A stretch of 64,000 nucleotides of DNA, taken from Nitrospira sp. Its GTDB lineage: Bacteria > Nitrospirota > Nitrospiria > Nitrospirales > Nitrospiraceae. Each line of letters begins with the position of its first letter. Positions within the stretch are counted from its first letter, which is position 1. The stretch covers positions 2,494,800 to 2,558,799 of the forward strand of contig CP126122.1 in the NCBI GenBank assembly GCA_030123565.1. Reading direction: 5' to 3'. The position numbers were made by a program, and so were the translations under genes. Under the pieces are notes generated by a model that saw only the letters and a list, made by a program, of their open reading frames with translations, did no database searches and was not told where the DNA came from. This document shows, one piece after another, positions 1 through 64,000 of the stretch.

Positions 1-132
1 CCCTTCGTACACCTGAATGCGTTCTTTCTCTCCCTCGACCACCTTCACATGCACACGAACGGTATCCCCGATCTCAAACTTGGGCACCGTCTTCTTGGTT
101 AAGGATCGCTGGATCCGTTCTAGCCGATTCAT
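1..132 (-). CDS. rplS: 50S ribosomal protein L19 (partial, 3' end outside window)
   Basis: The first 44 residues of L19 are present, starting [20 protein letters not shown] and reaching the [19 protein letters not shown] segment typical of the family; the rest lies beyond the window edge. L19 sits at the 30S-50S interface. It is the last visible gene of the minus-strand block ffh-rpsP-rimM-trmD-rplS, starting 20 bp after trmD ends, which is the usual bacterial order. The start ATG at 132 is the only sensible one. Confidence 0.93.
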
Positions 133-151
133 GGTCTTCTCCTTCCTTCTC

Positions 152-925
152 TCAACGACCTGGTACCTGTACCAGACTCTCTTGCATCACTTCGCTCAAC
201 AATCGCCGATCTTCCGATCCGAGTTCACGATCCCGCAGCAGATCTGGCCGCTTCAGATAGGTATTCCGCAACGCCTCCTTGCGTCGCCACAGCCGAATCG
301 CCTCATGGTGGCCCGACACCAGCACTTCCGGAACCGCCATCCCGCGTACCTCCGCCGGCCTGGTGTAGTGCGGATACTCCAGTAATCCATCGGTAAAGGA
401 TTCTTCCGCCGCCGACGCCGCATCGCCCAACACGCCAGGAATCAACCGGGCCGCCGCATCGATCATGACCAAAGCCGGCAACTCTCCGCCGGTGAGCACA
501 TAATCGCCGACCGAGATTTCCTCCGGCTGCAATGCCAGCCGCACCCGCTCATCGATCCCTTCGTAGTGCCCGCAAAGAAACAGGATCGGCCGCGTTTCCT
601 GCGCCAACTCCTGCGCCAGTTCCTGCGTAAACTGCCGCCCTTGCGGAGACGGCACGATCACCCGCATTGTCGTGCCGGGATCAGACGTCCCGTAGGCGGC
701 GTTCAAGGCCTCGACGGCCAGCAGAATCGGCTCGGCCTTCATGACCATCCCGGCCCCGCCGCCGTACGGCACATCATCGGCCGTCCTGTGTCGGTCATAG
801 GTATGGTCGCGCAGGTTCTGAACGGACACCTCCAGCAACCCCTTCTCTTGGGCTCGCTTGAGGATACTCTGCCCCAGAACCGGGGACACCATCTCCGGGA
901 ACAATGTCATGACCGCACATCGCAT
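152..925 (-). CDS. trmD: tRNA (guanine-37-N1)-methyltransferase TrmD
   Basis: A 257-residue SPOUT-class methyltransferase that makes m1G37 in tRNAs with G36, preventing +1 frameshifts. Family signatures are visible: [13 protein letters not shown] near residue 52, the knot segment [12 protein letters not shown] near 117, and [19 protein letters not shown] after it. Length is normal. It lies one base after the rimM stop, so the two are probably translationally coupled. A small local repeat ([11 protein letters not shown]) precedes the knot and looks like a harmless slippage expansion. Confidence 0.96.
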
Positions 926-926
926 C

Positions 927-1448
927 TTACAGGTCTCCGAACCCTTCCGGCAGCCTGACCGTCATCACTCGCCCTGCCACGTCTACCGCCACCACAACCT
1001 GTTTCGCTGCCGGAATCAACAGCTCTTTTCCCTCCTGCCTGACCGCGAAAATTCGGTTGTCGGACAGGTTCCAGACCTGCTCCAAACGGCCGAGCACCAC
1101 ACCTGCTTCATCCTGCACGACCATGCCGATCAGATCACATTCATAGTACTGATCGGCCGGCAAGGCCGGCGAATCTCCGCGCAGAACCTGTATCAGTCCA
1201 CCGCGGAACTCGGCGACCTGCTCCGGTGTCGTGAAGGCTCCGAAGCCCATGATCAACGTCGGCCCGCCGGACCGCACATGGGTCACCAGGGTATCGAGGG
1301 TCTTCCCGCCGGGCGAGACAATCGTCACTTCCCGAAGCGCATCGAACCGTCCCGGTACGTCACTGAGGGAACGAACACGCGCCTCGCCCCGGACCCCGAA
1401 CGATCGCTCGATCCTCCCGATGGTAACGAGCTCTGACTGGTCGGTCAT
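927..1448 (-). CDS. rimM: Ribosome maturation factor RimM
   Basis: A 173-residue 16S rRNA processing factor that helps assemble the 30S head and binds S19. The N-terminal barrel is recognisable from IGRIERSFGVRGEARV, and the C-terminal PRC-barrel from YYECDLIGMVVQDEAGVVLG and the ELLIPAAKQVV segment. It lies between rpsP (20 bp upstream) and trmD (one base downstream), the standard arrangement. No KH-domain protein gene is inserted between rpsP and rimM, unlike in many other phyla. Confidence 0.95.
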   Translation of the reverse strand: MTDQSELVTIGRIERSFGVRGEARVRSLSDVPGRFDALREVTIVSPGGKTLDTLVTHVRSGGPTLIMGFGAFTTPEQVAEFRGGLIQVLRGDSPALPADQYYECDLIGMVVQDEAGVVLGRLEQVWNLSDNRIFAVRQEGKELLIPAAKQVVVAVDVAGRVMTVRLPEGFGDL

Positions 1449-1468
1449 GGCGAAGTCAAAAGGAAAAG

Positions 1469-1759
1469 TTATACTTTCACCCTTTTACTTTTCTCGGCCT
1501 TCTCGGCTTCGAACTGCTTCCACACCCCATGCCGTTTGAGGAGGGTCCGCACGGTCGTAGTGGGCTGAGCCCCATGCCGCAACCATGTCAGCACACGCTC
1601 CGACTTCAACTCCGGCACCGCCGGATTCTTCAGCGGATCGAAAATGCCGAGAATCTCCAGAAATCGCCCGTCGCGCGGTTTTCGGGAATCCGCCGCAATG
1701 ACCCGATACATCGGTCGCTTATGTCGTCCCGTCCTGGTCAACCGTAAATGAACCGCCAC
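1469..1759 (-). CDS. rpsP: 30S ribosomal protein S16
   Basis: A 96-residue S16 with the typical N-terminus MAVHLRLTRTGRHKRPMYRV followed by RDGRFLEILGIFDP and a basic C-terminus. S16 binds 16S rRNA and is needed early in 30S assembly. A GGAGGA Shine-Dalgarno lies just upstream of the ATG. It follows ffh by about 110 bp; that gap could hold a separate promoter, but I did not see a convincing one. Confidence 0.96.
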   Translation of the reverse strand: MAVHLRLTRTGRHKRPMYRVIAADSRKPRDGRFLEILGIFDPLKNPAVPELKSERVLTWLRHGAQPTTTVRTLLKRHGVWKQFEAEKAEKSKRVKV

Positions 1760-1870
1760 TGTGTCCTCCTTGATTAATGAGCTTTCAGCGATCAGCCGTT
1801 AGCCCTCCGTTATGTACTCAACACTGTGATTGTGACTGAAGCTGACAGCTGACCACTGAATGCTCCTTGC

Positions 1871-3217
1871 TCACATTCCGCGAAACATTTGAGCCAATTG
1901 ACGCCGTCCCCCGGCACCCGACATGACCTTGGCGATCTTCCGCGCCTGCAAAAACTGCTTGATCAACCGGTTGACCTCCTGCACGCTCGTCCCGCTGCCG
2001 CGCGCAATCCGCTTCTTTCGGCTGCCGTTGATCACGGTATGGTCGCGTCGTTCACGCATGGTCATGGAATCGATCATGGCCGCGACCCGCTTCATCTCTT
2101 TTTCAGGCAACCCGCTGTTCGCGAGGTCTTTCAGCTTCTGCCCGCCCGGCAGCATCCCCAGGATCTGCTCGAACGAACCCAGCCGATTCATCTGGCCGAG
2201 TTGAGAGCGAAAATCTTCCAACGTGAAGGTGTTGCTGGTCAGTTTCTTTTGAGCGGCTTCGGCCTCTTCCCGTGAAAACGTATCCTGCGCCTTTTCGATC
2301 AACGAGAGGACATCGCCCATCCCGAGAATGCGCGAGGCCATCCGATCCGGATGGAAGGGCTCCAAGGCATCGAGCTTTTCCCCCATCCCGAGAAACTTGA
2401 TCGGCTTGCCGGTGACGGCTCGGATAGAAAGCACGGCGCCGCCGCGGGCGTCTCCCTCGACCTTCGTCAGGATGACGCCGGTAAGCCCCACCTGCTGATC
2501 GAACCGGCTCGCCATGTTGACGGCATCCTGACCGGTCATGGCATCGGCCACCAACAGCACCTCGTGGGGGTTCACCGCCTGCTTGACCGCCACAAGTTCG
2601 GCCATCAACTCATCATCGACGTGCAAACGGCCGCCGGTATCCAGCACGATGAGGTCATAGCCCTGTTCCTGGCCGCGCTGCACCCCGCGCTCGCAAATAC
2701 GGACCACATCGGCGCGCGAGGCATCGACTTGATCGAACCGCTGGACATCGATGCCGAGATCACGCCCCAGGCTGGCAAGCTGATCGCCAGCCGCAGGTCG
2801 GCGCGGATCGGCCGCCACGAGCAACACCCGTTTTCCCTGGCCCTTGAACAGCCGGGCCAGCTTGCCGGAGGTCGTCGTTTTCCCTGCCCCTTGCAATCCC
2901 ACCATCATGACGACCGTCGGCGGCCGGGCGGCGAGGCTGATGCCGCTCCGTTCACCGCCCATCATGCCGCGGAGTTCGTCCCAGACGACCTTGACGACCT
3001 GATGGCCGGGAGTCAGGCTCTTCAAGACTTCCTGACCGACCGCCTTCTCACGCACGCGGTCCAAGAACTCCTTGACGACTTTGAAGTTGACGTCGGCTTC
3101 AAGCAACGCCAGACGAACTTCTTTCAGCGCCTCGGCGATATTCTCCTCCGTGAGCACACCCTGCCCGCGAAGTTTCTTCAGAATCCGTTCGAATTTTTCG
3201 CTCAATGCGTCGAGCAC
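1871..3217 (-). CDS. ffh: Signal recognition particle protein Ffh
   Basis: A 448-residue SRP54-type GTPase that binds 4.5S RNA and signal sequences and delivers ribosomes to FtsY. Order of domains: helical N domain; G domain with the P-loop GLQGAGKTTTSGKLARL near residue 108, DPRRPAAGDQL and DTGGRLHVDDELM; then a methionine-rich M domain with GSRKKRIARGSGTSVQEVNR, the RNA-binding helix. The C-terminus MFRGM is typical. It is the first gene of the minus-strand operon, and a good promoter lies about 90 bp upstream. Confidence 0.96.
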   Translation of the reverse strand: MLDALSEKFERILKKLRGQGVLTEENIAEALKEVRLALLEADVNFKVVKEFLDRVREKAVGQEVLKSLTPGHQVVKVVWDELRGMMGGERSGISLAARPPTVVMMVGLQGAGKTTTSGKLARLFKGQGKRVLLVAADPRRPAAGDQLASLGRDLGIDVQRFDQVDASRADVVRICERGVQRGQEQGYDLIVLDTGGRLHVDDELMAELVAVKQAVNPHEVLLVADAMTGQDAVNMASRFDQQVGLTGVILTKVEGDARGGAVLSIRAVTGKPIKFLGMGEKLDALEPFHPDRMASRILGMGDVLSLIEKAQDTFSREEAEAAQKKLTSNTFTLEDFRSQLGQMNRLGSFEQILGMLPGGQKLKDLANSGLPEKEMKRVAAMIDSMTMRERRDHTVINGSRKKRIARGSGTSVQEVNRLIKQFLQARKIAKVMSGAGGRRQLAQMFRGM

Positions 3218-3304
3218 CGGTCACCAAAGAAAAAGGCCATCGAAGCCGGTTTCGAGCCGGATCTCCGATCGCCTCGAAAAGTCTAAAAAATTAGCATCGG
3301 GCAG

Positions 3305-3332
3305 TTTATAGAACGGGGGGGAGTGAAGTCAA
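3305..3332 (-). promoter_or_regulatory. Probable sigma-70 promoter of the ffh operon
   Basis: On the minus strand TTGACT and TATAAA are separated by 16 bp, 90 bp upstream of the ffh start. The match is close to the housekeeping consensus. Inferred from sequence only. Confidence 0.6.
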
Positions 3333-3432
3333 GATATTCGAGTGCCGGAAGAAACGGCACGCGAGAAAGACGGTCTTGAGGTCCTGCGCCGTCGACGGAC
3401 TGTGGCGGCAACGGCGGCTGGCATGCATTTTG

Positions 3433-3461
3433 TTGACATCATTTTGCGCTTCCGATATGGT
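3433..3461 (+). promoter_or_regulatory. Probable sigma-70 promoter for the DUF4321-type gene
   Basis: A perfect -35 hexamer TTGACA is followed after 17 bp by TATGGT. The predicted start near 3468 leaves a leader of about 45 nt before the ATG at 3514. It diverges from the ffh promoter. Confidence 0.55.
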
Positions 3462-3513
3462 GCCGACAGTCGGTATACGTAGGTCCACTGTTGCAAACCG
3501 GGAGAGACTCCGG

Positions 3514-3774
3514 ATGAGAAAATCGATCGGCGTCCTGCTGATCTTTATCCTGATCGGCGGAATGCTGGGCGGGATTTTCGGCGAAATTCTTCGCGTGATG
3601 GCCCCGAACGGCGCGATTCAAAACATCTTCGCCGGCAATTTCTCACCCGGCATCAACCCGCCCCTCACGATCGATCTCGTCCTCCTCAAACTGACGTTCG
3701 GCTTCAGCATTAAGGTGAATCTGCTCAGCATTCTGGGGATGTTTCTCGGAGCCTATCTTTATAAGCAGATGTAG
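3514..3774 (+). CDS. Small membrane protein, DUF4321-like
   Basis: An 86-residue protein with two hydrophobic segments: residues 4-27 (SIGVLLIFILIGGMLGGIFGE) and about 62-83 near the C-terminus (VNLLSILGMFLGAYLYKQM). Between them lies a short loop with a PPLTIDLVLLKLTFGFSIK beta-like stretch. This matches my memory of the DUF4321 family, small inner-membrane proteins of unknown function next to housekeeping genes. GGGAGAG precedes the ATG by 7 bp, which decides this start over longer in-frame extensions. Confidence 0.75.
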   Translation: MRKSIGVLLIFILIGGMLGGIFGEILRVMAPNGAIQNIFAGNFSPGINPPLTIDLVLLKLTFGFSIKVNLLSILGMFLGAYLYKQM

Positions 3775-3811
3775 CCGCCGTGCCGGCACGAAGACCCTTT
3801 TAAACATGCCG

Positions 3812-5833
3812 TCACAACTTGAGTTCAAGATCCTTCATCTTCAGCGTACGAATGCGATTCCGTAGCTCCGCCGCCCGCTCGAACTCCAGTTTCTTCGCAG
3901 CCGCTTTCATCTCCCCCTCCAGCCGCTGCACCAACTGCGCCACATCCTCGTCGGTCTTGTAGACTGCCGGCGCTTCAGCCGCCAGGTCCAGCTGGACATA
4001 ATCCAACTCGGCCGCCGCATAGTCGAGCGTCGGGATGCTTTTCTTGATGCTCTCCGGCGTAATCCCATGGGCCCTATTGTAGGCCTCCTGGATATGGCGC
4101 CGGCGCGCGGTCTCCTCCATGGCCAATCGCATCGAATCGGTGACCGTATCGCCGTAAAAAATGACCCGCCCGTCCACATTCCGCGCCGCACGTCCCGCCG
4201 TTTGAATCAGCGACCGATGCGAGCGGAGATAGCCCTCCTTGTCCGCGTCCAGAATCGCAACCAAGCCGACCTCGGGAAGGTCTAAACCCTCCCGCAACAG
4301 ATTGATCCCGACCAGCACATCGAAAACGCCGCGCCGGAGGTCGCGAATGATCTCCGCCCGTTCCAGCGTCTTGATGTCCGAATGCAGATAACGCACCTTC
4401 ACGCCGAGGTCGTGATAATACTCCGTGAGGTCTTCGGCCATCCGCTTGGTCAGGGTCGTGACCAACACACGGTTCCCCTTCACCGCTTCCGCCCGCACCT
4501 CGGCCAGCAGATTGTCCACCTGCCCCTTGGCCGAACGCACGTCGATGAGCGGATCCATCAGGCCGGTCGGGCGGATGATCTGTTCGACGACCTCGCCCTT
4601 GGCATGGTCCAACTCATACGGCCCGGGCGTGGCCGACACGTAGATCACCTGCTTCAGCATCCGCTCGAATTCGGCAAACTTCAGCGGGCGATTGTCGACG
4701 GCCGACGGCAACCGGAATCCATAATCCACGAGGGTCCGTTTCCGCGAAAAATCGCCCTCGTACATACCGCCCACCTGCGGCACGGTCGCGTGTGATTCAT
4801 CGACGATCAACAGAAAGTCCTTGGGAAAATAGTCCAACAGCGTCGGCGGCGGCTCACCCGGTGCGCGCCCGCTCAAATGGCGCGAATAGTTTTCGATCCC
4901 ATGGCAATAACCCATGGCGCGGATCATTTCCAAATCAAACTTGGTGCGTTGTTCGATCCGTTGCGCCTCCAGCAGTTGCCCGGTTTTTCTGAACGCAGCC
5001 ACCCGCGCCTCCAACTCCTCCTCGATTCCCGTGATCGCCCGTTCGTAGCGATCCGGCGCAATCAGATAGTGCGTATTCGGGTAGACGGCGATCTTCGGCA
5101 ACTTGCCCAGCGATTTCCCGGTGAGCGGATCGATCTCATGGATGGCATCGACCACATCCCCAAAGAGTTCGATGCGTACGGATTTCGCTTCCGACGAAGC
5201 CGGAAAAATCTCAATGACATCGCCACGCGCGCGGAAGGTCCCACGATGAAAATCCACATCATTGCGGGCATACTGAATATCCACCAACTTCGCCAGGATC
5301 TTTTCGCGCCTGGTCTCCATCCCCTCTTCCAGGTAGACCAGCATATCGTGGTAGACCTCCGGCGAGCCGAGGCCGTAGATGCAGGAGACCGACGACACGA
5401 TCAGCACATCATTGCGCTGCAGCAACGACGTGGTGGCCGCATGGCGCATCTGGTCGATCGCGTCGTTGATCGAGGCATCCTTCGCAATGTAGGTGTCGCT
5501 CTGCGGGATGTAGGCTTCCGGCTGGTAATAGTCGTAGTAACTGATGAAGTATTCAACGGCATTGTGGGGGAAGAACTGTTTGAACTCCTGGTAGAGCTGG
5601 CCGGCCAGGGTCTTGTTGTGCACGAGCACGAGCGTCGGCTTCTGCACCCGTTCGACCACATTGGCCATCGTGAAGGTCTTGCCGGAGCCGGTGACGCCGA
5701 GCAAGACCTGATGCTGCTTCCCGGCCAGCACCCCGGCCGTCAGCTTTTCAATGGCCTGTCCCTGATCACCGCAAGGTTTGAAGGGAGCTTCCAGTTTGAA
5801 CGGAGGCATCGCCTCGCATCTTAGCACGGACAT
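3812..5833 (-). CDS. uvrB: Excinuclease ABC subunit B
   Basis: UvrB, the damage-verifying helicase-like subunit of nucleotide excision repair. Visible: Walker [16 protein letters not shown], the damage-binding hairpin region [20 protein letters not shown], helicase motif [11 protein letters not shown], the ATPase motif QTAGRAARN and a C-terminal UVR coiled coil ([19 protein letters not shown]) that binds UvrC. I chose the ATG at 5833 (673 aa) because AGGAGG lies 11 bp upstream; an internal ATG at 5809 is possible. It is divergent from the LexA-like gene, and the shared palindrome 40 bp upstream suggests SOS control. Confidence 0.96.
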
Positions 5834-5853
5834 CGGCTCGCTCGCCTCCTGCC

Positions 5854-5882
5854 TTGACAGGCCGCTCCCGATCATGTAACGA
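5854..5882 (+). promoter_or_regulatory. Candidate promoter of the lexA-like/imuB/dnaE2 operon
   Basis: A perfect TTGACA at 5854-5859 lies 17 bp before TAACGA at 5877-5882. The predicted start point falls at about 5889-5891, on or next to the ATG at 5891, so the transcript may be leaderless. The -10 lies inside the 21-bp palindrome. The -10 itself is weak, so this is an inference. Confidence 0.45.
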
Positions 5883-5893
5883 TTCGTTACATG
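5873..5893. promoter_or_regulatory. Perfect 21-bp palindrome, probable SOS operator
   Basis: Half-site CATGTAACGA is followed by a single T and then the exact reverse complement of the half-site. The last three bases are the start codon of the LexA-like gene; uvrB begins 40 bp away on the other strand. Position, symmetry and the neighbouring repressor gene make it the likely operator for both directions. It does not resemble the E. coli CTG-N10-CAG or Gram-positive GAAC-N4-GTTC boxes. No second copy was noticed in the window. Confidence 0.7.
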
Positions 5894-6436
5894 CTCTCCG
5901 CCGACCTCAAGAAAGCGCGTCAGGCGCTGGGCTTGACCCAGGAACAACTCGCCGGCCGGCTGAGAACGACCCGCCAGACCATCGCGCGGTACGAACTCGG
6001 CACCCACAAGATTCCGTTTGCCGTTCGACTGGCGATCGATCACCTCACCACCGCGGCACACATTCCCCTGGCCGGTCTGGTGGCGGCCGGTGATCCGATC
6101 GAACCGATTCCCCAAACCGAAGTGGTCGAGGTCCCTCCCGGCATGGTGGGCCGCGGCGAGACGTTCGCCTTGCGGGTGAAGGGGGAGTCCATGCGCGATG
6201 AGGGGATTCTGCCTGGCGACCTTGTCATCGTCCAGAAACAGCACACGGCCAGAAACGGCCAGACGGTGATCGCGATCCTCAACAACGACGCCACGATCAA
6301 AACCTATTACCGCAAAGGCTCCACGGTCGAATTGCGTCCGGCGAATGACACCATGAAGCCGATTACGGTGAAACCGACGGATTCGCTGCGCATCGAGGGT
6401 CTGGTCATCGGCGTCATTCGCTACTGCACAAAATAA
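5891..6436 (+). CDS. LexA-like repressor: Xre-type HTH fused to S24 autoprotease
   Basis: A 181-residue protein. Residues 1-55 form a Cro/C1-type helix-turn-helix ([23 protein letters not shown]), unlike the winged helix of classical LexA. The C-terminal half is a LexA/UmuD peptidase: an Ala-Gly cleavage site in [10 protein letters not shown], the catalytic Ser in [10 protein letters not shown], and the Lys in [12 protein letters not shown]. It should repress DNA-damage genes until RecA triggers self-cleavage. No Shine-Dalgarno is visible, and the start codon lies inside the 21-bp operator. It heads a probable operon with imuB and dnaE2 and is divergent from uvrB. A HdiR- or phage-type repressor is an alternative label. 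Confidence 0.85.
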
Positions 6437-6573
6437 GACCGGGACGGATCCTTAATCTGGCGATCTGGCGATGGGGGTGATTGCAACGAGCTGAAATATA
6501 TTCCTGCAATGAACAGGGGGCATCGCAACGCTCTTTCAATCAACAGATCGACAGGTCACCACATTCTTTGCCC

Positions 6574-7758
6574 ATGGATCGTCAAATCGTGTGTCTTGCG
6601 GTGCCGTCGTTCGAACTCACACTTGCCCGCCTAAATGAACCTCGCCTGCGCGACAGGCCCATCGGTCTCGCACCGGTCGCGCACCCGCGCACCCTGTTGC
6701 AGGATGTCTCACCGGAAGCTGCCGCCGACGGCCTGTACCCCGGCATGGCCGTCCAGCAGGCCAGACAACTCTGTCCAGCGCTTCATATCCTGACGCCCGA
6801 TTCCAGCCGCACCGCTCAGGCTCATACCATGTTATCCCACATCATCACCCGTTACGCGCCGGTCTGGGAGCCGACCAGCCCCGGTTCCTTCCTGCTGGAC
6901 CTGACCGGCACCACGAGGCTCTTCGGCCCCACCTGCGATACCGCCGTGCGGCTGCAACGGGATATCGCCATGCAGATCCATCTCGACGGCATGTTGGGCA
7001 TCGGCAGCAACAAGCTGGTCGCGCAGACCGCCGCCGGCTTGCTTCAACCGACACAGATCTATGAGGTCCGTCACGGCTCGGAACGGGCCTTCATGGCTCC
7101 CTTGCCGATCGAGACCTTGCCCCTGCTCCACCGGCCGCAGATGAAACCGATTCGCCGATGTCTGGCCGACCTGAATCTCCGAACGTTCGGAGATGTGGCC
7201 GGCATTCCCCTCCCCGCCCTCGACATTGCCGTCGGGCGGTGGGCAGCCCCATTGCGACGCTGGGCCCAGGGCATCGACTCCACGCCGGTCATGTCGCCGC
7301 AGATCCAGCCTCGACTCGAAGTGTCATGCCTGTTGCAGCCGGACGACATCGATGACCATGCCATATGGCGCCGTTTGGCAAGTCTGCTTGAAGAACTCTG
7401 CCGCACCTTGCGCCTGCAACAGCGCGCGTGCAAGCGGTTGACCCTGACGATCCGCCACAGCGACCGGACCGATGCCACCGGACAGCAGCCGATCGAACCG
7501 GCCAGCTATTGGGAATATGATCTCGCTCCGCCGCTCCGAACGTTATTGCACCGCTGCTTCCGTCGTCGCATACGTCTCCGCACCTTGACGCTCATCGCAA
7601 CTGAACTGGCGGCTCCTTTCAAACAGGGCCGGCTCTTTGATGATGCGGCGGAGATCGCTTGCACCAGGCGAGCCCGTGCGCAGCGACTCTCGCTCGCCCT
7701 CGATCGACTCAGAGCGCGCTTCGGAAACCGAATCATTCAGTACGGAACCGGTGAGTGA
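6574..7758 (+). CDS. imuB: ImuB-like Y-family polymerase homologue
   Basis: A 394-residue Y-family fold protein. The segment GSFLLDLTGTTRLFG, the typical ImuB replacement of the polymerase active site, is present. The aspartate of the N-terminal Pol IV motif is replaced (CLAVPSFELTLA) and the Asp-Glu pair is absent, so it is probably non-catalytic. ImuB is known as a beta-clamp-binding adaptor that brings DnaE2 to damaged DNA. The ATG at 6574 fits the family N-terminus (MDRQIVCLAVPSFE); upstream TTG codons in frame add an unlikely extension. It follows the lexA-like gene by 137 bp and precedes dnaE2 by 15 bp. The usual partner imuA is missing. Confidence 0.85.
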   Translation: MDRQIVCLAVPSFELTLARLNEPRLRDRPIGLAPVAHPRTLLQDVSPEAAADGLYPGMAVQQARQLCPALHILTPDSSRTAQAHTMLSHIITRYAPVWEPTSPGSFLLDLTGTTRLFGPTCDTAVRLQRDIAMQIHLDGMLGIGSNKLVAQTAAGLLQPTQIYEVRHGSERAFMAPLPIETLPLLHRPQMKPIRRCLADLNLRTFGDVAGIPLPALDIAVGRWAAPLRRWAQGIDSTPVMSPQIQPRLEVSCLLQPDDIDDHAIWRRLASLLEELCRTLRLQQRACKRLTLTIRHSDRTDATGQQPIEPASYWEYDLAPPLRTLLHRCFRRRIRLRTLTLIATELAAPFKQGRLFDDAAEIACTRRARAQRLSLALDRLRARFGNRIIQYGTGE

Positions 7759-7773
7759 GGCCGACGGGCACCC

Positions 7774-10700
7774 ATGTCTTCTCCGTTCGTTCATTTGCAT
7801 GTCCATTCCTCCTATTCGCCGATGCAGGGAGTCCCGTCGCTGGAAGCCCTATGCCGGACGGCGCAGACGCAGGGCTGTGAGACCCTCGCACTCACCGACA
7901 CGAACGGGCTCTACGGCGCCGTCCGCTTTCTCGAGGTCGCTCGGCTATCCGGCATCAACCCCATCCTCGGCGCCGAACTCACCACCCCTGCTCACCGGGC
8001 GATCTTGCTGGCCAAAACCCCAGCCGGCTACGGCAATCTCTGTCACATCCTGTCGGCCCGCCATACCGATGAGTCCTTCGACTTCACCGCCACCGTCGCT
8101 CGACACAGGACCGGCCTGGTCATCCTTTCCGATGACCGATCGGCCCTCACGGCTTAGCATCGGGATTCGCCGGACGATCTGTTCGTCGAACTGACGCCGG
8201 GACCGGACATGGCCAAGGCCCTGACGTTCAGCCGCCGATCCGGATTGCCGCCGGTCGCGACGACCCGCGCTCAATTTCTGACTCCCTCCGAATACCCCCT
8301 CCACCGACTCCTGCGTGCCATTGCGCTGAACAGCAGCCTATCTCGTCTGCCGGATGACGCCTGTTGCCGGCCCACGCACTGGTTGATGTCGCCCTCGCAG
8401 ATCGCATGGCACTACCCCCATGTGCCCGAAGCCCTCACCAACAGCCGGCACATCGCCGAGGCCTGTTTCACCGACTGGCAGTTCGGCGACACGATCTTTC
8501 CCACCTTCCGACAATGTGCCGCGGAAGAGGCCTTCGAAACCCTTCGCGCAAAGACTTACGAGGGAGCATTGAAGCGCTACGGCACAGTGTCTGCCGCCGC
8601 CAGAACGCGTATCGAGCACGAGCTCGCCGTCATCCGCGACAAGGGGTATGCACATTATTTCCTGGTCGTCGAAGAGATCGTCCATCAGGCCCCACGCACC
8701 TGCGGGCGCGGCTCTGCCGCCGCCTCGATCATCTCATACTGTCTGGGCATCACCCACGTCGATCCGATCCGCCATCATTTATTCTTCGAACGATTCCTCA
8801 ATCCTGGACGGCACGATCCTCCCGACATCGACATCGACTTTCCCTGGGACGAGCGCGACAAGATTCTCAACTGGATCTTTAGCCGGTATGGGGACCGGTC
8901 TGCGGCGATGGTCGCCAACCAGAATACGCTCGCGCTCCGTGCCGCGATCCGCGAGACGGCAAAGGTCCATGGCCTCCCGGCTGCCGAAATCGGCCGCGTG
9001 TTGCCGCTGGTCTTGCGCCACACGCACCTCTTCGCCATGGACCCCGACAGGGCGGCACAGGCAGAGACGACGCAGCTCTGCCGAAACCTGCATCTCCAGG
9101 CTCCCTGGCCGGACATTATTCGATGGGCCGTCCAACTGGAGGGGCACTTCCGCAATCTGAGTCTCCATTGCGGCGGCATCGTGCTCGTGCCGGATGAGAT
9201 CCGCCGCTACGTACCGGTTGAAATTTCGGCCACGGGTCTTCCGGTCATCCAATGGGAGAAAGATCAGGCGGAAGAGGCCGGGCTCGTCAAGATCGACATC
9301 TTGGGCAATCGTTCGCTGGCCGTCATCCGTGACGCGATGGCCGCCGTCGCCGCGCATACGGGCCGGCAGATCGACGAGACGACGTGGGACCCGCTCGCAG
9401 ATGACCGGACCAAAACTTTGATCCGACAAGGCGACACGATGGGCTGCTTCTACGTGGAATCCCCCGCGACGAGACTGCTGCTCAAGAAGCTCTGGACCAC
9501 CATGCCGGCCGCGCAACAGGAACAGGCCGATGACTTCGAGTACCTGACGATCGTCTCCTCCATCATCCGGCCCGCCGCGCACCTGTTTGCCGACGACTTC
9601 ATCCGCCGTGCGCATGGGCACCCCTACCCTGTCCTTCATCCGGCTCTGCAAGGCGTGCTGGACGAAACCTTCGGCATCATGGTCTATCAGGAAGATGTGA
9701 TGAAGGTCGCGGTGGCGCTCGGCGGATTCTCGATCGAAGACGGCGATCAGTTACGGAAGATCCTCAGCAAAAAACACAGGCAACGGCAACTGCGGGACTA
9801 TCAACGGCAGTTTTGCGCGGGCGCCCTGGCGCGGGGAGCCGGAACGGCCGTCATCGAACAGATTTGGGCCATGATCATGAGTTTCGCCGGTTACAGTTTT
9901 TGCAAACCGCATTCGGCCAGCTACGCGCAGGTGTCGTTCAAGTCCGCCTTTCTCCGCGCCCACTACCCGGCCGAGTTCATGGCATCGGTCATCAGCAACC
10001 AGGGAGGGTTCTACTCGACCTTTGCCTATCTGTCCGAGGCGCGGCGGATGGGGCTGGCGATTCTGCCGCCGGATATCAATGCCAGCGAATGGGCTTACCA
10101 GGGCCGGGCACGGAGCATCCGCGTCGGGCTGATGCAGATCAAAAGTCTGCGTGAAGATCTCGTCAAGCGCCTGATCGCGCTACGAACAGAACAAGGTCCG
10201 TTTCGCTCCTTACAGGACTTTCTGAACCGGATCCAGCCAGATCCTTCACAAGCCCGGCTTCTCATCAAAGCCGGCTGTTTCGACGGTATCGCCGGAGAAC
10301 TTACCAGACCGGCTCTGCTCTGGCGGCTGCTGGCCTGGCAACAGCGATCATCGCCCGGCTATCTGCCCATCCCGCCGGACTATTCCCTGTCACGGCTGAT
10401 CGCAGAGGAGATCGAGGCATTCGGCTTTCCACTCCGCTGCCATCCGCTCGACCTGATTCCCGCCACGCAATACCAACCCCATATGATTTCGGCCTCCGAT
10501 ATGGCGCACCACGTCGGTCGGTCGGTCACCATGCTGGGCGTCTTGATTATGGAGAAGGTCGTCCATACGAAACATGGCGATCCGATGGAGTTCGTCAGTT
10601 TCGAAGACTTGACCGGGCTGTATGATGCCACCATCTTTCCGGATGTCTATCGGCGGACATGCCACCTGCTCGCCACGAACCGGGCCTATGCCATTGAAGG

Positions 10701-10815
10701 GGTCGTCGAAGCGAACTTTGCCGCCGTGACGCTGACCGTCACGGCGATCAGGAGAACGCCGCACAGGCGGGAAATCCAGCCGGCTTCCTCGCAGGCCGGC
10801 CGACAGGGTGGATAG
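7774..10815 (+). pseudogene. dnaE2: Error-prone DNA polymerase DnaE2, interrupted by an in-frame TAG
   Basis: A C-family polymerase of translesion synthesis, about 1013 codons. An N-terminal PHP domain starts FVHLHVHSSYSPMQG; the palm carries PDIDIDFPWDERD and LVKIDILGNRSL; a C-terminal OB-type segment (VTMLGVLIMEKVVHTKHGDP) ends the protein. The reading frame is continuous except for a TAG at 8155-8157 (codon 128), inside the PHP domain between LSDDRSALTA and HRDSPDDLFVELTPG. A single C-to-T change of CAG would explain it. Both halves are otherwise intact, so it is a recent nonsense mutation, an assembly error, or is suppressed. The ATG at 8209 could give an 868-residue protein lacking most of PHP. 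Confidence 0.85.
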
Positions 10816-10822
10816 CAGGAGA

Positions 10823-11356
10823 TTACGGCGTCTTGCTTTCCGGAGCGTCAGACGCGTCGCCCCTTTCGACCTTGAGGATGTTCACATCGAAGGTGAGCGC
10901 CTTTCCGGCCAGCGGATGATTGAGATCGATGACGACCTTCTTGTCGTTCACTTCCAGAACTTTGACCAACCGGCCGTCCGCTGCCTGCAGAATATCCCCC
11001 ACCTTCACATCCTTGGGAAGCTTGTCTTTCTCGACGGTCTGCCGCAACTTGTTGTTGTACGGTCCATAGGCGTCTTGCGCCGCCACATCGATGCGCCGCT
11101 TCTGTCCTGCCTTCATGCCGTCGAGGGCCTTTTCAAGACCGGGGACAATCTCATGGGCCCCCTGCACGAACGTGATCGGCGCCTGGCCGACATTCGAGTC
11201 GGCTACGGACTTGTCCGGAAGCGTCAAGATATATTCCAACGACACCTTCATGCCGTCGGCGATCGCCAGTTCGCTTTGCGCGTAGGCTTCCTCGCCGAAT
11301 ACCTGGCAAGCCACGGCCACCACCATGCCCAGCAATAGACTCCGTCCATAGCTCAT
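10823..11356 (-). CDS. Exported FKBP-type peptidyl-prolyl isomerase (SlyD-like)
   Basis: A 177-residue protein with a signal peptide (residues 1-28, ending near EEAYAQ) and a SlyD-type FKBP domain: VSLEYILTLPDKSVADSN, PITFVQGAHEIVPGLEKAL, then an insert-in-flap region and VVIDLNHPLAGKALTFDV. It probably speeds proline isomerisation and assists folding in the periplasm. The ATG at 11356 is preferred because AGGAGG lies 8 bp upstream; an ATG two codons earlier is too close. It converges with dnaE2. A possible co-transcription with the helicase upstream (62 bp) cannot be excluded. Confidence 0.88.
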   Translation of the reverse strand: MSYGRSLLLGMVVAVACQVFGEEAYAQSELAIADGMKVSLEYILTLPDKSVADSNVGQAPITFVQGAHEIVPGLEKALDGMKAGQKRRIDVAAQDAYGPYNNKLRQTVEKDKLPKDVKVGDILQAADGRLVKVLEVNDKKVVIDLNHPLAGKALTFDVNILKVERGDASDAPESKTP

Positions 11357-11418
11357 TGACATGTCCTCCTCGATCTGACCGATCCCGGCTGTCCCGGCCG
11401 GACGATGCGGTCCTGCAA

Positions 11419-12774
11419 CTATTGGCCGCGACGCGGAGCGGCCGGACGATCGGTACGCCAGCCTCGACGACCCTGCCGGTCCCGCGAATCCTGGGACATC
11501 GGATCTCGACGTTCTCCTCCCCGATGGGGCCGAGACTCGCGGCCTCGTCCCTCGTGCCGCTGATGGCCGTTTTGCTGAGGCTCGCTTGCGGGAGTCGGCA
11601 ACACCGCCAATGCGGGCAGTGTCAGCCGTTTCGTTTGGATTCGCAAACGGCGAACCATGGCCAAGTATTCATGCTCCTCTTGCGGTGAGAGAATCAAGAG
11701 GGTCGCGCCGGATCGTTCGGCACGGCCCGTTCGACCGGTGCGATGGACGTACGACGTGGGATTGCCGGGCAGTTCGTAATGAATGACCTGCGATACGGAC
11801 GGCACATCCAATCCTCTCGCCGCCACATCGGTCGCCACCAGCGACCGCAGACGCCCGGACCTGAATGCGGTGAGGGTACGCTCCCGTTGAGCCTGTGAAT
11901 GGTTCCCGGTAATCGCCCCCACCGAAGCCGGTTCACCGCCCAAGCGGGCGGCTAATCGTTTCACTTTATATTTTTGATCGCAAAAGACCATCGACTGTTC
12001 GTCGGTCGCCGTCTGCTGAAGCAACGTATGGATCAGTTGCACCCTCGAGGACTCGCTCGGCACCACGTAATAGGCGTGGGTGATCGTGGTCGGCGTATTC
12101 ACCCCCTGATCCACTGCGGTTCGAGCCGGGTTCTTCAGCATCGATTCCGCCAGCGTCTGGATCTCCGGCGAGAAGGTCGCCGAAAAGAGCAGCGTCTGCC
12201 GCTGCGCAGGCAACAACTGCAGAATGCGCTGGATGTCGCGCAGGAAGCCGCGATCCAACATTTGATCGGCTTCGTCCATGACCACATACTCGACACCGCG
12301 CAGGTCCAGGTGGCGAGAGCCCGCTACATCCAACAGGCGGCCCGGCGTTCCGATCACGATCAACGGCGGCTGCCGAAGGGCCCGGTAATGCCGCTCGATG
12401 GGAACGCCGCCATACAGGGCCAAAGAAGTCACAGCCGGCTGCGCATATTTTCGGAGTTCCATGTCGATTTGAAGGGCCAACTCGCGGGTCGGCGCCAGCA
12501 CGAGCGCCCGCGGCAACCTGGCCGACCCGGCATGGGGTGCGGCAGCCGACGCCCGGCCGGAGGCGTTCCATCCTTCTCGGACGGCCCGTTCAATCAATGG
12601 AATGAGAAACGCCAGCGTTTTCCCACTTCCGGTCTTGGCCTGAGCCAACAGATCCCGGCCTTCCAACGCCAGCGGAATGGCGGCCTTCTGGATAGGGGTC
12701 GGTGCGGTAAAGCCGGCCTGTCTGAGACGGTCGGCAAGAAACGATGTAAGGGACAATTCGGCAAACGAAACCAT
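11419..12774 (-). CDS. DEAD-box ATP-dependent RNA helicase (RhlE-like)
   Basis: A 451-residue helicase with Q motif PTPIQKAAIPLALEGRDL, motif I AKTGSGKT, Ia PTRELALQ, motif II DEAD, motif III SAT, motif V ATDVAARGLDVP and motif VI HRTGRTGR. Beyond about residue 385 is an Arg/Gly/Gln-rich tail, as in RhlE-type helicases that act on rRNA and mRNA decay complexes. It lies downstream of an RRM-protein gene with a terminator between, so the two are a functional neighbourhood rather than a clear operon. RhlE, CsdA and DbpA cannot be told apart here. Confidence 0.92.
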   Translation of the reverse strand: MVSFAELSLTSFLADRLRQAGFTAPTPIQKAAIPLALEGRDLLAQAKTGSGKTLAFLIPLIERAVREGWNASGRASAAAPHAGSARLPRALVLAPTRELALQIDMELRKYAQPAVTSLALYGGVPIERHYRALRQPPLIVIGTPGRLLDVAGSRHLDLRGVEYVVMDEADQMLDRGFLRDIQRILQLLPAQRQTLLFSATFSPEIQTLAESMLKNPARTAVDQGVNTPTTITHAYYVVPSESSRVQLIHTLLQQTATDEQSMVFCDQKYKVKRLAARLGGEPASVGAITGNHSQAQRERTLTAFRSGRLRSLVATDVAARGLDVPSVSQVIHYELPGNPTSYVHRTGRTGRAERSGATLLILSPQEEHEYLAMVRRLRIQTKRLTLPALAVLPTPASEPQQNGHQRHEGRGRESRPHRGGERRDPMSQDSRDRQGRRGWRTDRPAAPRRGQ

Positions 12775-12859
12775 GCAACTTCACTCCTAAATCTCTATCG
12801 TGGGAAACAGGGGCAGGCAACCTGATGGCCCTGCGGACCAGAGAGAGGACAGAACGGTA

Positions 12860-12894
12860 AGAAAAACGCAGGGGCTACCCTGTCGGCAGCCCCT
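12860..12894 (-). terminator. Rho-independent terminator of the RRM-protein gene
   Basis: Reading the minus strand, an 8-bp stem (CAGGGGCT pairing with AGCCCCTG, 11-nt loop) is followed by CG and TTTTTCTT. It lies just after the stop of the RRM gene and ahead of the helicase. Confidence 0.8.
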
Positions 12895-12922
12895 GAGCAT
12901 AGGGTAGAGAAACGAGCTCGGC

Positions 12923-13219
12923 TTAGTGCCGACCTCCGCCCATTCCACGGCCTCCGCCACCGGATCGGGGCTCCTGCGGGCGGGCTTCGTTCACGGTCAA
13001 GGTGCGGCCACCGAATTGCGTCCCGTTCAATGCGTTGATCGCAGCTTGCGCCTCGGAATCCGCCGACATTTCCACGAAGCCGAAGCCCCGAGACTGTCCG
13101 GTAAATTTGTCCGTGATGATGCGCGCCGACGTCACGGCCCCATGCACCGCGAACAGGTCGCTTAATTGCTGCTCGGTGGTTGAATATGGCAAGCCGCCAA
13201 CGTAGATCTTCGAACCCAT
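12923..13219 (-). CDS. RRM-domain RNA-binding protein
   Basis: A 98-residue protein made of one RNA recognition motif. RNP2 is KIYVGGLPYS (residues 4-13) and RNP1 is RGFGFVEM near residue 45; the glycine-rich tail (SGGGGRGMGGGRH) resembles cyanobacterial Rbp proteins. It binds single-stranded RNA, and relatives are often cold-induced. AAGGAGG lies 6 bp before the ATG at 13219, which decides the start over a longer in-frame extension. It is followed by a strong terminator. Confidence 0.92.
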   Translation of the reverse strand: MGSKIYVGGLPYSTTEQQLSDLFAVHGAVTSARIITDKFTGQSRGFGFVEMSADSEAQAAINALNGTQFGGRTLTVNEARPQEPRSGGGGRGMGGGRH

Positions 13220-13494
13220 TGGGTTCCTCCTTGTGAGAATATAATGGTGTTGTCTGGGACTCGAGAAAGAAACGAGGAAGGAATGGGCCGAAGATGCAAA
13301 CACAGCGGCAATCTTAGCTCTGGCTTCCGAAATTCCCGGGAAGAACCCAAAACAACATCGATTCGGGCCCTGTAACTCTGTTTCTACTTCACCGCCAAGG
13401 CCCTTCGCAATGAAGCACCTTCACTGTATCCTACCCACACATGAAAGGCAAGCGTCAAATTGTTCGCACGACAATCGGGCTCGCGGTCACCCCC

Positions 13495-14325
13495 CTAATA
13501 AGCGGCGGGCGAGGACAAGGGGCGGCTGGAGTACAGCGGCGCGGCATTGAAGTTATCGAAATGCGCCGACGCTTCTCCTCGAACCAGCAGCCCCACCTGT
13601 CCCACACCAAGAGCCTGATCTTCTGCCGAAAGCGTCAGCTGCCCGTCAAAAAAGGTTTCGATAAAGTCCTTGCTGATGATGGTATTTCGTTGCACCCGGA
13701 GCGTATGCCATTCCACCGGCTTGACCTTCAGCACTGCCCGGCCGATGACCGATTCATTCCCATCAATCACACGCACCACTTCAATAGATTTCTGAGCCAA
13801 ATCCACCATGGTCGCATAAAAATTCTTGGGGTCTTTCATCCCGAACAGGACCCCGACCTGCCCCGATGAAGCGTCGGCTCCTTGATGGATACGAATGGCC
13901 AGCTCTGGGTATTCGTATTGAAATCCCTGCGCCACGAGCAGTTCGACACAGGTGGCGCAGGGCGACACACCGAGGAGGACATTGGGAGAAGAGGGCGCCG
14001 CCGGTTGCGTCTCGATTTTCCACGTCCCGCCTGGCTGCCCCCCCATCGTTACGACGGTGAATCCCTTGGGAACCTCCCCGACCTGGTCCTTGTCAAAGGT
14101 CCAGGCATTGAAGAGTTCGGGATTGGCCTGCTGGCGTAGATGCTCCGCCTTCTCGGCAGAGGTTTCTCTCGGCACGGCCCAGGTCTCTCCCACAACACCG
14201 GACACCAAGCCCACGAGCGTGATGATGCCGGCACAGCCTACCCCCCTCGCACCATACACCAGAGCAGACCGATGTCTACCAACGAATACCTGTATCTTCC
14301 TGAGAGACTTATTGATTGATGACAC
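13495..14325 (-). CDS. Exported protein with a concanavalin/LamG-like fold
   Basis: A 276-residue protein with an N-terminal hydrophobic segment (about residues 24-48) that could be a signal peptide or anchor. The rest reads like a DUF1080/LamG beta-sandwich: WTFDKDQVGEVPKGFTV, VGVLFGMKDPKNFYATMVD, VEWHTLRVQRNTI, then VGQVGLLVRGEASAHFDNF at the end. Such domains often bind glycans, but no ligand can be inferred. A CxxC (PCATC) near residue 120 is notable. It starts with GTG, 7 bp after AGGAG. A small gene lies 26 bp upstream, probably in the same transcript. Confidence 0.65.
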   Translation of the reverse strand: MSSINKSLRKIQVFVGRHRSALVYGARGVGCAGIITLVGLVSGVVGETWAVPRETSAEKAEHLRQQANPELFNAWTFDKDQVGEVPKGFTVVTMGGQPGGTWKIETQPAAPSSPNVLLGVSPCATCVELLVAQGFQYEYPELAIRIHQGADASSGQVGVLFGMKDPKNFYATMVDLAQKSIEVVRVIDGNESVIGRAVLKVKPVEWHTLRVQRNTIISKDFIETFFDGQLTLSAEDQALGVGQVGLLVRGEASAHFDNFNAAPLYSSRPLSSPAAY

Positions 14326-14351
14326 GGGAGCACTCCTCCTCGGGGCGGATC

Positions 14352-14597
14352 TTATGGCTTCGGATGAGACGTCTTGATCTGAATGATTTCCTGTTGAAAT
14401 CGATCTCGTTCAGCGAGAATCTTTTTTCGTCGCCACGCGCGCAAAGTCCACCATTTCAGTTTATCCGCGAACGTGACCACGGGAGGAGGCGTACTCCCAG
14501 CCGGCCCGTGTTGAAATTCATACCCCTGATGCGTGCCCTGATTCTCGCGAAATCGTCCGTACTGATAGTCGTAAAGGCCTTTTCCCTGCTCTGCCAT
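14352..14597 (-). CDS. Small hypothetical protein
   Basis: An 81-residue protein, rich in Gln, Tyr and Gly at the N-terminus (GKGLYDYQYGRFRENQGTHQ) and with a basic amphipathic helix in the second half (RAWRRKKILAERDRFQQEII). No family is recognised and no membrane segment is seen. It starts with ATG after AGGG and lies 26 bp upstream of the LamG-like gene, consistent with a two-gene operon. Real coding status is likely but not certain. Confidence 0.5.
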   Translation of the reverse strand: MAEQGKGLYDYQYGRFRENQGTHQGYEFQHGPAGSTPPPVVTFADKLKWWTLRAWRRKKILAERDRFQQEIIQIKTSHPKP

Positions 14598-14797
14598 AGT
14601 CCCTACCTTACCTGACCTGTCGTTCTACTCTCCCAAGCTCCGGCACAAGACTCGGTCACAGCACCGAGGCCCATCGGACTTGTCTGAAGGCCGATAGTAC
14701 ATGGACACTCCCACTCTCTGCAATGGGACCGTTTCCCTATGGTATAGTGCAGCCGCGACCCGACCAGACCATACCAGGTGAGGAAGAAACCCTGCCG

Positions 14798-15235
14798 ATG
14801 AATCTTCGTGAGCATCCCCCCCGCCGATGGAGCGAGTCCCTCGCAAGCCTGATCTGGTTGCCCAGGTTGCTCGACAAGGTGCGCGCCTTCCAGGCCGGCA
14901 CGCTGGGAACCTATGCCTACCCCTCGGCGCTGGATCAATCCTTCATGCGCCGATTCCAAATCACTCCTGCCTTGATCGAACAGCTTGTTCGTGAGACGGC
15001 AACGGATGACGCCATCGGTGCAGCGATCCGACGACACCTACACCTCACCGATGAAGAGGTCGAGGCGCGCTCTACCCTGTTCCGTGAGAAATACCGGTTG
15101 GCATTCGCAGTCCTGGACCGAGATGACGGCTATGTCCGCGGCCTGGGGTACCCCATTCCACGGTTTCTACAACCTCCGATCTGGCGGTGGTATCAACGCT
15201 GGTCGGCACAAAAGGCCTCCGCCACGTCCATCTGA
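14798..15235 (+). CDS. DUF5069-like protein
   Basis: A 145-residue protein that I associate with the DUF5069 family from PRRWSESLASLIWLPRLLDKV, GTLGTYAYPSALDQSFMRRF and the mid-region TDEEVEARSTLFREKY. The function is unknown; there is no signal peptide or membrane segment. The ATG at 14798 lies after GAGGAAG. Its stop overlaps the start of the M28 peptidase gene (TGATG), so the two are translationally coupled. Confidence 0.65.
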   Translation: MNLREHPPRRWSESLASLIWLPRLLDKVRAFQAGTLGTYAYPSALDQSFMRRFQITPALIEQLVRETATDDAIGAAIRRHLHLTDEEVEARSTLFREKYRLAFAVLDRDDGYVRGLGYPIPRFLQPPIWRWYQRWSAQKASATSI

Positions 15236-16791
15236 TGCGATGCCGTCTCCTCATACCAGTTGGGAAGCTCCAACATACAACCGCCGGGCTCATATTCGGC
15301 CTCGGATTCGCCCTGTTTGCCACGGCGGGTCTCGCTGACGACATGCCTGACGAACGCAACCACCTCGCGCAACTGTTGCGCATGGTTTCCAGCGACCGCA
15401 TGCTGGCAGACATCCGTAGGCTGAGCGGGCCGGAGTTCAATGGTCGCCAAACCGGCACCTCCGACGACCTGTCGTCCGCCGAATTCGTTCAGCATCGGTT
15501 CATGGACCTGAACCGGCAGCGCGCGACGGCCTCCGGTTCCCCGACCGAGGCAGAGGGACTCCCAAACCGAGAAGTGATCCAATCCGCTCCAGTCCGCGTC
15601 ACGACGATCGGCCACGATCCTCTCCTGCAGGTCTCACTCGTAGCCGACCATCAGCCCGCCTCGATCGGCACCGATTACCTCCCCGTCCTCGATTCTCCGT
15701 CGGCCGATCTGCAGGCCCCTCTTGTGTTCGTGGGCTACGGCATCTCCGATCCCACCGGCGGATTCGATGAATATGCCGGACTCGACGTCCGGAACAAAGT
15801 GGTGCTGTTCCTCCGAGGCAAACCGGAACGCTACGGCAAACAAGTTTCCCATGCGGACAAGGAACGCACGGCGCGCGAGCGAGGAGCTATCGGTTACCTC
15901 ACGGCCGTCGGTCCGATCTTGAATGCCTATGAAACTCGTCGTGGTGTGACCGGGCGACCGAGCGCCTTCTACGGCTTGCCCGCCCCTGAGCAGGTGATTC
16001 CCGGCGCCTGGATCAGTACCACGCTTGCCTCGGCCATTCTCAACACACCAGGGCCGGACGGCGCCGACCGGTTGCGCACCTTTCAGCAGCAACTCAACGA
16101 AACCATGACGCCGCGCTCGCTGGCCACCGGCCTGTCCGTCAAGATGTTGTGGCGCAGCCTGCAGCAGGACGGCACCCTCCACAACGGAATCTTGATCATC
16201 AGCGGGCGGGATCCGGCACGCCGGGACGAAGCGATTGTGATCGGCGCACATCGTGATCACTTTGGGAAACAGGGGGGTCTGCTCTTCGCAGGCGCCGACG
16301 ACAATGCGTCGGGCACCGCCGTACTCCTGGAAGTGGCGCGGGTGTTGGCGTCGGTTCCGAACGGCCTCAAACGTTCGATTGTCTTGGTGTCGTTCAGCGG
16401 CGAAGAACAGGGGTTGCTGGGCTCCACCCTGTATGTGACTCAACCGGCCGTGCCGCTACGCTCCACCCTCGCAATGGTCAATGTGGATCACGCCGCGGTC
16501 GGAAACGGGCGTCTCACCGTCGGCGTGACCGGCCTGGAAAAAACCGTCGCACAACAGGCGGGACAACAGGCAGGACTCGCAGACATCATCGACCTGTTCG
16601 GCTTCTTCCCCGGCGGAGACCACGTGCCGTTCAAGGAGGCGGGAGTTCCCACGGTGACGGTCGTGAGCGGCGGAATTCATCCGCACTTTCATCAACCCAC
16701 CGATACTGCGGACACCGTCGATCCCGACATTCTCTCAGCCGCGGCCCGTTACGTACTCGCGTTGGCCTGGCAACTCGCCGATGCCCCCTAG
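15235..16791 (+). CDS. Exported M28-family zinc aminopeptidase with PA domain
   Basis: A 518-residue secreted peptidase. A signal peptide (residues 1 to about 35, ending near TAGLADD) is followed by a protease-associated insert (APLVFVGYGISDPTGGFDEY) and the co-catalytic zinc domain: GAHRDHFG near residue 338, GADDNASGTA, FSGEEQGLLGS, MVNVDHAAV and IHPHFHQPTDT supply the usual H-D-E-D-H ligands. It should trim N-terminal residues from peptides in the periplasm or outside. It is coupled to the upstream DUF5069-like gene by a 1-bp overlap. Confidence 0.9.
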   Translation: MRCRLLIPVGKLQHTTAGLIFGLGFALFATAGLADDMPDERNHLAQLLRMVSSDRMLADIRRLSGPEFNGRQTGTSDDLSSAEFVQHRFMDLNRQRATASGSPTEAEGLPNREVIQSAPVRVTTIGHDPLLQVSLVADHQPASIGTDYLPVLDSPSADLQAPLVFVGYGISDPTGGFDEYAGLDVRNKVVLFLRGKPERYGKQVSHADKERTARERGAIGYLTAVGPILNAYETRRGVTGRPSAFYGLPAPEQVIPGAWISTTLASAILNTPGPDGADRLRTFQQQLNETMTPRSLATGLSVKMLWRSLQQDGTLHNGILIISGRDPARRDEAIVIGAHRDHFGKQGGLLFAGADDNASGTAVLLEVARVLASVPNGLKRSIVLVSFSGEEQGLLGSTLYVTQPAVPLRSTLAMVNVDHAAVGNGRLTVGVTGLEKTVAQQAGQQAGLADIIDLFGFFPGGDHVPFKEAGVPTVTVVSGGIHPHFHQPTDTADTVDPDILSAAARYVLALAWQLADAP

Positions 16792-16878
16792 TCCGGCGCA
16801 TCATCGGCCATATGCTCGATACAGATCGACAGCGCGAGACGCGGCAACGGGGGCCGTGGACTGGGCCTGATGACAGGT

Positions 16879-18312
16879 TCATGGATCACTACGCCGCCCA
16901 AGTCGCACAGGGTCGGATGAAGAGACAGGTACAGCCGTAGCCTGCGAAAGTTTAGAAAGCCCTGACAAAATGTGCTCGGCGACGAGCTGATTCCCTTCAA
17001 CCGTATAATGTCCCGGGCTGCGAAACGGAAAGAGGTTCAGGGGATCTGACTGTGCGGCAAAGACAGGACTGAGGTCGATGACCTCCAGGTTCAGCCGGCG
17101 CACTCGGGCGAGCACTTGATCACGATCCAAGTCCGCGAGCCACGTATTGGCATACCGTCCATAGTGAGGGAGGTAGACAAACACGACCTTTCCTCCCCAC
17201 GTCTCAGTGAGCGTGACCGCTTCTTGCAGGACGGACGTCAAGACGTCCAACGTGTCATCCAGTTCCGACGAGGTTACTCGCGCGAAGAGCAGGCCGAATC
17301 GCTTACGGAGCGCATCGACTTTCATAAACTGTTCGATCTGGTCCGGAAAATTCTCCTGGACCTTGGCCTGCTCGATCTCCTGTCGGACCTGCCGAATGGT
17401 GCCGATCAACCCTGCATCAATGCCTGCCTGCTTTGAAATAAGGCCTTGAAACGGACCTTGAGTAAGATAGGCGCGAAAAAACCCGTTCTTTTCATGCGAG
17501 AGATCGGCGAGATCATTGCCTTCGTAATACACCCAGAGGACGACTTTGGGCCGCACCACGCTGCCGTATTCCTTGAGGATAGCCAATTCGTGTAGGGGTC
17601 CGATGCCGCCCATTCCGAGATTCAGCGTGCGCGGCACGTGCGAACGGATCAGCGCCGCAAAATTTTTTTCCGAGGGAACGCAGGCTCCGTGCACAAATGA
17701 ATCACCGATGACCGCAATCTCGACGGGCTGTCGCGACCACAATCCTGGGGGGTTGTGAAAGCCGTGCTCATCGCTCTGATAAATCGTGTATTGGCCGAGT
17801 TCGTTACAGTAGACGGTCGTCGCATGAGAAATGCCGGCCAGCGGCAAGATCTGTGTTCCCCCATGCTCGATGTAGGCATTCCCGGCGACGGGGGGATACG
17901 CGGTCAAGCCGCGCGCCTCGATGTCCTTAATGACTTGTAACCGATCGCGCGTATCAAACGATTGGCCGCCTTGGATCGCTCGTTGAGCACGATCATCGAT
18001 CTGGTCGCGAGACCAAGCCAGGCCGCGGGTCTGATCGTGAATGTCCTCCCAGGTAAGCCCGGGAGACAGGAGCGTGCGAAGGAGAGCTTCCGCTCCATAG
18101 AGCGAAATGAGCATTGTGACGATCAGCAGACTCAGAGAGATTTTCACCGCCGGCGCGAGACGCAGGCCTGCGAACAGCAGTCCGGCCGACCCCAGCAAGA
18201 CGGCATACGTGCGGGACCATCCATGACGGTACAGCAGATACAGGGCGAAGAATGCCATAAGGCATCCCGCCGTCACGATGATCATGTTCGCAAATCGGGT
18301 CAGTGCAGACAT
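16879..18312 (-). CDS. Membrane-anchored SGNH/GDSL-like hydrolase
   Basis: A 477-residue protein. The first 85 residues hold three hydrophobic helices; the rest is an SGNH hydrolase fold with block I IAVIGDSFVHGACV, block II LNLGMGGIGPLHEL, and a C-terminal SPGHYTVEGNQL that supplies Asp/His-like residues. Such proteins often add or remove acyl groups on surface polysaccharides; the substrate is unknown. AGGAG precedes the ATG by 6 bp. Downstream of a PIG-L deacetylase and a sugar-nucleotide transferase on the same strand, it fits a glycan-decoration cluster. Confidence 0.75.
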   Translation of the reverse strand: MSALTRFANMIIVTAGCLMAFFALYLLYRHGWSRTYAVLLGSAGLLFAGLRLAPAVKISLSLLIVTMLISLYGAEALLRTLLSPGLTWEDIHDQTRGLAWSRDQIDDRAQRAIQGGQSFDTRDRLQVIKDIEARGLTAYPPVAGNAYIEHGGTQILPLAGISHATTVYCNELGQYTIYQSDEHGFHNPPGLWSRQPVEIAVIGDSFVHGACVPSEKNFAALIRSHVPRTLNLGMGGIGPLHELAILKEYGSVVRPKVVLWVYYEGNDLADLSHEKNGFFRAYLTQGPFQGLISKQAGIDAGLIGTIRQVRQEIEQAKVQENFPDQIEQFMKVDALRKRFGLLFARVTSSELDDTLDVLTSVLQEAVTLTETWGGKVVFVYLPHYGRYANTWLADLDRDQVLARVRRLNLEVIDLSPVFAAQSDPLNLFPFRSPGHYTVEGNQLVAEHILSGLSKLSQATAVPVSSSDPVRLGRRSDP

Positions 18313-18579
18313 GACGTACTCCTCGATGCGTCGGATTCAGATTCGAATCAGTTCCCCGGACAACCATACCTCACTACAGACGATCGTGGCGGTCACGACC
18401 GGCTTCGAGGCGTTTCTTAAGACGACCCGCCTGACCCCTTGCTTACCGAAATGAATCGAGTGGGGCTCCGGACGTCGCGGTGTGCGGTAATCGAGCCGTT
18501 GTATCGGGAAGCCTGAGGGGAGGGGGAGACCATCTTCGCGCCTCTCAATCCGTTCCCAGCGCGTCGTGGAGCCGGTCGC

Positions 18580-19245
18580 CTACACCACGAGTTTCCGACA
18601 ATAGAACGCTTCGGCGTATTTGTCGGGGGCGTTCGATTCGATGCCCCGGAGCCGCATCAACGACAAAAACGTATCTTCCGAGAACCACTGTTTGCGGCGT
18701 TGGGTCGCAAAACAATCGATGATGGCGTCGATTTTCTTCCTGCACGTGGCTCGATCGAGCGGGACGAAGAAATTGGGCGAGCCCAGATCCCCGTCGTACT
18801 TGGGAATTTCGTATTCGAGAATCAGGTGATCGCGAAAGGTGTTCCAGGTGAGTTCCGAGATCATGCGGTGATCTTGATGGAGATCGTCCCGATAGTGCGT
18901 CAAAATCAGGTCGGGACAGCAGGCCCGTTTGAGTTGTTCGAAACAAGACTTGATGCGAGGGCCGGAATAGGGGAAGACACTGTCGCGAAAATTTTTCACG
19001 ATGACGGTCTTTTGATGGGCCTGGCTGAGAAACCGCCCGGCCCCTGCCGCCGCTTCCCGCTTTCTGGCCGCCTGGGCGCTGAAAACGACCCAATGGAATT
19101 CGACGTTCCGACCGAACATCTGGATCAGGCGCAGGATGGTGCCGCCGCATCCGATCTCGATGTCGTCGGCATGCGCCCCGAGACAGAGTACCGAATAGGG
19201 CCCCTTCCCGTTGCCGTCATGCCTGGCACGTCCATCGAAGATCAT
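18580..19245 (-). CDS. PIG-L/LmbE family deacetylase
   Basis: A 221-residue zinc-dependent N-acetyl sugar deacetylase. The AHADDIEIGCGG motif near residue 26 provides the first ligands and the catalytic Asp; HYRDDLHQDHR near residue 117 gives the third. Family members remove acetyl from GlcNAc-type amino sugars. It starts 6 bp after the stop of the nucleotidyltransferase gene, with no obvious Shine-Dalgarno, suggesting translational coupling. Probable role: lipopolysaccharide or exopolysaccharide building. Confidence 0.88.
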   Translation of the reverse strand: MIFDGRARHDGNGKGPYSVLCLGAHADDIEIGCGGTILRLIQMFGRNVEFHWVVFSAQAARKREAAAGAGRFLSQAHQKTVIVKNFRDSVFPYSGPRIKSCFEQLKRACCPDLILTHYRDDLHQDHRMISELTWNTFRDHLILEYEIPKYDGDLGSPNFFVPLDRATCRKKIDAIIDCFATQRRKQWFSEDTFLSLMRLRGIESNAPDKYAEAFYCRKLVV

Positions 19246-19251
19246 GTCGCG

Positions 19252-20097
19252 CTAAAATCCCTTCGCCTTCTTGAGATACCCCTGCATACCGAGGTATCCG
19301 TCGCCGGGATCGAGATTCGCGCGCTGTTTCCACAGGGCCCAAGGTGCCTTGTCGCGGGCATACAGGTCGTCCAACAGCATCTTGTCTTTGAACGTGTCCA
19401 TCGAGGCCCAGAACCCGTCATATTCATAGCCGACCAACTGGTTCTGTTCGATGAGTCTCCGGAAAGGCTCCTGGACCAATTCCTCCCCGTCTCTCAAGTA
19501 TTGAAAAATCTCCCGCTTGAACATGAAGAACCCGCCGTTGATACGGACCTGTGAATGGGTGAACTCCTGGATGCCGGACACCCTCCCATCCCGCGTCAGT
19601 TCCACCAAGTGGCAACTCAGCCGCGGCGTCACGCAGAGGAAGCTCGCGACCTTGTCGTGCATCATAAAATGGGCAAACTGTTCCGGCAGCGGCAAATCCG
19701 TAAGGCCGTCCGAGTAGTTGGCGAGAAACATGTTGTCGTCGCCGATATGGCGCTCCACGAACTTAAGACGCTGGCCGATCGTGGTGCCGATTCCGGTGTC
19801 TACGAACGTGATCCGCCAACCTTGAATGTCGGCATTCAACAACCGGATGGACTTCCCCCCCTCGCTCAGCACGAAGTCATTCGAAATACATTCGTTGTAA
19901 TTGAGGAAATATTCTTTGATCGTATCGCCGCCGTGCCCCAGACAGAGAATGAATTCCGTATGGCCGAAATGCGCGTAGTACTTCATGAGGTGCCAGATGA
20001 TCGGCCGATAACCGATCGGCACCATCGGTTTGGGAATCTTGTCGGAATAATCCCGCAGACGCAGGCCGAGGCCTCCGCAAAACAAGACGACCTTCAT
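19252..20097 (-). CDS. Sugar-1-phosphate nucleotidyltransferase (RfbF-like)
   Basis: A 281-residue enzyme that resembles glucose-1-phosphate cytidylyltransferase: MKVVLFCGGLGLRLRDYSDK is the nucleotide loop, KPMVPIGYRPIIWHLMKYY follows, then FILCLGHGGDTIKEYF, NYSDGLTDLPL with the metal Asp, and GGFFMFKREIF. It would make CDP-glucose for dideoxysugars, but other nucleotide specificity is possible. The ATG at 20097 matches the family N-terminus exactly; upstream in-frame codons add an unrelated extension. No other dideoxysugar gene is present nearby. Confidence 0.85.
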   Translation of the reverse strand: MKVVLFCGGLGLRLRDYSDKIPKPMVPIGYRPIIWHLMKYYAHFGHTEFILCLGHGGDTIKEYFLNYNECISNDFVLSEGGKSIRLLNADIQGWRITFVDTGIGTTIGQRLKFVERHIGDDNMFLANYSDGLTDLPLPEQFAHFMMHDKVASFLCVTPRLSCHLVELTRDGRVSGIQEFTHSQVRINGGFFMFKREIFQYLRDGEELVQEPFRRLIEQNQLVGYEYDGFWASMDTFKDKMLLDDLYARDKAPWALWKQRANLDPGDGYLGMQGYLKKAKGF

Positions 20098-20611
20098 CGC
20101 ATCACCCCTCACGAGGAATCCAGCTTCGCCGATCACCCATGGCCATGACAGCCGCACGATCTGCACCGGGGATCAGCCAAGCAATTCTCGTACCGATTCA
20201 TACTCCATATTACGTAGTATTTTTCGCGTCATCACGGAATAATCGAGCGAGATCGCACAGGATGCACGCAACGAATTGAGCAAGTCGTCCCCTTCGTCAC
20301 AGGACCCATCTCATGACCGCCCACAACCGTATCCTCCTCCGTACAGCGCTTCGCCGGACTTCCGTCCTCAACAGGTGGCCCACGACGGCAAGACCGTCCG
20401 CATAGCAACACCCCCACTAGGCAAGTGTAGCAGACAGAACAAAACATCCAGTGGAAGGGAGACCGCCGGAAAGATCGATAGGGAGTCGGAAAGCCGGTAC
20501 GGAACACCGCCAGCAAGAGGAGAGGGAACACCACCAGAGGCACGCGGGCGAACCTTGACCGGACCCACCAAGGCTGAAACCAGACGATTCTCAGGAGTCT
20601 AGAAACAGCCG
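20098..20611. other. Intergenic region, no supported gene
   Basis: About 510 bp between the sugar transferase and the debranching enzyme. Open frames here have poor, arginine/proline-rich composition and no start signals. The stretch near 20210-20235 (ATATTACGTAGTATTTTT) is AT-rich and could hold the promoter for the sugar-transferase cluster. I found no convincing terminator or repeat. Confidence 0.5.
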
Positions 20612-22777
20612 CTATTTGACCGCGACCACTTCGACTTGGCCCGCCCGTCGGATCACGGTGATCCCCACATCGAGATCATGGCGCCGCAGGAGGAGGTCCA
20701 CCGAAGCTGTGCCGACCTTCAAATTCTTGATCTGCATCTCGCCGACGAATTCCGGCAGGATGGGATAATTGAAAATCACCTTGCGCTCCGATGCGATGAT
20801 CGACAAGCCGAGGCAGGCTTGAAGCGCCATGAATGCCGAGCCAGCCGCCCAGGCCTGCGGGTTGCAGGCCACCGGATACCGCGTCAGCCCTTGGCCTGGT
20901 CGACGCACAAACCCGCAGAAGAGTTCCGGCAACCGATGGAAGTCGAGAACGAGACTGACTTCGAACAGGCTGGTCATGACCTTTTCCACCCCGGCCTTGA
21001 GGCCGTACCGTGCCAGGCCGGCGGCAATCATGGCATTGTCGTGGGGCCAGACCGAGCCGTTGTGGTATGACATCGGATTGTACCGGCGTTCGGAATCGGC
21101 CAAGGTTCGAACCCCCCAGCCGCTGAACAACTCATCGGACATGAGCGTTTCCGCCAAACGCCTGGCATGTTCGTCGCTCGCAATTCCCGTATAGAGGCAA
21201 TGGCCGGCGTTGGATGTCTTCACCCGACAGGGCTGTTTCCGGCCGTCCAGGGCAAGGGCATAGGTGGAGAGGTCATCGCACCAAAATACCTCCTCGAACC
21301 GCTCCTTGAGCGACCTCGCCTGCCGCCGTAACTGGCTGGCGCGATCGGCATATCCGAGTGCATCCGCCAGCTTGGAAGCCTGCAATTTCGCGTCGTACAC
21401 GTAGCCCTGTACTTCGCACAACGCGATCGGGCCCTCCGCCAAAGAACCGTCTTCGTGCGAAATGGAATCGTGCGAGTCCTTCCAGCCCTGATTGTCCAAC
21501 CCGGTGGGCGATTTCCGCACATACTCGACGAATCCATCCCGATCGGGATCGCCGAACGTATCCATCCAGGTCAGCGCCAGTTCGAGATTGGGCCAAATCG
21601 AGTGCATGAATGCCAGATCCCCGGTCCGCTCATAATAGGCTCCGGCCAACATCACGAACAGGGGGGTGGAATCGACGCTGCCGTAATAGAGCCCGAACGG
21701 AATCTCTCCCAACGCGGCCATCTCACCCTTGCGGGTTTCGTGGAGAATCTTGCCCGGCTCGGCGTCCTGAGCTGGATTCACCTCCTTGGCCTGCGTGGAT
21801 GCCAGATAGGACAAGACGCCACGCCCTAATTCCGGCCTGATCCAGAGACACTCCAACGCGGTGATGATACCGTCCCGCCCGAACGGCGTACTGAACCACG
21901 GCACGCCCGCATAGGGATAGGGACCTTCTTTCGTATCGGTAACCATCATGCGCACATCCAACAGCGAACGATTCCACCATTCGTTGAATTGGGCGTTGGA
22001 GGTCTGAATGACACAATCCTGCGTCCGCTCCGCCCCGATCGCGAGCCCTGCTTCGGCCATCGCCGCATCGTAGGCCAAGAGGGGCCGGCGGTTCTCAGCC
22101 AGATCACAAGCCACCATCACCGCCACCACCACCTCCCCCTTCGGGTCGAGTTCGATGTCGAAGGTCGCTTGCGAGGCCGTGACCTCATGGGGAACCGGGG
22201 CGAATTGAATCCGCGTCTCTCGGATCACTCCATCGAGCCCTTCATAGCTCAACACCAGCAGATCGTTCCGCAACACGTTCGGCAGCTGCGTGCCCTTCCG
22301 TGCGCGTTTCTTGCCGCGAACCTCGAAAATGTCCGCGAAATCTGCTTCAAATCGGATCGACAGGGCCATCTTCACCGGCGTCAGGCTGTAGTTCGAGAGC
22401 CGAAATCGCTCATAGCTCACCCCATTCCAGAGAAAGCGAGAGCGAAAGACGTGGACACTGCCGCGTGGAATCGCGATACGGCCGTCGCGATATAGGTCCG
22501 GATTCGTGAGGTCCACGGCCAGCAAGGCATTGTCCTCCTTGACCGTCGAACTGAGGAGCATCGGACGATCATTGTTCAGGAACAATTCCTGCCGCGACAG
22601 AAATCTGGTCCCTTCGTGAAACAACCCCTGCGTGCCGCGCCCCACCGGCTGAATGTCGCCATAACGGTCGAACACGCCGAACGTCTCTCCGTGTTTGAGC
22701 ACACGTGTACGGTTATCCGCCATCGACGAACTGGCCAGGATATAGAACTGATCATTGACGCTGATGATTTCTTCCAC
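20612..22777 (-). CDS. Glycogen debranching/amylo-alpha-1,6-glucosidase family protein
   Basis: A 721-residue protein with an N-terminal beta-domain (GDE_N_bis type: GLFHEGTRFLSRQELFLNND) and a C-terminal (alpha/alpha)6 barrel (GVPWFSTPFGRDGIITALE, NQGWKDSHDSISHEDGS, RRYNPMSYHNGSVWPHDNA). It is expected to hydrolyse alpha-glucosidic branches in glycogen-like glucans; no signal peptide is visible. The GTG at 22777 is preferred because GGAGG lies 5 bp upstream; a TTG nine codons earlier is the alternative. A GT4 glycosyltransferase and transporters lie upstream on the same strand. Confidence 0.87.
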   Translation of the reverse strand: MEEIISVNDQFYILASSSMADNRTRVLKHGETFGVFDRYGDIQPVGRGTQGLFHEGTRFLSRQELFLNNDRPMLLSSTVKEDNALLAVDLTNPDLYRDGRIAIPRGSVHVFRSRFLWNGVSYERFRLSNYSLTPVKMALSIRFEADFADIFEVRGKKRARKGTQLPNVLRNDLLVLSYEGLDGVIRETRIQFAPVPHEVTASQATFDIELDPKGEVVVAVMVACDLAENRRPLLAYDAAMAEAGLAIGAERTQDCVIQTSNAQFNEWWNRSLLDVRMMVTDTKEGPYPYAGVPWFSTPFGRDGIITALECLWIRPELGRGVLSYLASTQAKEVNPAQDAEPGKILHETRKGEMAALGEIPFGLYYGSVDSTPLFVMLAGAYYERTGDLAFMHSIWPNLELALTWMDTFGDPDRDGFVEYVRKSPTGLDNQGWKDSHDSISHEDGSLAEGPIALCEVQGYVYDAKLQASKLADALGYADRASQLRRQARSLKERFEEVFWCDDLSTYALALDGRKQPCRVKTSNAGHCLYTGIASDEHARRLAETLMSDELFSGWGVRTLADSERRYNPMSYHNGSVWPHDNAMIAAGLARYGLKAGVEKVMTSLFEVSLVLDFHRLPELFCGFVRRPGQGLTRYPVACNPQAWAAGSAFMALQACLGLSIIASERKVIFNYPILPEFVGEMQIKNLKVGTASVDLLLRRHDLDVGITVIRRAGQVEVVAVK

Positions 22778-22887
22778 GTGTCCCTCCAATAACCAGAAGC
22801 TCAAGCACGAACCGACCCGCCCATCCTCATCTCTACTCTATCCCATCGGGCGGACCGGAAGGAGATCATTTTCCATCGTCAACAGAC

Positions 22888-24258
22888 TCACTGACTCGTC
22901 GGCTGGGTGGCCATCACCACCGGCCGCGGACCTTCTTCCACGGGACGGAGGTTCGCCTCCGTCCAATTGGTGCGTATCCAGCGCACGACCCGCGCCGCGA
23001 CGAACGCCGAAAGGAAGAGCCCCACACCGATCCCGAACACGCTGGGGCGCTCGCCGAATTCCTGCGTCGTCCAGCCGAAGATCGTCATGCCGGCGATGGC
23101 CGAGGTCATTGCCCCGAGATTATAAATCGCCAGCACCCGGCCCAAAAGCGAAGCCGGCGCGATCTCCTGCAACACTCCCCAAGCCACCGGCGTCAGGGTG
23201 CCGGTCCCCATCCCAATGATCACCATAAGCGTCGCCGCCATCAGCCGATTCGACGTCCAGATCAATCCGAGCATCGCCAGGCCGCTGACGCAACTGGAGA
23301 GCGACATCAACTGAATCCGTCGAGGGAGCGTCCAAGACGACAATGATACTAACCCCAGCGACACCAGCAATAATCCGACACCGAAAGCAGACCAAAGGTA
23401 CCCCACCTCGATGGGGCCGAGATCCAACAATTTCTTGCCGAACACGGGAAAGAGCGTACTGAAAGCGCTCGTTGCAAAGGTATACATCGACGCCGCCCCG
23501 ATCAACATGAGAATGATCCGTTGCCGACTGAGCACGTAGTGGAAGCCCTCCTTGACGTCGCGGAAGGTCCCGGCCAGTGACGCGTCGCCGGCCGGCGCCG
23601 ATTCGGTCGGCGCAAACCGCACGAAGAGAAAGCAGCTCGCCGAAACGACGTAGCTGACCGCATTCACACAGAGCACTTCCTGCGAACTCATCGTCGCGAT
23701 GCCGACCCCGCTGAGCACCGGCCCGACGATGATGCCGATGCTGGTCGTCGTCTGCAATAACGCGTTGGCGGCGGTGAATTCGTGGCGGGAGACCAACGAC
23801 GGAATCGCCGCGGTCAGCGCGGGGCCGAATACCGCCGAGGCGACGGCATGGACGAACACCATCAGATAGAGCCGCTCGATGCTGAACGACTCCACCGGAA
23901 TCAGACAGGGGATCACGCCCAGGACCACCGCGCGAATCAGGTCGCTGCTGATCAGCAAAATTTTTTTGGGAACGCGATCGACGATCACGCCGATGAAGGG
24001 GCCGAATAGGATGGGCGGCAAGGTCTGCAGCAGCCCGATCATGGTCGTCTTGAGGGGAGAGCCGGTGATAGCGTAAACAAACCAGAGCAACGCGAGCTTC
24101 GACACACCATCGGCGACTTGTGAGACCATCTGGCCCCACCAGACGAGCGTGAAGTCGCGCGTCAACAGATGCGGCGACCACTTCACGTTCGGGCGTTCCG
24201 GCTCTCCTCCGCTCCCGTGCCGTGGCTCCATCATGTCGGCGAACCGATGGTCAGACAC
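22888..24258 (-). CDS. MFS transporter (enterobactin-exporter-like)
   Basis: A 456-residue major facilitator protein with about 12 membrane segments. The N-terminal half shows LLTRDFTLVWWGQMVSQ, ALLWFVYAITGSPL and the loop RVPKK in place of the usual RxGRR. It resembles the EntS/MFS_3 branch of drug or siderophore exporters; the substrate is unknown. It is clearly paralogous to the MFS protein at 25520-26800, and the BON-domain gene lies between them. The GTG start is weakly supported; an ATG eight codons later is possible. Confidence 0.85.
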   Translation of the reverse strand: MSDHRFADMMEPRHGSGGEPERPNVKWSPHLLTRDFTLVWWGQMVSQVADGVSKLALLWFVYAITGSPLKTTMIGLLQTLPPILFGPFIGVIVDRVPKKILLISSDLIRAVVLGVIPCLIPVESFSIERLYLMVFVHAVASAVFGPALTAAIPSLVSRHEFTAANALLQTTTSIGIIVGPVLSGVGIATMSSQEVLCVNAVSYVVSASCFLFVRFAPTESAPAGDASLAGTFRDVKEGFHYVLSRQRIILMLIGAASMYTFATSAFSTLFPVFGKKLLDLGPIEVGYLWSAFGVGLLLVSLGLVSLSSWTLPRRIQLMSLSSCVSGLAMLGLIWTSNRLMAATLMVIIGMGTGTLTPVAWGVLQEIAPASLLGRVLAIYNLGAMTSAIAGMTIFGWTTQEFGERPSVFGIGVGLFLSAFVAARVVRWIRTNWTEANLRPVEEGPRPVVMATQPTSQ

Positions 24259-24285
24259 CCTGTGACTGTGGATTCATGTGATGTC

Positions 24286-25293
24286 CTATTCTCCGGCCAC
24301 CAATCGTACGCTCTCGGTGTTGACCGCCCGCACGCCCGGGACTTGTCGGGCCGCTTGGGCCGCTTCCAATACGATGACCTGAAACCGCGTCGTCCCGCTC
24401 AAGGTGACGACGCCGTCCTCGGTTCTTACATCGAACTTCACCGATTGCAAGGTTTTACTTTTCTCGAACCGTTCCTTGACCAGTTGTGTCAGTACTTTGT
24501 CGCGTTCTGCGACGAGTCCACGGGTCGCGTCTGGCTCGACCTTCAGGCGGTTCTCTACCGCATGCACTCCTTCAAGACATCGCACGATGTCGGTCGCCGC
24601 CTTCTTATCCGATTCTTGCGACACTTTCCCGAGCAAGACGAGGTCCTTTTCCTTGACGTCCACCTCGATCTCGTAGGGGAACAGTCGCGGATCGGCCATG
24701 AGCGCCAACTTAGCCGTCACCATCGATGACTTCATCGGCTTTTTGGCTTCAGGCTCCGGGGCCTTGGGGCGATCTCCTGCAGCGCCCTCGCCGGAAGGGG
24801 GCGGTGCCTCTACCGCCGGTTTCGCCTCCGTCGCATGGGGGACGGAAGGGCAGGGATGTTCGGGAGCTGCATCGGCTTCTTTGGATTTCGTCTCCGGTTC
24901 TTTGGATTTCTGTTCCGCCTCTTTCGCCTTATGGTCTGGTTCTTTGGCCTTCGCTGCTGGGTCCTTCGGTTTGAGATCTTGGTCCTTCGGCTTACTCTCG
25001 GCATCCTTGGCCTTCGTCTCCCCTTCTTTGGGCTTTGCGTCGGCCTCTTTCGGTTTTTGTTCAACCGGCTTTGATTCCGGATCTTTCGGCTTGGAATCTG
25101 AGTCTTTCGGCTTGGAGTCCGGCTCCTTCACTTTCACATCGGGATCTTTGGCTCGTTGCGCCGGCGGCGGTTCAGATTTTCCTTCCGGCACCGACTCCGC
25201 CCAAACGACCGGACTTGCACCCCACATTCCAGACAGGCCTGTGAGCGCCAACACCACTATCAAACAAACAGTCTGCGTCATCCGCATAGGCAT
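24286..25293 (-). CDS. Exported BON-domain protein with Lys/Pro-rich repeats
   Basis: A 335-residue protein. A signal peptide ends near VVWAES (about residue 32). Residues 45-140 are a low-complexity track of KPKD/KAKE-type units. The C-terminal part has two BON-like segments, around SSMVTAKLALMADPRLFPYE and VKFDVRTEDGVVTLSGTTRF, which in other proteins bind membranes or envelope surfaces. Function is unknown. It lies between two paralogous exporters and could be part of their envelope assembly. ATG codons at 25293 and 25287 are both possible; the second has better spacing to AGGGG. Confidence 0.8.
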   Translation of the reverse strand: MPMRMTQTVCLIVVLALTGLSGMWGASPVVWAESVPEGKSEPPPAQRAKDPDVKVKEPDSKPKDSDSKPKDPESKPVEQKPKEADAKPKEGETKAKDAESKPKDQDLKPKDPAAKAKEPDHKAKEAEQKSKEPETKSKEADAAPEHPCPSVPHATEAKPAVEAPPPSGEGAAGDRPKAPEPEAKKPMKSSMVTAKLALMADPRLFPYEIEVDVKEKDLVLLGKVSQESDKKAATDIVRCLEGVHAVENRLKVEPDATRGLVAERDKVLTQLVKERFEKSKTLQSVKFDVRTEDGVVTLSGTTRFQVIVLEAAQAARQVPGVRAVNTESVRLVAGE

Positions 25294-25519
25294 ATGCCCC
25301 TCATGAGTTGAGTTGACCAGAGACTGCGAGGCCGATCATCGAGCACCCGGCGTGCATCGTCGTGTCAAGAAACGAGCGCAGTCAGGAAGAAAAGACATAC
25401 GCGAGGCAGGGAGAGAAAGCAACTCCTGCAGGAACCGAACGATGAAGCTGAACGAAAACGACGGCGCGAACAGCATGTTGCCGCCGCGCCGATCGAGGAA
25501 GAACGAGGGGGAAAGAAGG

Positions 25520-26800
25520 TTATGCCGCAACCGGTCTCGCGACCAGGTCACGGCGGCTGACTTGCACCGTGACCACAGCGGTGAGCAACAGGAGCAGCCC
25601 GATCCCGATCAGACTCGCAGCGGGACCGACCGCATCGGCGGCCCATCCAAATCCGGCCATGCCGACCATTGCCGAGGCCATCCCACCGGTGCTGAACGTC
25701 GTGAAGACACGCCCCAACAGATGCTCCGGCGTGACCTCCTGGAGCATCGCCCACACGACCGGGTAAAAGAGGGAGGTGCTCCCTCCGATAATGATGATCA
25801 ACAAAAACGTGCTGAAGAGGACCGGCGTTTGAATCAACCCCAATGCGCAGACGGCTACCCCGCCGATCGCCAGGGATCGGCCGATTTTCGCCACTCGATC
25901 CTGGAACGTGCCCTGCGGAGTCCTGGCAAGCCACAGAGAGGCCGCCAACATCCCGATACCCAGCGCCGACCACAGCCAACCGAGTTCCATAGGACCGACT
26001 TGCAACAGCTCTTTCGCCACCACCGGAAGGAGAAACACGAAGGCACTGATCGCGAGGTTGTACAGAACTGCGGTAATCATCAGCGCGAACACCACCCGGT
26101 GCTGCAGGAACACGAAACGAAATCCGACCATCATGTCCTGAATGACCGGAGTGGATAGGGCATCGAGGCCCTTGACCGCACGGGTATCCCGCACGCGAAT
26201 CGGGAAGAGGAAGAGCGCGGACACCAAAAAGGTCGCGGCATCCACATAGAGTACATTCTGCGCGCCGATCAAGGCGATGCCGAGACCGCTCATGGCCGGA
26301 CCCAGCAGGACTCCTATGTTGGTGGTGCTCTGCAGGAAGGCGTTCGCCGACGTGAGTTGCGACCGCTGAACGATCGAAGGCACCGCAGACGCCAAGGCCG
26401 GACCAAACACGGTGGACACGATCGAGATCAGGAATACCAGGACATACAACCGCTCGAGCGTCAGCATGTCGAACGTATAGAACAGCGGGATCAGCAAGAC
26501 CATCAGCGTCCGTAAGAGGTCCACCACGATCATGACTGCTTTCTTGGGAAGACAATCGAGATAGACACCGATGAGCGGCCCGAACACCAGCGGAGGAATC
26601 GTCTGCAGCAGCCCGATCGCGGTCATCTTGAGCGCGGACCCGGTCATCTCATAGACGAACCACAACAGCGCGACCTTATTCAACCCGTCGCCGATCTGGG
26701 AGATGACCTGGCCGGCCCAGAGACAGCCGAAGTCCCTTGTTCCCAGCAACCGCCAACCGGATACGTTCGACTCAGGAGTAGATTGAGGCTCGTCTGCCAT
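25520..26800 (-). CDS. MFS transporter, paralogue of the 22888-24258 protein
   Basis: A 426-residue major facilitator protein with about 12 membrane segments. It shares the framework LLGTRDFGCLWAGQVISQ, ALLWFVYEMTGSALK and IGLLQTIPPLVFGPLIGV with the protein at 22888-24258, so the two arose by duplication. The ATG at 26800 is chosen because AAGGA lies 7 bp upstream and the homologous region begins soon after. The substrate is unknown. It starts 34 bp after the GT4 glycosyltransferase gene ends. Confidence 0.86.
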   Translation of the reverse strand: MADEPQSTPESNVSGWRLLGTRDFGCLWAGQVISQIGDGLNKVALLWFVYEMTGSALKMTAIGLLQTIPPLVFGPLIGVYLDCLPKKAVMIVVDLLRTLMVLLIPLFYTFDMLTLERLYVLVFLISIVSTVFGPALASAVPSIVQRSQLTSANAFLQSTTNIGVLLGPAMSGLGIALIGAQNVLYVDAATFLVSALFLFPIRVRDTRAVKGLDALSTPVIQDMMVGFRFVFLQHRVVFALMITAVLYNLAISAFVFLLPVVAKELLQVGPMELGWLWSALGIGMLAASLWLARTPQGTFQDRVAKIGRSLAIGGVAVCALGLIQTPVLFSTFLLIIIIGGSTSLFYPVVWAMLQEVTPEHLLGRVFTTFSTGGMASAMVGMAGFGWAADAVGPAASLIGIGLLLLLTAVVTVQVSRRDLVARPVAA

Positions 26801-26834
26801 GCTGTGTCCTTCTGCGAGGGTTAGGTCGCACCGA

Positions 26835-27908
26835 CTAAAGGTTCGAAGCGAGTTGCTGTCCCGTCTGACCCGGGAGCGCAGCGGCATCAGCGATCAACTG
26901 CTGATAGATCTTTACGTAGTCGTTCGTCATGCGCTGCGCGGTAAACCGCTCATCGAACACCTGTCGGCAGCGGTGGCGATCGATCGTCACGAGCCTTGCC
27001 ACCTGACTCACCATTTCATCGAGATGTTCGCTGATAAAGCCCGTCACACCGTGGTCGATGATTTCCGGGATGGATCCTCGTCGGTAGGCGAGGACAGGTG
27101 TACCACAAGCGAGACTTTCGATCAACACAAGGCCAAAGGGCTCCGGCCAGTCATAGGGGCAGACCAGTCCGATGGCATTCCCGATAAACTCACTCTTCTG
27201 CGCGTCGGTGATTTCCCCCACAAACTCGATCAAGGGGTGGTCGAGGAGCGGCTCCACGACCCGTTCAAAATAGGCTCGATCGGCCGGATCGACCTTTGCC
27301 GCCATCTTGAGGGGCAACCCGACACGGATGGCCAGTTCGATCGCCTGGTCCGGACACTTTTCCGGCGACACCCGGCCCAGGAAAGCCAAGTATTTGCCCG
27401 GTTCTGCATTGAAGGTATAGAGATTCTGCGGCAACCCGTGGTAGACGGTGTTTTGCCAGTTGCACCAAGGCAACGGCCTTCGCTGGGAATTCGAGATCGA
27501 CACCAACGGCAGTTCCGCAAAATCGCGGAAGACCGGCACGAGTTCAGGCAGATCCAACCGGCCATGGAGCGTCGTCACCACCGGCACTCGGCATCGACGG
27601 GAAAGGGAAAAGGCCAGAAAGTCGAGATGGGAATGGATGATATCGAACTGGTCGGCGACGCTGAAGACCTGCTCCATCATCTGGATGAGGGGCGCTTCAC
27701 GGTTGAAAATCCCGGTGTTCAAACGCAACGCCTGCTGACAAGGCGCCTCCAACTTTGCCCGCGTGACCGAATCACCGCTGGCGAACAACGTCACTTCGTG
27801 CCCTTGCCGGACCAGTTCTTCCGTCAGGTACGAGACGATCCGTTCCGTCCCTCCATACAATTTCGGGGGAACGCTTTCCCACAGCGGTGAAACCTGGGCA
27901 ATCCTCAT
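26835..27908 (-). CDS. GT4-family glycosyltransferase
   Basis: A 357-residue GT-B glycosyltransferase: N-terminal acceptor domain MRIAQVSPLWESVPPKLYGG and C-terminal donor domain with YLAFLGRVSPEKCPDQAIE and the E-x7-E motif in PEPFGLVLIESLACGTPVLA. The C-terminal loop GSIPEIIDHGVTGF is typical. Related proteins build trehalose, glucans or surface sugars; donor and acceptor cannot be read from sequence. It probably heads a minus-strand transcript with the MFS and BON genes. Confidence 0.88.
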   Translation of the reverse strand: MRIAQVSPLWESVPPKLYGGTERIVSYLTEELVRQGHEVTLFASGDSVTRAKLEAPCQQALRLNTGIFNREAPLIQMMEQVFSVADQFDIIHSHLDFLAFSLSRRCRVPVVTTLHGRLDLPELVPVFRDFAELPLVSISNSQRRPLPWCNWQNTVYHGLPQNLYTFNAEPGKYLAFLGRVSPEKCPDQAIELAIRVGLPLKMAAKVDPADRAYFERVVEPLLDHPLIEFVGEITDAQKSEFIGNAIGLVCPYDWPEPFGLVLIESLACGTPVLAYRRGSIPEIIDHGVTGFISEHLDEMVSQVARLVTIDRHRCRQVFDERFTAQRMTNDYVKIYQQLIADAAALPGQTGQQLASNL

Positions 27909-28312
27909 AACAACACTCTCCTTTGATCCTAGACAGCCATCCGGGTCAGAGCACCCTGCTGTCCCACGGCATTCTTTCCATTCTGCCTGTTCGATTCAAT
28001 TGACATCTTTGAGACAGACGCACTCTTTTTGTCGTCTCCCCGCACAGTCGAAGATAGCTTCGAGGATCAGACAGTCAAGCAAGCGCCATACCGTCTCACG
28101 ATTCACAGACCTGGTTCTCTCAGCGTGATCGGTAAGACTCAATGAATCAATAACTTACAGATAACAAACCGGCAAACTACGACATGGAGGAGGCGCCTCA
28201 AGGCTGTGGATTCTGTTGATAATTCACGCGAACGAGAGAAGAAAGCTGTGACAGGCTTGCGGCGGCGCGCAAACCCGCCACAGAGAGAACAACAGTCCGG
28301 ACAAGTACAACG
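27909..28312. other. Intergenic region, no supported gene
   Basis: About 400 bp between the GT4 start and the end of a small secreted-protein gene. It is slightly AT-richer than its surroundings and must contain the GT4 promoter, but I saw no clear hexamer pair, repeat or RNA structure. Confidence 0.45.
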
Positions 28313-28705
28313 TCAGGGGATATCTTCGAGGATAGAGGATTGAATGGGAGGGAGAGGTCCGGCCTCGCGGGGCGCAGGGGGAAACACCACCGGCGAGCCC
28401 ACTTGATTGGCCCCCTGGATCAATCCGACCGACAGCTGCGGACCCAGCGTCATCGCGGCGCCGCTCCAGGCCTGCCCGGTCGAGGGATTGCGGAAGTTGA
28501 ACGACTCAAAGTTGTTCCCGAAATTGTAGATGTAGCCTTGCGTCCCTTGATTATCCACGTACAGATTACCGGGACCGACGAGGCCGAAAAGCGGCGCGAC
28601 TCCCCCGCCGAGCCCGCGTACGCTGGAGACGGATTGTGCGCCCGCCGGGGAGACGGACATCAGCAACGCCACGCCCATACCAGTTACCCATCGCATCCTG
28701 GACAT
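28313..28705 (-). CDS. Small exported hypothetical protein
   Basis: A 130-residue protein with a clear signal peptide (MSRMRWVTGMGVALLMSVSP, cleavage near AGAQ). The mature part is rich in Gly, Asn and Pro: GPGNLYVDNQGTQGYIYNFG and NFESFNFRNPSTGQAWSG. No family is recognised. AAAGGAGG lies about 8 bp upstream of the ATG at 28705, which makes this a confident start. It is divergent from the TolC-family gene (114 bp between starts), so it may share its regulation. Confidence 0.65.
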   Translation of the reverse strand: MSRMRWVTGMGVALLMSVSPAGAQSVSSVRGLGGGVAPLFGLVGPGNLYVDNQGTQGYIYNFGNNFESFNFRNPSTGQAWSGAAMTLGPQLSVGLIQGANQVGSPVVFPPAPREAGPLPPIQSSILEDIP

Positions 28706-28818
28706 CACGGCCACCTCCTTTCCACTCGGCATAGACAGCACGCTCCGTTTATGGTACCAAGCCAGGCGATCACCCGGGCAGTATGGGCCAACCTCGATCC
28801 GGCATCAAGGAGTTTGTT

Positions 28819-30369
28819 ATGACGATTCGAATTCTCCGCGGACTCCTTCTCCTAGGGACTGCGACAGCGCTCGCCACCTGGACGGTCCCACCCACCTTCG
28901 GGTTGGAAGTGACCAGGCCGATCCCGACCGAACGGCGCGAGGCCGTCTCGCTCGCAGACGCGGTCGTCAAGGCGCTGCAGAACAATCTCGATATCAGCAT
29001 CGGCCGGCAAACCAGGGAGAGCCGCCTGGCCGACATCGTGATCGAGCAAGCCAAGTTCGATCCCACAGTCAGCTTGAACGGACAGTACAACCGCCAAGTC
29101 ACCCCGCTGAATCGGCCGGTTCTCGGTTTCACCGGAGCCAATCTGCAGGAGATTACGAAGTTCGACCAGAACACCTCCACCGTCACCGCCGATATCACCC
29201 AGAACCTCCCCACCGGCGCCAACTACGACCTGAACTACAGCCCCCAGCGCAGTTTCGTGGGCGGCCCCAACACCTTCCTGTTCAACCCCGCCTGGACGGG
29301 CGGCCTCGCCTTGACGGTCACCCAACCGCTCTTGAAAAACTTCGGCATGGAAGTGAACAGGACGTTCATCTCCATCGCGCAGAACAATGCAACGGTCGAA
29401 CAGCACGTCTTCCTCGATCGCGTGCTGACCGTCATCGCCAGCGTCGAACAAACGTTCTGGGAAGTGGTGTTTTCGAATGAAAGCCTCAAGGTCGCGCAGG
29501 CCGCGCTCAAGGCGGCCGAAGAACTGTTGGCCAGCAATCGCGCCAAGGCCAAGGCGGGCGTCATGTCGATCGTCGATGTCTTGCAAGCGGAAGCCGCCGT
29601 CGCCTCGCGGGTCGAGCAGATCCTCGTGGCCGAAAAATCCATTCGCGACCAGGAAGACCAATTGCGCCGCCTGCTGAATCCCGCCGAAGAGGAATTACGG
29701 CAGGACCTCCGGCTGATTCCGGTCGATCCGCCGACGACGGTCCTGGAAGCGATCAGCCTGCAAGAGGCCATCGACATCGCCATGGAGCGCCGCCCGGAAA
29801 TTCTGCAGGCCGGCAAAAATGTGGAGAGCAGCGACCTCAACGTGAAGTTTGCCAAGAATCAACTCTTGCCGACCCTCTCGTTTCAGGGCACGATGGGGCT
29901 CTCAGGGCTCGGCGCGGACTACGGCGACGCCACCAGGCGGAATTTCGGCGGGGACTTTTACAACTACGGCGCCGGTCTGGTCCTCAGTTACCCGCTCGGC
30001 AACCGCTCGGCCTACAGCACGTACAACAAACGGCAGCTGGAATCGCGCAATGCCCAGTCGTCGCTGCAAAGCGTCCGCCAGCAGGTGATCGTCGGCGTCC
30101 GCGAAGCGGTCCGTCGCGTCCACACCGATTTCAAGCGGATCGAAACCACCAAGTCCGCCCGCATCATGGCCGAAAAGCAATTGCAGGCCGAACAGGAGCG
30201 ATTGAAGGTCGGCCTCAGCACGACGCGGTTCGTGCTCGACTTTCAACGCGATCTCGCCACGGCTCAGGGCAATGAACTTCGGGCCATCGTGGACTACAAT
30301 AAATCTCTCTCGAATCTCGCGCGCAACAAGGCCACCACCCTCGAACGATACGACCTGAAACTCGAATAG
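28819..30369 (+). CDS. TolC-family outer-membrane channel protein
   Basis: A 516-residue outer membrane efflux protein with a signal peptide (ending near PTFGLE). Two OEP repeats are visible: the first has SLADAVVKALQNNLDI and later FWEVVFSNESLKVAQAALKAAEELL; the second has SLQEAIDIAMERRPEILQAGK and a long coiled-coil helix near the end (EKQLQAEQERLKVGLSTTRF). It forms a trimeric exit channel for RND, ABC or type I export. AAGGAG precedes the ATG by 6 bp. No inner-membrane pump gene follows, so its partner must be elsewhere. Confidence 0.9.
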   Translation: MTIRILRGLLLLGTATALATWTVPPTFGLEVTRPIPTERREAVSLADAVVKALQNNLDISIGRQTRESRLADIVIEQAKFDPTVSLNGQYNRQVTPLNRPVLGFTGANLQEITKFDQNTSTVTADITQNLPTGANYDLNYSPQRSFVGGPNTFLFNPAWTGGLALTVTQPLLKNFGMEVNRTFISIAQNNATVEQHVFLDRVLTVIASVEQTFWEVVFSNESLKVAQAALKAAEELLASNRAKAKAGVMSIVDVLQAEAAVASRVEQILVAEKSIRDQEDQLRRLLNPAEEELRQDLRLIPVDPPTTVLEAISLQEAIDIAMERRPEILQAGKNVESSDLNVKFAKNQLLPTLSFQGTMGLSGLGADYGDATRRNFGGDFYNYGAGLVLSYPLGNRSAYSTYNKRQLESRNAQSSLQSVRQQVIVGVREAVRRVHTDFKRIETTKSARIMAEKQLQAEQERLKVGLSTTRFVLDFQRDLATAQGNELRAIVDYNKSLSNLARNKATTLERYDLKLE

Positions 30370-30375
30370 CTGTCC

Positions 30376-31059
30376 ATGATCCGGCCTGGGGAAGCGCGAT
30401 CGACCCATGCGACTCAGGCGATCGAGCGGGGAGCAGCCCTCGGACTGCTCCCCGTTGCCGCGACGATTCTCTTCTATGCTTCCCCCGCAGCCATCCGACA
30501 ACAGAGCCTCTACCAGTTTTTCCCTCAACTCTGCGCCTATGCGGCTTTCATCGCCTGGGGCCGGTTCAATGCCCCGATCGTTCAGCGCCTCGGCCTGACA
30601 CCCTCGCTCCTGCCGCAAGGCCTTCGTTGGGGGGTGGTCACGGGACTGGCGCTCGGAACCATCAATGTGCTGCTCATTCTCTATCTCTCGCCTCTCCTGG
30701 GAGGAGACTACGAATTTCTCGCCGACACGCCGCATGCAAAGATTCCCCTGTGGCTCATGGTGCCCTGGTTCATCCTCTTCATCGCCGTGATGGTCGAATC
30801 GAACTTTCGCGGCTTTCTCCTGGGACGGCTCCTGGCCTTGGGATTTCCGGCTCCGGCGGCCGTCCTGACCAGCGCCCTCCTGTTTGCGTTCGATCCCTTT
30901 CTGGTGGCAACCTTTCAGCACCTCCATTGGATAGCCGTCTGGGACGGCCTGGTATGGGGGACTCTGTGGGTCCGGTTCCGTAATCTCTATGTGCCCATCC
31001 TGGCCCATGCGGTGGAGGTGATCGTGTTGTATCTTGTCATGCGAACGGTGCTGATGTAG
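30376..31059 (+). CDS. CPBP-like intramembrane protein with altered active site
   Basis: A 227-residue protein with about six membrane segments. It shows traces of the CPBP (Abi/Rce1) glutamic protease motifs: VESNFRGFL where EExxxR is expected, FxxxH-like ATFQHLHW and a C-terminal ILAHAVEV. The first Glu of motif 1 is a Val, so catalysis is doubtful. It begins 6 bp after the TolC-family gene stops and 3 bp before the MBL gene starts, so it lies in the same operon. Function unknown. Confidence 0.6.
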   Translation: MIRPGEARSTHATQAIERGAALGLLPVAATILFYASPAAIRQQSLYQFFPQLCAYAAFIAWGRFNAPIVQRLGLTPSLLPQGLRWGVVTGLALGTINVLLILYLSPLLGGDYEFLADTPHAKIPLWLMVPWFILFIAVMVESNFRGFLLGRLLALGFPAPAAVLTSALLFAFDPFLVATFQHLHWIAVWDGLVWGTLWVRFRNLYVPILAHAVEVIVLYLVMRTVLM

Positions 31060-31062
31060 TCA

Positions 31063-32082
31063 ATGAATCCTTCCTTCTCCAGCCACCTCGTCAACGATGT
31101 CTTCGGCGATCCAGGCCTGTTCGTCGAAGTGCGCTGGTCGAAGCGCGCGTTGCTGTTCGATCTCGGTCATAACGATGCCCTGGGTCCCACCCGCCTGCTG
31201 CGCGCCGGCGACATTTTTATCTCCCACACCCACATGGACCACTTCATCGGGTTCGATGCCCTCTTGCGGGTCGCCCTGGGACGAGGGAAGACCCTGCGGC
31301 TCTACGGACCGGCCGGCTTGATCGCCAACATCGAAGGGAAACTCCATGGCTATACCTGGAACCTCGTGGACGGCTATCCACTCATGATCACCGTGCAGGA
31401 GTTTCATGACCGAGCGATTCGGAGCGCGACCTTCCTCGCAACCGACGGATTCCGCCGCCAGGATGCCCAGGATCAACCGCTCATCAGCCGGCAACCCGGA
31501 GGTTGCTTTCACGTTCTCGAAGATCCCATGTTCACCGTGCAGGCGGTGGCACTAAATCACCGTATTCCCTCTTTCGCCTACTCGCTGCAGGAGCAGTTCC
31601 ATGTGAATATCAATAGAGAACGGCTGCACGAGGCAGGGCTGCCGGTCGGCTATTGGCTGAAGGAAGTGAAGCAATACCTCTGGCAGGGCAAGCCGGACGA
31701 CTTTCGATTCCAAGCCACGCTCTATCATGAACACCTCAAGGAGGAACGCGAATTTCTCTTGGGCGAGGTCCGCGAGCGATTCATCACAATCAGCCGCGGC
31801 CAGAAGCTCGCCTATGTGGTGGATGCTCGCTACGATGAGGAGAACGAAGCCAAAGTCGTCGAGCTTGCGCGCGGCGCCGACATCTTTTACTGTGAGGCGC
31901 CCTATCTGGACCAGGATGCGGACAAGGCCAGGGAACGTTACCACCTCACCGCACGCCAGGCGGGGCTCATGGCCAGGAAGGCCGGCGTGCGCGAGTTGGT
32001 CGTCTTCCATTTTTCCCCGCGTTACACGGGCCTTGGACATCGCATCACGGCGGAGGCGCAAGAGGCATTCCGAGGAAGCTGA
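31063..32082 (+). CDS. MBL-fold hydrolase, RNase Z-like
   Basis: A 339-residue metallo-beta-lactamase fold protein. The zinc motif HTHMDH is near residue 55, an Asp ligand is in LAYVVDARYDEEN, and a late His is in VVFHFSPRY; VALNHRIPSFAY resembles the RNase Z exosite region. It could process tRNA 3' ends, but several residues differ from classical RNase Z, so a related phosphodiesterase is equally likely. It is in the operon with the CPBP-like gene (3 bp upstream) and the small membrane protein (12 bp downstream). Confidence 0.78.
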   Translation: MNPSFSSHLVNDVFGDPGLFVEVRWSKRALLFDLGHNDALGPTRLLRAGDIFISHTHMDHFIGFDALLRVALGRGKTLRLYGPAGLIANIEGKLHGYTWNLVDGYPLMITVQEFHDRAIRSATFLATDGFRRQDAQDQPLISRQPGGCFHVLEDPMFTVQAVALNHRIPSFAYSLQEQFHVNINRERLHEAGLPVGYWLKEVKQYLWQGKPDDFRFQATLYHEHLKEEREFLLGEVRERFITISRGQKLAYVVDARYDEENEAKVVELARGADIFYCEAPYLDQDADKARERYHLTARQAGLMARKAGVRELVVFHFSPRYTGLGHRITAEAQEAFRGS

Positions 32083-32094
32083 AGGAGGAACAGG

Positions 32095-32433
32095 ATGGGC
32101 GACTGGGTGAAATTCGTGCTGTACTTTCTATTGGGCGGCACCATTGTCAGCGTCTCGACCTATCTCGGCTCGCAAGGCCGATCGTTCCTCGCCGCCTTCG
32201 CCAGCACCTTTCCCGCCATGACCGGTGCCACGTTTATCCTCATCTACCTGAACGGCGGCAGCGACCACCTCGTGACCTACGCCAAAAATCTGTTGTGGTT
32301 CGTGCCACCCTGGCTGGTCTATGTCGGCTGCATGATCTACGGCGTGGAACGTATCGGCTTCTGGCTCTCGATGGTGGGCTCACTGGTCCTCTATATGGGG
32401 TGCGTAGGGCTGGTGAAACTGCTGGTGCGGTAG
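32095..32433 (+). CDS. Small four-helix membrane protein, DUF3147-like
   Basis: A 112-residue protein made almost entirely of four hydrophobic segments (VKFVLYFLLGGTIVSVSTYL; AFASTFPAMTGATFILIYL; NLLWFVPPWLVYVGCMI; GFWLSMVGSLVLYMGCVGL). It resembles the DUF3147/GlpM-type family, function unknown. AGGAGG lies upstream of the ATG. Its last 63 bp recur, with 12 changes, at 33058-33120 on the far side of the toxin-antitoxin pair. Confidence 0.7.
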   Translation: MGDWVKFVLYFLLGGTIVSVSTYLGSQGRSFLAAFASTFPAMTGATFILIYLNGGSDHLVTYAKNLLWFVPPWLVYVGCMIYGVERIGFWLSMVGSLVLYMGCVGLVKLLVR

Positions 32434-32456
32434 GGCTTACAGCTTGTCGGATGAGG

Positions 32457-32471
32457 CACAATTGTGTACAC
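32457..32471. promoter_or_regulatory. Overlapping palindromes, probable operator of the toxin-antitoxin pair
   Basis: CACAATTGTG (32457-32466) and GTGTACAC (32464-32471) are perfect palindromes that overlap. A possible -35 TTGTCG and -10 TACACT 17 bp apart span them. Phd/YefM antitoxins usually repress their own promoter at such sites. Confidence 0.5.
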
Positions 32472-32493
32472 TCCACATCAACGAGGTATGACA

Positions 32494-32760
32494 ATGACAA
32501 AAACCATGTCGCTCAAGCAGGCCCGGTCCCGATTCTCCTCCTTGGTGGACAAGGCCGATCGTTTGTCCGAGCGGGTAATCGTGACGAAAAATGGAACCCC
32601 TAAAGCGGTGGTCATGGGGGCGGAAGAATTTGAAAGCTGGATTGAAACGTTGGAGCTGCTCTCAAATCCCAAAGCGGTCAAAGCTCTTGAGCAAGGACTG
32701 AAAGAAGCGAAAGCGGGGAAACTTCGGTCGTTCAAGGACGTGTTCGGCGAAAAGCAGTGA
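32494..32760 (+). CDS. Phd/YefM-family antitoxin
   Basis: An 88-residue antitoxin: N-terminal DNA-binding part SLKQARSRFSSLVDKADRLS, then VIVTKNGTPKAVVMGAEEFE, the typical Phd/YefM beta-strand block, and a basic C-terminal toxin-wrapping tail. It should neutralise the overlapping RelE-type toxin and repress its own promoter. ACGAGG lies 7 bp before this ATG; an ATG two codons earlier is too close. A close paralogue without a toxin lies at 33719-34024. Confidence 0.88.
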   Translation: MTKTMSLKQARSRFSSLVDKADRLSERVIVTKNGTPKAVVMGAEEFESWIETLELLSNPKAVKALEQGLKEAKAGKLRSFKDVFGEKQ

Positions 32761-33011
32761 GACAAGCGAGACTCACCCCACAAGCCATCAAGGATGTGGC
32801 CTCCTTCGACGCCGGAACCCGCGACAAAATCAAAGACGCCATCCGCCACCTCGCAGACCATCCCCTCGACGGCAAACCGCTCAAAGGAAAATTTCAAAAG
32901 GATAAGGTCTGGTTCTACCGAGTCTGGCCCTACCGAATCCTCTACCGGAAGACCGGCAGCGAGTGGTTGGATATCTTGGCAATTGAACATCGCAAGGATG
33001 TCTATCGCTAG
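32757..33011 (+). CDS. RelE/ParE-superfamily toxin
   Basis: An 84-residue toxin: LTPQAIKDVASFDAGTRDKI, DGKPLKGKFQKDKVWFYRVW and PYRILYRKTG match the RelE-type fold with its basic active-site surface (K, R, Y). It likely cuts mRNA at the ribosome. It starts at a GTG that overlaps the antitoxin stop (GTGA), so translation is coupled. It appears intact. Confidence 0.88.
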   Translation: MRQARLTPQAIKDVASFDAGTRDKIKDAIRHLADHPLDGKPLKGKFQKDKVWFYRVWPYRILYRKTGSEWLDILAIEHRKDVYR

Positions 33012-33057
33012 GCCGTCTTCACTCCTAGCAGATGCTGCGTCAGATTGTAGCGTTTCC

Positions 33058-33120
33058 ATGGCCGATTCCCTGGTCCTCTACATGTGCTGCGTAGGACTGG
33101 TGAAGTTGCTGGCGCGGTAG
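33058..33120 (+). pseudogene. Second copy of the 3' end of the DUF3147-like gene
   Basis: A 21-codon fragment (20 residues plus stop, containing SLVLYM and CVGLVKLLAR) that matches the last 63 bp of the gene at 32095-32433 at 51 of 63 bases and ends at the same stop codon. It has no start signal. With the original it brackets the YefM/RelE pair, so it marks an insertion or recombination boundary. Confidence 0.75.
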
Positions 33121-33135
33121 GCAAGCCTCCGCGTT

Positions 33136-33164
33136 TCGACATTTCTTCCCCTGTCGCGTATACT
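33136..33164 (+). promoter_or_regulatory. Promoter of the mntA-type gene
   Basis: TCGACA and TATACT lie exactly 17 bp apart, each one base off the sigma-70 consensus. The predicted start near 33171 leaves a 20-nt leader before the ATG at 33192. Confidence 0.6.
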
Positions 33165-33191
33165 TCGTTCAATATTTCAAAGGCATCTGAG

Positions 33192-33587
33192 ATGAATTCC
33201 CACACGATCATTGAACTGTTGACGGAACGGATTCCTCACGTGATCGCGATCTATCAATTCGGATCGCAGGTCCATGGCACCGCCAGCTCGACGAGCGACA
33301 TGGACGTGGCAATCCTAGCCCGCGACCCGATTTCTACTGAACAGCGCTTTCACATCGCACAGGACCTGGCAGTCCAACTCCGTCGAGACGTGGACCTCCT
33401 GGATCTCCGTGCCACACCCACCGTGATGCGGATGCAGGTGCTCGCGACCGGACAATGCCTGGCAACGAGGGACACCGAGGCGAAAGCCGAGTTCGAAATG
33501 TATGCCTACGCTGACTATGCGAGACTCAACGAGGAACGACGGGAATTGGTGAAGGGCATTAAAGAACGCGGACTCGTGTATGGCTGA
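33192..33587 (+). CDS. mntA: MntA-type nucleotidyltransferase antitoxin
   Basis: A 131-residue minimal nucleotidyltransferase. The motif GSQVHGTASSTSDMD fits the GSX10DXD signature of MntA antitoxins, which inactivate the HEPN RNase HepT by adding AMP (type VII system). DVDLLDLRATPTVMRMQVL is the next conserved part. The gene seems intact, but the hepT reading frame that starts inside its last codons is decayed, so it may be an orphan antitoxin. Confidence 0.85.
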   Translation: MNSHTIIELLTERIPHVIAIYQFGSQVHGTASSTSDMDVAILARDPISTEQRFHIAQDLAVQLRRDVDLLDLRATPTVMRMQVLATGQCLATRDTEAKAEFEMYAYADYARLNEERRELVKGIKERGLVYG

Positions 33588-33708
33588 CGACGTCATCCGC
33601 AACAAAGCGGCCAGCATCGAACACCGCCCGCTTCGCATCGCAATCATCACCAAACACCTGAACAACCTCCGCTCCTTCTCCTCGACGATTGTGAAAACCT
33701 GCGCGTAA
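33580..33708 (+). pseudogene. Decayed hepT toxin
   Basis: The frame starts at an ATG overlapping the mntA stop, as in intact pairs, and its first 15 codons (MADDVIRNKAASIEH) match the HepT N-terminus. Residues after that are scrambled, though NNLRSFS resembles the HepT linker; a TAA closes it after 42 codons. Full-length HepT is about 130-140 residues and includes the RX4-6H active site, which is absent. Therefore no functional toxin. Confidence 0.7.
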
Positions 33709-33718
33709 CCATTCCCGG

Positions 33719-34024
33719 ATGAGACAACAGCAAGGTAGGCCGATAACAAAAACCATTTCGCTCAAGCAGGCCCAATTCCAACTCTCTTCCCTGATCGACA
33801 AGGCCGACCGTTTGTCCGAACGCTGTATCGTGACAAAGAATGGAATTCCCAAAGCGGTCGTGCTGGGTATAGAAGAATTCGAAAGCTGGGCTGAAACGTT
33901 GGAATTATACTCAAACCCCAAAGCGTTCAAGTCTCTTGAACAAGGATTGAAAGAGGCCAGCGCAGGAAGGTTCAGGTCGTTCAAAGACGTGTTGGGGACG
34001 AGCAGCATCTCACAAAGGCTCTGA
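33719..34024 (+). CDS. Orphan Phd/YefM-type antitoxin, second copy
   Basis: A 101-residue protein whose residues 9-95 match the antitoxin at 32494-32760 at roughly three quarters of positions (SLKQA, DKADRLSER, IVTKNG, EEFESW, SLEQGLKEA). The codon equivalent to the first copy's ATG is ATA here, so translation would have to begin at the ATG at 33719, seven codons upstream, without a good Shine-Dalgarno. No toxin frame follows. It could still cross-neutralise the toxin of the first pair or be decaying. Confidence 0.65.
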   Translation: MRQQQGRPITKTISLKQAQFQLSSLIDKADRLSERCIVTKNGIPKAVVLGIEEFESWAETLELYSNPKAFKSLEQGLKEASAGRFRSFKDVLGTSSISQRL

Positions 34025-34183
34025 AACCGCTGAAGGGCCTGTTGAAATGGGACAATCGACCGTGGCCCTACCGATAGGAGAGAAAGTTCTCCTCGATACT
34101 TGGCGCATGTCACCAGATAGACTTACTGCATGCCAGGTGGATTGCCTTTGGTAGCCCCAAACACCAACGGACATTGCGAATAG

Positions 34184-34363
34184 TACCCCGCCCTTGGCGT
34201 GGACCTGGTCAATCTCAAAGCCTTCGCTCATCATTATCCCAAAGCCGAGGTCTGTGTCGTGGTGCAGGATGTGGAGCGGCCCTTTCACAAGCGCAGCGAA
34301 TCACTCCCCGTCACCTACTGTGGGCTGAAGGAGTTGGTGGCATCAGTGACAGCGGTGCCATGA
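34184..34363 (+). pseudogene. C-terminal tail of an AAA-family ATPase (DUF4143-type)
   Basis: The frame from a stop at 34181 to TGA at 34361 encodes LVNLKAFAHHYPKAEVCVVV and LPVTYCGLKELVASV. This resembles the last ~55 residues of AAA ATPases with a DUF4143 nuclease-like end, where a Lys-Ala-Phe-x-x-x-Tyr-Pro-x-Ala segment precedes a final Leu-rich strand. No start codon and nothing upstream in frame: a deletion remnant. The match is from memory of the family and needs a search. Confidence 0.5.
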
Positions 34364-34436
34364 CACCCAATCCATCTTCTGTCTTTCTATTCCAAGAAAA
34401 GACTCCCGGTACCTTTTTGAACCTCGCGAACCAAGA

Positions 34437-34592
34437 TGGCAAGACATAGGGGCGATCCAGGGAAGACTCATGGTCGTGGCCTACACCAGACGAGATCCTG
34501 ACACGATCCGCATCATCTCATTAAGAAAGGCGAATAGCCGTGAAAAGACACTCTTCCAAGAAACGCTCAAAGACGAACTGGACAACAGTTGA
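34437..34592 (+). pseudogene. brnT toxin remnant (C-terminal part)
   Basis: The frame ending at TGA 34590-34592 encodes IGAIQGRLMVVAYTRRDPD followed by TIRIISLRKANSREKTLF, matching the last third of BrnT RNase toxins (RIISARKA-type). The N-terminal catalytic part is not found upstream. It overlaps the start of the intact brnA gene, the normal brnT-brnA order. The 40-codon open stretch from the ATG at 34470 cannot encode a toxin. Confidence 0.7.
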
Positions 34593-34806
34593 CGCGATGG
34601 CCGACAAGGACATCGATTACTCTGATATTCCCGAACTCGGGAAGGATTTTTTCAGGCACGCGCCCCTCGTCCTACCGGAGCCGAAAGCCACAGTGACCAT
34701 GCGCGTGGATCGGAAAGTATTGGATTGGTTCAAAGCGCAAGGGCGTGGCTATCAAACCCGGATTAATGCCTTGCTGCGCGCGTATATGGAAGCGCATAAG
34801 ACTTGA
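34540..34806 (+). CDS. brnA: BrnA-family antitoxin
   Basis: An 88-residue BrnA: an acidic N-terminal region (IDYSDIPELGKDFFRHA) and the ribbon-helix-helix end VTMRVDRKVLDWFKAQGRGY with INALLRAYMEAHK. BrnA binds BrnT and represses the operon. It starts with GTG or the nearby ATG and overlaps the broken brnT frame, so it is an antitoxin that has outlived its toxin. Confidence 0.8.
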   Translation: MKRHSSKKRSKTNWTTVDAMADKDIDYSDIPELGKDFFRHAPLVLPEPKATVTMRVDRKVLDWFKAQGRGYQTRINALLRAYMEAHKT

Positions 34807-35122
34807 TGGGCGGCGCAAGCGGGGGAATTTGTCGAGCTGCGGAATCAGCCAGAGGAGCAACTCATGACACGCCTGCACGGCTTGAGGCACGCTGGGAGTC
34901 GACATCCACTCACTCCATTACACCAACGAGCGTTCACGGAAACCCGACCGGAGAAGAGCAAAGGGTCAAAGCACAAAGGGCACTGGGTTACTCAATGTCC
35001 TGGGCAAGACGGAAGCCGATGTGGTCGCTCCGGCCGCCATTAAGGAACCCGGCGTGGGCATCGGACGAGAGCGGAGGGATACCATCCCGGTAGGAGCCGC
35101 CCCGGATCACGCGCGTGAAACA

Positions 35123-35129
35123 TTTGTCT
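35123..35129 (+). repeat. Left target-site duplication TTTGTCT
   Basis: Seven-base direct repeat immediately left of the IS; the same bases flank the right end at 36278-36284. Removing the IS and one copy restores the host reading frame exactly (Asp-Lys-Cys-Phe-Thr-Arg). Confidence 0.9.
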
Positions 35130-36277
35130 TGTAAGTGCTAGAACTTAATCTGACAGTCCGGTAGAGTCCTCTCCTTCACGAAAGGAGTGAGGACCATGAC
35201 CACCGAACAAAAGATCATCAGGGCGAAGGTCGGCGTGTTGGAATTGGCGAAGCAACTGGGCAATGTCTCCAAGGCCTGTCAGCTGATGGGCTATAGCCGG
35301 GACAGCTTCTATCGCTTCAAAGAACTCTATGAGACCGGCGGTGAGGCAGCCCTTCAGGAGCTCTCCCGCCAGAAGCCACTGCTAAAGAATCGGGTAGCGG
35401 CGGAGGTCGAACAGGCCATTGTGTCCATGGCGGTGGCCCAACCAGCCTGGGGCCAAGTGCGGGTGGCCAATGAACTGCGCAAGCAGGCGGTGACCATCTC
35501 GCCGGCGGGGGTCCGGTGCATCTGGCTCCGGCATGATTTGGAAACCATGCGGAAACGACTCAAGGCGCTGGAGGCCAAGGTGGCCCAAGAGGGCCTGGTC
35601 TTGACGGAAGCCCAGGTCGTAGCGTTGGAGAAGGCGAAGGCGGACAAAGAAGCCCATGGCGAATTCGAGAGCGAGTGTCCGGGCTACTGCGGCGCCCAAG
35701 ACACCTTCTATGTCGGCACGCTCAAGGGCGTCGGGCGGATCTATCAACAGACCTTCATCGACACCTATAGTAAGGTCGGGTTTGCGAAACTGTATGACCG
35801 GAAGACGCCGGTCATGGCCGCCGATCTCCTGAATGATCGGGTACTGCCCTTCTTCGAGCAGCAGGAGATTCCCTTGAACCGAGTGCTGACCGACCGCGGG
35901 ACCGAGTACTGCGGCACACCCGAGCGGCATGAGTATGAACTGTACCTGGCCGTGGAAAACATCGACCACACGCGGACTAAGACGCGGCATCCCCAAACGA
36001 ACGGGATCTGCGAACGGTTCCACAAGACGATGCTGAATGAATTCTATCGGGTTACGTTTCGGAAAAAGATCTATCGCACGATCGAGGAGTTGCAGACCGA
36101 TCTCGATGCGTGGATGGCAGACTACAACCACCAGCGCCCACATCAAGGCCGCTGGTGTTATGGCAAGACCCCGATGCAGACATTCCTGGACAGTGTGGCG
36201 TTGGCAAAGGAGAAAATCTTAGCGGCATAAACCCGGTGAGGACTCGCTGTCTGTCCGATGAAGTCTTGACTTATACA
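35130..36277 (+). mobile_element. IS481-family insertion sequence, 1148 bp
   Basis: Ends are TGTAAGTGCTAGAACTTAAT and the reverse complement of the right end, TGTATAAGTCAAGACTTCAT, imperfect inverted repeats of about 27 bp that continue to CTGACAG/CGGACAG. A 7-bp duplication flanks it and a single DDE transposase fills it. The TGT...ACA termini fit IS481/IS3-like elements. The element appears complete and could be mobile; it sits in the FGE-fold part of the STAND gene. Confidence 0.9.
35196..36230 (+). CDS. IS481-family DDE transposase
   Basis: A 344-residue transposase. N-terminal helix-turn-helix ([20 protein letters not shown]), then an rve/integrase core with the three acidic residues in [22 protein letters not shown] and [20 protein letters not shown]. 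The C-terminal [19 protein letters not shown] is typical of IS481. AAGGAG lies 8 bp before the ATG at 35196, so an upstream GTG is not needed. It is intact and in the opposite direction to the disrupted host gene. Confidence 0.93.
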
Positions 36278-36284
36278 TTTGTCT
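36278..36284 (+). repeat. Right target-site duplication TTTGTCT
   Basis: Second copy of the 7-bp direct repeat, directly right of the IS. Confidence 0.9.
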
Positions 36285-38760
36285 GCATCCGTCCCGCCAT
36301 CAAAGCAATCTTTCACCCACTCGTCTACATTCCCGCTCATGTCATACAACCCGAGTCCGTTGGGTTTCTTTTTCCCTACGGGTTGAGTCCTCCTAAGACT
36401 ATTAAGGAAATTCCACGCATAGTCAGACAGTTCTTCTTCCCGTGAAGTCCCTGCGTACTTTTCGCCCTTGCCTCCGCTCGTCGCCGCATACACCCATTCC
36501 TGGTCGGTTGGAAGTCGATAGCGTTTACCCGTCGCAGTTGACAGCCACTTCGCGTACGCCACCCCGTCGTCCCACGACACGTTGATCACGGGACGCGTTT
36601 CTCGACCCCAACCTTGATCGAGCGGTCGGCGTCCTGCAGTCATATCTACATATTGGTCGTACTCGTCGAACGTGACTTCGTAGCGACCTAGAAGAACCGG
36701 CTGGTTGGGAATTCGCACCATCTCCGGTTCGCGCACCTGGACCATGTGTAATCGAGCGCGCACTATCGATCCGGCATATTGGACGGTCACTCCCTCTCTC
36801 CATGACCATGTGACTAACCCACCAAACAGGAGGATCAGCATCCCGATGACGCCCGTTTGTATCCAACTTTTCCGGCGACTGGCATTGACATAGGCAACCG
36901 CATCTTCTTTCAAGTCGCGCAGTCGCCGAAAGGCCTTGCGCTGTGTCCTCGTCGCCAACCCAGACCAACGTGAACCTCCGTTTTCGCGCCACTCCTTGGC
37001 GAGCGCTTCCGCCAGTTGGAGATTCTGGATCTCTTTACGTCGTTTGGTGATCTCTGTTCTGAGCGTCCCCCAATAGGGCTCCTTGTCGCGGTTGTACCGG
37101 AGTAACGTCTCGTGGGCCAGATCCACAAGATCAGTCGAAGCCTCGTTCCGTGTGGCGGTTGACAGGACCACAAGACGTGGTCTCGCCGGGGCGCCTCGCG
37201 ACGTGTCCCGTCCTCGCAACCCGCTAAGTTGATTCAATATGGTTTCTGCCTGCTCTCCTCCACCCGCGGCCTGGAGCGCGACCGATTTGGGTATGGTGCG
37301 ACGGGTATCTTGGATGTCCTGCCTATCCCCGCCGACATTGACCAACGCCGTGAGAAGATTCAATGCCTTCTGTTTTCCGTCTCCGAGGCTTTCCAAGAGT
37401 GCATCAGCACTCTTGGAAAGCGCGCCTCCCACACCCCCCAGCTCGTTATAGACGTTCCTACTCAGCTCGTTGCTCTGGCCGTTCCGGCTCTCCAACCAGA
37501 GAAGACGCAGCAGATTTTCGACCAAGGGCAGGGCTCCTGGCTCGTCGCGTGCTTCTTGCACGATCTCATCGGGCAACAAATCGTCGCTCCAGCGGAGTCC
37601 CGCCAGTTTCGCCGGCGTCTGCACCACGTCTTTGAGACCGTGGCCATCAATGGGATTCAGAAGATACCGAGCAGCCTTCTCGTGCAGGAGTGCTTGCAGG
37701 CGCGGAAGGGCCGTAAACTGCATCATGAAATCGCTCCGGATGGTCGTGACGAGATGCAAGGGACCATCCTGGTCGGATAAGGCGCTCGCCAGCAAGGCGT
37801 CGAACCGTTCACGAACCTTCCTGTCTTACGTGAGTGTAAACACCTCTTCGAGCTGATCAATCACCAGCACGAGGGCTTCACCGCTGGGAACCCAGTCGCG
37901 AAGCCCAACTTGGAGGGCGTTGTCATCGCCCTGCAGAATGCGATGGCATTCACCTACTGAAAGCGTTCTCGGTTCGTAGGCGAGGCTCTTGCTCAACGCT
38001 TCAGACAGGTTGAGGATCGGGTCGGTGCCAGGACGCATCGGCTCGACAACGCGCCATCCTCGCCACGTCCCCGCCTCCGTCGAGCCCGCCCACCCCTTTT
38101 TGATCGTGGGAATGAGGCCGGCTCTGACGAGCGATGATTTTCACACACCGCTCGTGCCTTCCACCTGAAGCCATCGACGATACCGGCCATCGAGCCCTAG
38201 GCCTAGACAACTGACCGCATCCAGCGTCTCTTTCTGCCGACCGAAGAAAAATTGTGCCTCGTCCTCCCCGAACGCTTCGAGTCCGGGAAATGGGCAGACA
38301 TCGCTCGGGACAGAAGGCGTAGGGAGCGAGACTTGGCCGCCCCCCTTGCGAGAAAGTCGCTGGGCCAGCACTCCATAATCGATGTCACTCAGTTTTTCTG
38401 GTAACGCCTCTGCTTGAAGGGTGGCCAGAAAGGGCGGTAGCGAATCCGGTGTGACACCAGGCAAGAGGAGGGGAAAGATCGGCAGTTCCTGATCAATATG
38501 ACGCTTGATGGCGAGAGAGAGTTCGAACTTCACCCACCGTCGCACACCGGAGGAGCCCACGAGGATAACGTATCCTCCACATTCGGTGAGTGCGTCCTCT
38601 AGTTTCTGAATCCAGTTATCGCCCCATCCAATTCCTTCACGGTCCCACCAGACCTCAACTCCTGCCCCTTTTAGGCCATGTGCGACTTGCGTCGCGATCT
38701 TGCGATCGAGGCCGGCGTAACTGAGGAAGATCGCACTCACAACAAGCGCTGATCGCTTTT

Positions 38761-38835
38761 TCACAGTGCCTCGAAGATCACGCGGCGGTGGTCTTTCAGG
38801 TCTTCGTAGGTGGAGGAGAGATAGTTCGTTGCCAT
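38761..38835 (-). pseudogene. DUF4062 N-terminal stub ahead of the TIR gene
   Basis: The ATG at 38835 opens 24 codons (MATNYLSSTYEDLKDHRRVI plus FEAL) matching the start of DUF4062 domains, which in other bacteria sit at the N-terminus of STAND proteins. Its TGA overlaps the GTG start of the TIR frame. It looks like the remains of an effector domain that was replaced by TIR; a translated leader is the alternative. Confidence 0.55.
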
Positions 38836-39066
38836 GGCAGTGGTTGGGCGATTAGAACATGCCTGCTTCCGGTAACCCGCTGCCGCATTGTACGCCACCA
38901 TCCAATAAAGACAAGGCACAGGATCCCAATGGTCCTATTCAGGACTGCAGTCCCAATAACATCCTGGAGACTGCCTGGCTAAGGCCTTGGGAGGCCGACC
39001 TCTTTTCACTGTCACCTGCCCCTCCTCTCGTCGCTCCGCCTGATACAACCACTACCGACCGCCTTT

Positions 39067-39843
39067 TCAGAACAAGCTCAAGTCATCCTTGATGGTCAGT
39101 CCAAAGTGCTCCTGGAGCAGCTGCCGACACTCTTCTTGATCTTTTACGTGAAGTTCTCTTGTGGCCCCGTCCGACCGGATCTTGAGCCACCGGTCGGTGA
39201 AGATTGTCCGCCCCTTCAACGTCGGCACCGTGCAAATGAGCCGCTGGGTGAACAGTGAATCGGGCGAATGTGAGTGGTAGTAGTTCGCGAACGTATAGTC
39301 CACCGGCAAATTCGGCTCCAGCGTGAAGGAATAGAGGTCCGTCCAGGCCCCATCAATCTCACATTGCAGCAGATAGTCTCCTCGCCCATCGGTGACGAGC
39401 CGGAATCGATCCGGCCCCTGCTGCTGTTCCTGGCCGATCGTCAACAAGAACGGTTCGCGTAATCCATTGCCGCCGAATCCGACATCGACAACCCAGCGCT
39501 CCTCCCCCACGGAAACCAGCAGCGCCTGATGGCTGCGTGGGCGAACTCCTTCCGCGCCGTACAACACCCGCGCGGCCAGCCTGGTCACTGCAAATCCAAG
39601 GTCCTCCAGCAACAGCGCAAACAACCCGTTCAGCTCGAAGCAGTAGCCGCCCCGCCGGTTCACCACGATCTTTCGAAAGAGGTCCACAGGCTCGAGGGAA
39701 ATCGGCTGTCCGAGATGGATATCCAGGTTCTCGAACGGCACGGTCAACACATGAGCCAGATGCAAGGCACGCAGGATCTCGGCGGAATGGTCCACCGACC
39801 CTTCATAGCCGATTCGCGTGAAATAGGCCGGGCGATCGAACAT
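39067..39843 (-). CDS. Arylamine N-acetyltransferase
   Basis: A 258-residue NAT. The Cys-His-Asp triad is visible: RRGGYCFELNGLF near residue 72, RSHQALLVSV near 107 and WVVDVGFGGNG near 123. It transfers acetyl from acetyl-CoA to aromatic amines or hydrazines. The ATG at 39843 is chosen because GGGAGG precedes it by 5 bp and the family N-terminus begins MFDRPAYFTRIGYEG. It lies between the STAND ruin and the divergent uvrA-like gene. Confidence 0.9.
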   Translation of the reverse strand: MFDRPAYFTRIGYEGSVDHSAEILRALHLAHVLTVPFENLDIHLGQPISLEPVDLFRKIVVNRRGGYCFELNGLFALLLEDLGFAVTRLAARVLYGAEGVRPRSHQALLVSVGEERWVVDVGFGGNGLREPFLLTIGQEQQQGPDRFRLVTDGRGDYLLQCEIDGAWTDLYSFTLEPNLPVDYTFANYYHSHSPDSLFTQRLICTVPTLKGRTIFTDRWLKIRSDGATRELHVKDQEECRQLLQEHFGLTIKDDLSLF

Positions 39844-39981
39844 GTTGTCCTCCCTGGTCATGGCGCCATTATACGAATCCGACCGAGCCGATCGCACCAT
39901 CTCGCCGCTACAGTGACGACATTGCGGTGGCCTCCCGCACTTGCTACGATGGTCGGTCTTTCTCTCGAAGGAGCCGCCGGA

Positions 39982-42792
39982 GTGGCACAGCGTATCCCCT
40001 CAGATCAATCTTCGAACGACCTGATCGTCGAAGGCGCGCGCCAAAATAATCTAAAAAACATCTCCCTTCGAATTCCCCACGACAAGGTCACCGCCATCAC
40101 CGGCCTGTCCGGATCGGGCAAATCCTCGCTGGCCTTCGACACGTTGTTTGCGGAGGGGCAGTGGCGCTATGTGGAGTCCCTCTCCACCTACGCGCGGATG
40201 TTTCTCGACAAGGTGACCCGCCCGGACGTCGATCGGCTGATCAACATCCGTCCCGCGATCGCCATCGAGCAGAAGAATCCGATCCGCACGGCCCGTTCGA
40301 CGGTGGGAACCGCCACGGAACTCGCCGATCTGCTGCGGCTGCTCTTCGCCAAAATCGGCAAGCCGGTCTGCCCGGACTGCAAGCAGGAGGCGCGAGGCTA
40401 CCACCCAGGCTCGGTCGCCGAGGAACTTCTGGCGCAATTCCAGGACGAACTAGCCATGGTGCTCTTTCCCCTCAAGGACCTTGGCCCAGGCCATGACCGG
40501 TCGCTGCTCGACTCGTTGCTCAAACGGGGTTTCACCAGACTGCGCTACGGCGACGAGCTGCTGAACCTCCATGAGCAGGCTTCGCTCCCGGAGAAGCGTG
40601 AGTCCGGCCTGCAGGTCCTGTTGGATCGCCTCGTCCTCAGAGCGGACAATCGGCATCGCTTGATCGAAGCGATCGAGACCGCGTTTCAGGAAGCCGAGGG
40701 CCTCTGCCAGGTCGAGGTCATCGGCCATGGGCTCCGCACCTACGGCACTGACTTCCGCTGTCAGGGCTGCGGGCGGACCTTCGAACCGTTGCGGCCGTTG
40801 CTGTTTTCGTTCAACCATCCTTTGGGCGCCTGTCCGGAGTGCAAAGGATTCGGCAACATCCTGCAGTACGACCGGGACCTGGTCATCCCGGACCGCAGCA
40901 AGTCGCTCGCCGACGGTGCCATCGAGCCTTGGAGCAAGCCCGGTTCGGACTGGTGGCAGAAACAACTCCTGTTGGCGATGAGGAAGCAGGGCGTCGACCT
41001 GACGGCCCCGTTTCAAGAGCTTCCTGCGGAGGTGCAACGACTCGTCTGGGAAGGCAGCGACAAGGTCGAAGGCGTGCGACAGTACTTCGACTATTTGGAA
41101 ACCAAACGCTATAAGCTGCATGTGCGGGTGCTGCTGAGCCGCTATCGCAGTCCCGCCACCTGCCCGACCTGCCACGGCAGCCGCCTGAAGCCGGCCGCCC
41201 GATTCGTCAAACTGGCGGGGCGCGACATCGTGGAGATCGGGGAACTCACCATCGAGGCGGCGGCAGAATGGTTTCAACGCCTGGCCCTGCCGACCTTCGA
41301 CGCGGAAGTCGCCAAAGACATCCTGCGCCAGCTCCAGGCCAAACTGAACTTTCTGCTTCGCGTAGGGCTGGGCTACCTCACCCTCTCGCGCCAGACCAAA
41401 ACTCTGTCCGGCGGGGAAGCGCAACGGATCGCCTTGGCCAACCAGCTCGGCTCCCGTTTGGTGGGGACGCTCTACGTGCTGGATGAACCGACGATCGGCC
41501 TCCATGCGCGCGACACTGCCACCCTTGCCGGCATCCTCCGCGACCTGGCCGACCACGGCAATACCGTCGTCGTCGTTGAACACGACCCACTGATGATCCA
41601 GGCCGCCGACCACATCGTCGAATTGGGGCCGGCCTCCGGCGAGCAGGGCGGCCGCATCGTCTGCGCGGCGCCGCGCGAACAATTCATCGCCGACCCGCAG
41701 TCACTCACCGCCCGCTACCTGCGCGGCGAGACGACCATCCCCCTTCCGAAAACCAGACGCTCCGGCAACGGCAAGGTGCTCAGCATCGCGGGGGCCGCCG
41801 AGCACAACCTGAAAAACCTCCTGGTCCGGATTCCGCTGCACATGCTGGTCTGTGTGACCGGCGTGTCCGGATCGGGGAAAAGCACGCTCATCGAAAAAAC
41901 GTTGTACAGGGCGGCAGCCCGCGCCTTTCGCGTCGAGTCGTTGCCGATGGGGAAATTTCAGGCCATCAAGGGGCTCGAACATGTGAAGGGTGTGCGCCTC
42001 ATCGACCAGCAGCCGATCGGCCGGACTCCCCGCTCGAACCCCATCACCTACCTGAAGGCGTTCGACGAAGTTCGCATGCTCTTCGCCTCCGAGCGGGAGG
42101 CCCTGCGGCGAGGCCTGACACCAGGCCACTTCTCCTTCAATTCTGCCGAGGGGCGTTGCGAACGTTGCGAGGGCAACGGTTATGAAAAGCTGGAGATGTA
42201 TTTTTTCGAAGACATCTATGCCACCTGCGAACAGTGCGACGGCAAGCGCTTCAAACCGAATGTGCTGAATATCCGCTACCGTGGCAAGACCATTCACGAT
42301 GTGTTGAACCTGACGGTGGCGGAGGCGCAGGCTTTTTTCTCCGGGACGCCCAAACTGACCGAGAAGCTCCACCTGCTCGCTTCGATCGGGCTGGGCTATC
42401 TCCGGCTCGGCCAGGCTGCCACCACCCTCTCAGGCGGAGAAGCGCAGCGGTTGAAGATCGCCGCCGAATTGAAAGATCCCTCGGCACACAATCTGCTCTA
42501 CATTCTAGATGAGCCGACCACCGGCCTGCACCTCGACGACATCAAGAAGCTGCTGGCCGTCCTGCACAAACTCGTGGAGGCCGGGAATACGCTCATCGTG
42601 GTCGAGCACAATTTGGATGTCATCAAGACCGCCGACTGGGTGATCGACCTGGGACCGGAAGGAGGCGAGGCGGGCGGGCATATCGTCGCGGAAGGACGCC
42701 CAGAACAGATCGCGAAGGTCGCCCAGTCCCACACAGGCCGATTTCTGGCGAAGGTGCTGGGCGCGCCGCGTGCCGAACCTCGTGAAGCGTGA
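39982..42792 (+). CDS. uvrA: UvrA-family excinuclease ATPase (divergent)
   Basis: A 936-residue protein with two ABC modules: Walker A GLSGSGKSSLAFDTLFAEGQ and GVSGSGKSTLIEKTLYRAA, signatures TLSGGEAQRIALANQLGS and TLSGGEAQRLKIAAELKD, and zinc fingers CPDCKQEARG, CQGCGRTFEPLRPL/CPECKGFG and CERCEGNGYEK/CEQCDGKRF. Lengths and order fit UvrA, the damage sensor of excision repair. The block IAIEQKNPIRTARSTVGTAT differs from the usual ISIDQK-type text, so it may be a paralogue. GTG at 39982 follows AAGGAG by 8 bp; ATG at 39949 is an alternative. Confidence 0.88.
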   Translation: MAQRIPSDQSSNDLIVEGARQNNLKNISLRIPHDKVTAITGLSGSGKSSLAFDTLFAEGQWRYVESLSTYARMFLDKVTRPDVDRLINIRPAIAIEQKNPIRTARSTVGTATELADLLRLLFAKIGKPVCPDCKQEARGYHPGSVAEELLAQFQDELAMVLFPLKDLGPGHDRSLLDSLLKRGFTRLRYGDELLNLHEQASLPEKRESGLQVLLDRLVLRADNRHRLIEAIETAFQEAEGLCQVEVIGHGLRTYGTDFRCQGCGRTFEPLRPLLFSFNHPLGACPECKGFGNILQYDRDLVIPDRSKSLADGAIEPWSKPGSDWWQKQLLLAMRKQGVDLTAPFQELPAEVQRLVWEGSDKVEGVRQYFDYLETKRYKLHVRVLLSRYRSPATCPTCHGSRLKPAARFVKLAGRDIVEIGELTIEAAAEWFQRLALPTFDAEVAKDILRQLQAKLNFLLRVGLGYLTLSRQTKTLSGGEAQRIALANQLGSRLVGTLYVLDEPTIGLHARDTATLAGILRDLADHGNTVVVVEHDPLMIQAADHIVELGPASGEQGGRIVCAAPREQFIADPQSLTARYLRGETTIPLPKTRRSGNGKVLSIAGAAEHNLKNLLVRIPLHMLVCVTGVSGSGKSTLIEKTLYRAAARAFRVESLPMGKFQAIKGLEHVKGVRLIDQQPIGRTPRSNPITYLKAFDEVRMLFASEREALRRGLTPGHFSFNSAEGRCERCEGNGYEKLEMYFFEDIYATCEQCDGKRFKPNVLNIRYRGKTIHDVLNLTVAEAQAFFSGTPKLTEKLHLLASIGLGYLRLGQAATTLSGGEAQRLKIAAELKDPSAHNLLYILDEPTTGLHLDDIKKLLAVLHKLVEAGNTLIVVEHNLDVIKTADWVIDLGPEGGEAGGHIVAEGRPEQIAKVAQSHTGRFLAKVLGAPRAEPREA

Positions 42793-42880
42793 AGCGCATC
42801 TCGCAAGAACAGAAAGTCTTTCCGCCATGCGAAATACGGATGACGAGAGACGAGCGATGCAGTGTCTAGGCTTGGTCCAC

Positions 42881-43004
42881 AGGATGTTCAAAAAGTCTGT
42901 CCAGCGAGGCCGCAGCCGATGGATGGGCCGGAGGCGTAGCCTCTGGGCTACGTTGAGGACGCGTCCGAGGCGAGAACAAAGCCGGCGGGCTTTTTCAACA
43001 TCCT
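42881..43004. repeat. 124-bp inverted-repeat-bounded element
   Basis: It starts AGGATGTTCAAAAAG and ends CTTTTTCAACATCCT, a 15-bp inverted repeat with one mismatch. Inside, CGTAGCC-TCTG-GGCTACG forms a 7-bp hairpin. It lies between convergent genes uvrA and yqgE, where it might end transcription. It resembles short repeats seen in other Nitrospira-like genomes; copy number cannot be counted here. Confidence 0.7.
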
Positions 43005-43006
43005 TG

Positions 43007-43567
43007 TTAGTTGAAGGTGGGATCGAACGGCATGTCGGCATAATGCCGGGAGGCGTCGTCGAGCGAGAGGAAGACATCCGACCAGATACGCTCCGGTTCC
43101 TTGTCGAAGACGATCGAGGGATCGGCAGGCAGCGTGATCCATGAACCGATCTGCATCTCCGATTCCAGCTGGCCCGGCCCCCATCCTGAATAACCGAGGT
43201 AGGCGCGAAACGATTCTTTCCCCTCTCGCTTCGTCAGAATTCGCTCCATGATATCCAAGTCACCCCCGAGGCAGACGCCGTCGAACACCTGGTGCGAATT
43301 TTCGGGGATCTGATTGATGCGATAGAGCAGCATCACCTGGTTGGTTTGCACCGGCCCCCCGGAATACAGCACGTGCGGTTGGCCTTCCAGGATCGGGACT
43401 TGAGGAAGCGCCTCGGAGATGGACATGGCGGTGGGGCGGTTGACGATCACCCCCAGGGCGCCTTCCGGTCCATGCTCACATAGCAGCACCACCGCCTGCC
43501 GAAAGTTCGGATCCTTCAACGCCGGCGCAGCCACGAGAAAAATCCCTTTCCCGAGTGGAGTCGTCAT
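43007..43567 (-). CDS. YqgE/AlgH family protein (DUF179)
   Basis: A 186-residue protein: GKGIFLVAAPALKDPNFRQA, VVLLCEHGPEGALGVIVNRP, YSGGPVQTNQVMLLY and FRAYLGYSGWGPGQLESEM are the family blocks. Function is poorly known; relatives have been linked to transcription of alginate genes. The stop falls three bases from the repeat element. It converges with uvrA. Confidence 0.93.
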   Translation of the reverse strand: MTTPLGKGIFLVAAPALKDPNFRQAVVLLCEHGPEGALGVIVNRPTAMSISEALPQVPILEGQPHVLYSGGPVQTNQVMLLYRINQIPENSHQVFDGVCLGGDLDIMERILTKREGKESFRAYLGYSGWGPGQLESEMQIGSWITLPADPSIVFDKEPERIWSDVFLSLDDASRHYADMPFDPTFN

Positions 43568-43632
43568 GGCTCATCCTACCCTGTGCCAAGAGAGGGCGCA
43601 AGGTGAGTCATGGAACAGCCTATACGTCGGCA

Positions 43633-44424
43633 TCAGGCTCCATAGAGGGTCGGGCGGCGGTCGCGCAGGAGGTCGTTATAGGAATTGAGCGCCTTCGTTC
43701 TGGCTTCGACCGGATCGATTTCGACGATGGTGAGGTCTTCGCCCTCGCGAGGGGCACGGTGCAGAATGTGCCCGCGCGGGCTGACGACTTCGCTCATGCC
43801 GATAAAGGTCAGCCGATCCTTTCCACCCCGTGCCTCGCTGCCGATCCGATTAGCCGTCACGCTGAAGACCCGATTTTCCAAACAACGCGTCACCATCGAG
43901 TCCGGGCAATGCGGCAGAACCAGATTGGAGGGATGCGCGATGATGTCCGCCCCCTGTAACGCCAACGTGCGGGCCGCTTCGGGGTAAAACCAGTCGAAGC
44001 AGATCATGACCCCCACCTTGGCGAGACCGATGTCCCAGACGTGAAAGCCGCTGTCGCCCGGAGTAAAAAAGAGCGTCTCTTCGAAAAAGAGATGCGTCTT
44101 TCTGTAGCAGCCGACGAAGCCCTCAGGCCCGACTACGACCGCCGAATTGAAACAGTCGGTGCCGGCCCGTTCCGGCAACCCCGCGACGATCGTCATTCCA
44201 CGCCGTCCGGCAATATCCGCCAGCCGTTTCGTGGTGGCTCCGTCCGGCACCGGCTCCGCAAGCCGCAGCACTTCCTCCTGCGACACGAACTGGTACCCGG
44301 TTGCGAACAACTCCGGCAAGACGATGAGGTCCGCCTCCACCTGCTCAAGCCGAACAGTCACAAGGTCGAGGTTGCGAACGACCTCTCCGAACGACGGATC
44401 GAATTGGAAGTACCCGACTCGCAT
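43633..44424 (-). CDS. Nitrilase-superfamily carbon-nitrogen hydrolase
   Basis: A 263-residue amidase fold with the Glu-Lys-Cys triad: VLPELFATGY near residue 40, CYRKTHLFFEET near 109, and VMICFDWFYPEA near 143. The Phe after Cys-x is unusual for omega-amidases, so the substrate is unclear; nitrilase-like or acyl-amide hydrolysis is likely. The ATG at 44424 fits MRVGYFQFDPSFG; a GTG one codon earlier is possible. It lies 65 bp after yqgE begins, on the same strand. Confidence 0.88.
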   Translation of the reverse strand: MRVGYFQFDPSFGEVVRNLDLVTVRLEQVEADLIVLPELFATGYQFVSQEEVLRLAEPVPDGATTKRLADIAGRRGMTIVAGLPERAGTDCFNSAVVVGPEGFVGCYRKTHLFFEETLFFTPGDSGFHVWDIGLAKVGVMICFDWFYPEAARTLALQGADIIAHPSNLVLPHCPDSMVTRCLENRVFSVTANRIGSEARGGKDRLTFIGMSEVVSPRGHILHRAPREGEDLTIVEIDPVEARTKALNSYNDLLRDRRPTLYGA

Positions 44425-44441
44425 CACGCAGCCTTTCTACG

Positions 44442-44476
44442 TAAACAAAAACGGGCAGGGAGTGCCCTGCCCGTTT
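44442..44476 (-). terminator. Rho-independent terminator of the SmbP-like gene
   Basis: A perfect 12-bp stem (AAACGGGCAGGG and its complement) with a 4-nt loop, followed on the minus strand by TTTTTGTTT. It separates the SmbP-like gene from the nitrilase gene. Confidence 0.88.
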
Positions 44477-44509
44477 CGTCATCACACGCCGTTCACCTGC
44501 AAGAGATAC

Positions 44510-44866
44510 TTACATGCCCTCGGACAGGTGGGGGATGGCGTTCTCGACCGATTTGGTCGCCACATCGGCATGGCCGGCCTTGCCGTGTTCGATACCGTCC
44601 TTCAACCCCTTGATCCCTTCGGCGACGTGAGGGTTCTTGGTTTCGGCCATCGCACCCTCGGCATGCTTGAGCGCCGCTTCCGCATGCTTCACCAGCGCGT
44701 CCGCATGGCCTTGCTTTCCGTGGGCCACCGCTTCCTTGGCGTGCTCCACCGCTTCCGCCTGATGTTTATTGGCTGCCGCGAAGGCCACGCCGGCCACCAT
44801 CGGTGCCCCGACGAGCGCCATCATGACACCGGCCACCACGACTCCCCGCCACATAGCAGTCTGCAT
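44510..44866 (-). CDS. SmbP-like small metal-binding periplasmic protein
   Basis: A 118-residue exported protein. The signal peptide ends near GVAFAAA (about residue 31). The mature part has spaced His in Ala/Lys/Glu-rich helical repeats: EHAKEAVAHGKQGHADALVK and HAEAALKHAEGAMAE, then DGIEHGKAGHADVATK. This recalls SmbP of Nitrosomonas europaea, which binds copper and other metals. GAGGAGGG lies 6 bp upstream of the ATG at 44866. It has its own strong promoter and terminator, so it is a single-gene unit. Confidence 0.82.
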   Translation of the reverse strand: MQTAMWRGVVVAGVMMALVGAPMVAGVAFAAANKHQAEAVEHAKEAVAHGKQGHADALVKHAEAALKHAEGAMAETKNPHVAEGIKGLKDGIEHGKAGHADVATKSVENAIPHLSEGM

Positions 44867-44921
44867 GGAACCCTCCTCTGTAAGTAGGTGCACAGCATGA
44901 GTACACGGATCACTTGCTTTC

Positions 44922-44950
44922 AGCATAAAGACGGTTCTGCACCCTGTCAA
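44922..44950 (-). promoter_or_regulatory. Sigma-70 promoter of the SmbP-like gene
   Basis: TTGACA and TATGCT lie 17 bp apart on the minus strand, about 56 bp before the ATG. The -35 overlaps the last codons of the rhodanese gene. Confidence 0.6.
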
Positions 44951-45840
44951 GACGGGCGCATGCCGGGCGGAGCCGCCGGCTCCGACAGGCCCAACAATTT
45001 CTGCAAGGCCGACAAATCTTTTTCCACCGGGCAGGCGAAATCCCGGCTCCACTCCCACCAGGATCCCGGGTAGTTGCGCAAATGTTCGTAGCCGGCCAAA
45101 CGCAAAATAAAGTACAGCCATCCGGAACGGACGCCGCCGGTACAGTAACAGACCGTCTCGTGTTTCGGATCGAGCCCCTTGAGATCCAACTGTGTCTTGA
45201 TCGCCGCCAGATCCTTCACCGTCGCATCGGGATTGAGGAAGCCGCTCCAGGCCACATGAACGGCGCCGGGAATATGGCCGGGACGCGGGATGCCGGACAC
45301 TTCTTTCCCCAGATACTCTTCGAGACTGCGGGCGTCCACGATCGTGGTCGTGGGATGCGGCTTACGCACGATCCCCTTCAACTCCTCCTTCATGACGATG
45401 GCGGATTCCACCGGTGCCACCGTGAAATTGCCGGGCGCAGGACCTACCGCCCCATGTTCGAACGGCCGGCGTTCGTTGACCCACTTCACCCAGCCGCCGT
45501 CCAATACTTTGAGTTTCTTGTGGCCTAAGTATTCCAACATCCAGAACATGCGGCCTTCGTCGCCCCAGTTGTCGAAGGGGTTCGAATAGACGACGACTTC
45601 GCTGTCCCGGTTGATGCCGAGCGCCTGTATGCGCTTCTCGATCCGTTTCAGGTCCGGATCCAACAGGCCCTTGGCCACGGCATCGGGGTCGCTGTACTCA
45701 TGCCAGGTGGAATGCACGGCACCGGGAATGTGGCCGCCGAATTCATAGGTCGCCCTCCCCCGCACGTCGATAATCACAAGCCCCGGTTGCCCCAATCGTT
45801 GCTGAAGCGTTTCGCTGTCGATCAATAATGGATGTCGCAT
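44947..45840 (-). CDS. Thiosulfate sulfurtransferase (two-rhodanese protein)
   Basis: A 297-residue tandem rhodanese. The N-terminal domain has VIIDVRGRATYEFGGHIPG but no active Cys; the C-terminal domain has the active-site loop CYCTGGVRSGW near residue 239 (CTGGVR). It should transfer sulfane sulfur from thiosulfate to cyanide or thiols. Ile-Pro-Gly-Ala-Val-His occurs in both halves, the usual CH2 motif. A pentaheme cytochrome gene lies 28 bp upstream on the same strand. Confidence 0.9.
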   Translation of the reverse strand: MRHPLLIDSETLQQRLGQPGLVIIDVRGRATYEFGGHIPGAVHSTWHEYSDPDAVAKGLLDPDLKRIEKRIQALGINRDSEVVVYSNPFDNWGDEGRMFWMLEYLGHKKLKVLDGGWVKWVNERRPFEHGAVGPAPGNFTVAPVESAIVMKEELKGIVRKPHPTTTIVDARSLEEYLGKEVSGIPRPGHIPGAVHVAWSGFLNPDATVKDLAAIKTQLDLKGLDPKHETVCYCTGGVRSGWLYFILRLAGYEHLRNYPGSWWEWSRDFACPVEKDLSALQKLLGLSEPAAPPGMRPS

Positions 45841-45868
45841 GGGTTCCTCGATCTCGGTCGGTGGATAC

Positions 45869-47143
45869 TTACCCCTTGGAGGCAGTCGGACTCAGACAGG
45901 CCATCGGTGGCGGCTCAGGCAACGGATCGGCCAAGGCTGCCGCCAATTTCTCATTCAGCGGCAGCTCCCGTTCGTACACCGTAAAGGCGTAGGGTTCGTC
46001 CGCCATGAGGCCGTATTTGGTCTTCAACATCTCGTGCTGTCCGTCGGTCAGGATGTGGTACCGGACGCGGGCCGTCAGCGTCAAGCCCTTCGAGCCCTCC
46101 GGCATCCGGTAAGTGAAGGGATAGTCCCGGCCGGCCAGCGGGAGCAAGCGGTTATCGTACAGCTCCACGATGGCCGGTTGCCACATTATCCAGCGCCCCA
46201 TGGTATGGCGTTTCTCGGCCAACAGCTGCTTGCTCCCGTCTTGTACCATGAACTCGACCGTGAAGTGCCGGTCGGGATCGCCGGTCGGAATTTTATGGCC
46301 GGCTCCGGCGTTCATGAGCGTCAAGGTCACCGTGACCTGCTCGCCCGGCTTCGGAGCGGGAGGGTCGGCCTTCACCTGAATCGCCACGGCACGCTTCACC
46401 ATGTCGGGATCGTGCCCCCCGCGCCACAAATGCCGCCTCCCGCGCCGGATCGGCCCATTCTCGGCCACCGGCCGGTCCACTTCCGGCATGTGACAGCTTT
46501 GGCAGATGAAACCCCGTTCCTGCATGAAGTACTTACCTTCGTACTCGGCATAGGTCCCGCAGGGCCCGACATTGTAGAACTGCGCCGGCCCGGACACCAC
46601 ATTGTGGCAGCGGGAACACAACTGCGCCGTGCGGAAGCTCGGATCGAATTTCGTCGGGTGCGGCGCGGCCGAATCATCGAAGGGACCGAGAATGGTCCCG
46701 TCACGCACATGGCAGGCGGCGCAGGTAATGGCTTCCTTTTGGTATTCCGGATCGTAATGGGGATTGGGTTCTTGCTTGGCCTTCTCCACCCGGCCGCGTG
46801 GAATGTCCTTGATCAAGGTCGGCTGCTGATTCTCAAGAGGCGTATGGCAATTCAGACAGACCCAGATGTGTTTGTCTTTTTTCCAATAGGCCTGGAAGAA
46901 CGGATCCTCGTATGCCCGGGCATGGATGCTGGTTTTCCACTCCTCATAGATCTCACGGTGGCATTGCCCGCAGGACTCGGCCTTCAAGCTGGTCAACCCT
47001 TCCGGCACCTTTTGAAAGGGTATCGCATGGGCATAGTCAGACCGCAGCCCGAAGATCACGACCGGCTTCACCTCCGTATAGTAGAGGTAGACGATTCCCA
47101 CGACCGCCGCGACACCGAGGAGGATTTTCACCCAGATGTTCAT
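45869..47143 (-). CDS. Membrane-anchored pentaheme c-type cytochrome
   Basis: A 424-residue protein with one N-terminal helix (VKILLGVAAVVGIVYLYYT) and five CXXCH sites: CGQCH (about 59), CLNCH (96), CAACH (142), CSRCH (178) and CQSCH (217). The second half has a beta-sandwich-like region with VTVTLTLMNAGAGHKIPTGD, seen in cytochrome c554/HAO-like multiheme proteins. It probably moves electrons in the periplasm; the donor is unknown. Its ATG overlaps the stop of the HDAC-like gene (ATGA), so the two are coupled. Confidence 0.88.
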   Translation of the reverse strand: MNIWVKILLGVAAVVGIVYLYYTEVKPVVIFGLRSDYAHAIPFQKVPEGLTSLKAESCGQCHREIYEEWKTSIHARAYEDPFFQAYWKKDKHIWVCLNCHTPLENQQPTLIKDIPRGRVEKAKQEPNPHYDPEYQKEAITCAACHVRDGTILGPFDDSAAPHPTKFDPSFRTAQLCSRCHNVVSGPAQFYNVGPCGTYAEYEGKYFMQERGFICQSCHMPEVDRPVAENGPIRRGRRHLWRGGHDPDMVKRAVAIQVKADPPAPKPGEQVTVTLTLMNAGAGHKIPTGDPDRHFTVEFMVQDGSKQLLAEKRHTMGRWIMWQPAIVELYDNRLLPLAGRDYPFTYRMPEGSKGLTLTARVRYHILTDGQHEMLKTKYGLMADEPYAFTVYERELPLNEKLAAALADPLPEPPPMACLSPTASKG

Positions 47144-48084
47144 GCCTCCACCAACGTCTGGATATGGCGTTCGACCGATGCTGCCAGCGCCGTGAGGTTG
47201 TAGCCCCCTTCAAGCGAAGACAGTAGGCGTCCCCGGCAATGGCGCTTGGCAATCCCGACCACGATCGCCGTCAAATACGCGTAGCCCTCCTCCGTCAGTG
47301 CCATACTCGCCAGTGGATCGTCCCGATGGGCATCGAAGCCGGCGGAGATGATGACGAAGTCCGGCTTGAAATCATCGGCGGCCGGCACCAGTACCTTCTG
47401 AAACACCGATCGATAGTCGTCGTCCCCTTGGCCGGCCTCCATCGGCACATTGATCGTAAGCCCTTCCGCAGGGCCGCTCCCTCGCTCCGTGGCTCGTCCG
47501 GTCCCTGGGTAATGGGGGTACTGGTGCGTGCTGAAGAACAGGACCGAGGGATCGGCCTCAAAGCTGTGCTGCGTGCCATTGCCGTGGTGCACGTCCCAAT
47601 CGACGATCAAGACCCGCTGCAGTCCATGACGCTTCTGAACGTAACGAGCCGCGATCGCCACATTGTTGAACAGGCAGAAACCCATCGCCCGTCCGGCCTC
47701 CGCATGGTGACCAGGCGGCCGGACGGCGCAAAAGACATGCTGCACCTGACCTGCCATGATCGCATCAACCCCGGCCAAGGCCCCGCCTGCTGCGAGATAG
47801 GCGGCGGTCAGCGAGCCGGGCGACATGGAGGTATCCGCATCGAGCGAGATTCTGCCGCTGGTCGGTGCCTGCTGATTAAGTGTCGCCACATAGGATGGCC
47901 GGTGCACCAGCGTGATCCACTCTGCTTCGGCCTTTCGCGGTTCGATCTTCGTCACCTTAGCTGCCATGCCGCTCTGCTCAAGTCGCTGCATGATCGCACG
48001 CAGCCGGTTGGGCGACTCCGGATGTCCGGCGCCCATGTCGTGTTCGAGGTAACGGGGATCGTAGACGAGACCGGTTTTTCCCAT
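47140..48084 (-). CDS. Histone-deacetylase superfamily protein (AcuC/APAH-like)
   Basis: A 314-residue deacetylase fold. Metal and catalytic motifs: RPPGHHAEAGRAMGFCLFNN (His pair), DWDVHHGNGT (Asp-His), GFDAHRDDPL (second Asp) and SLEGGYNLTAL near the end. In bacteria it removes acyl groups from acetyl-CoA synthetase or polyamines; the substrate is not deducible. It is coupled by a 4-base overlap to a multiheme cytochrome, which is unexpected for this family. Confidence 0.92.
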   Translation of the reverse strand: MGKTGLVYDPRYLEHDMGAGHPESPNRLRAIMQRLEQSGMAAKVTKIEPRKAEAEWITLVHRPSYVATLNQQAPTSGRISLDADTSMSPGSLTAAYLAAGGALAGVDAIMAGQVQHVFCAVRPPGHHAEAGRAMGFCLFNNVAIAARYVQKRHGLQRVLIVDWDVHHGNGTQHSFEADPSVLFFSTHQYPHYPGTGRATERGSGPAEGLTINVPMEAGQGDDDYRSVFQKVLVPAADDFKPDFVIISAGFDAHRDDPLASMALTEEGYAYLTAIVVGIAKRHCRGRLLSSLEGGYNLTALAASVERHIQTLVEA

Positions 48085-48271
48085 GTCAGAGTCCGTGAAA
48101 CGTCGTTCGTATCCCGTATCTCGATTCCGGAGCCGCCTTCAAGAGACCTGCTTCACGCTTCACGAGATACGATCTGGGTTGCCAGCCTATCATGCAGGAA
48201 AGACCATAGACAATGAGCGGAAACGCGTGTTACGGTTGCCGTTCACATCACCCTCGACTCTGGAGACAGCG

Positions 48272-48589
48272 ATGCCGAATCCTCGAATCGAACCGCTGAA
48301 AAAGGTGCTGGCGATCGACCCGAACGACGATGTGGCCTGGTTCGGACTGGGAAAGGCCTACATGGAAGATGCCGCCTGGCAGGAAGCGGTGACGGCGCTC
48401 CAGAGCTGCATCAAGGTCAAGCCCACTTACTCGGCAGCCTATTATGCGCTGGCGCAATCACTGCAGAAGCTCGGTCGCTTCGACGAATGCCGGCAAGTCT
48501 CCGATCAAGGCATCGACGTCTCCACCAAAAACGGCGACGCGATGGTGACGAAGAACCTGGAAGCCCTGAAGGGCACGCTGTCCGTCTGA
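48272..48589 (+). CDS. Short TPR-repeat protein
   Basis: A 105-residue protein containing two to three tetratricopeptide repeats: LKKVLAIDPNDDVAWFGLGK, DAAWQEAVTALQSCIKVKPT and YSAAYYALAQSLQKLGRFDE. It is a protein-protein interaction scaffold. The ATG at 48272 is preferred for its GGAG 6 bp upstream and because the frame before it lacks family features. It diverges from the HDAC-like gene and converges with the gene at 48657. Confidence 0.78.
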   Translation: MPNPRIEPLKKVLAIDPNDDVAWFGLGKAYMEDAAWQEAVTALQSCIKVKPTYSAAYYALAQSLQKLGRFDECRQVSDQGIDVSTKNGDAMVTKNLEALKGTLSV

Positions 48590-48656
48590 TTCACACAATC
48601 CTCTTCGGTCGATAGTCCAAACTCACCGACTCCCATACGAGCCTGAAACGCCTCCG

Positions 48657-49505
48657 CTACAGAATTCCCCGAAACACCTCTTGCTGCCGGGCGGTGAGCG
48701 GCCGAGCGGCGGCGGGATTTTGGATGAGCATGCGGAGACGAGGATAGCCGGACTGTTGTCGTGACCGCTCGACGATCGTCACATTGCTCAGCCGCACGGC
48801 GGAGGTCGAGAGCAACGGCTCCACATCCCAGAGCGCAATCAGCACTCCGCTCATATGACGCAACCGCGGCAACAGCAGGCTGATGGCCCCGGAGAAATAC
48901 TTCACGTCCAGATGGATGGCGGGAGTCCAGCGTGAGAAGCCGGTCTCCTCGTTCAAGCGAGGTACTGAAATCGCCAGCACGACCGGCGCGCAATAGTCGG
49001 TCAGTTGCTTGGCCTTCTGCGCGATCCTGGCGAGTACCGCGTCCATGAAAATCTGTTCGGCGGTGGCCGGTCCTTCGTCGATTTCGTCACCCTCGGCGGC
49101 AGCCTCTTCCCCCAGCCGCAAGGACCGTTCGACGGTCCCGACCATCGCCGTCACTTCCACGAAGAACCGCTCGCCCTTGAGATGGCATTCCAAATCCGCC
49201 GACCGAGCCTGCGATTCGGGCAGAAACCCGACCCTGCTCCCGGCACGTATCAAGAGCGTCGCCAATTCGAGTTCGGCAAGGGCCGATTCCTGTCCGCCAC
49301 GGTCGAAATTTCCCACACGCGCCAGCAGCCGTTCCAACCGCAACCGGCTGGCGTGATCGTCGCAGTGACGTTGAAGCATGACCCAGCGGCGTTCGAGGGC
49401 CTCAGACAGGCGGCGGACCCTTGCGGCCTGTTGAAATGTCCGTTGGCCGAACGCCAAGGCCGCCCGATGCGACGCGACTTTTTTATACCGTTTGAAACGA
49501 GGCAT
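48657..49505 (-). CDS. Hypothetical protein, possible PD-(D/E)XK-like core
   Basis: A 282-residue protein of unknown function. A basic N-terminal coiled-coil region (residues 5-60) is followed by a segment SADLECHLKGERFFVEVTAM that looks like a D...E-x-x core of PD-(D/E)XK nucleases, though the usual Lys is a Thr. Later strands (VVLAISVPRLNEETGFSR; VLIALWDVEPLLSTS) are consistent with an alpha/beta fold. GGAGGAGGG precedes the ATG at 49505. The nuclease idea is tentative. Confidence 0.6.
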   Translation of the reverse strand: MPRFKRYKKVASHRAALAFGQRTFQQAARVRRLSEALERRWVMLQRHCDDHASRLRLERLLARVGNFDRGGQESALAELELATLLIRAGSRVGFLPESQARSADLECHLKGERFFVEVTAMVGTVERSLRLGEEAAAEGDEIDEGPATAEQIFMDAVLARIAQKAKQLTDYCAPVVLAISVPRLNEETGFSRWTPAIHLDVKYFSGAISLLLPRLRHMSGVLIALWDVEPLLSTSAVRLSNVTIVERSRQQSGYPRLRMLIQNPAAARPLTARQQEVFRGIL

Positions 49506-49540
49506 GTCCCTCCTCCGTTGACCGAACGACCCGTTAGCCC

Positions 49541-49790
49541 GCATTATTCATGACGGTTCGTCACGAAATCGTGGAGTCGCGTTGCGAGACGAGCAAGCGC
49601 AGCCTCAAGGAACCGAGGCGTACTCGGTGCAGTACGTCAAGAGGCACACGGCGCGATGAATAAAGAGCGCCACGTCTGTGCGCGCCGCCGAGTTGGTGAG
49701 GCGGCCGGACCCGAGCAGTGAGCACGCTCGCCGATAGGCTTGTCGCAGCAGCGAATCCGCGATTGCAGTAGAAGTGTTCATGAATAATGC
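49541..49790. repeat. 250-bp element with perfect 13-bp terminal inverted repeats
   Basis: Left end GCATTATTCATGA (49541-49553) and right end TCATGAATAATGC (49778-49790) are exact reverse complements. No open frame inside. Near-matching GTTAGCC and GTTAGGC lie just outside the two ends and could be a target duplication. It has the look of a MITE or REP-type element between two minus-strand genes. Confidence 0.7.
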
Positions 49791-49793
49791 AGG

Positions 49794-50120
49794 TTAGGCA
49801 GGCGCGGCGCCGGCCTCGTCGTCGTCGCCGGCCTTCATCTGTTCTTCACGCTGCGCCAGGGCCGCCGCCACTTCATCCAGCCAACGACCGGCTCCATCGA
49901 GCACTTCGCGCACCAGCGGCTCAGGATGGCCGGTGCGTTTCATGGTCCACTGGCAGAGGTAGCCCAGCAGGTCCTCCCGCTCGAACCGGCGGGTGGATTG
50001 CGTCGAGAGCAGCGACAATTCCGACAGGCCGGTCCGAAGGATTTCGGCCACGGTGTCCCGACCGTAGGACGTGGCGGCCGTCACATATTGAATCGCGCGG
50101 TTGATTTCCTGCTCGGTCAT
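49794..50120 (-). CDS. Hypothetical alpha-helical protein
   Basis: A 108-residue protein: MTEQEINRAIQYVTAATSYG and LTYL-type helices such as REDLLGYLCQWTMKRTGHPE and LVREVLDGAGRWLDEVAAAL, ending in an acidic tail (AGDDDEAGAAP). No signal peptide or known family. GGAG lies very close to the ATG at 50120. It is divergent from the M3 peptidase gene. The stop is three bases from the 250-bp repeat. Confidence 0.55.
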   Translation of the reverse strand: MTEQEINRAIQYVTAATSYGRDTVAEILRTGLSELSLLSTQSTRRFEREDLLGYLCQWTMKRTGHPEPLVREVLDGAGRWLDEVAAALAQREEQMKAGDDDEAGAAPA

Positions 50121-50275
50121 GACTCCACCCTGCGCGAATTGTAACATTCACGGCTGGGCCGTCAAAGGTACGCCCTGGGGCTTTCCACCGGCCGTCGATG
50201 AATCTCTTGAACCCCTCGCCTCCGACGATGGTATGATCCTCGGCATCATCCACCTTTATTTTCGGAGCCTTGAGT

Positions 50276-52090
50276 ATGGCCGTTTCACACAAGACCGTCC
50301 CCTCCGCCCGAACAGGTCGTCTGTCCGGCACCAGCGAGTTTGCCGACCATTGGGAACTCTCCGACCTGGTCGCCGATCCGGTCAAACAATTCGACCGCTA
50401 CCTGAAGGACCTCGATGAGAAGGTCTCTCGATTCGAAGCGGCCCGCAAGGACCTGGCCGCCACGATGCCGGAACAGGCCTTCCTGGATCTCTTGACCTTG
50501 GCGGAACGGATCACGGGGGATTCCGCCAGGCTCGAGGCCTACGCCTACCTGTGGTTCTCTGAAGATACGAAACAGCTGCAGGCTCGGTCGTTCAAAAACA
50601 AAGTGGAGGAACAGCTCACCGCCCTCCACAACCGGCTGCTGTTCTTCGACCTATGGTGGCAGGGTGTGGATGGGCCGAATGCGGAACGTTTGATGGCGCA
50701 AAGCGGAGACTTCCGCTATCACCTGGAGACGATCCGGCGATTCAAACCGCATACCCTCTCGGAAGCGGAAGAGAAGATCATCAACGTCAAGAACATCACC
50801 GGCCGGAGCGCCGTGCATCAGCTCTACGACGTCGTCACCAACGGCTTCACCTTCACGCTGCGCGTCGGCGGGAAGAACAAGACGATGAATCGCGAGGCCT
50901 TGACGGCCTATCTCCGTAACCCGAAAGGCACGGTGCGCGAGGCCGCCTATCGGGAAATGTATCGAGTCTACGAAGCCCAACAGGATCTGCTCGGCGAACT
51001 CTACAAAACCCTGGTCGGCGACTGGAAGGCCGAGAACCTCCAGCTGCGACATTTCGCCACGCCCCTGGCCTCCCGGAACCTCAGCAACGACATTCCGGAT
51101 CGAGCCGTGGACGCCCTTCTCTCGGTATGCATGAAGAACGCCCCGATCTTTCAGCGCTATTTCGGCTTGAAGGCCCGTCTGTGCCATATCAAGACGATGA
51201 ACCGCTACCATATCTATGCGCCGCACCGGGCCGAGCAGAAGACCTACCGGTATGCGGATGCGGTCCGGATGGTGCTGGATGCATACCACGGCTTCTCGCC
51301 GCGCCTCGCTGAATTGGCGCAACGCGTGTTCGCCGACCGCCATATCGACGCACGGACGAAGCCGGGCAAGATGGGTGGCGCCTACTGTTACAGTGCGACC
51401 CCCGGCCTGACGCCCTATGTTCTGCTGAATTTCACCGGCGAGGCCCGTGACATCGCCACCATGGCCCATGAATTGGGCCATGCCGTCCACGGGATGATGG
51501 CCGAGCGGCACAGCGTGTTCACCTTCCACTCGACCCTGCCGCTGGCGGAAACGGCCTCGGTCTTCGGCGAACGGATCCTTTCGGATGCCCTGATGGCCTC
51601 CGAAACCGGCAAGGCGGTGAAGCAGAGCCTGCTCGTCAACCAGTTGGACGACATCTATGCCACCGTCATGCGGCAGGCCTATTTTGTCGCCTTCGAACGG
51701 ACCGCCCACGACATGGTGGCGCAAGGCGCGACGACCACGGATTTGGCCAAGACCTATTTGACGCTTTTGCGCCAGCAATTCGGCAAATCGCTGCGGGTCC
51801 CGCAGGAATTCCAATGGGAATGGCTCACCATCCCGCACATCTATGCGAGCCCGTTTTATTGTTACGCCTATAGTTTCGGCAATCTACTCGTGTTGGCGCT
51901 CTACCGCATGTACCAGGAACAGGGCAGCGCATTTGTCCCGAAATATCTGGAGCTACTGGCGACCGGCGGGTCGAAGGCTCCGCAGGCGATTCTGTCGGAG
52001 GTGGGTGTCGACATGAATTCCGAAGCCTTCTGGCAATCGGGATTCGATGCGATTTCAGGGATGGTCGATCAACTTGAACGGACGATGTGA
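50276..52090 (+). CDS. M3-family oligoendopeptidase F-like peptidase
   Basis: A 604-residue zinc metallopeptidase with HELGH near residue 397 (ATMAHELGHAVHGMMAERH), the third Glu in LPLAETASVFGERIL and the conserved end IPHIYASPFYCYAYSFGNLL. It degrades oligopeptides in the cytoplasm; no signal peptide is seen. The ATG at 50276 lies downstream of CGGAG; TTG two codons earlier is less likely. An imperfect hairpin follows the stop. Confidence 0.92.
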   Translation: MAVSHKTVPSARTGRLSGTSEFADHWELSDLVADPVKQFDRYLKDLDEKVSRFEAARKDLAATMPEQAFLDLLTLAERITGDSARLEAYAYLWFSEDTKQLQARSFKNKVEEQLTALHNRLLFFDLWWQGVDGPNAERLMAQSGDFRYHLETIRRFKPHTLSEAEEKIINVKNITGRSAVHQLYDVVTNGFTFTLRVGGKNKTMNREALTAYLRNPKGTVREAAYREMYRVYEAQQDLLGELYKTLVGDWKAENLQLRHFATPLASRNLSNDIPDRAVDALLSVCMKNAPIFQRYFGLKARLCHIKTMNRYHIYAPHRAEQKTYRYADAVRMVLDAYHGFSPRLAELAQRVFADRHIDARTKPGKMGGAYCYSATPGLTPYVLLNFTGEARDIATMAHELGHAVHGMMAERHSVFTFHSTLPLAETASVFGERILSDALMASETGKAVKQSLLVNQLDDIYATVMRQAYFVAFERTAHDMVAQGATTTDLAKTYLTLLRQQFGKSLRVPQEFQWEWLTIPHIYASPFYCYAYSFGNLLVLALYRMYQEQGSAFVPKYLELLATGGSKAPQAILSEVGVDMNSEAFWQSGFDAISGMVDQLERTM

Positions 52091-52120
52091 CGAACGGACG
52101 GCTGGAATCTGTTGATTAGT

Positions 52121-52161
52121 CGATCTGTCGATTACCGGACAATCGGCAGATCGACAGATCG
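52121..52161. terminator. Hairpin between convergent genes
   Basis: CGATCTGTCGAT and its exact complement ATCGACAGATCG form a 12-bp stem with a 17-nt loop that itself contains CGATT/AATCG. No T-run follows, but the place between the M3 gene and the DUF2934 gene suits a bidirectional end. Confidence 0.5.
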
Positions 52162-52192
52162 TCTGCGTTGCCGTGGGATTTTCCCGCCCCTG

Positions 52193-52438
52193 TCAGATCC
52201 GAGCGGAAGACCTGTCCGAATCGGCGGCGTTTCCCAGGATTTCTCGCTCCGCCGTCAACCAGTCATGCAGGTGGTAGCCGTCCAAACAACCACGCTGTTC
52301 ATACAGTTCATAGGCTCGGGCCGCAATTCGAACCTGGATATCCTGTACCGGACCGGCGCCGTTGCCTTGCGCGGACGGTTGCGCGACCCGCTTCGCCGGA
52401 CGCGAAGCGGCCTTCGTCGACGTCGTCTTTTTCTTCAT
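52193..52438 (-). CDS. DUF2934 protein
   Basis: An 81-residue protein with a Lys/Thr/Ala-rich start (MKKKTTSTKAASRPAKRVAQ) and the DUF2934 core IAARAYELYEQRGCLDGYHL plus HDWLTAEREI. Function unknown; such proteins are common in soil and nitrifying bacteria and often cold or stress-linked. GGGAG lies 6 bp upstream of the ATG. It ends the proposed hpnR operon, 10 bp after the preceding gene. Confidence 0.8.
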   Translation of the reverse strand: MKKKTTSTKAASRPAKRVAQPSAQGNGAGPVQDIQVRIAARAYELYEQRGCLDGYHLHDWLTAEREILGNAADSDRSSARI

Positions 52439-52448
52439 GCTTGCTCCC

Positions 52449-52706
52449 TCACAGCCCGCCTCCGGTCGCGGCGCCCGACACTTCGCGGGACAATTCACGC
52501 GCGACTCGTGGCTGCACGATAACATATTCGGAACGATTCTGATATCGAAGCATGACCTTGCCTTCGCGACTCAAGCGATCCACCGTCAAGAACTTCTGAC
52601 TCACGGTACAGCCCGGCAGGTTGCGAAACAGTTCTTCCATCGGACAGATCAGATGCTGCTGCATATATCGCAAGACAGCCGCTTCAACTTCCTTGTCGCG
52701 ATCCAT
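52449..52706 (-). CDS. Small winged-helix-like hypothetical protein
   Basis: An 85-residue protein: MDRDKEVEAAVLRYMQQHLI, then CPMEELFRNLPGCTVSQKFL and VDRLSREGKVMLRYQNRSEY. The helix pattern with a final beta-hairpin suggests a winged helix. It resembles in layout the 87-residue protein at 59111-59374. AAGGAG lies 6 bp before the ATG at 52706, so upstream in-frame extension is not real. Confidence 0.65.
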   Translation of the reverse strand: MDRDKEVEAAVLRYMQQHLICPMEELFRNLPGCTVSQKFLTVDRLSREGKVMLRYQNRSEYVIVQPRVARELSREVSGAATGGGL

Positions 52707-52819
52707 ACCGATCTCCTTCAGAAACATCGACCGCCGGCCCTCCCCCGCCAGCCTGTCATGTGCCGTCAACCGCCCGCCTCCCTTCTTGGGAAACGAACGT
52801 ACCCCTCGTGCGTCCGGCA

Positions 52820-53521
52820 TTACCGAAAGTGCCAGGCAAGCCCTCCGACGACCGCCGGAGCGGCATAGATGCCCTTGATCCCGACCCCGGTCAGCCCAGC
52901 ATCCTCGAATTGAAACGAGGTATAGGTGTATTTCCCCTCGCAAAAGATCGCGAGGCGCTCCGTCACCGCCACCTTGATGCCGGCGAGCAGATTCAGACCG
53001 GGGGAGGAATTCGAAGCCGACAGGTTCGGACCGGATACCTTGGCATTCACCAAGGCAAGCCCCAGGCCCACGTAGGGCTGCACAGGCCCCCTGGGATAAC
53101 GGGCCACGACATTGAACGCCATGGTGACGACTCGGACATGTGCGCCGGAACCGAGCGCACCGGCCGTTGCCTGCGCTCCCGCCGCTGAAACAGCCTGTTG
53201 CTTCACATGCGGATTGGCGGCGAATCCCTCGACCTCGACACCCAGCCATTGCCGACCCTTGTCGTCGAAGAAGTAGCCGAGCTTCCCGCCATAGAGTCCT
53301 GTGTCGGCCAAATCAAGGTTCCCAAAGCCGACCCCGTGGATCGCTCCCGTGCCGCTCACGTGCCGGAGATCGGAGGGAAACGCCGCCCCGGCTTCTCCCG
53401 CGATATAGATCTCCGCGCCGCCTGTCTCCGCAAGCGCGCCGAGCAAGACGACGGCAAGGGCGCTATGCAGCAGGCCCTCCGGCCGATCTCTCGTGTCCAG
53501 ATCTGTCCTCTTGTGATTCAT
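52820..53521 (-). CDS. Outer-membrane beta-barrel protein
   Basis: A 233-residue exported protein. The hydrophobic signal region HSALAVVLLGALAETGGAEI is followed by alternating strands: GKLGYFFDDKGRQWLGVEVE, GPVQPYVGLGLALVNAKVSG, LAIFCEGKYTYTSFQFED and a terminal aromatic VVGGLAWHFR. This fits an 8-stranded OmpW/OmpA-like barrel. ATG at 53521 is chosen by the signal peptide. In the hpnR operon, 79 bp after hpnR ends. Confidence 0.75.
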   Translation of the reverse strand: MNHKRTDLDTRDRPEGLLHSALAVVLLGALAETGGAEIYIAGEAGAAFPSDLRHVSGTGAIHGVGFGNLDLADTGLYGGKLGYFFDDKGRQWLGVEVEGFAANPHVKQQAVSAAGAQATAGALGSGAHVRVVTMAFNVVARYPRGPVQPYVGLGLALVNAKVSGPNLSASNSSPGLNLLAGIKVAVTERLAIFCEGKYTYTSFQFEDAGLTGVGIKGIYAAPAVVGGLAWHFR

Positions 53522-53600
53522 AGCCACGTTCTTGTCGAACGGCCCCCATCCACCGAACGAATCGACTCCTCGAACGCTCACCGGTCCGCCGCCCCTGCAC

Positions 53601-55157
53601 TCATCGATCACTCTCCCCGACCACGGCCTGTCGCGTCTCATCCACGAACCGCTCCGTCGCGTCGTCAAGCGCGCGCCCCCGTCGGCCCTTCGCCGCATGG
53701 ATGTAGAGCAACTGCGGGCTCACCCGCGGCGGCGCGGCAGGAGGCAAATCCATCTCGTAGGTAACCGGCCTGGCATGGTCGGCCAGCTGCAGGTTCGGAT
53801 CATAGACACTGTTGAACTTCCACAGCATCTTGACGAAATTCGTTTGCCCATGCAGCAGGTGCCGAGCGGCGATCGTCGCCGTAGACTTGAGCGCCGTCCA
53901 GCCCAGATGTTTTTTGTTCAACACCTGTTGCGTCTTTACCAATTCGTCATAAAAATCCGGAAGCGGCAGCGTGGTCGGCAAGACGGCATGCTGAATATCG
54001 AAGAGGCGATAGTCCCGCGACTGGATCGGGCGGGATTCGGTCACCCAGCTTTCCGTCCCGGGATAGGGGGTATTCACGCTGATATTGACGATCTCGGGTA
54101 TCTCCAGGCACCACTGGCGGACGACCTCGAACCGCTTCCGGTCCCAGGAAGGATCGGCGATCAGGTTGATGGCGACCGTGACACCCAACGTACGGGCGAA
54201 TTCCAACGCTTCGAAGTTTTTTCCCAACGACACACGTTTGCGGTGCTTGGCCAAGCCCTCCTCATCGATGGCCTCGATGCCGAGGAACATGTATTTCAAC
54301 CCGAGTGTCGTCCAGAATTTGAAGACCTCCTTATGACGCAACAGCACGTCGCCCCTGGTCTCCAAATAGTACTGTTTCCGAATGTCCTGTCGAGCGATGG
54401 CCTCCCCGATTTCGAAGGCATGTTTTTCTTGAATGAAGGCCACGTCATCGACGATGAAGACACCGGGCTCTTGGATCCGCGCCAAGTCGTCCACGATCTT
54501 GTCGCTGCTGACCGCACGGTAACTCCTCCCGTAGAACGTCCAGGCGCTGCAGAAGGAACAGTCCCAGGGACAACCGCGCGTGAATTCGATCGACGCGCAG
54601 GGGTCCAACACGCCGATGAAATATTTGCGTCGATGGCGAACGAGGTCGCGGGCCGGCCGCAGGTCGTCGAGGCTCTCCACGAACGCCGGAGCGGGCCCCT
54701 CTTTATCCAGGGTCACGCAACCGGGGACCAGATGCAGGGCATGACGATCATGTTCGACCGCTTGCAGCAGCAGCGGGACCGCGGCTTCCCCTTCACCTTT
54801 GAGTACGCAATCGATGCTGCCCGCTCCGTGTCGGAGCAGTTCCTTCGCGATGAATGAGGCGCTATGTCCGCCGACGAGTACAAAGCTCTGCGGAAGGCGT
54901 GTCTTCGTCAGTTTCGCAAGATCGACGATCTCGGGGACGTTCGCCAAGTAATTACACGAGAACGCCACTACCTCCGGCGCCCAGCTTTCGAGCAGTCCGG
55001 CATAGGTCCGCGGTGTATCGACTTGCAGGTCGATGAGCTGCACCTCATGACCGGCGCACCTGGCAGCCTCCGCGACCAATTCAAGCCCCAAGGGCTCCAG
55101 GCGCAGGTAAATCTTGGTATACATCAACGGACCGGGATGAACGAGGAGCACTCTCAT
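53601..55157 (-). CDS. hpnR: Hopanoid C-3 methylase HpnR (B12-binding radical SAM)
   Basis: A 518-residue protein. N-terminal cobalamin-binding domain starts MRVLLVHPGPLMYTKIYLRL; the radical SAM cluster is CPWDCSFC near residue 210 with TRG before it; later blocks are NTPYPGTESWVTESR and FVKMLWKFNSVYDPNLQLAD. The sequence closely follows HpnR as I know it. HpnR methylates hopanoids at C-3, changing membrane rigidity and survival in stationary phase. ATG at 55157 fits. A lipoprotein gene lies 19 bp upstream; the whole operon has a sigma-54-type element and the repeated motif upstream. Confidence 0.88.
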   Translation of the reverse strand: MRVLLVHPGPLMYTKIYLRLEPLGLELVAEAARCAGHEVQLIDLQVDTPRTYAGLLESWAPEVVAFSCNYLANVPEIVDLAKLTKTRLPQSFVLVGGHSASFIAKELLRHGAGSIDCVLKGEGEAAVPLLLQAVEHDRHALHLVPGCVTLDKEGPAPAFVESLDDLRPARDLVRHRRKYFIGVLDPCASIEFTRGCPWDCSFCSAWTFYGRSYRAVSSDKIVDDLARIQEPGVFIVDDVAFIQEKHAFEIGEAIARQDIRKQYYLETRGDVLLRHKEVFKFWTTLGLKYMFLGIEAIDEEGLAKHRKRVSLGKNFEALEFARTLGVTVAINLIADPSWDRKRFEVVRQWCLEIPEIVNISVNTPYPGTESWVTESRPIQSRDYRLFDIQHAVLPTTLPLPDFYDELVKTQQVLNKKHLGWTALKSTATIAARHLLHGQTNFVKMLWKFNSVYDPNLQLADHARPVTYEMDLPPAAPPRVSPQLLYIHAAKGRRGRALDDATERFVDETRQAVVGESDR

Positions 55158-55176
55158 CGGATGACCTTGCGAATCC

Positions 55177-55527
55177 TCACTGAACGATTCCAGAAACCGG
55201 TTGGCTCTCCCCCTCTTCAACCTGCCGCTCGATCTGCGCGGCGGCGACCCGCAGTTGACGGGCAAGGGCCCGCCGCTGTCGGATCAACCCCACATCCGGC
55301 GACCGGTATTGCAGCAGCACTTCGGCCTCGATTTCATGGCGATCCGCATACATCCGCAGCGCCTCCGCTGCTTGACGCCGCTGGGAAGCGAGCTCAGCCG
55401 ACTCTTCAACCGACAAAGACTGCTGCACGAGAGGCGGCGCCGATAGGGGCCTGTTGGACGACAATTCCGTACAGCCGGTCAACGACAACGCGAGGACGAT
55501 GCCTGTCTGCACGACGGAGCGGTTCAT
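55177..55527 (-). CDS. Small coiled-coil lipoprotein (family member A)
   Basis: A 116-residue protein with signal and lipobox (LALSLTGC, Cys 19). The mature part is an Arg/Ala-rich helix: RRQAAEALRMYADRHEIEAE and RALARQLRVAAAQIERQVEE. A paralogue is encoded at 55926-56279 and a more distant one at 58740-59108. AAAGGAG lies 7 bp upstream of the ATG. First gene of the hpnR operon. Likely an outer-membrane-attached stress protein; role unknown. Confidence 0.75.
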   Translation of the reverse strand: MNRSVVQTGIVLALSLTGCTELSSNRPLSAPPLVQQSLSVEESAELASQRRQAAEALRMYADRHEIEAEVLLQYRSPDVGLIRQRRALARQLRVAAAQIERQVEEGESQPVSGIVQ

Positions 55528-55615
55528 GATCGGGCTCCTTTCTCTCTACGAGAGTTGAGAGACGATGGATCACAATGCACCGCGCATCTACTTCATCGTA
55601 CCAACATCGTACCAA

Positions 55616-55629
55616 GCAATATACGGTCC
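55616..55629 (-). promoter_or_regulatory. Candidate sigma-54 promoter of the hpnR operon
   Basis: On the minus strand GGGACCGTATATTGCT has GG and GC exactly 10 bp apart (-24/-12). It matches the element at 59458-59471 in 14 of 16 positions (consensus GGGAYCRTATATTGCW). The -24 half is not the full TGGCAC, so it is moderate evidence. The predicted start lies about 78 bp upstream of the lipoprotein ATG. Confidence 0.5.
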
Positions 55630-55744
55630 CGCCATGGTTTGAACAGAGACCTTGTATACAGCAGGCATTCCCCGCAACCACAGCCGGCCTCGGCGGAGAC
55701 GGCCTGTGGAAGACTGCGGAAACGACCGTCTCATGACGGTGTTT

Positions 55745-55773
55745 CGCACAGTGCGGCCGGTGCAGAACCGCCC
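55745..55773 (+). promoter_or_regulatory. Repeated 29-bp motif, copy A (candidate enhancer site)
   Basis: CGCACAGTGCG, four bases, then GTGCAGAACCGCCC. It lies about 116-145 bp upstream of the sigma-54-like element of the hpnR operon. Same layout as copies B (59566) and C (63938). The dyad CGCACNGTGCG plus a third GTGC half-site suits binding by an NtrC-type activator. Confidence 0.6.
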
Positions 55774-55925
55774 GTCAGCCGCTCTCTGTGATCGTACGTA
55801 TTAAAACACAGGCGTCTGCGGATAGCGAGGAGGAACTCGGGAGCGAAGAAAAAAATGCTCATGACTCAGAATGAAACAGAGAGAGTAGCCGCAGCGTCCA
55901 TCTTTCCGGTCTTGTCTCACGATTT

Positions 55926-56279
55926 TCATTGAACCATCCCATGGGGCACTTGCCCCTGTGCCTCCTCCGCCCGTTGCTCAGCCTGCTCCGCAGCCACCCG
56001 CAACTGTTGGATGAGGACCCGCTTCCGTTCTGCGAGTTTTTGATCCAACAACGTCGGGCTCTGCGACAACACCCGGACCTCGACGTCATGTCGATCGGCC
56101 AAACTCCGCAACTCTCTCGCCTCCTGGCGCCATCGGAAGGCCGCGTCGGCGAACTCGCGGGGAGGAGGTATCGGTTGAACGGGCGATACAGCCTTGGCAC
56201 TGTCTTGAAACGTTCCTGCGCAAGCCGCCAAGGATGTCCACGCGAGGAGGCTACCGAGGAACATCCGATACCGGTTCAT
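55926..56279 (-). CDS. Small coiled-coil lipoprotein (family member B)
   Basis: A 117-residue lipoprotein with lipobox SLAAC near residue 20. The mature helix RQEARELRSLADRHDVEVRV and QLRVAAEQAEQRAEEAQGQV matches the protein at 55177-55527 over its length (LADRHD/YADRHE and QLRVAA). The ATG at 56279 is chosen over a further one two codons earlier. It is the last gene of the htrA-SPFH operon, 59 bp after htrA. Confidence 0.75.
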   Translation of the reverse strand: MNRYRMFLGSLLAWTSLAACAGTFQDSAKAVSPVQPIPPPREFADAAFRWRQEARELRSLADRHDVEVRVLSQSPTLLDQKLAERKRVLIQQLRVAAEQAEQRAEEAQGQVPHGMVQ

Positions 56280-56338
56280 GACCATCGTCCGTTTCGTTCA
56301 TTGCGCCCATACCATCATGAGAACCAATCCACTCCGGA

Positions 56339-57520
56339 TCAGAACGACGATACCTGTGCGCCGACCGACCGTATCAACCCTCGAGGCATGGTGTCCGACA
56401 CCTGCTGTTGAGGTTGAGGCTTCACTCGACGCTGGTGCACCGGCCGTTCACGGAGCACCACCGCCTTCTCCAGGCGCTGCCCTTCCCGCATGATTTCGAC
56501 CTGAATTTCCTGTCCCACGTGAAACCGCGATACCACATCCGCAAAAGCCTCCGCTGTGGGAATCGATCGTCCATGAAGCGCGACCACGATATCTCCGCCC
56601 AACACCCACGGGACTCCCTCGATCGTCAGGCTCAACCGTCCCGTCTTGAGCCCCGCTTCCTCGGCGGGGCTCCCGTCCTCGACATCTTCCACCAACAGCC
56701 CGCTCGCGAGCGGCAGGGTGAACAGGCGTTGGAGATCTTCGGTCACGAACTTTCCCGTGACTCCGAGCCAGGGACGCACGACCCGTCCCTTTTCTTTCAA
56801 CTCGGCCAGCACCTGCTTGGCGGCATTGATCGGAATGGCGAAACCGATATTTTGCGCGCCCATCAAGGTGGCCGTCGCGATACCGACCACCCGGCCTTGC
56901 GAATCCACCAACGGTCCCCCGCTGTTGCCGGGATTGAGCGGCGCCGTCGTTTGTATCAGGCGCGAAGGTGTGAACGGCGTCATGCCTTGCGCCGGCCCCA
57001 CCCCGCTGATGATTCCGGTCGTCAGGGTAAACCCGAGGCCGAACGGACTTCCCACCACCATGGTCTGTTGGCCGATGTGCAGAGCATCGGAATCGCCGAG
57101 CGGAACGGGAGCGATCACCGGCCGCTCCGAAGCGAGTTGAAGGACCGCGACATCCGAAGCGGGATCGAGTCCGACCAACGACGCGGCGACCCGTTGTCCG
57201 TTGTACAGCGTAGCGGTCACCGTCCCTGCCCCATCGACGACATGGCTGTTCGTCAGGACCGTACCGGCATCATCGACGACGAAGCCCGCTCCCAACCCGG
57301 CGGTAGGCGGGCTCAAGAGCGGATGGGCCGAGTCATAGGTGATGGAGAGCAAGACGGTGGCGGGAGCGAGCCGTTGGTACAGATCGATCGTCCGATGTTC
57401 GTCCAGCTCGCTTCCCCCACGCGACGCCTGTGCAGAGGCCGCAAGCGCACAGATTACGGCAACGCTCACGGTCAGATGCGAGAGAAACCCCTGATAACTC
57501 GACCCGTCGTGACGCCTCAT
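56339..57520 (-). CDS. HtrA/DegP-family periplasmic serine protease
   Basis: A 393-residue protease: a signal peptide (to about residue 30), a trypsin-like domain with His in LTNSHVVDG, Asp in DPASDVAVLQLAS and Ser in NPGNSGGPLVDS, then a PDZ domain (GRVVRPWLGVTGKFVTEDLQ; VEDGSPAEEAGLKTGRLSL). Tail is Gln/Pro-rich. It degrades or refolds damaged envelope proteins. Start ATG follows GAGG by 6 bp. It lies 8 bp after the zinc-ribbon gene. Confidence 0.92.
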   Translation of the reverse strand: MRRHDGSSYQGFLSHLTVSVAVICALAASAQASRGGSELDEHRTIDLYQRLAPATVLLSITYDSAHPLLSPPTAGLGAGFVVDDAGTVLTNSHVVDGAGTVTATLYNGQRVAASLVGLDPASDVAVLQLASERPVIAPVPLGDSDALHIGQQTMVVGSPFGLGFTLTTGIISGVGPAQGMTPFTPSRLIQTTAPLNPGNSGGPLVDSQGRVVGIATATLMGAQNIGFAIPINAAKQVLAELKEKGRVVRPWLGVTGKFVTEDLQRLFTLPLASGLLVEDVEDGSPAEEAGLKTGRLSLTIEGVPWVLGGDIVVALHGRSIPTAEAFADVVSRFHVGQEIQVEIMREGQRLEKAVVLRERPVHQRRVKPQPQQQVSDTMPRGLIRSVGAQVSSF

Positions 57521-57528
57521 CCTTCACC

Positions 57529-57762
57529 TCATCGTCGTTCGTAGCCCCGCATCTTCTCGATCCACGACTCCCGTCTCCGTGGGCCGGGCTTGGTGCTCCG
57601 GCGAAGTTGATCGGGAATGCGGCGCGCAAGGCGGATCCGAGAATCCTCCAGATTGCCGCAATTGAGACAACGCACCACCGGTAACCAGGTATGGATCGAT
57701 CCTTCACAGGGACTGAACAGGGTCTCGATCACCATCAACCCTCGACATCGGCTACATGGCAT
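57529..57762 (-). CDS. Small zinc-ribbon-like protein
   Basis: A 77-residue protein with two CxxC pairs (MPCSRCRGLMVIET and VVRCLNCGNLEDSR) spaced about 28 residues apart, a likely zinc ribbon, and a basic C-terminus (RRSTKPGPRRRESWIEKMRG). Function unknown; could bind nucleic acid. AGGAGGG precedes the ATG at 57762. It lies between SPFH and htrA genes in the same operon. Confidence 0.75.
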   Translation of the reverse strand: MPCSRCRGLMVIETLFSPCEGSIHTWLPVVRCLNCGNLEDSRIRLARRIPDQLRRSTKPGPRRRESWIEKMRGYERR

Positions 57763-57801
57763 GCTTCGCCCTCCTTCATACCGACACCGGTGCACCAGAT
57801 C

Positions 57802-58707
57802 CTACCGTCCTCGTCCCGTCAGTTCTTGATCCGCACGCATCAGACTTTCGGGAGCCGGCTTCGTTCCGCGATCCTGATCGGGGTTGATCAGAATCGGCAC
57901 CCGCAGGTTGTCGGGCAACAACACCATTTTTGCATTCGGGCTGTCGTAGAGCTTGTAGCGCAGATACTCCGGAGTCAGTGTCTTGGTGATCGTCTCCTGC
58001 GCCTTGGCCTGTCCAAGCGCCCGGATCTTCAGCCCTTCGGCCTCGCCTTCCGAGCGGATCCTGACTGCGTCACCCTCTCCGCGCGCCAGCCGTCTCATGA
58101 TTTCCGCGTTCTTTTCCGCGATGGTGAGCTCGAACTCCTTTTGCTCCTTTTCCTGTTCCTTGGACTGTTTGCGCTCGACCGCCTCCAAAACGATCCTGGC
58201 CAATTCGATATCGGCCAGCGCGACGCTGTGCACGTCCAAATGGCGCCCCTTCAATTTTTCCACCACCACCGCCTGTACCTTGCTGGCGATTTCCGCGCTC
58301 TTTTCAGGGACCGCCACCATCGGATAATTCGAGACCACGCTCCGCACCGCGGCCAGGAGCTCCGGCCTCACGACTCGCGGGTAAAAATCAGGACCGATCT
58401 CCTGCGCGAGGAAATAGACTTCCTCGGCCACCGGCCGCATGATGATCGCCGCCTTCAACTTCACCAACAGATCGTCCGAACTGAGCGCGTCGACCATTTC
58501 CGTATAACTTTGCAACCGAACGTCATAGACATAAATGTCGTTCCACGGGGCCCGCCAATAGAATCCGGACTTCAACGTTTCCGTCGTCAGTCCTTCGGTC
58601 AGCGGATACCACCGGAGCCCTCGTTGTCCGGGACTCACGGTGGTTCCGCAGCCCTGCAGAACCCCAATCGAGGCGATGACTAAGAAGATCGTCATATATC
58701 GCCACAT
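57802..58707 (-). CDS. SPFH/Band-7 domain lipoprotein (prohibitin-like)
   Basis: A 301-residue protein. The N-terminus has a lipobox VLQGCGTTVSPGQRGLRWYP, then the SPFH domain (FYWRAPWNDIYVYDVRLQSY; LLVKLKAAIIMRPVAEEVYF) and a long charged coiled coil (KQSKEQEKEQKEFELTIAEK; IRSEGEAEGLKIRALGQAKA). Such proteins form membrane rings that regulate proteases. A lipid anchor instead of a transmembrane helix is unusual. It is 39 bp upstream of the zinc-ribbon gene and in the same operon as HtrA, suggesting a protease-scaffold pair. Confidence 0.88.
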   Translation of the reverse strand: MWRYMTIFLVIASIGVLQGCGTTVSPGQRGLRWYPLTEGLTTETLKSGFYWRAPWNDIYVYDVRLQSYTEMVDALSSDDLLVKLKAAIIMRPVAEEVYFLAQEIGPDFYPRVVRPELLAAVRSVVSNYPMVAVPEKSAEIASKVQAVVVEKLKGRHLDVHSVALADIELARIVLEAVERKQSKEQEKEQKEFELTIAEKNAEIMRRLARGEGDAVRIRSEGEAEGLKIRALGQAKAQETITKTLTPEYLRYKLYDSPNAKMVLLPDNLRVPILINPDQDRGTKPAPESLMRADQELTGRGR

Positions 58708-58739
58708 GGTCTTCTCCTTCTTGATCCGGATGTTCTCGA

Positions 58740-59108
58740 TCAGTGAGGGACCGGCCCGACGGCCTTCGAGGCCCGTTCCCCCCGGGCAAGGTCCCGATGT
58801 TGTTCGGCCTTGCGATCCTGTTCCTTCGCCGCATCCTCATACGACTGGGCCAACAGGCGCGTTCCCGCCACCCAATCGGAATCAGGTCCGAAGAGGCGCT
58901 CGTAGACGACCGCTCGATGCGACATATCACGCGCCATGTACCGGAGCCTCTCCGCCTTCTGACTGTAGAATTCGGCGATCTTGTTCTGATCCTGCGCAGG
59001 ATCAGAAGTAGTCATATCGAGCTCGGTTCTTGCGCCTGTGCAACCGAGCAGGGAGCAGATGGCGGCGACCACCAACCATGTGAAACCGGCCGTCCAGAAC
59101 GATCGCAT
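58740..59108 (-). CDS. Small lipoprotein (distant member of the coiled-coil family)
   Basis: A 122-residue lipoprotein with lipobox SLLGC near residue 21. The mature part is helical and charged: QNKIAEFYSQKAERLRYMAR, DMSHRAVVYERLFGPDSDWV and SYEDAAKEQDRKAEQHRDLA. It shares layout, not clear identity, with the lipoproteins at 55177 and 55926. The ATG at 59108 fits a signal peptide. It starts 2 bp after the preceding stop. Confidence 0.72.
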   Translation of the reverse strand: MRSFWTAGFTWLVVAAICSLLGCTGARTELDMTTSDPAQDQNKIAEFYSQKAERLRYMARDMSHRAVVYERLFGPDSDWVAGTRLLAQSYEDAAKEQDRKAEQHRDLARGERASKAVGPVPH

Positions 59109-59110
59109 GG

Positions 59111-59374
59111 TCACATCCGCAGACGGGGCTCCTCGAGTTTTCCGGGAGGCTTGTGCCAATTCCGCCACACGACTTCATAATCTCCTGCCAGCGGCATCAA
59201 CTCGACGTGCTCCTGATGGCAGAGCCGGTTCAAGGCCACAAACAACGAGCGCCAGGTATAGGCAGGAAGCGACTCCGCCAGTGCGCGAAAGCTGAGCCGT
59301 TGGTGTTGCTGCAGCAATACGAGGATCTGTTCATCCGTAGGGCCATCGGCCGTTCGAACGTCATGAGGTCCCAT
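59111..59374 (-). CDS. Small winged-helix-like protein, first gene of the htrA-SPFH operon
   Basis: An 87-residue protein: GPTDEQILVLLQQHQRLSFR, ALAESLPAYTWRSLFVALNR and LMPLAGDYEVVWRNWHKPPG. The pattern of three helices and a beta-hairpin suggests a winged helix; it may be a regulator or an RNA-binding protein. GGAGGT lies 5 bp upstream of the ATG at 59374. The sigma-54-like element is about 85 bp upstream. Confidence 0.65.
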   Translation of the reverse strand: MGPHDVRTADGPTDEQILVLLQQHQRLSFRALAESLPAYTWRSLFVALNRLCHQEHVELMPLAGDYEVVWRNWHKPPGKLEEPRLRM

Positions 59375-59457
59375 CGCACACCTCCCTTCTGCTGAACCGG
59401 GGCGACTTCGGACGCCCTGGGCGACCGGCCGGAACCCGTTCATAGCCCTGTTGATGT

Positions 59458-59471
59458 GCAATATATGATCC
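59458..59471 (-). promoter_or_regulatory. Candidate sigma-54 promoter of the htrA-SPFH operon
   Basis: On the minus strand GGGATCATATATTGCA has GG and GC 10 bp apart. It is nearly identical to the element upstream of the hpnR operon. Copy B of the motif starts 95 bp upstream. Confidence 0.5.
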
Positions 59472-59565
59472 CACCGTTTCGTAGGGCATCGCTGGGTGAC
59501 TATCGGCTCAGGCAGAGGGCGACGGCATCGCTACGTATGCCGGTGATGGTTCCTGTAAAGAATTC

Positions 59566-59594
59566 CGCACCGTGCGATCGGTGCGAAATCGCTC
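59566..59594 (+). promoter_or_regulatory. Repeated 29-bp motif, copy B (candidate enhancer site)
   Basis: CGCACCGTGCG, four bases, then GTGCGAAATCGCTC. A further CGCAC half-site lies at about 59611. It is placed between divergent sigma-54-like elements and so could serve both operons. Confidence 0.6.
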
Positions 59595-59657
59595 AAACTC
59601 ACAGGGTTTTCGCACACAATGACACGAGAATCCGGCCGATCGTGCCAACCATCGAGC

Positions 59658-59673
59658 TGGCACTTCTCTTGCT
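59658..59673 (+). promoter_or_regulatory. Sigma-54 promoter of the kinase/regulator operon
   Basis: TGGCACTTCTCTTGCT matches the sigma-54 consensus (TGGCAC-N5-TTGCW) in all key positions, with GG and GC 10 bp apart. Copy B of the motif ends 63 bp upstream. The predicted leader is about 265 nt. Confidence 0.7.
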
Positions 59674-59949
59674 CAACTTAGGGGAACTGGCTGGGATTTT
59701 GATGATCCGAGTGGCGCCCGACAACGGCGAAGCGATCACACCAGATCAGTATTACCACTCAGGACGACAGATCCCTATACGGCACCAGAGGCCGCAGAGA
59801 GGCGCTCCCAAGGCGGCCGGCCTTGTCCCTTTCCCGATCGATCGACCGAGAAGTCCCGTACGGAAGCCCGCCCCTCTTCGGGCGGCAGGCGACGGTACGG
59901 ACGATGTTGCAGCGCTTCGCCGTCAGACCGTCTCCGGACGTGAACGACC

Positions 59950-61575
59950 ATGGCGAATCGATCGCTCAAAACGCTGCTTGCCTGGGTGATCATCACGGCG
60001 GCCGGACTGATCGTCTTGACGATCGCCGTCGTCGATCTGGTCGATGAGCTCGTGGTCGATGAGATCGCCGCGCGCGACCGGCACAGCGCCTTCATTCGGG
60101 CGACCGCCGCCATGAGCCGATCCATTCAGACATCCGGAACTCGTCCCAGTCTCGCGTCGATCGAACGGACGGCGAAAGACATCCTCGATTTACGTCCGGG
60201 CCTCCGCCGCCTGAGCTTCTTCGATATCACACGAGACGGCGGGCCGCTGCTGTGGAGCAGTGATTCCGGACAGGCGCCGGAAACGCTGCCCGCCTCCGAA
60301 CTTGCCGAGATCGCGGCGGGACGTTCGACCAGCTATTTCGATGACTCGACCGAGGATCGCGCCTGGATGATCACCGCGCCGGTCCTGTCGGACGGACAGG
60401 TGATCGGAGCCTTGCGAGGGCGCTTTTCCGTCGAGAAGTTCGACCGGATTACCGAGCAGGAACGGGAGCGGGCGCGCCTGATCGCCGTCGCGATGGTCGG
60501 GCTTACCTGCCTGGTCTTTTTTATGGTGATTCAACGCCAGGTCCATCAACCGATCCATCGACTGCTGGATGCGATGCGCCGGGCCGAAGCCGGCGACTTG
60601 ACGAGCCGGACGTTGCCGGCTGGACCGGCCGACCTGCAGGAAGTGTCGCAACAATTTAACCGGATGCTGGACCGCGTCCGGCAAGTGATGGAGGATAAAG
60701 AACGGTTGCTCGGTGAAATCAGGGATTTCAATACGACCTTGACCAACAAGGTCACAGAGGCCAAGGCGGCGCTCCACCAGACGCATGCGATGCTGGTGGA
60801 GGCGCGCATCCAAGCCGAACGCAACGAGAAACTGGCTGCGCTGGGCGAATTCTCCGCCGTCATGGCTCACGAACTCGGAAATCCGTTGAACGCGATTTCA
60901 GGACATCTTCAGCTGGCGGAGGTCACCACGGACCGGGCACAGCTGCGGCACCATTTGACCATCGTGAAGGCGGAAACCGACCGGATGGTCCGCACCATCC
61001 AAAGCCTGCTGGACTCCACAAGGATTCACGCCCGGAAAGCCCCTCTCGATGTGAACGCCATCCTCCGTGATGTCCTGGCCGTGGTGACGCCGACCACGGA
61101 GGCACGAAAGATCACGGTCAAAAGCAGTTTCTCGTCCCACTTGCCTCTCGTGTCGGGAGATGCTCGGGCGCTTCGCGGATTGGTGTTCAATCTGATCACG
61201 AACGCCATCCAGGCGATGCCGCGCGGCGGCGAGCTGGATCTCATCACCTCCGCCGTCGTGGACGGCCCCCTCCCCGGCCTCATCGTGATCCATGGAAGTC
61301 CGCAACTGAATGCCGGAGGGGTGCGGATGGTCGTGCGGGATTCAGGCGTCGGCATTCCGGAACACACGCTCCCGCACATTTTCGAGCCGTTTTTTACGAC
61401 CCGCCACAATACGGGCGGAACGGGGCTGGGTTTGACGATCTGTCAACGAACGGTGTCCGCTCACGGAGGTCGCCTCGCGGTTCAGAGCACCCTGGGACAG
61501 GGCACGCAATTCACCGTAGATTTCCCCCCTCTGTCGAGCGGTTCCCGGAACGAGGACGAGCGTGGAAACCTCTAA
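59950..61575 (+). CDS. Sensor histidine kinase
   Basis: A 541-residue kinase: membrane helices at about 9-29 and 176-196 bracket a 140-residue periplasmic sensor domain of no recognised family; then HAMP (QPIHRLLDAMRRAEAGDLTS), a coiled coil, the H box MAHELGNPLNAISG and HATPase boxes NLITNAIQAMPRGG, VVRDSGVGIPEHT and TGGTGLGLTICQ. It should phosphorylate the NtrC-type regulator that overlaps it by 14 bp. No PAS domain is visible. Confidence 0.93.
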   Translation: MANRSLKTLLAWVIITAAGLIVLTIAVVDLVDELVVDEIAARDRHSAFIRATAAMSRSIQTSGTRPSLASIERTAKDILDLRPGLRRLSFFDITRDGGPLLWSSDSGQAPETLPASELAEIAAGRSTSYFDDSTEDRAWMITAPVLSDGQVIGALRGRFSVEKFDRITEQERERARLIAVAMVGLTCLVFFMVIQRQVHQPIHRLLDAMRRAEAGDLTSRTLPAGPADLQEVSQQFNRMLDRVRQVMEDKERLLGEIRDFNTTLTNKVTEAKAALHQTHAMLVEARIQAERNEKLAALGEFSAVMAHELGNPLNAISGHLQLAEVTTDRAQLRHHLTIVKAETDRMVRTIQSLLDSTRIHARKAPLDVNAILRDVLAVVTPTTEARKITVKSSFSSHLPLVSGDARALRGLVFNLITNAIQAMPRGGELDLITSAVVDGPLPGLIVIHGSPQLNAGGVRMVVRDSGVGIPEHTLPHIFEPFFTTRHNTGGTGLGLTICQRTVSAHGGRLAVQSTLGQGTQFTVDFPPLSSGSRNEDERGNL

Positions 61576-62968
61576 AGGCTCGGCCCTCGTCATCGATGAT
61601 GACCGGATGAATCGCGAGTTGTTGGCGCAGGCCCTCCGCCAGGCGGATTTCACCGTGACCCTCGCGGCGGGAGGAGAGGAAGCGCTCGCCGGCGGCGGCG
61701 ACTATGACGTGGTCCTCAGCGATCTCAAAATGGCTCCCCTGTCCGGCATGGACGTGTTGGATGCCTTCCGTAAGACGGCGCCCGAAACACCCGTCATCCT
61801 GTTGACCGCCTTCGGGTCCGTCGAGGCGGCGATCGAGGCCATGAAGCGCGGGGCGTTCGATTACATCACCAAACCCATCAATTTGAACGAGCTGATCGTC
61901 GTCGCGACTCGCGCGGTGGAACATTGCCGGCTCGTCCGGGAGAACCGGCAGTTACAAACCTCGCTGAGCCAGCACTTGCGCACGGCCTCGATGATCGGAC
62001 AGAGCCGAAACATCGTGGAGGTCTTCAAACTGGTCGGAAAGGTGGCTCCCAGCAAGACCACCGTCTTGATTCAGGGTGAAAGCGGGACCGGCAAAGAACT
62101 GATCGCCCGGGCCATCCACGAAAACAGTCCGCGCGCCCTCAAGCCGTTTGTGGCCGTGAACTGCAGTGCCATGCCGGACTCGCTCCTGGAGAGTGAACTG
62201 TTCGGTCACGTCAAAGGGTCGTTCACGGGAGCCCAGTCGCTCCGGAGGGGGCTGCTGGAGGAAGCCGACGGGGGGACTTTTTTCCTCGACGAGGTGGGAG
62301 ACCTTTCCGCGGTCGCCCAGGCCAAACTCCTGCGGGCGTTGCAGGAAGGGGAAATCAGGCGGGTCGGAAGCAATGAGACCATTCCCATCGACCTGCGCGT
62401 CATTGCCGCCTCACGCCGGCAGCTCCCGCAATTGGTTCAGGCCGGGCGGTTCCGCGAAGACCTGTTGTATCGCTTGAACACGGTCACGATCACGTTGCCG
62501 CCCCTTCGCGAACGACCGGAGGATATCCCGCTCCTGGCGGAATTTTTTCTCTCGCGCTATGGGGCCGACAAGGATGTGCGCGTGACGGCCTTGTCTCCCG
62601 CCGCCATGCAGATTCTGTTGAAGTATCCCTGGCCGGGAAACGTGCGGGAACTGCAGCATGTGATCGAACGAGCGGTGACACTCGCCACCCATTCGGTTCT
62701 CTCCGTCGATGACCTGGCGCAGGAAATTCGCGTCACGACCCTTCGCACGGGAGAGTCACGCCCCGACCTCCCGGGAACACTCAGCGCGCTTCAGCGCGAA
62801 CGCATTTTCACGGTTCTGGAATCGATGAAAGGCAACAAAGAACAGACCGCCCGCCTGCTGGGCATCAGCCGGAGGACCCTGTATCGTTTTCTGGCGCGGT
62901 ACGGCGGCGGCCGGCCCGCCGCTCATTCCGATCATCCCGACGACCCAACCACTCCGGTGGCCGGATAG
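61562..62968 (+). CDS. NtrC-family sigma-54-dependent response regulator
   Basis: A 468-residue enhancer-binding protein. Receiver domain: IDDDRMNREL with acidic pocket, phospho-Asp in VLSDLKMAPLSG; AAA+ domain: Walker A GESGTGKELIARAIH, sigma-54 loop GSFTGAQSLRRG (GSFTGA replaces the usual GAFTGA), DEVG Walker B; C-terminal Fis-type HTH NKEQTARLLGISRRTLYRFL. GTG start overlaps the kinase end. It is the natural candidate for binding the 29-bp motifs around it. Confidence 0.93.
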   Translation: METSKGSALVIDDDRMNRELLAQALRQADFTVTLAAGGEEALAGGGDYDVVLSDLKMAPLSGMDVLDAFRKTAPETPVILLTAFGSVEAAIEAMKRGAFDYITKPINLNELIVVATRAVEHCRLVRENRQLQTSLSQHLRTASMIGQSRNIVEVFKLVGKVAPSKTTVLIQGESGTGKELIARAIHENSPRALKPFVAVNCSAMPDSLLESELFGHVKGSFTGAQSLRRGLLEEADGGTFFLDEVGDLSAVAQAKLLRALQEGEIRRVGSNETIPIDLRVIAASRRQLPQLVQAGRFREDLLYRLNTVTITLPPLRERPEDIPLLAEFFLSRYGADKDVRVTALSPAAMQILLKYPWPGNVRELQHVIERAVTLATHSVLSVDDLAQEIRVTTLRTGESRPDLPGTLSALQRERIFTVLESMKGNKEQTARLLGISRRTLYRFLARYGGGRPAAHSDHPDDPTTPVAG

Positions 62969-62993
62969 GCGCATTGAGCCGACCTGACACTGC

Positions 62994-63008
62994 GTGCCAT
63001 TCTGGCAC
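62994..63008. promoter_or_regulatory. Inverted repeat GTGCCA-TTC-TGGCAC
   Basis: A perfect 6-bp dyad with a 3-bp spacer, about 88 bp upstream of the sigma-54 promoter of the next gene; a possible activator site. A second near-palindrome occurs at 63041-63061 (GTTGAAACAG facing CTGTTCAAC). Confidence 0.4.
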
Positions 63009-63095
63009 AGGGCCATGCCGGAAGATCCTCCTCTGCGATCGTTGAAACAGCCCTGTTCAACACAAGCCAGGGCCATTCGCCATCCCGCTTCCGAG

Positions 63096-63110
63096 TGGCA
63101 TCACACTTGC
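63096..63110 (+). promoter_or_regulatory. Sigma-54 promoter of the single-domain response regulator
   Basis: TGGCATCACACTTGC fits TGGCAY-N5-TTGC, with GG and GC 10 bp apart. The predicted start lies about 112 bp before the ATG at 63234. Confidence 0.65.
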
Positions 63111-63233
63111 GTGCTGGGAAAACCGTCATGCGATTCAACCACGCCTTACATGCGTATGGTGAGCCGTCAGCTGGACGAATACGAAAAGACCGACGACGGT
63201 CGCTCCAAGATGCATGGACGAAAGGAGACTTCC

Positions 63234-63647
63234 ATGGATGGGTACGGAAAACGAGTGCTGGTCGTAGAAGACGACGATGTTGCCCGGGACATGTTGAGCG
63301 CCATCCTCATCCAGGCTGGCTATATGGTTCATGCCGCGAGGGATGGGCAGGAAGCGTTGGCCGAGATGAAGCGGAGACACTTCGACGTGGTGGTCACGGA
63401 CTACCACATGCCGCGGCTCAATGGGATGGAATTGTTGTCGCTCAGCCGCATCGTCTGGCCGGACACGCCGGTGATCATGATTTCGGGAGACCATACCGAA
63501 TTGTCGCACATGATGGATCAGCGAGGGGTCTATGCCTGGGTCCCGAAACCCTACGATACGTGGTTTCTTCTCGAAGTGATCCGAGATGCGGCCCATGCCC
63601 CGGCCGGGGACCGTTCTCATAACATGACCTCGCAAACCGGTAGCTAA
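63234..63647 (+). CDS. Single-domain (receiver-only) response regulator
   Basis: A 137-residue protein: VLVVEDDDVARDMLSAIL, phospho-Asp in VVVTDYHMPRLNGMELL and Lys in AWVPKPYDTWFLLEV. No output domain follows. It may shuttle phosphate or act by protein contact. AAGGAG lies 6 bp before this ATG, and in-frame codons upstream have no start signal. It is not part of the kinase operon but has its own sigma-54 promoter. Confidence 0.88.
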   Translation: MDGYGKRVLVVEDDDVARDMLSAILIQAGYMVHAARDGQEALAEMKRRHFDVVVTDYHMPRLNGMELLSLSRIVWPDTPVIMISGDHTELSHMMDQRGVYAWVPKPYDTWFLLEVIRDAAHAPAGDRSHNMTSQTGS

Positions 63648-64000
63648 TGTCCTGTCCTTGCAGTTCGTTGAATTGATCTGCGTGGCTGCTCCCTCCTCTC
63701 CCTTGCCCTCTCCCCTCTCGGGGGAGAGGAGAGGGTGAGTGGTCAACCGTTGGGGTGATGGCATGAATCTTTAGACATCACACTAAGACAGGTTGACGGT
63801 GTCGTGATTCGGCTGCTCCGAACCGTGAGCCTGGTTCAGCCCTCCTCCTCATGAAAGCAATCGGGCACCAGACTCGGTTGCTTTCAGTGTTTCATGTCCC
63901 CTTTTCATGTTCCTCGATACGAAGATTCCCATATTCTCGCACTGTGCGCCTCGTGCGGAACCGCTCGCTTGTCCGTCACCTGTCATCTCAGCACGGTGCG
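63648..64000. other. Intergenic region at window end
   Basis: No gene seen. It has a GC-rich hairpin (63700-63737: CCCTCTCC facing GGAGAGG), a dyad GAAAGCAA/TTGCTTTC around 63855-63886 and motif copy C. The last bases (GCACGGTGCG) may begin another motif copy. Confidence 0.55.
63938..63966 (+). promoter_or_regulatory. Repeated 29-bp motif, copy C (candidate enhancer site)
   Basis: CGCACTGTGCG, four bases, then GTGCGGAACCGCTC: the same geometry as copies A and B. Its target promoter is probably beyond the window. Confidence 0.55.

Follow-up and report, generated by a model that had tools for sequence, protein, structure and literature searches.

The locus analysed here raises the question of whether the operator, the promoter, and the start codon of a LexA-like repressor gene form a single site, and if so, which protein would act there and on which genes. 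It lies in a 64-kb stretch of DNA (hereafter, the window) of a complete genome of 4.62 Mb, from a genus that includes Candidatus Nitrospira defluvii. Nitrospira are key nitrite oxidisers, and within the literature searched, no paper on LexA or the damage response in Nitrospira or Nitrospirales was found. As a basis for comparison, the operator was placed for 125 LexA-type genes, all from Nitrospirales. The genes under discussion are the following:

3812-5809, minus strand: uvrB, divergent, with a conserved start ATG at 5809 (start common to six species).
5891-6436, plus strand: lexA2, predicted to encode a non-canonical LexA with an XRE-type HTH and an S24 domain (Ala66-Gly67, Ser100, Lys137; profile matches, alignment, and model).
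6574-7758, plus strand: imuB, encoding a putative inactive-type Y-family polymerase homologue (profile matches and gene linkage).
7774-10815, plus strand: dnaE2, interrupted by an in-frame TAG at 8155-8157 (profile matches and comparison).

The lexA2 product, 181 amino acids long, combines an N-terminal HTH_3 domain (XRE, lambda-repressor type) with a C-terminal Peptidase_S24 domain, and it scores above the cut-off of the TIGR00498 lexA profile, with the match confined to residues 42-178. In the LexA alignment, neither the Ala66-Gly67 cleavage pair nor the catalytic residues Ser100 and Lys137 vary. In an AlphaFold model of the protein (mean pLDDT 85), the N-terminal domain consists of four helices and has no wing; residues 1-54 superimpose on HTH domains of the XRE type, Aca2 among them (Z 11.3, rmsd 0.9 over 54 residues), and the C-terminal domain on LexA bound to RecA (Z 15.7, rmsd 2.6 over 119 residues). 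Judged by domains and model, the gene at 5891 encodes a non-canonical LexA, in which a lambda-CI/434-type HTH is joined to a LexA-type self-cleaving S24 domain. The original prediction had called the gene LexA-like. Of the features of a canonical LexA, the S24 domain with its Ala-Gly pair and Ser/Lys dyad is present; the winged helix (PF01726) is found nowhere in the window's genome, LexA2 carrying HTH_3 instead. Those of a non-canonical LexA are all found, namely the CI-type N-terminal domain on an S24 domain and, as far as sequence tells, a palindromic operator ahead of both its own gene and imuB-dnaE2. No canonical LexA was detected above cut-off among the sampled genomes of the window's genus; within the order, it is present in three genomes of one genus (g3), which lack the XRE-S24 LexA family.

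The DNA ahead of lexA2 contains a series of closely packed elements:

5854-5859, plus strand: TTGACA, the -35 element of the lexA2 promoter (TTGAC distance kept in 124 of 125 LexA genes).
5873-5893, no strand: perfect 21-bp palindrome CATGTAACGATTCGTTACATG (outermost pair not kept in relatives).
5875-5891, no strand: conserved 17-bp operator core TGTAACGATTCGTTACA (conservation, and covariation with the recognition helix).
5877-5883, plus strand: probable -10 element inside the operator, either TAACGA (spacer 17) or TG-preceded AACGAT (spacer 18), placed by the fixed distance from TTGACA.
5889-5891, plus strand: predicted transcription start, at or at most 2 nt from the ATG, placed by promoter spacing.

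The 21-bp palindrome is present as first described, with 10 complementary pairs around a central T at 5883, and only one perfect palindrome in the window is longer. Its length says little by itself, because about 6 perfect palindromes of this length are expected by chance in the genome (0.09 in the window). The pattern TGTAAC-N5-GTTACA, with its 12 fixed bases, is expected 0.10 times per genome and occurs exactly twice genome-wide, each time at the start of a LexA-like gene. The second copy, TGTAACCATTGGTTACA, belongs to lexA1 (L033), whose product is a paralogue of LexA2 with 60% identity, and which has the same TTGACA and the same overlap with the ATG.

Comparison with relatives narrows the element further. 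The 21-bp symmetry is already lost in the closest relatives of the window, and what is conserved is the 17-bp core, which extends to 19 bp in cassette-type genes (5874-5892 in the window). Counted from the palindrome centre, in-frame starts are found at +8 only in 43 of the 125 genes, at both +8 and +11 in 23, at +11 only in 52, and at +10 in 4. In the class starting at +8, the base that mirrors the T of the ATG is an A in 42 of 43 cases, so that the palindrome grows to 19 bp and incorporates the A and the T of that ATG. Of the three bases of the start codon, the conserved operator thus takes in only the first or the first two. The proposal that the operator contains the start codon holds for the 21-bp palindrome, which overlaps the in-frame ATG at 5891-5893, whereas the conserved core of 17 or 19 bp takes in only the edge of that codon.

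TTGAC is found 28-30 nt ahead of the palindrome centre in 124 of the 125 LexA genes, and 112 have the full hexamer TTGACA. A scan for the sigma-70 consensus returned no promoter reaching the threshold, so the promoter assignment rests on this conservation. Given TTGACA at this distance, the -10 element should lie inside the operator and the start point at about 5889-5891. Of the TTGACA-17-TAACGA promoter proposed earlier, TTGACA is supported by its conserved distance from the palindrome centre, while TAACGA matches the consensus poorly and is merged into the operator. Translation from further upstream is not an option: ATG, GTG, and TTG are absent in frame ahead of the lexA2 ATG, and an earlier start is precluded because the TGA within TTGACA is an in-frame stop.

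As predicted, no Shine-Dalgarno sequence precedes the lexA2 start, and an SD-like tetramer precedes the LexA start in only 1 of the 125 genes. The gene that follows stand-alone lexA1 is usually preceded, at a distance of a few bases, by AGGAGG, showing that Nitrospirales bacteria do use Shine-Dalgarno sequences. Their absence at lexA is not independent evidence, since an operator that reaches the ATG leaves no room for one. The two hallmarks of a leaderless gene, promoter elements that place the start point at the ATG and the lack of a Shine-Dalgarno sequence, are both found here, albeit with a weak -10 element. The fixed distance between promoter and operator in 124 of 125 relatives suggests a leaderless message and direct self-repression, so that the overlap of promoter, operator, and start codon in the original prediction, and the leaderless message derived from it, are favoured by conservation across the 125 genes.

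Which protein would bind the operator is indicated by the recognition helix. Across paralogues, the operator type tracks the helix of the adjacent gene: TTRV occurs with TGTAACC or TGTTACC, TTRQ with TGTAACG, VTRQ with TGTAACA, KRKRL with TGTATCC, and RRS with TGTGAC. An Arg at one helix position, which we take to align with Gln29 of 434 repressor, coincides with G at position 4 of the half-site in all 12 genes with Arg and in none of the 113 others. In a tree computed from the S24 domain only, this pairing held in each of the 5 supported independent contrasts (sign test p 0.06, the lowest value that five contrasts can give). For the helix Gln and half-site position 7, 2 contrasts went the same way, and 3 showed no difference. 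The LexA2 proteins, which are the repressors of the cassettes, fall into a single supported group of 36 (100/97). In one of its shallow subgroups, recognition helix and operator change jointly several times, as though head and operator had been exchanged as a unit.

In genomes with at least two lexA genes in the 125-gene table, the operators of the paralogues differ. In G014, where both copies are of the LexA1 type, they differ only slightly, and in the window's genome, the GATTC-centred LexA2 operator and the CATTG-centred one of LexA1 have most half-site bases in common. Three genomes have three LexA paralogues with three different operators: G301 (L225, L243, L135), G117 (L230, L236, L238), and G270 (L151, L248, L261). 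With its own operator and matching helix, each paralogue probably runs a separate circuit. As a conjecture from these comparisons, the likely history is that the cassette gained its own repressor and that the operators diverged afterwards.

The gene order lexA2-imuB-dnaE2, with no imuA and no other gene in between at this locus, corresponds by profile matches to a mutagenesis cassette headed by a non-canonical LexA. The in-frame TAG in dnaE2 (8155-8157) is a Trp codon in the closest relative (G021, L035); a frameshift was considered and rejected in favour of this stop. Either the error-prone polymerase that the cassette encodes may be defective here, or the TAG may be a sequencing error.

Across the genus, half-sites of the motif family are conserved only at the starts of lexA and imuB. 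Relatives in which imuB-dnaE2 lacks a lexA carry an operator of the LexA1 type about 20 nt before the ATG of the operon. No operator was found upstream of recA in the window's genome; a site at recA is a trait of canonical LexA, although not universal among LexAs. The suggested search for the palindrome at damage genes thus returned a LexA paralogue and, in relatives, imuB-dnaE2, with recA lacking a site; further copies do lie near damage genes, at lexA1 and at the imuB-dnaE2 operons of relatives, so the prediction was not refuted by the condition named for it. Allowing up to 3 mismatches in a genome-wide search did not raise the number of sites above that of reversed-pattern controls (36 against 50), and in the six-species clade, no further consistent operator sites were found. 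Among the single near-matches whose surroundings were read, L173 proved to be another lexA start, and L100, L101, L102, L172, L177-L179, and L181 were discarded, as their surroundings lack the promoter layout. The predicted regulon would as such be tiny, comprising the repressors themselves and imuB-dnaE2, with the small gene that follows lexA1 as a probable further member. Stand-alone lexA1 is followed, in L033 (at about 6304-6549) and in relatives, by a conserved coiled-coil-like protein of ~82 amino acids, with no Pfam match above cut-off, which is a candidate SOS-induced small protein.

The divergent uvrB was said to begin 40 bp away, at an ATG at 5833. This ATG is missing in the closest relative, and the start conserved in six species is at 5809, 63 bp from the palindrome and 74 bp from the operator centre. 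The same six species share TGNTAAGAT (5809-5826, minus strand), 6-8 nt before the uvrB ATG; uvrB may be nearly leaderless too. That the operator also represses uvrB is suggested by their adjacency in the six-species clade. However, we regard this as improbable: the distance of 74 bp between operator centre and uvrB start makes occlusion by the repressor unlikely, the operator falls outside the core promoter marked by TGNTAAGAT, and in other species, the motif is found without linkage to uvrB. An operator common to both genes was for that reason set aside, and uvrB is probably outside LexA2 control.

We consider an autogenous SOS switch at lexA2, with a leaderless or near-leaderless message, to be the best explanation of this locus, and hold it with good confidence. 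A LexA2 dimer would bind the 17-19-bp palindrome at its own gene. Since this palindrome spans both the -10 element and the start-point region and directly adjoins the ATG, the bound dimer would keep RNA polymerase off the TTGACA promoter, and lexA2-imuB-dnaE2 would be shut down for as long as it stayed bound. Upon DNA damage, RecA filaments would trigger cleavage of LexA2 at Ala66-Gly67. This would free a transcript whose 5' end coincides with the AUG or lies no more than ~2 nt from it, and whose translation proceeds with no Shine-Dalgarno sequence; newly made LexA2 would then re-establish the block.

A variant of this model keeps operator and autorepression and gives the message a leader, either because transcription starts further upstream or because a short leader carries a non-SD initiation signal; that operator and ATG overlap would then be only a by-product of compactness. 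The weak -10 element speaks for it, as do the many LexA1-type genes whose sole start lies 3 nt past the operator edge, and the lexA-less imuB operons, in which the same operator is followed by a leader of about 20 nt. However, TTGACA stands at a fixed, promoter-like distance in 124 of 125 genes, from which transcription would begin at the ATG, and neither a second conserved promoter upstream nor a Shine-Dalgarno sequence was seen; we deem the variant unlikely. The binding protein could also be a different regulator, or both LexA paralogues, rather than specifically the product of the adjacent gene. Cross-binding is conceivable given how similar the LexA1 and LexA2 operators are in this genome, but the operator type follows the helix next to it, and paralogues' operators differ in nearly all multi-copy genomes, which leaves this reading a low probability. 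Finally, nothing specific argues for an RNA hairpin or a chance palindrome without regulatory role beyond the fact that such lengths arise a few times per genome at random. The restriction of conserved half-sites to lexA and imuB starts and the covariation with the HTH argue against both, and most of a hairpin would stay untranscribed, upstream of the predicted start point, making this very improbable.

The proposed lexA2 switch has partial counterparts elsewhere. Bacteria with two lexA genes share autoregulation, a recA outside the regulon, and linkage of lexA to a Y-family polymerase; their operator, unlike the one described here, is GGTT-N10-AACC, and we take their LexAs to be of the winged-helix type. 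In phage lambda, cI transcribed from PRM yields a leaderless message of a CI-type self-cleaving repressor, as we propose for lexA2. The lambda operators, however, are not known to take in the start codon of cI, and CI is in addition an activator of its own promoter.

By its description, the non-canonical LexA of Bacteroidetes is the same kind of protein, an HTH_3/CI-type head on a self-cleaving S24 domain in the role of LexA, with palindromic operators of fixed spacer and imuB-dnaE2 among its targets (PMC8565304). It was described as restricted to Bacteroidetes, with recA and many other genes under its control (Sanchez-Osuna et al. 2021, PMC8565304); here, in Nitrospirales, no site was found at recA, the predicted regulon is tiny, and several paralogues each have an operator of their own. 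HdiR (Lactococcus/Streptococcus) and UmuDAb (Acinetobacter) are S24-family stand-ins for LexA that control themselves and error-prone polymerases, in different lineages; in the parts of PMC8565304 consulted, an overlap with the start codon is not mentioned. In Deinococcus-Thermus, leaderless genes with a -10 element next to the ORF are established (PMC12340547), and DdrO motifs of Deinococcus overlap damage-gene promoters (PMC5552922). The DdrO/RDRM system resembles lexA2 in its XRE-type repressor, a 17-bp palindrome in or near promoters, and several messages starting at the ATG, but DdrO has no S24 domain and is cleaved by the IrrE protease, and its motif positions vary rather than being fixed at the repressor's start codon (PMC12340547, PMC5552922). 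The lexA-imuA-imuB-dnaE2 cassettes likewise place lexA at the head of imuB-dnaE2; the operon here differs in lacking imuA and in its XRE-S24 type of LexA (PMC3765255, PMC6511836).

CI-headed LexA in Bacteroidetes (PMC8565304), minimal HdiR/UmuDAb systems, and bacteria with two lexA genes are thus already known. What is new is that operator, promoter, and start codon are fused in a fixed arrangement throughout the order, together with several apparently insulated paralogues per genome. Taken jointly, the data could mean that Nitrospirales swapped classical LexA for a phage-type LexA family with one fused promoter-operator-start element, and that a cell runs two or three mutually insulated SOS circuits in which helix and operator change together; the leaderless start would then place operator, promoter, and ribosome entry at one site under joint selection. 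We see the case for this wider reading as evenly balanced. The data predict a LexA substitute in Nitrospira, its operator code, and its targets, which would be error-prone polymerases and not recA. Furthermore, the paralogues, up to three per genome and with matched changes in repressor and operator, form a natural series for the study of insulation after regulator duplication, and the fusion of operator and start codon across an order makes a possible functional tie between leaderless start and autorepression directly testable.

Two other long palindromes were seen in the window: a perfect one of 20 bp within imuB (ATCTCCGAACGTTCGGAGAT, 7175-7194), and the longest of the window, TTCTGATCCTGCGCAGGATCAGAA, of 24 bp, at 58984-59007.
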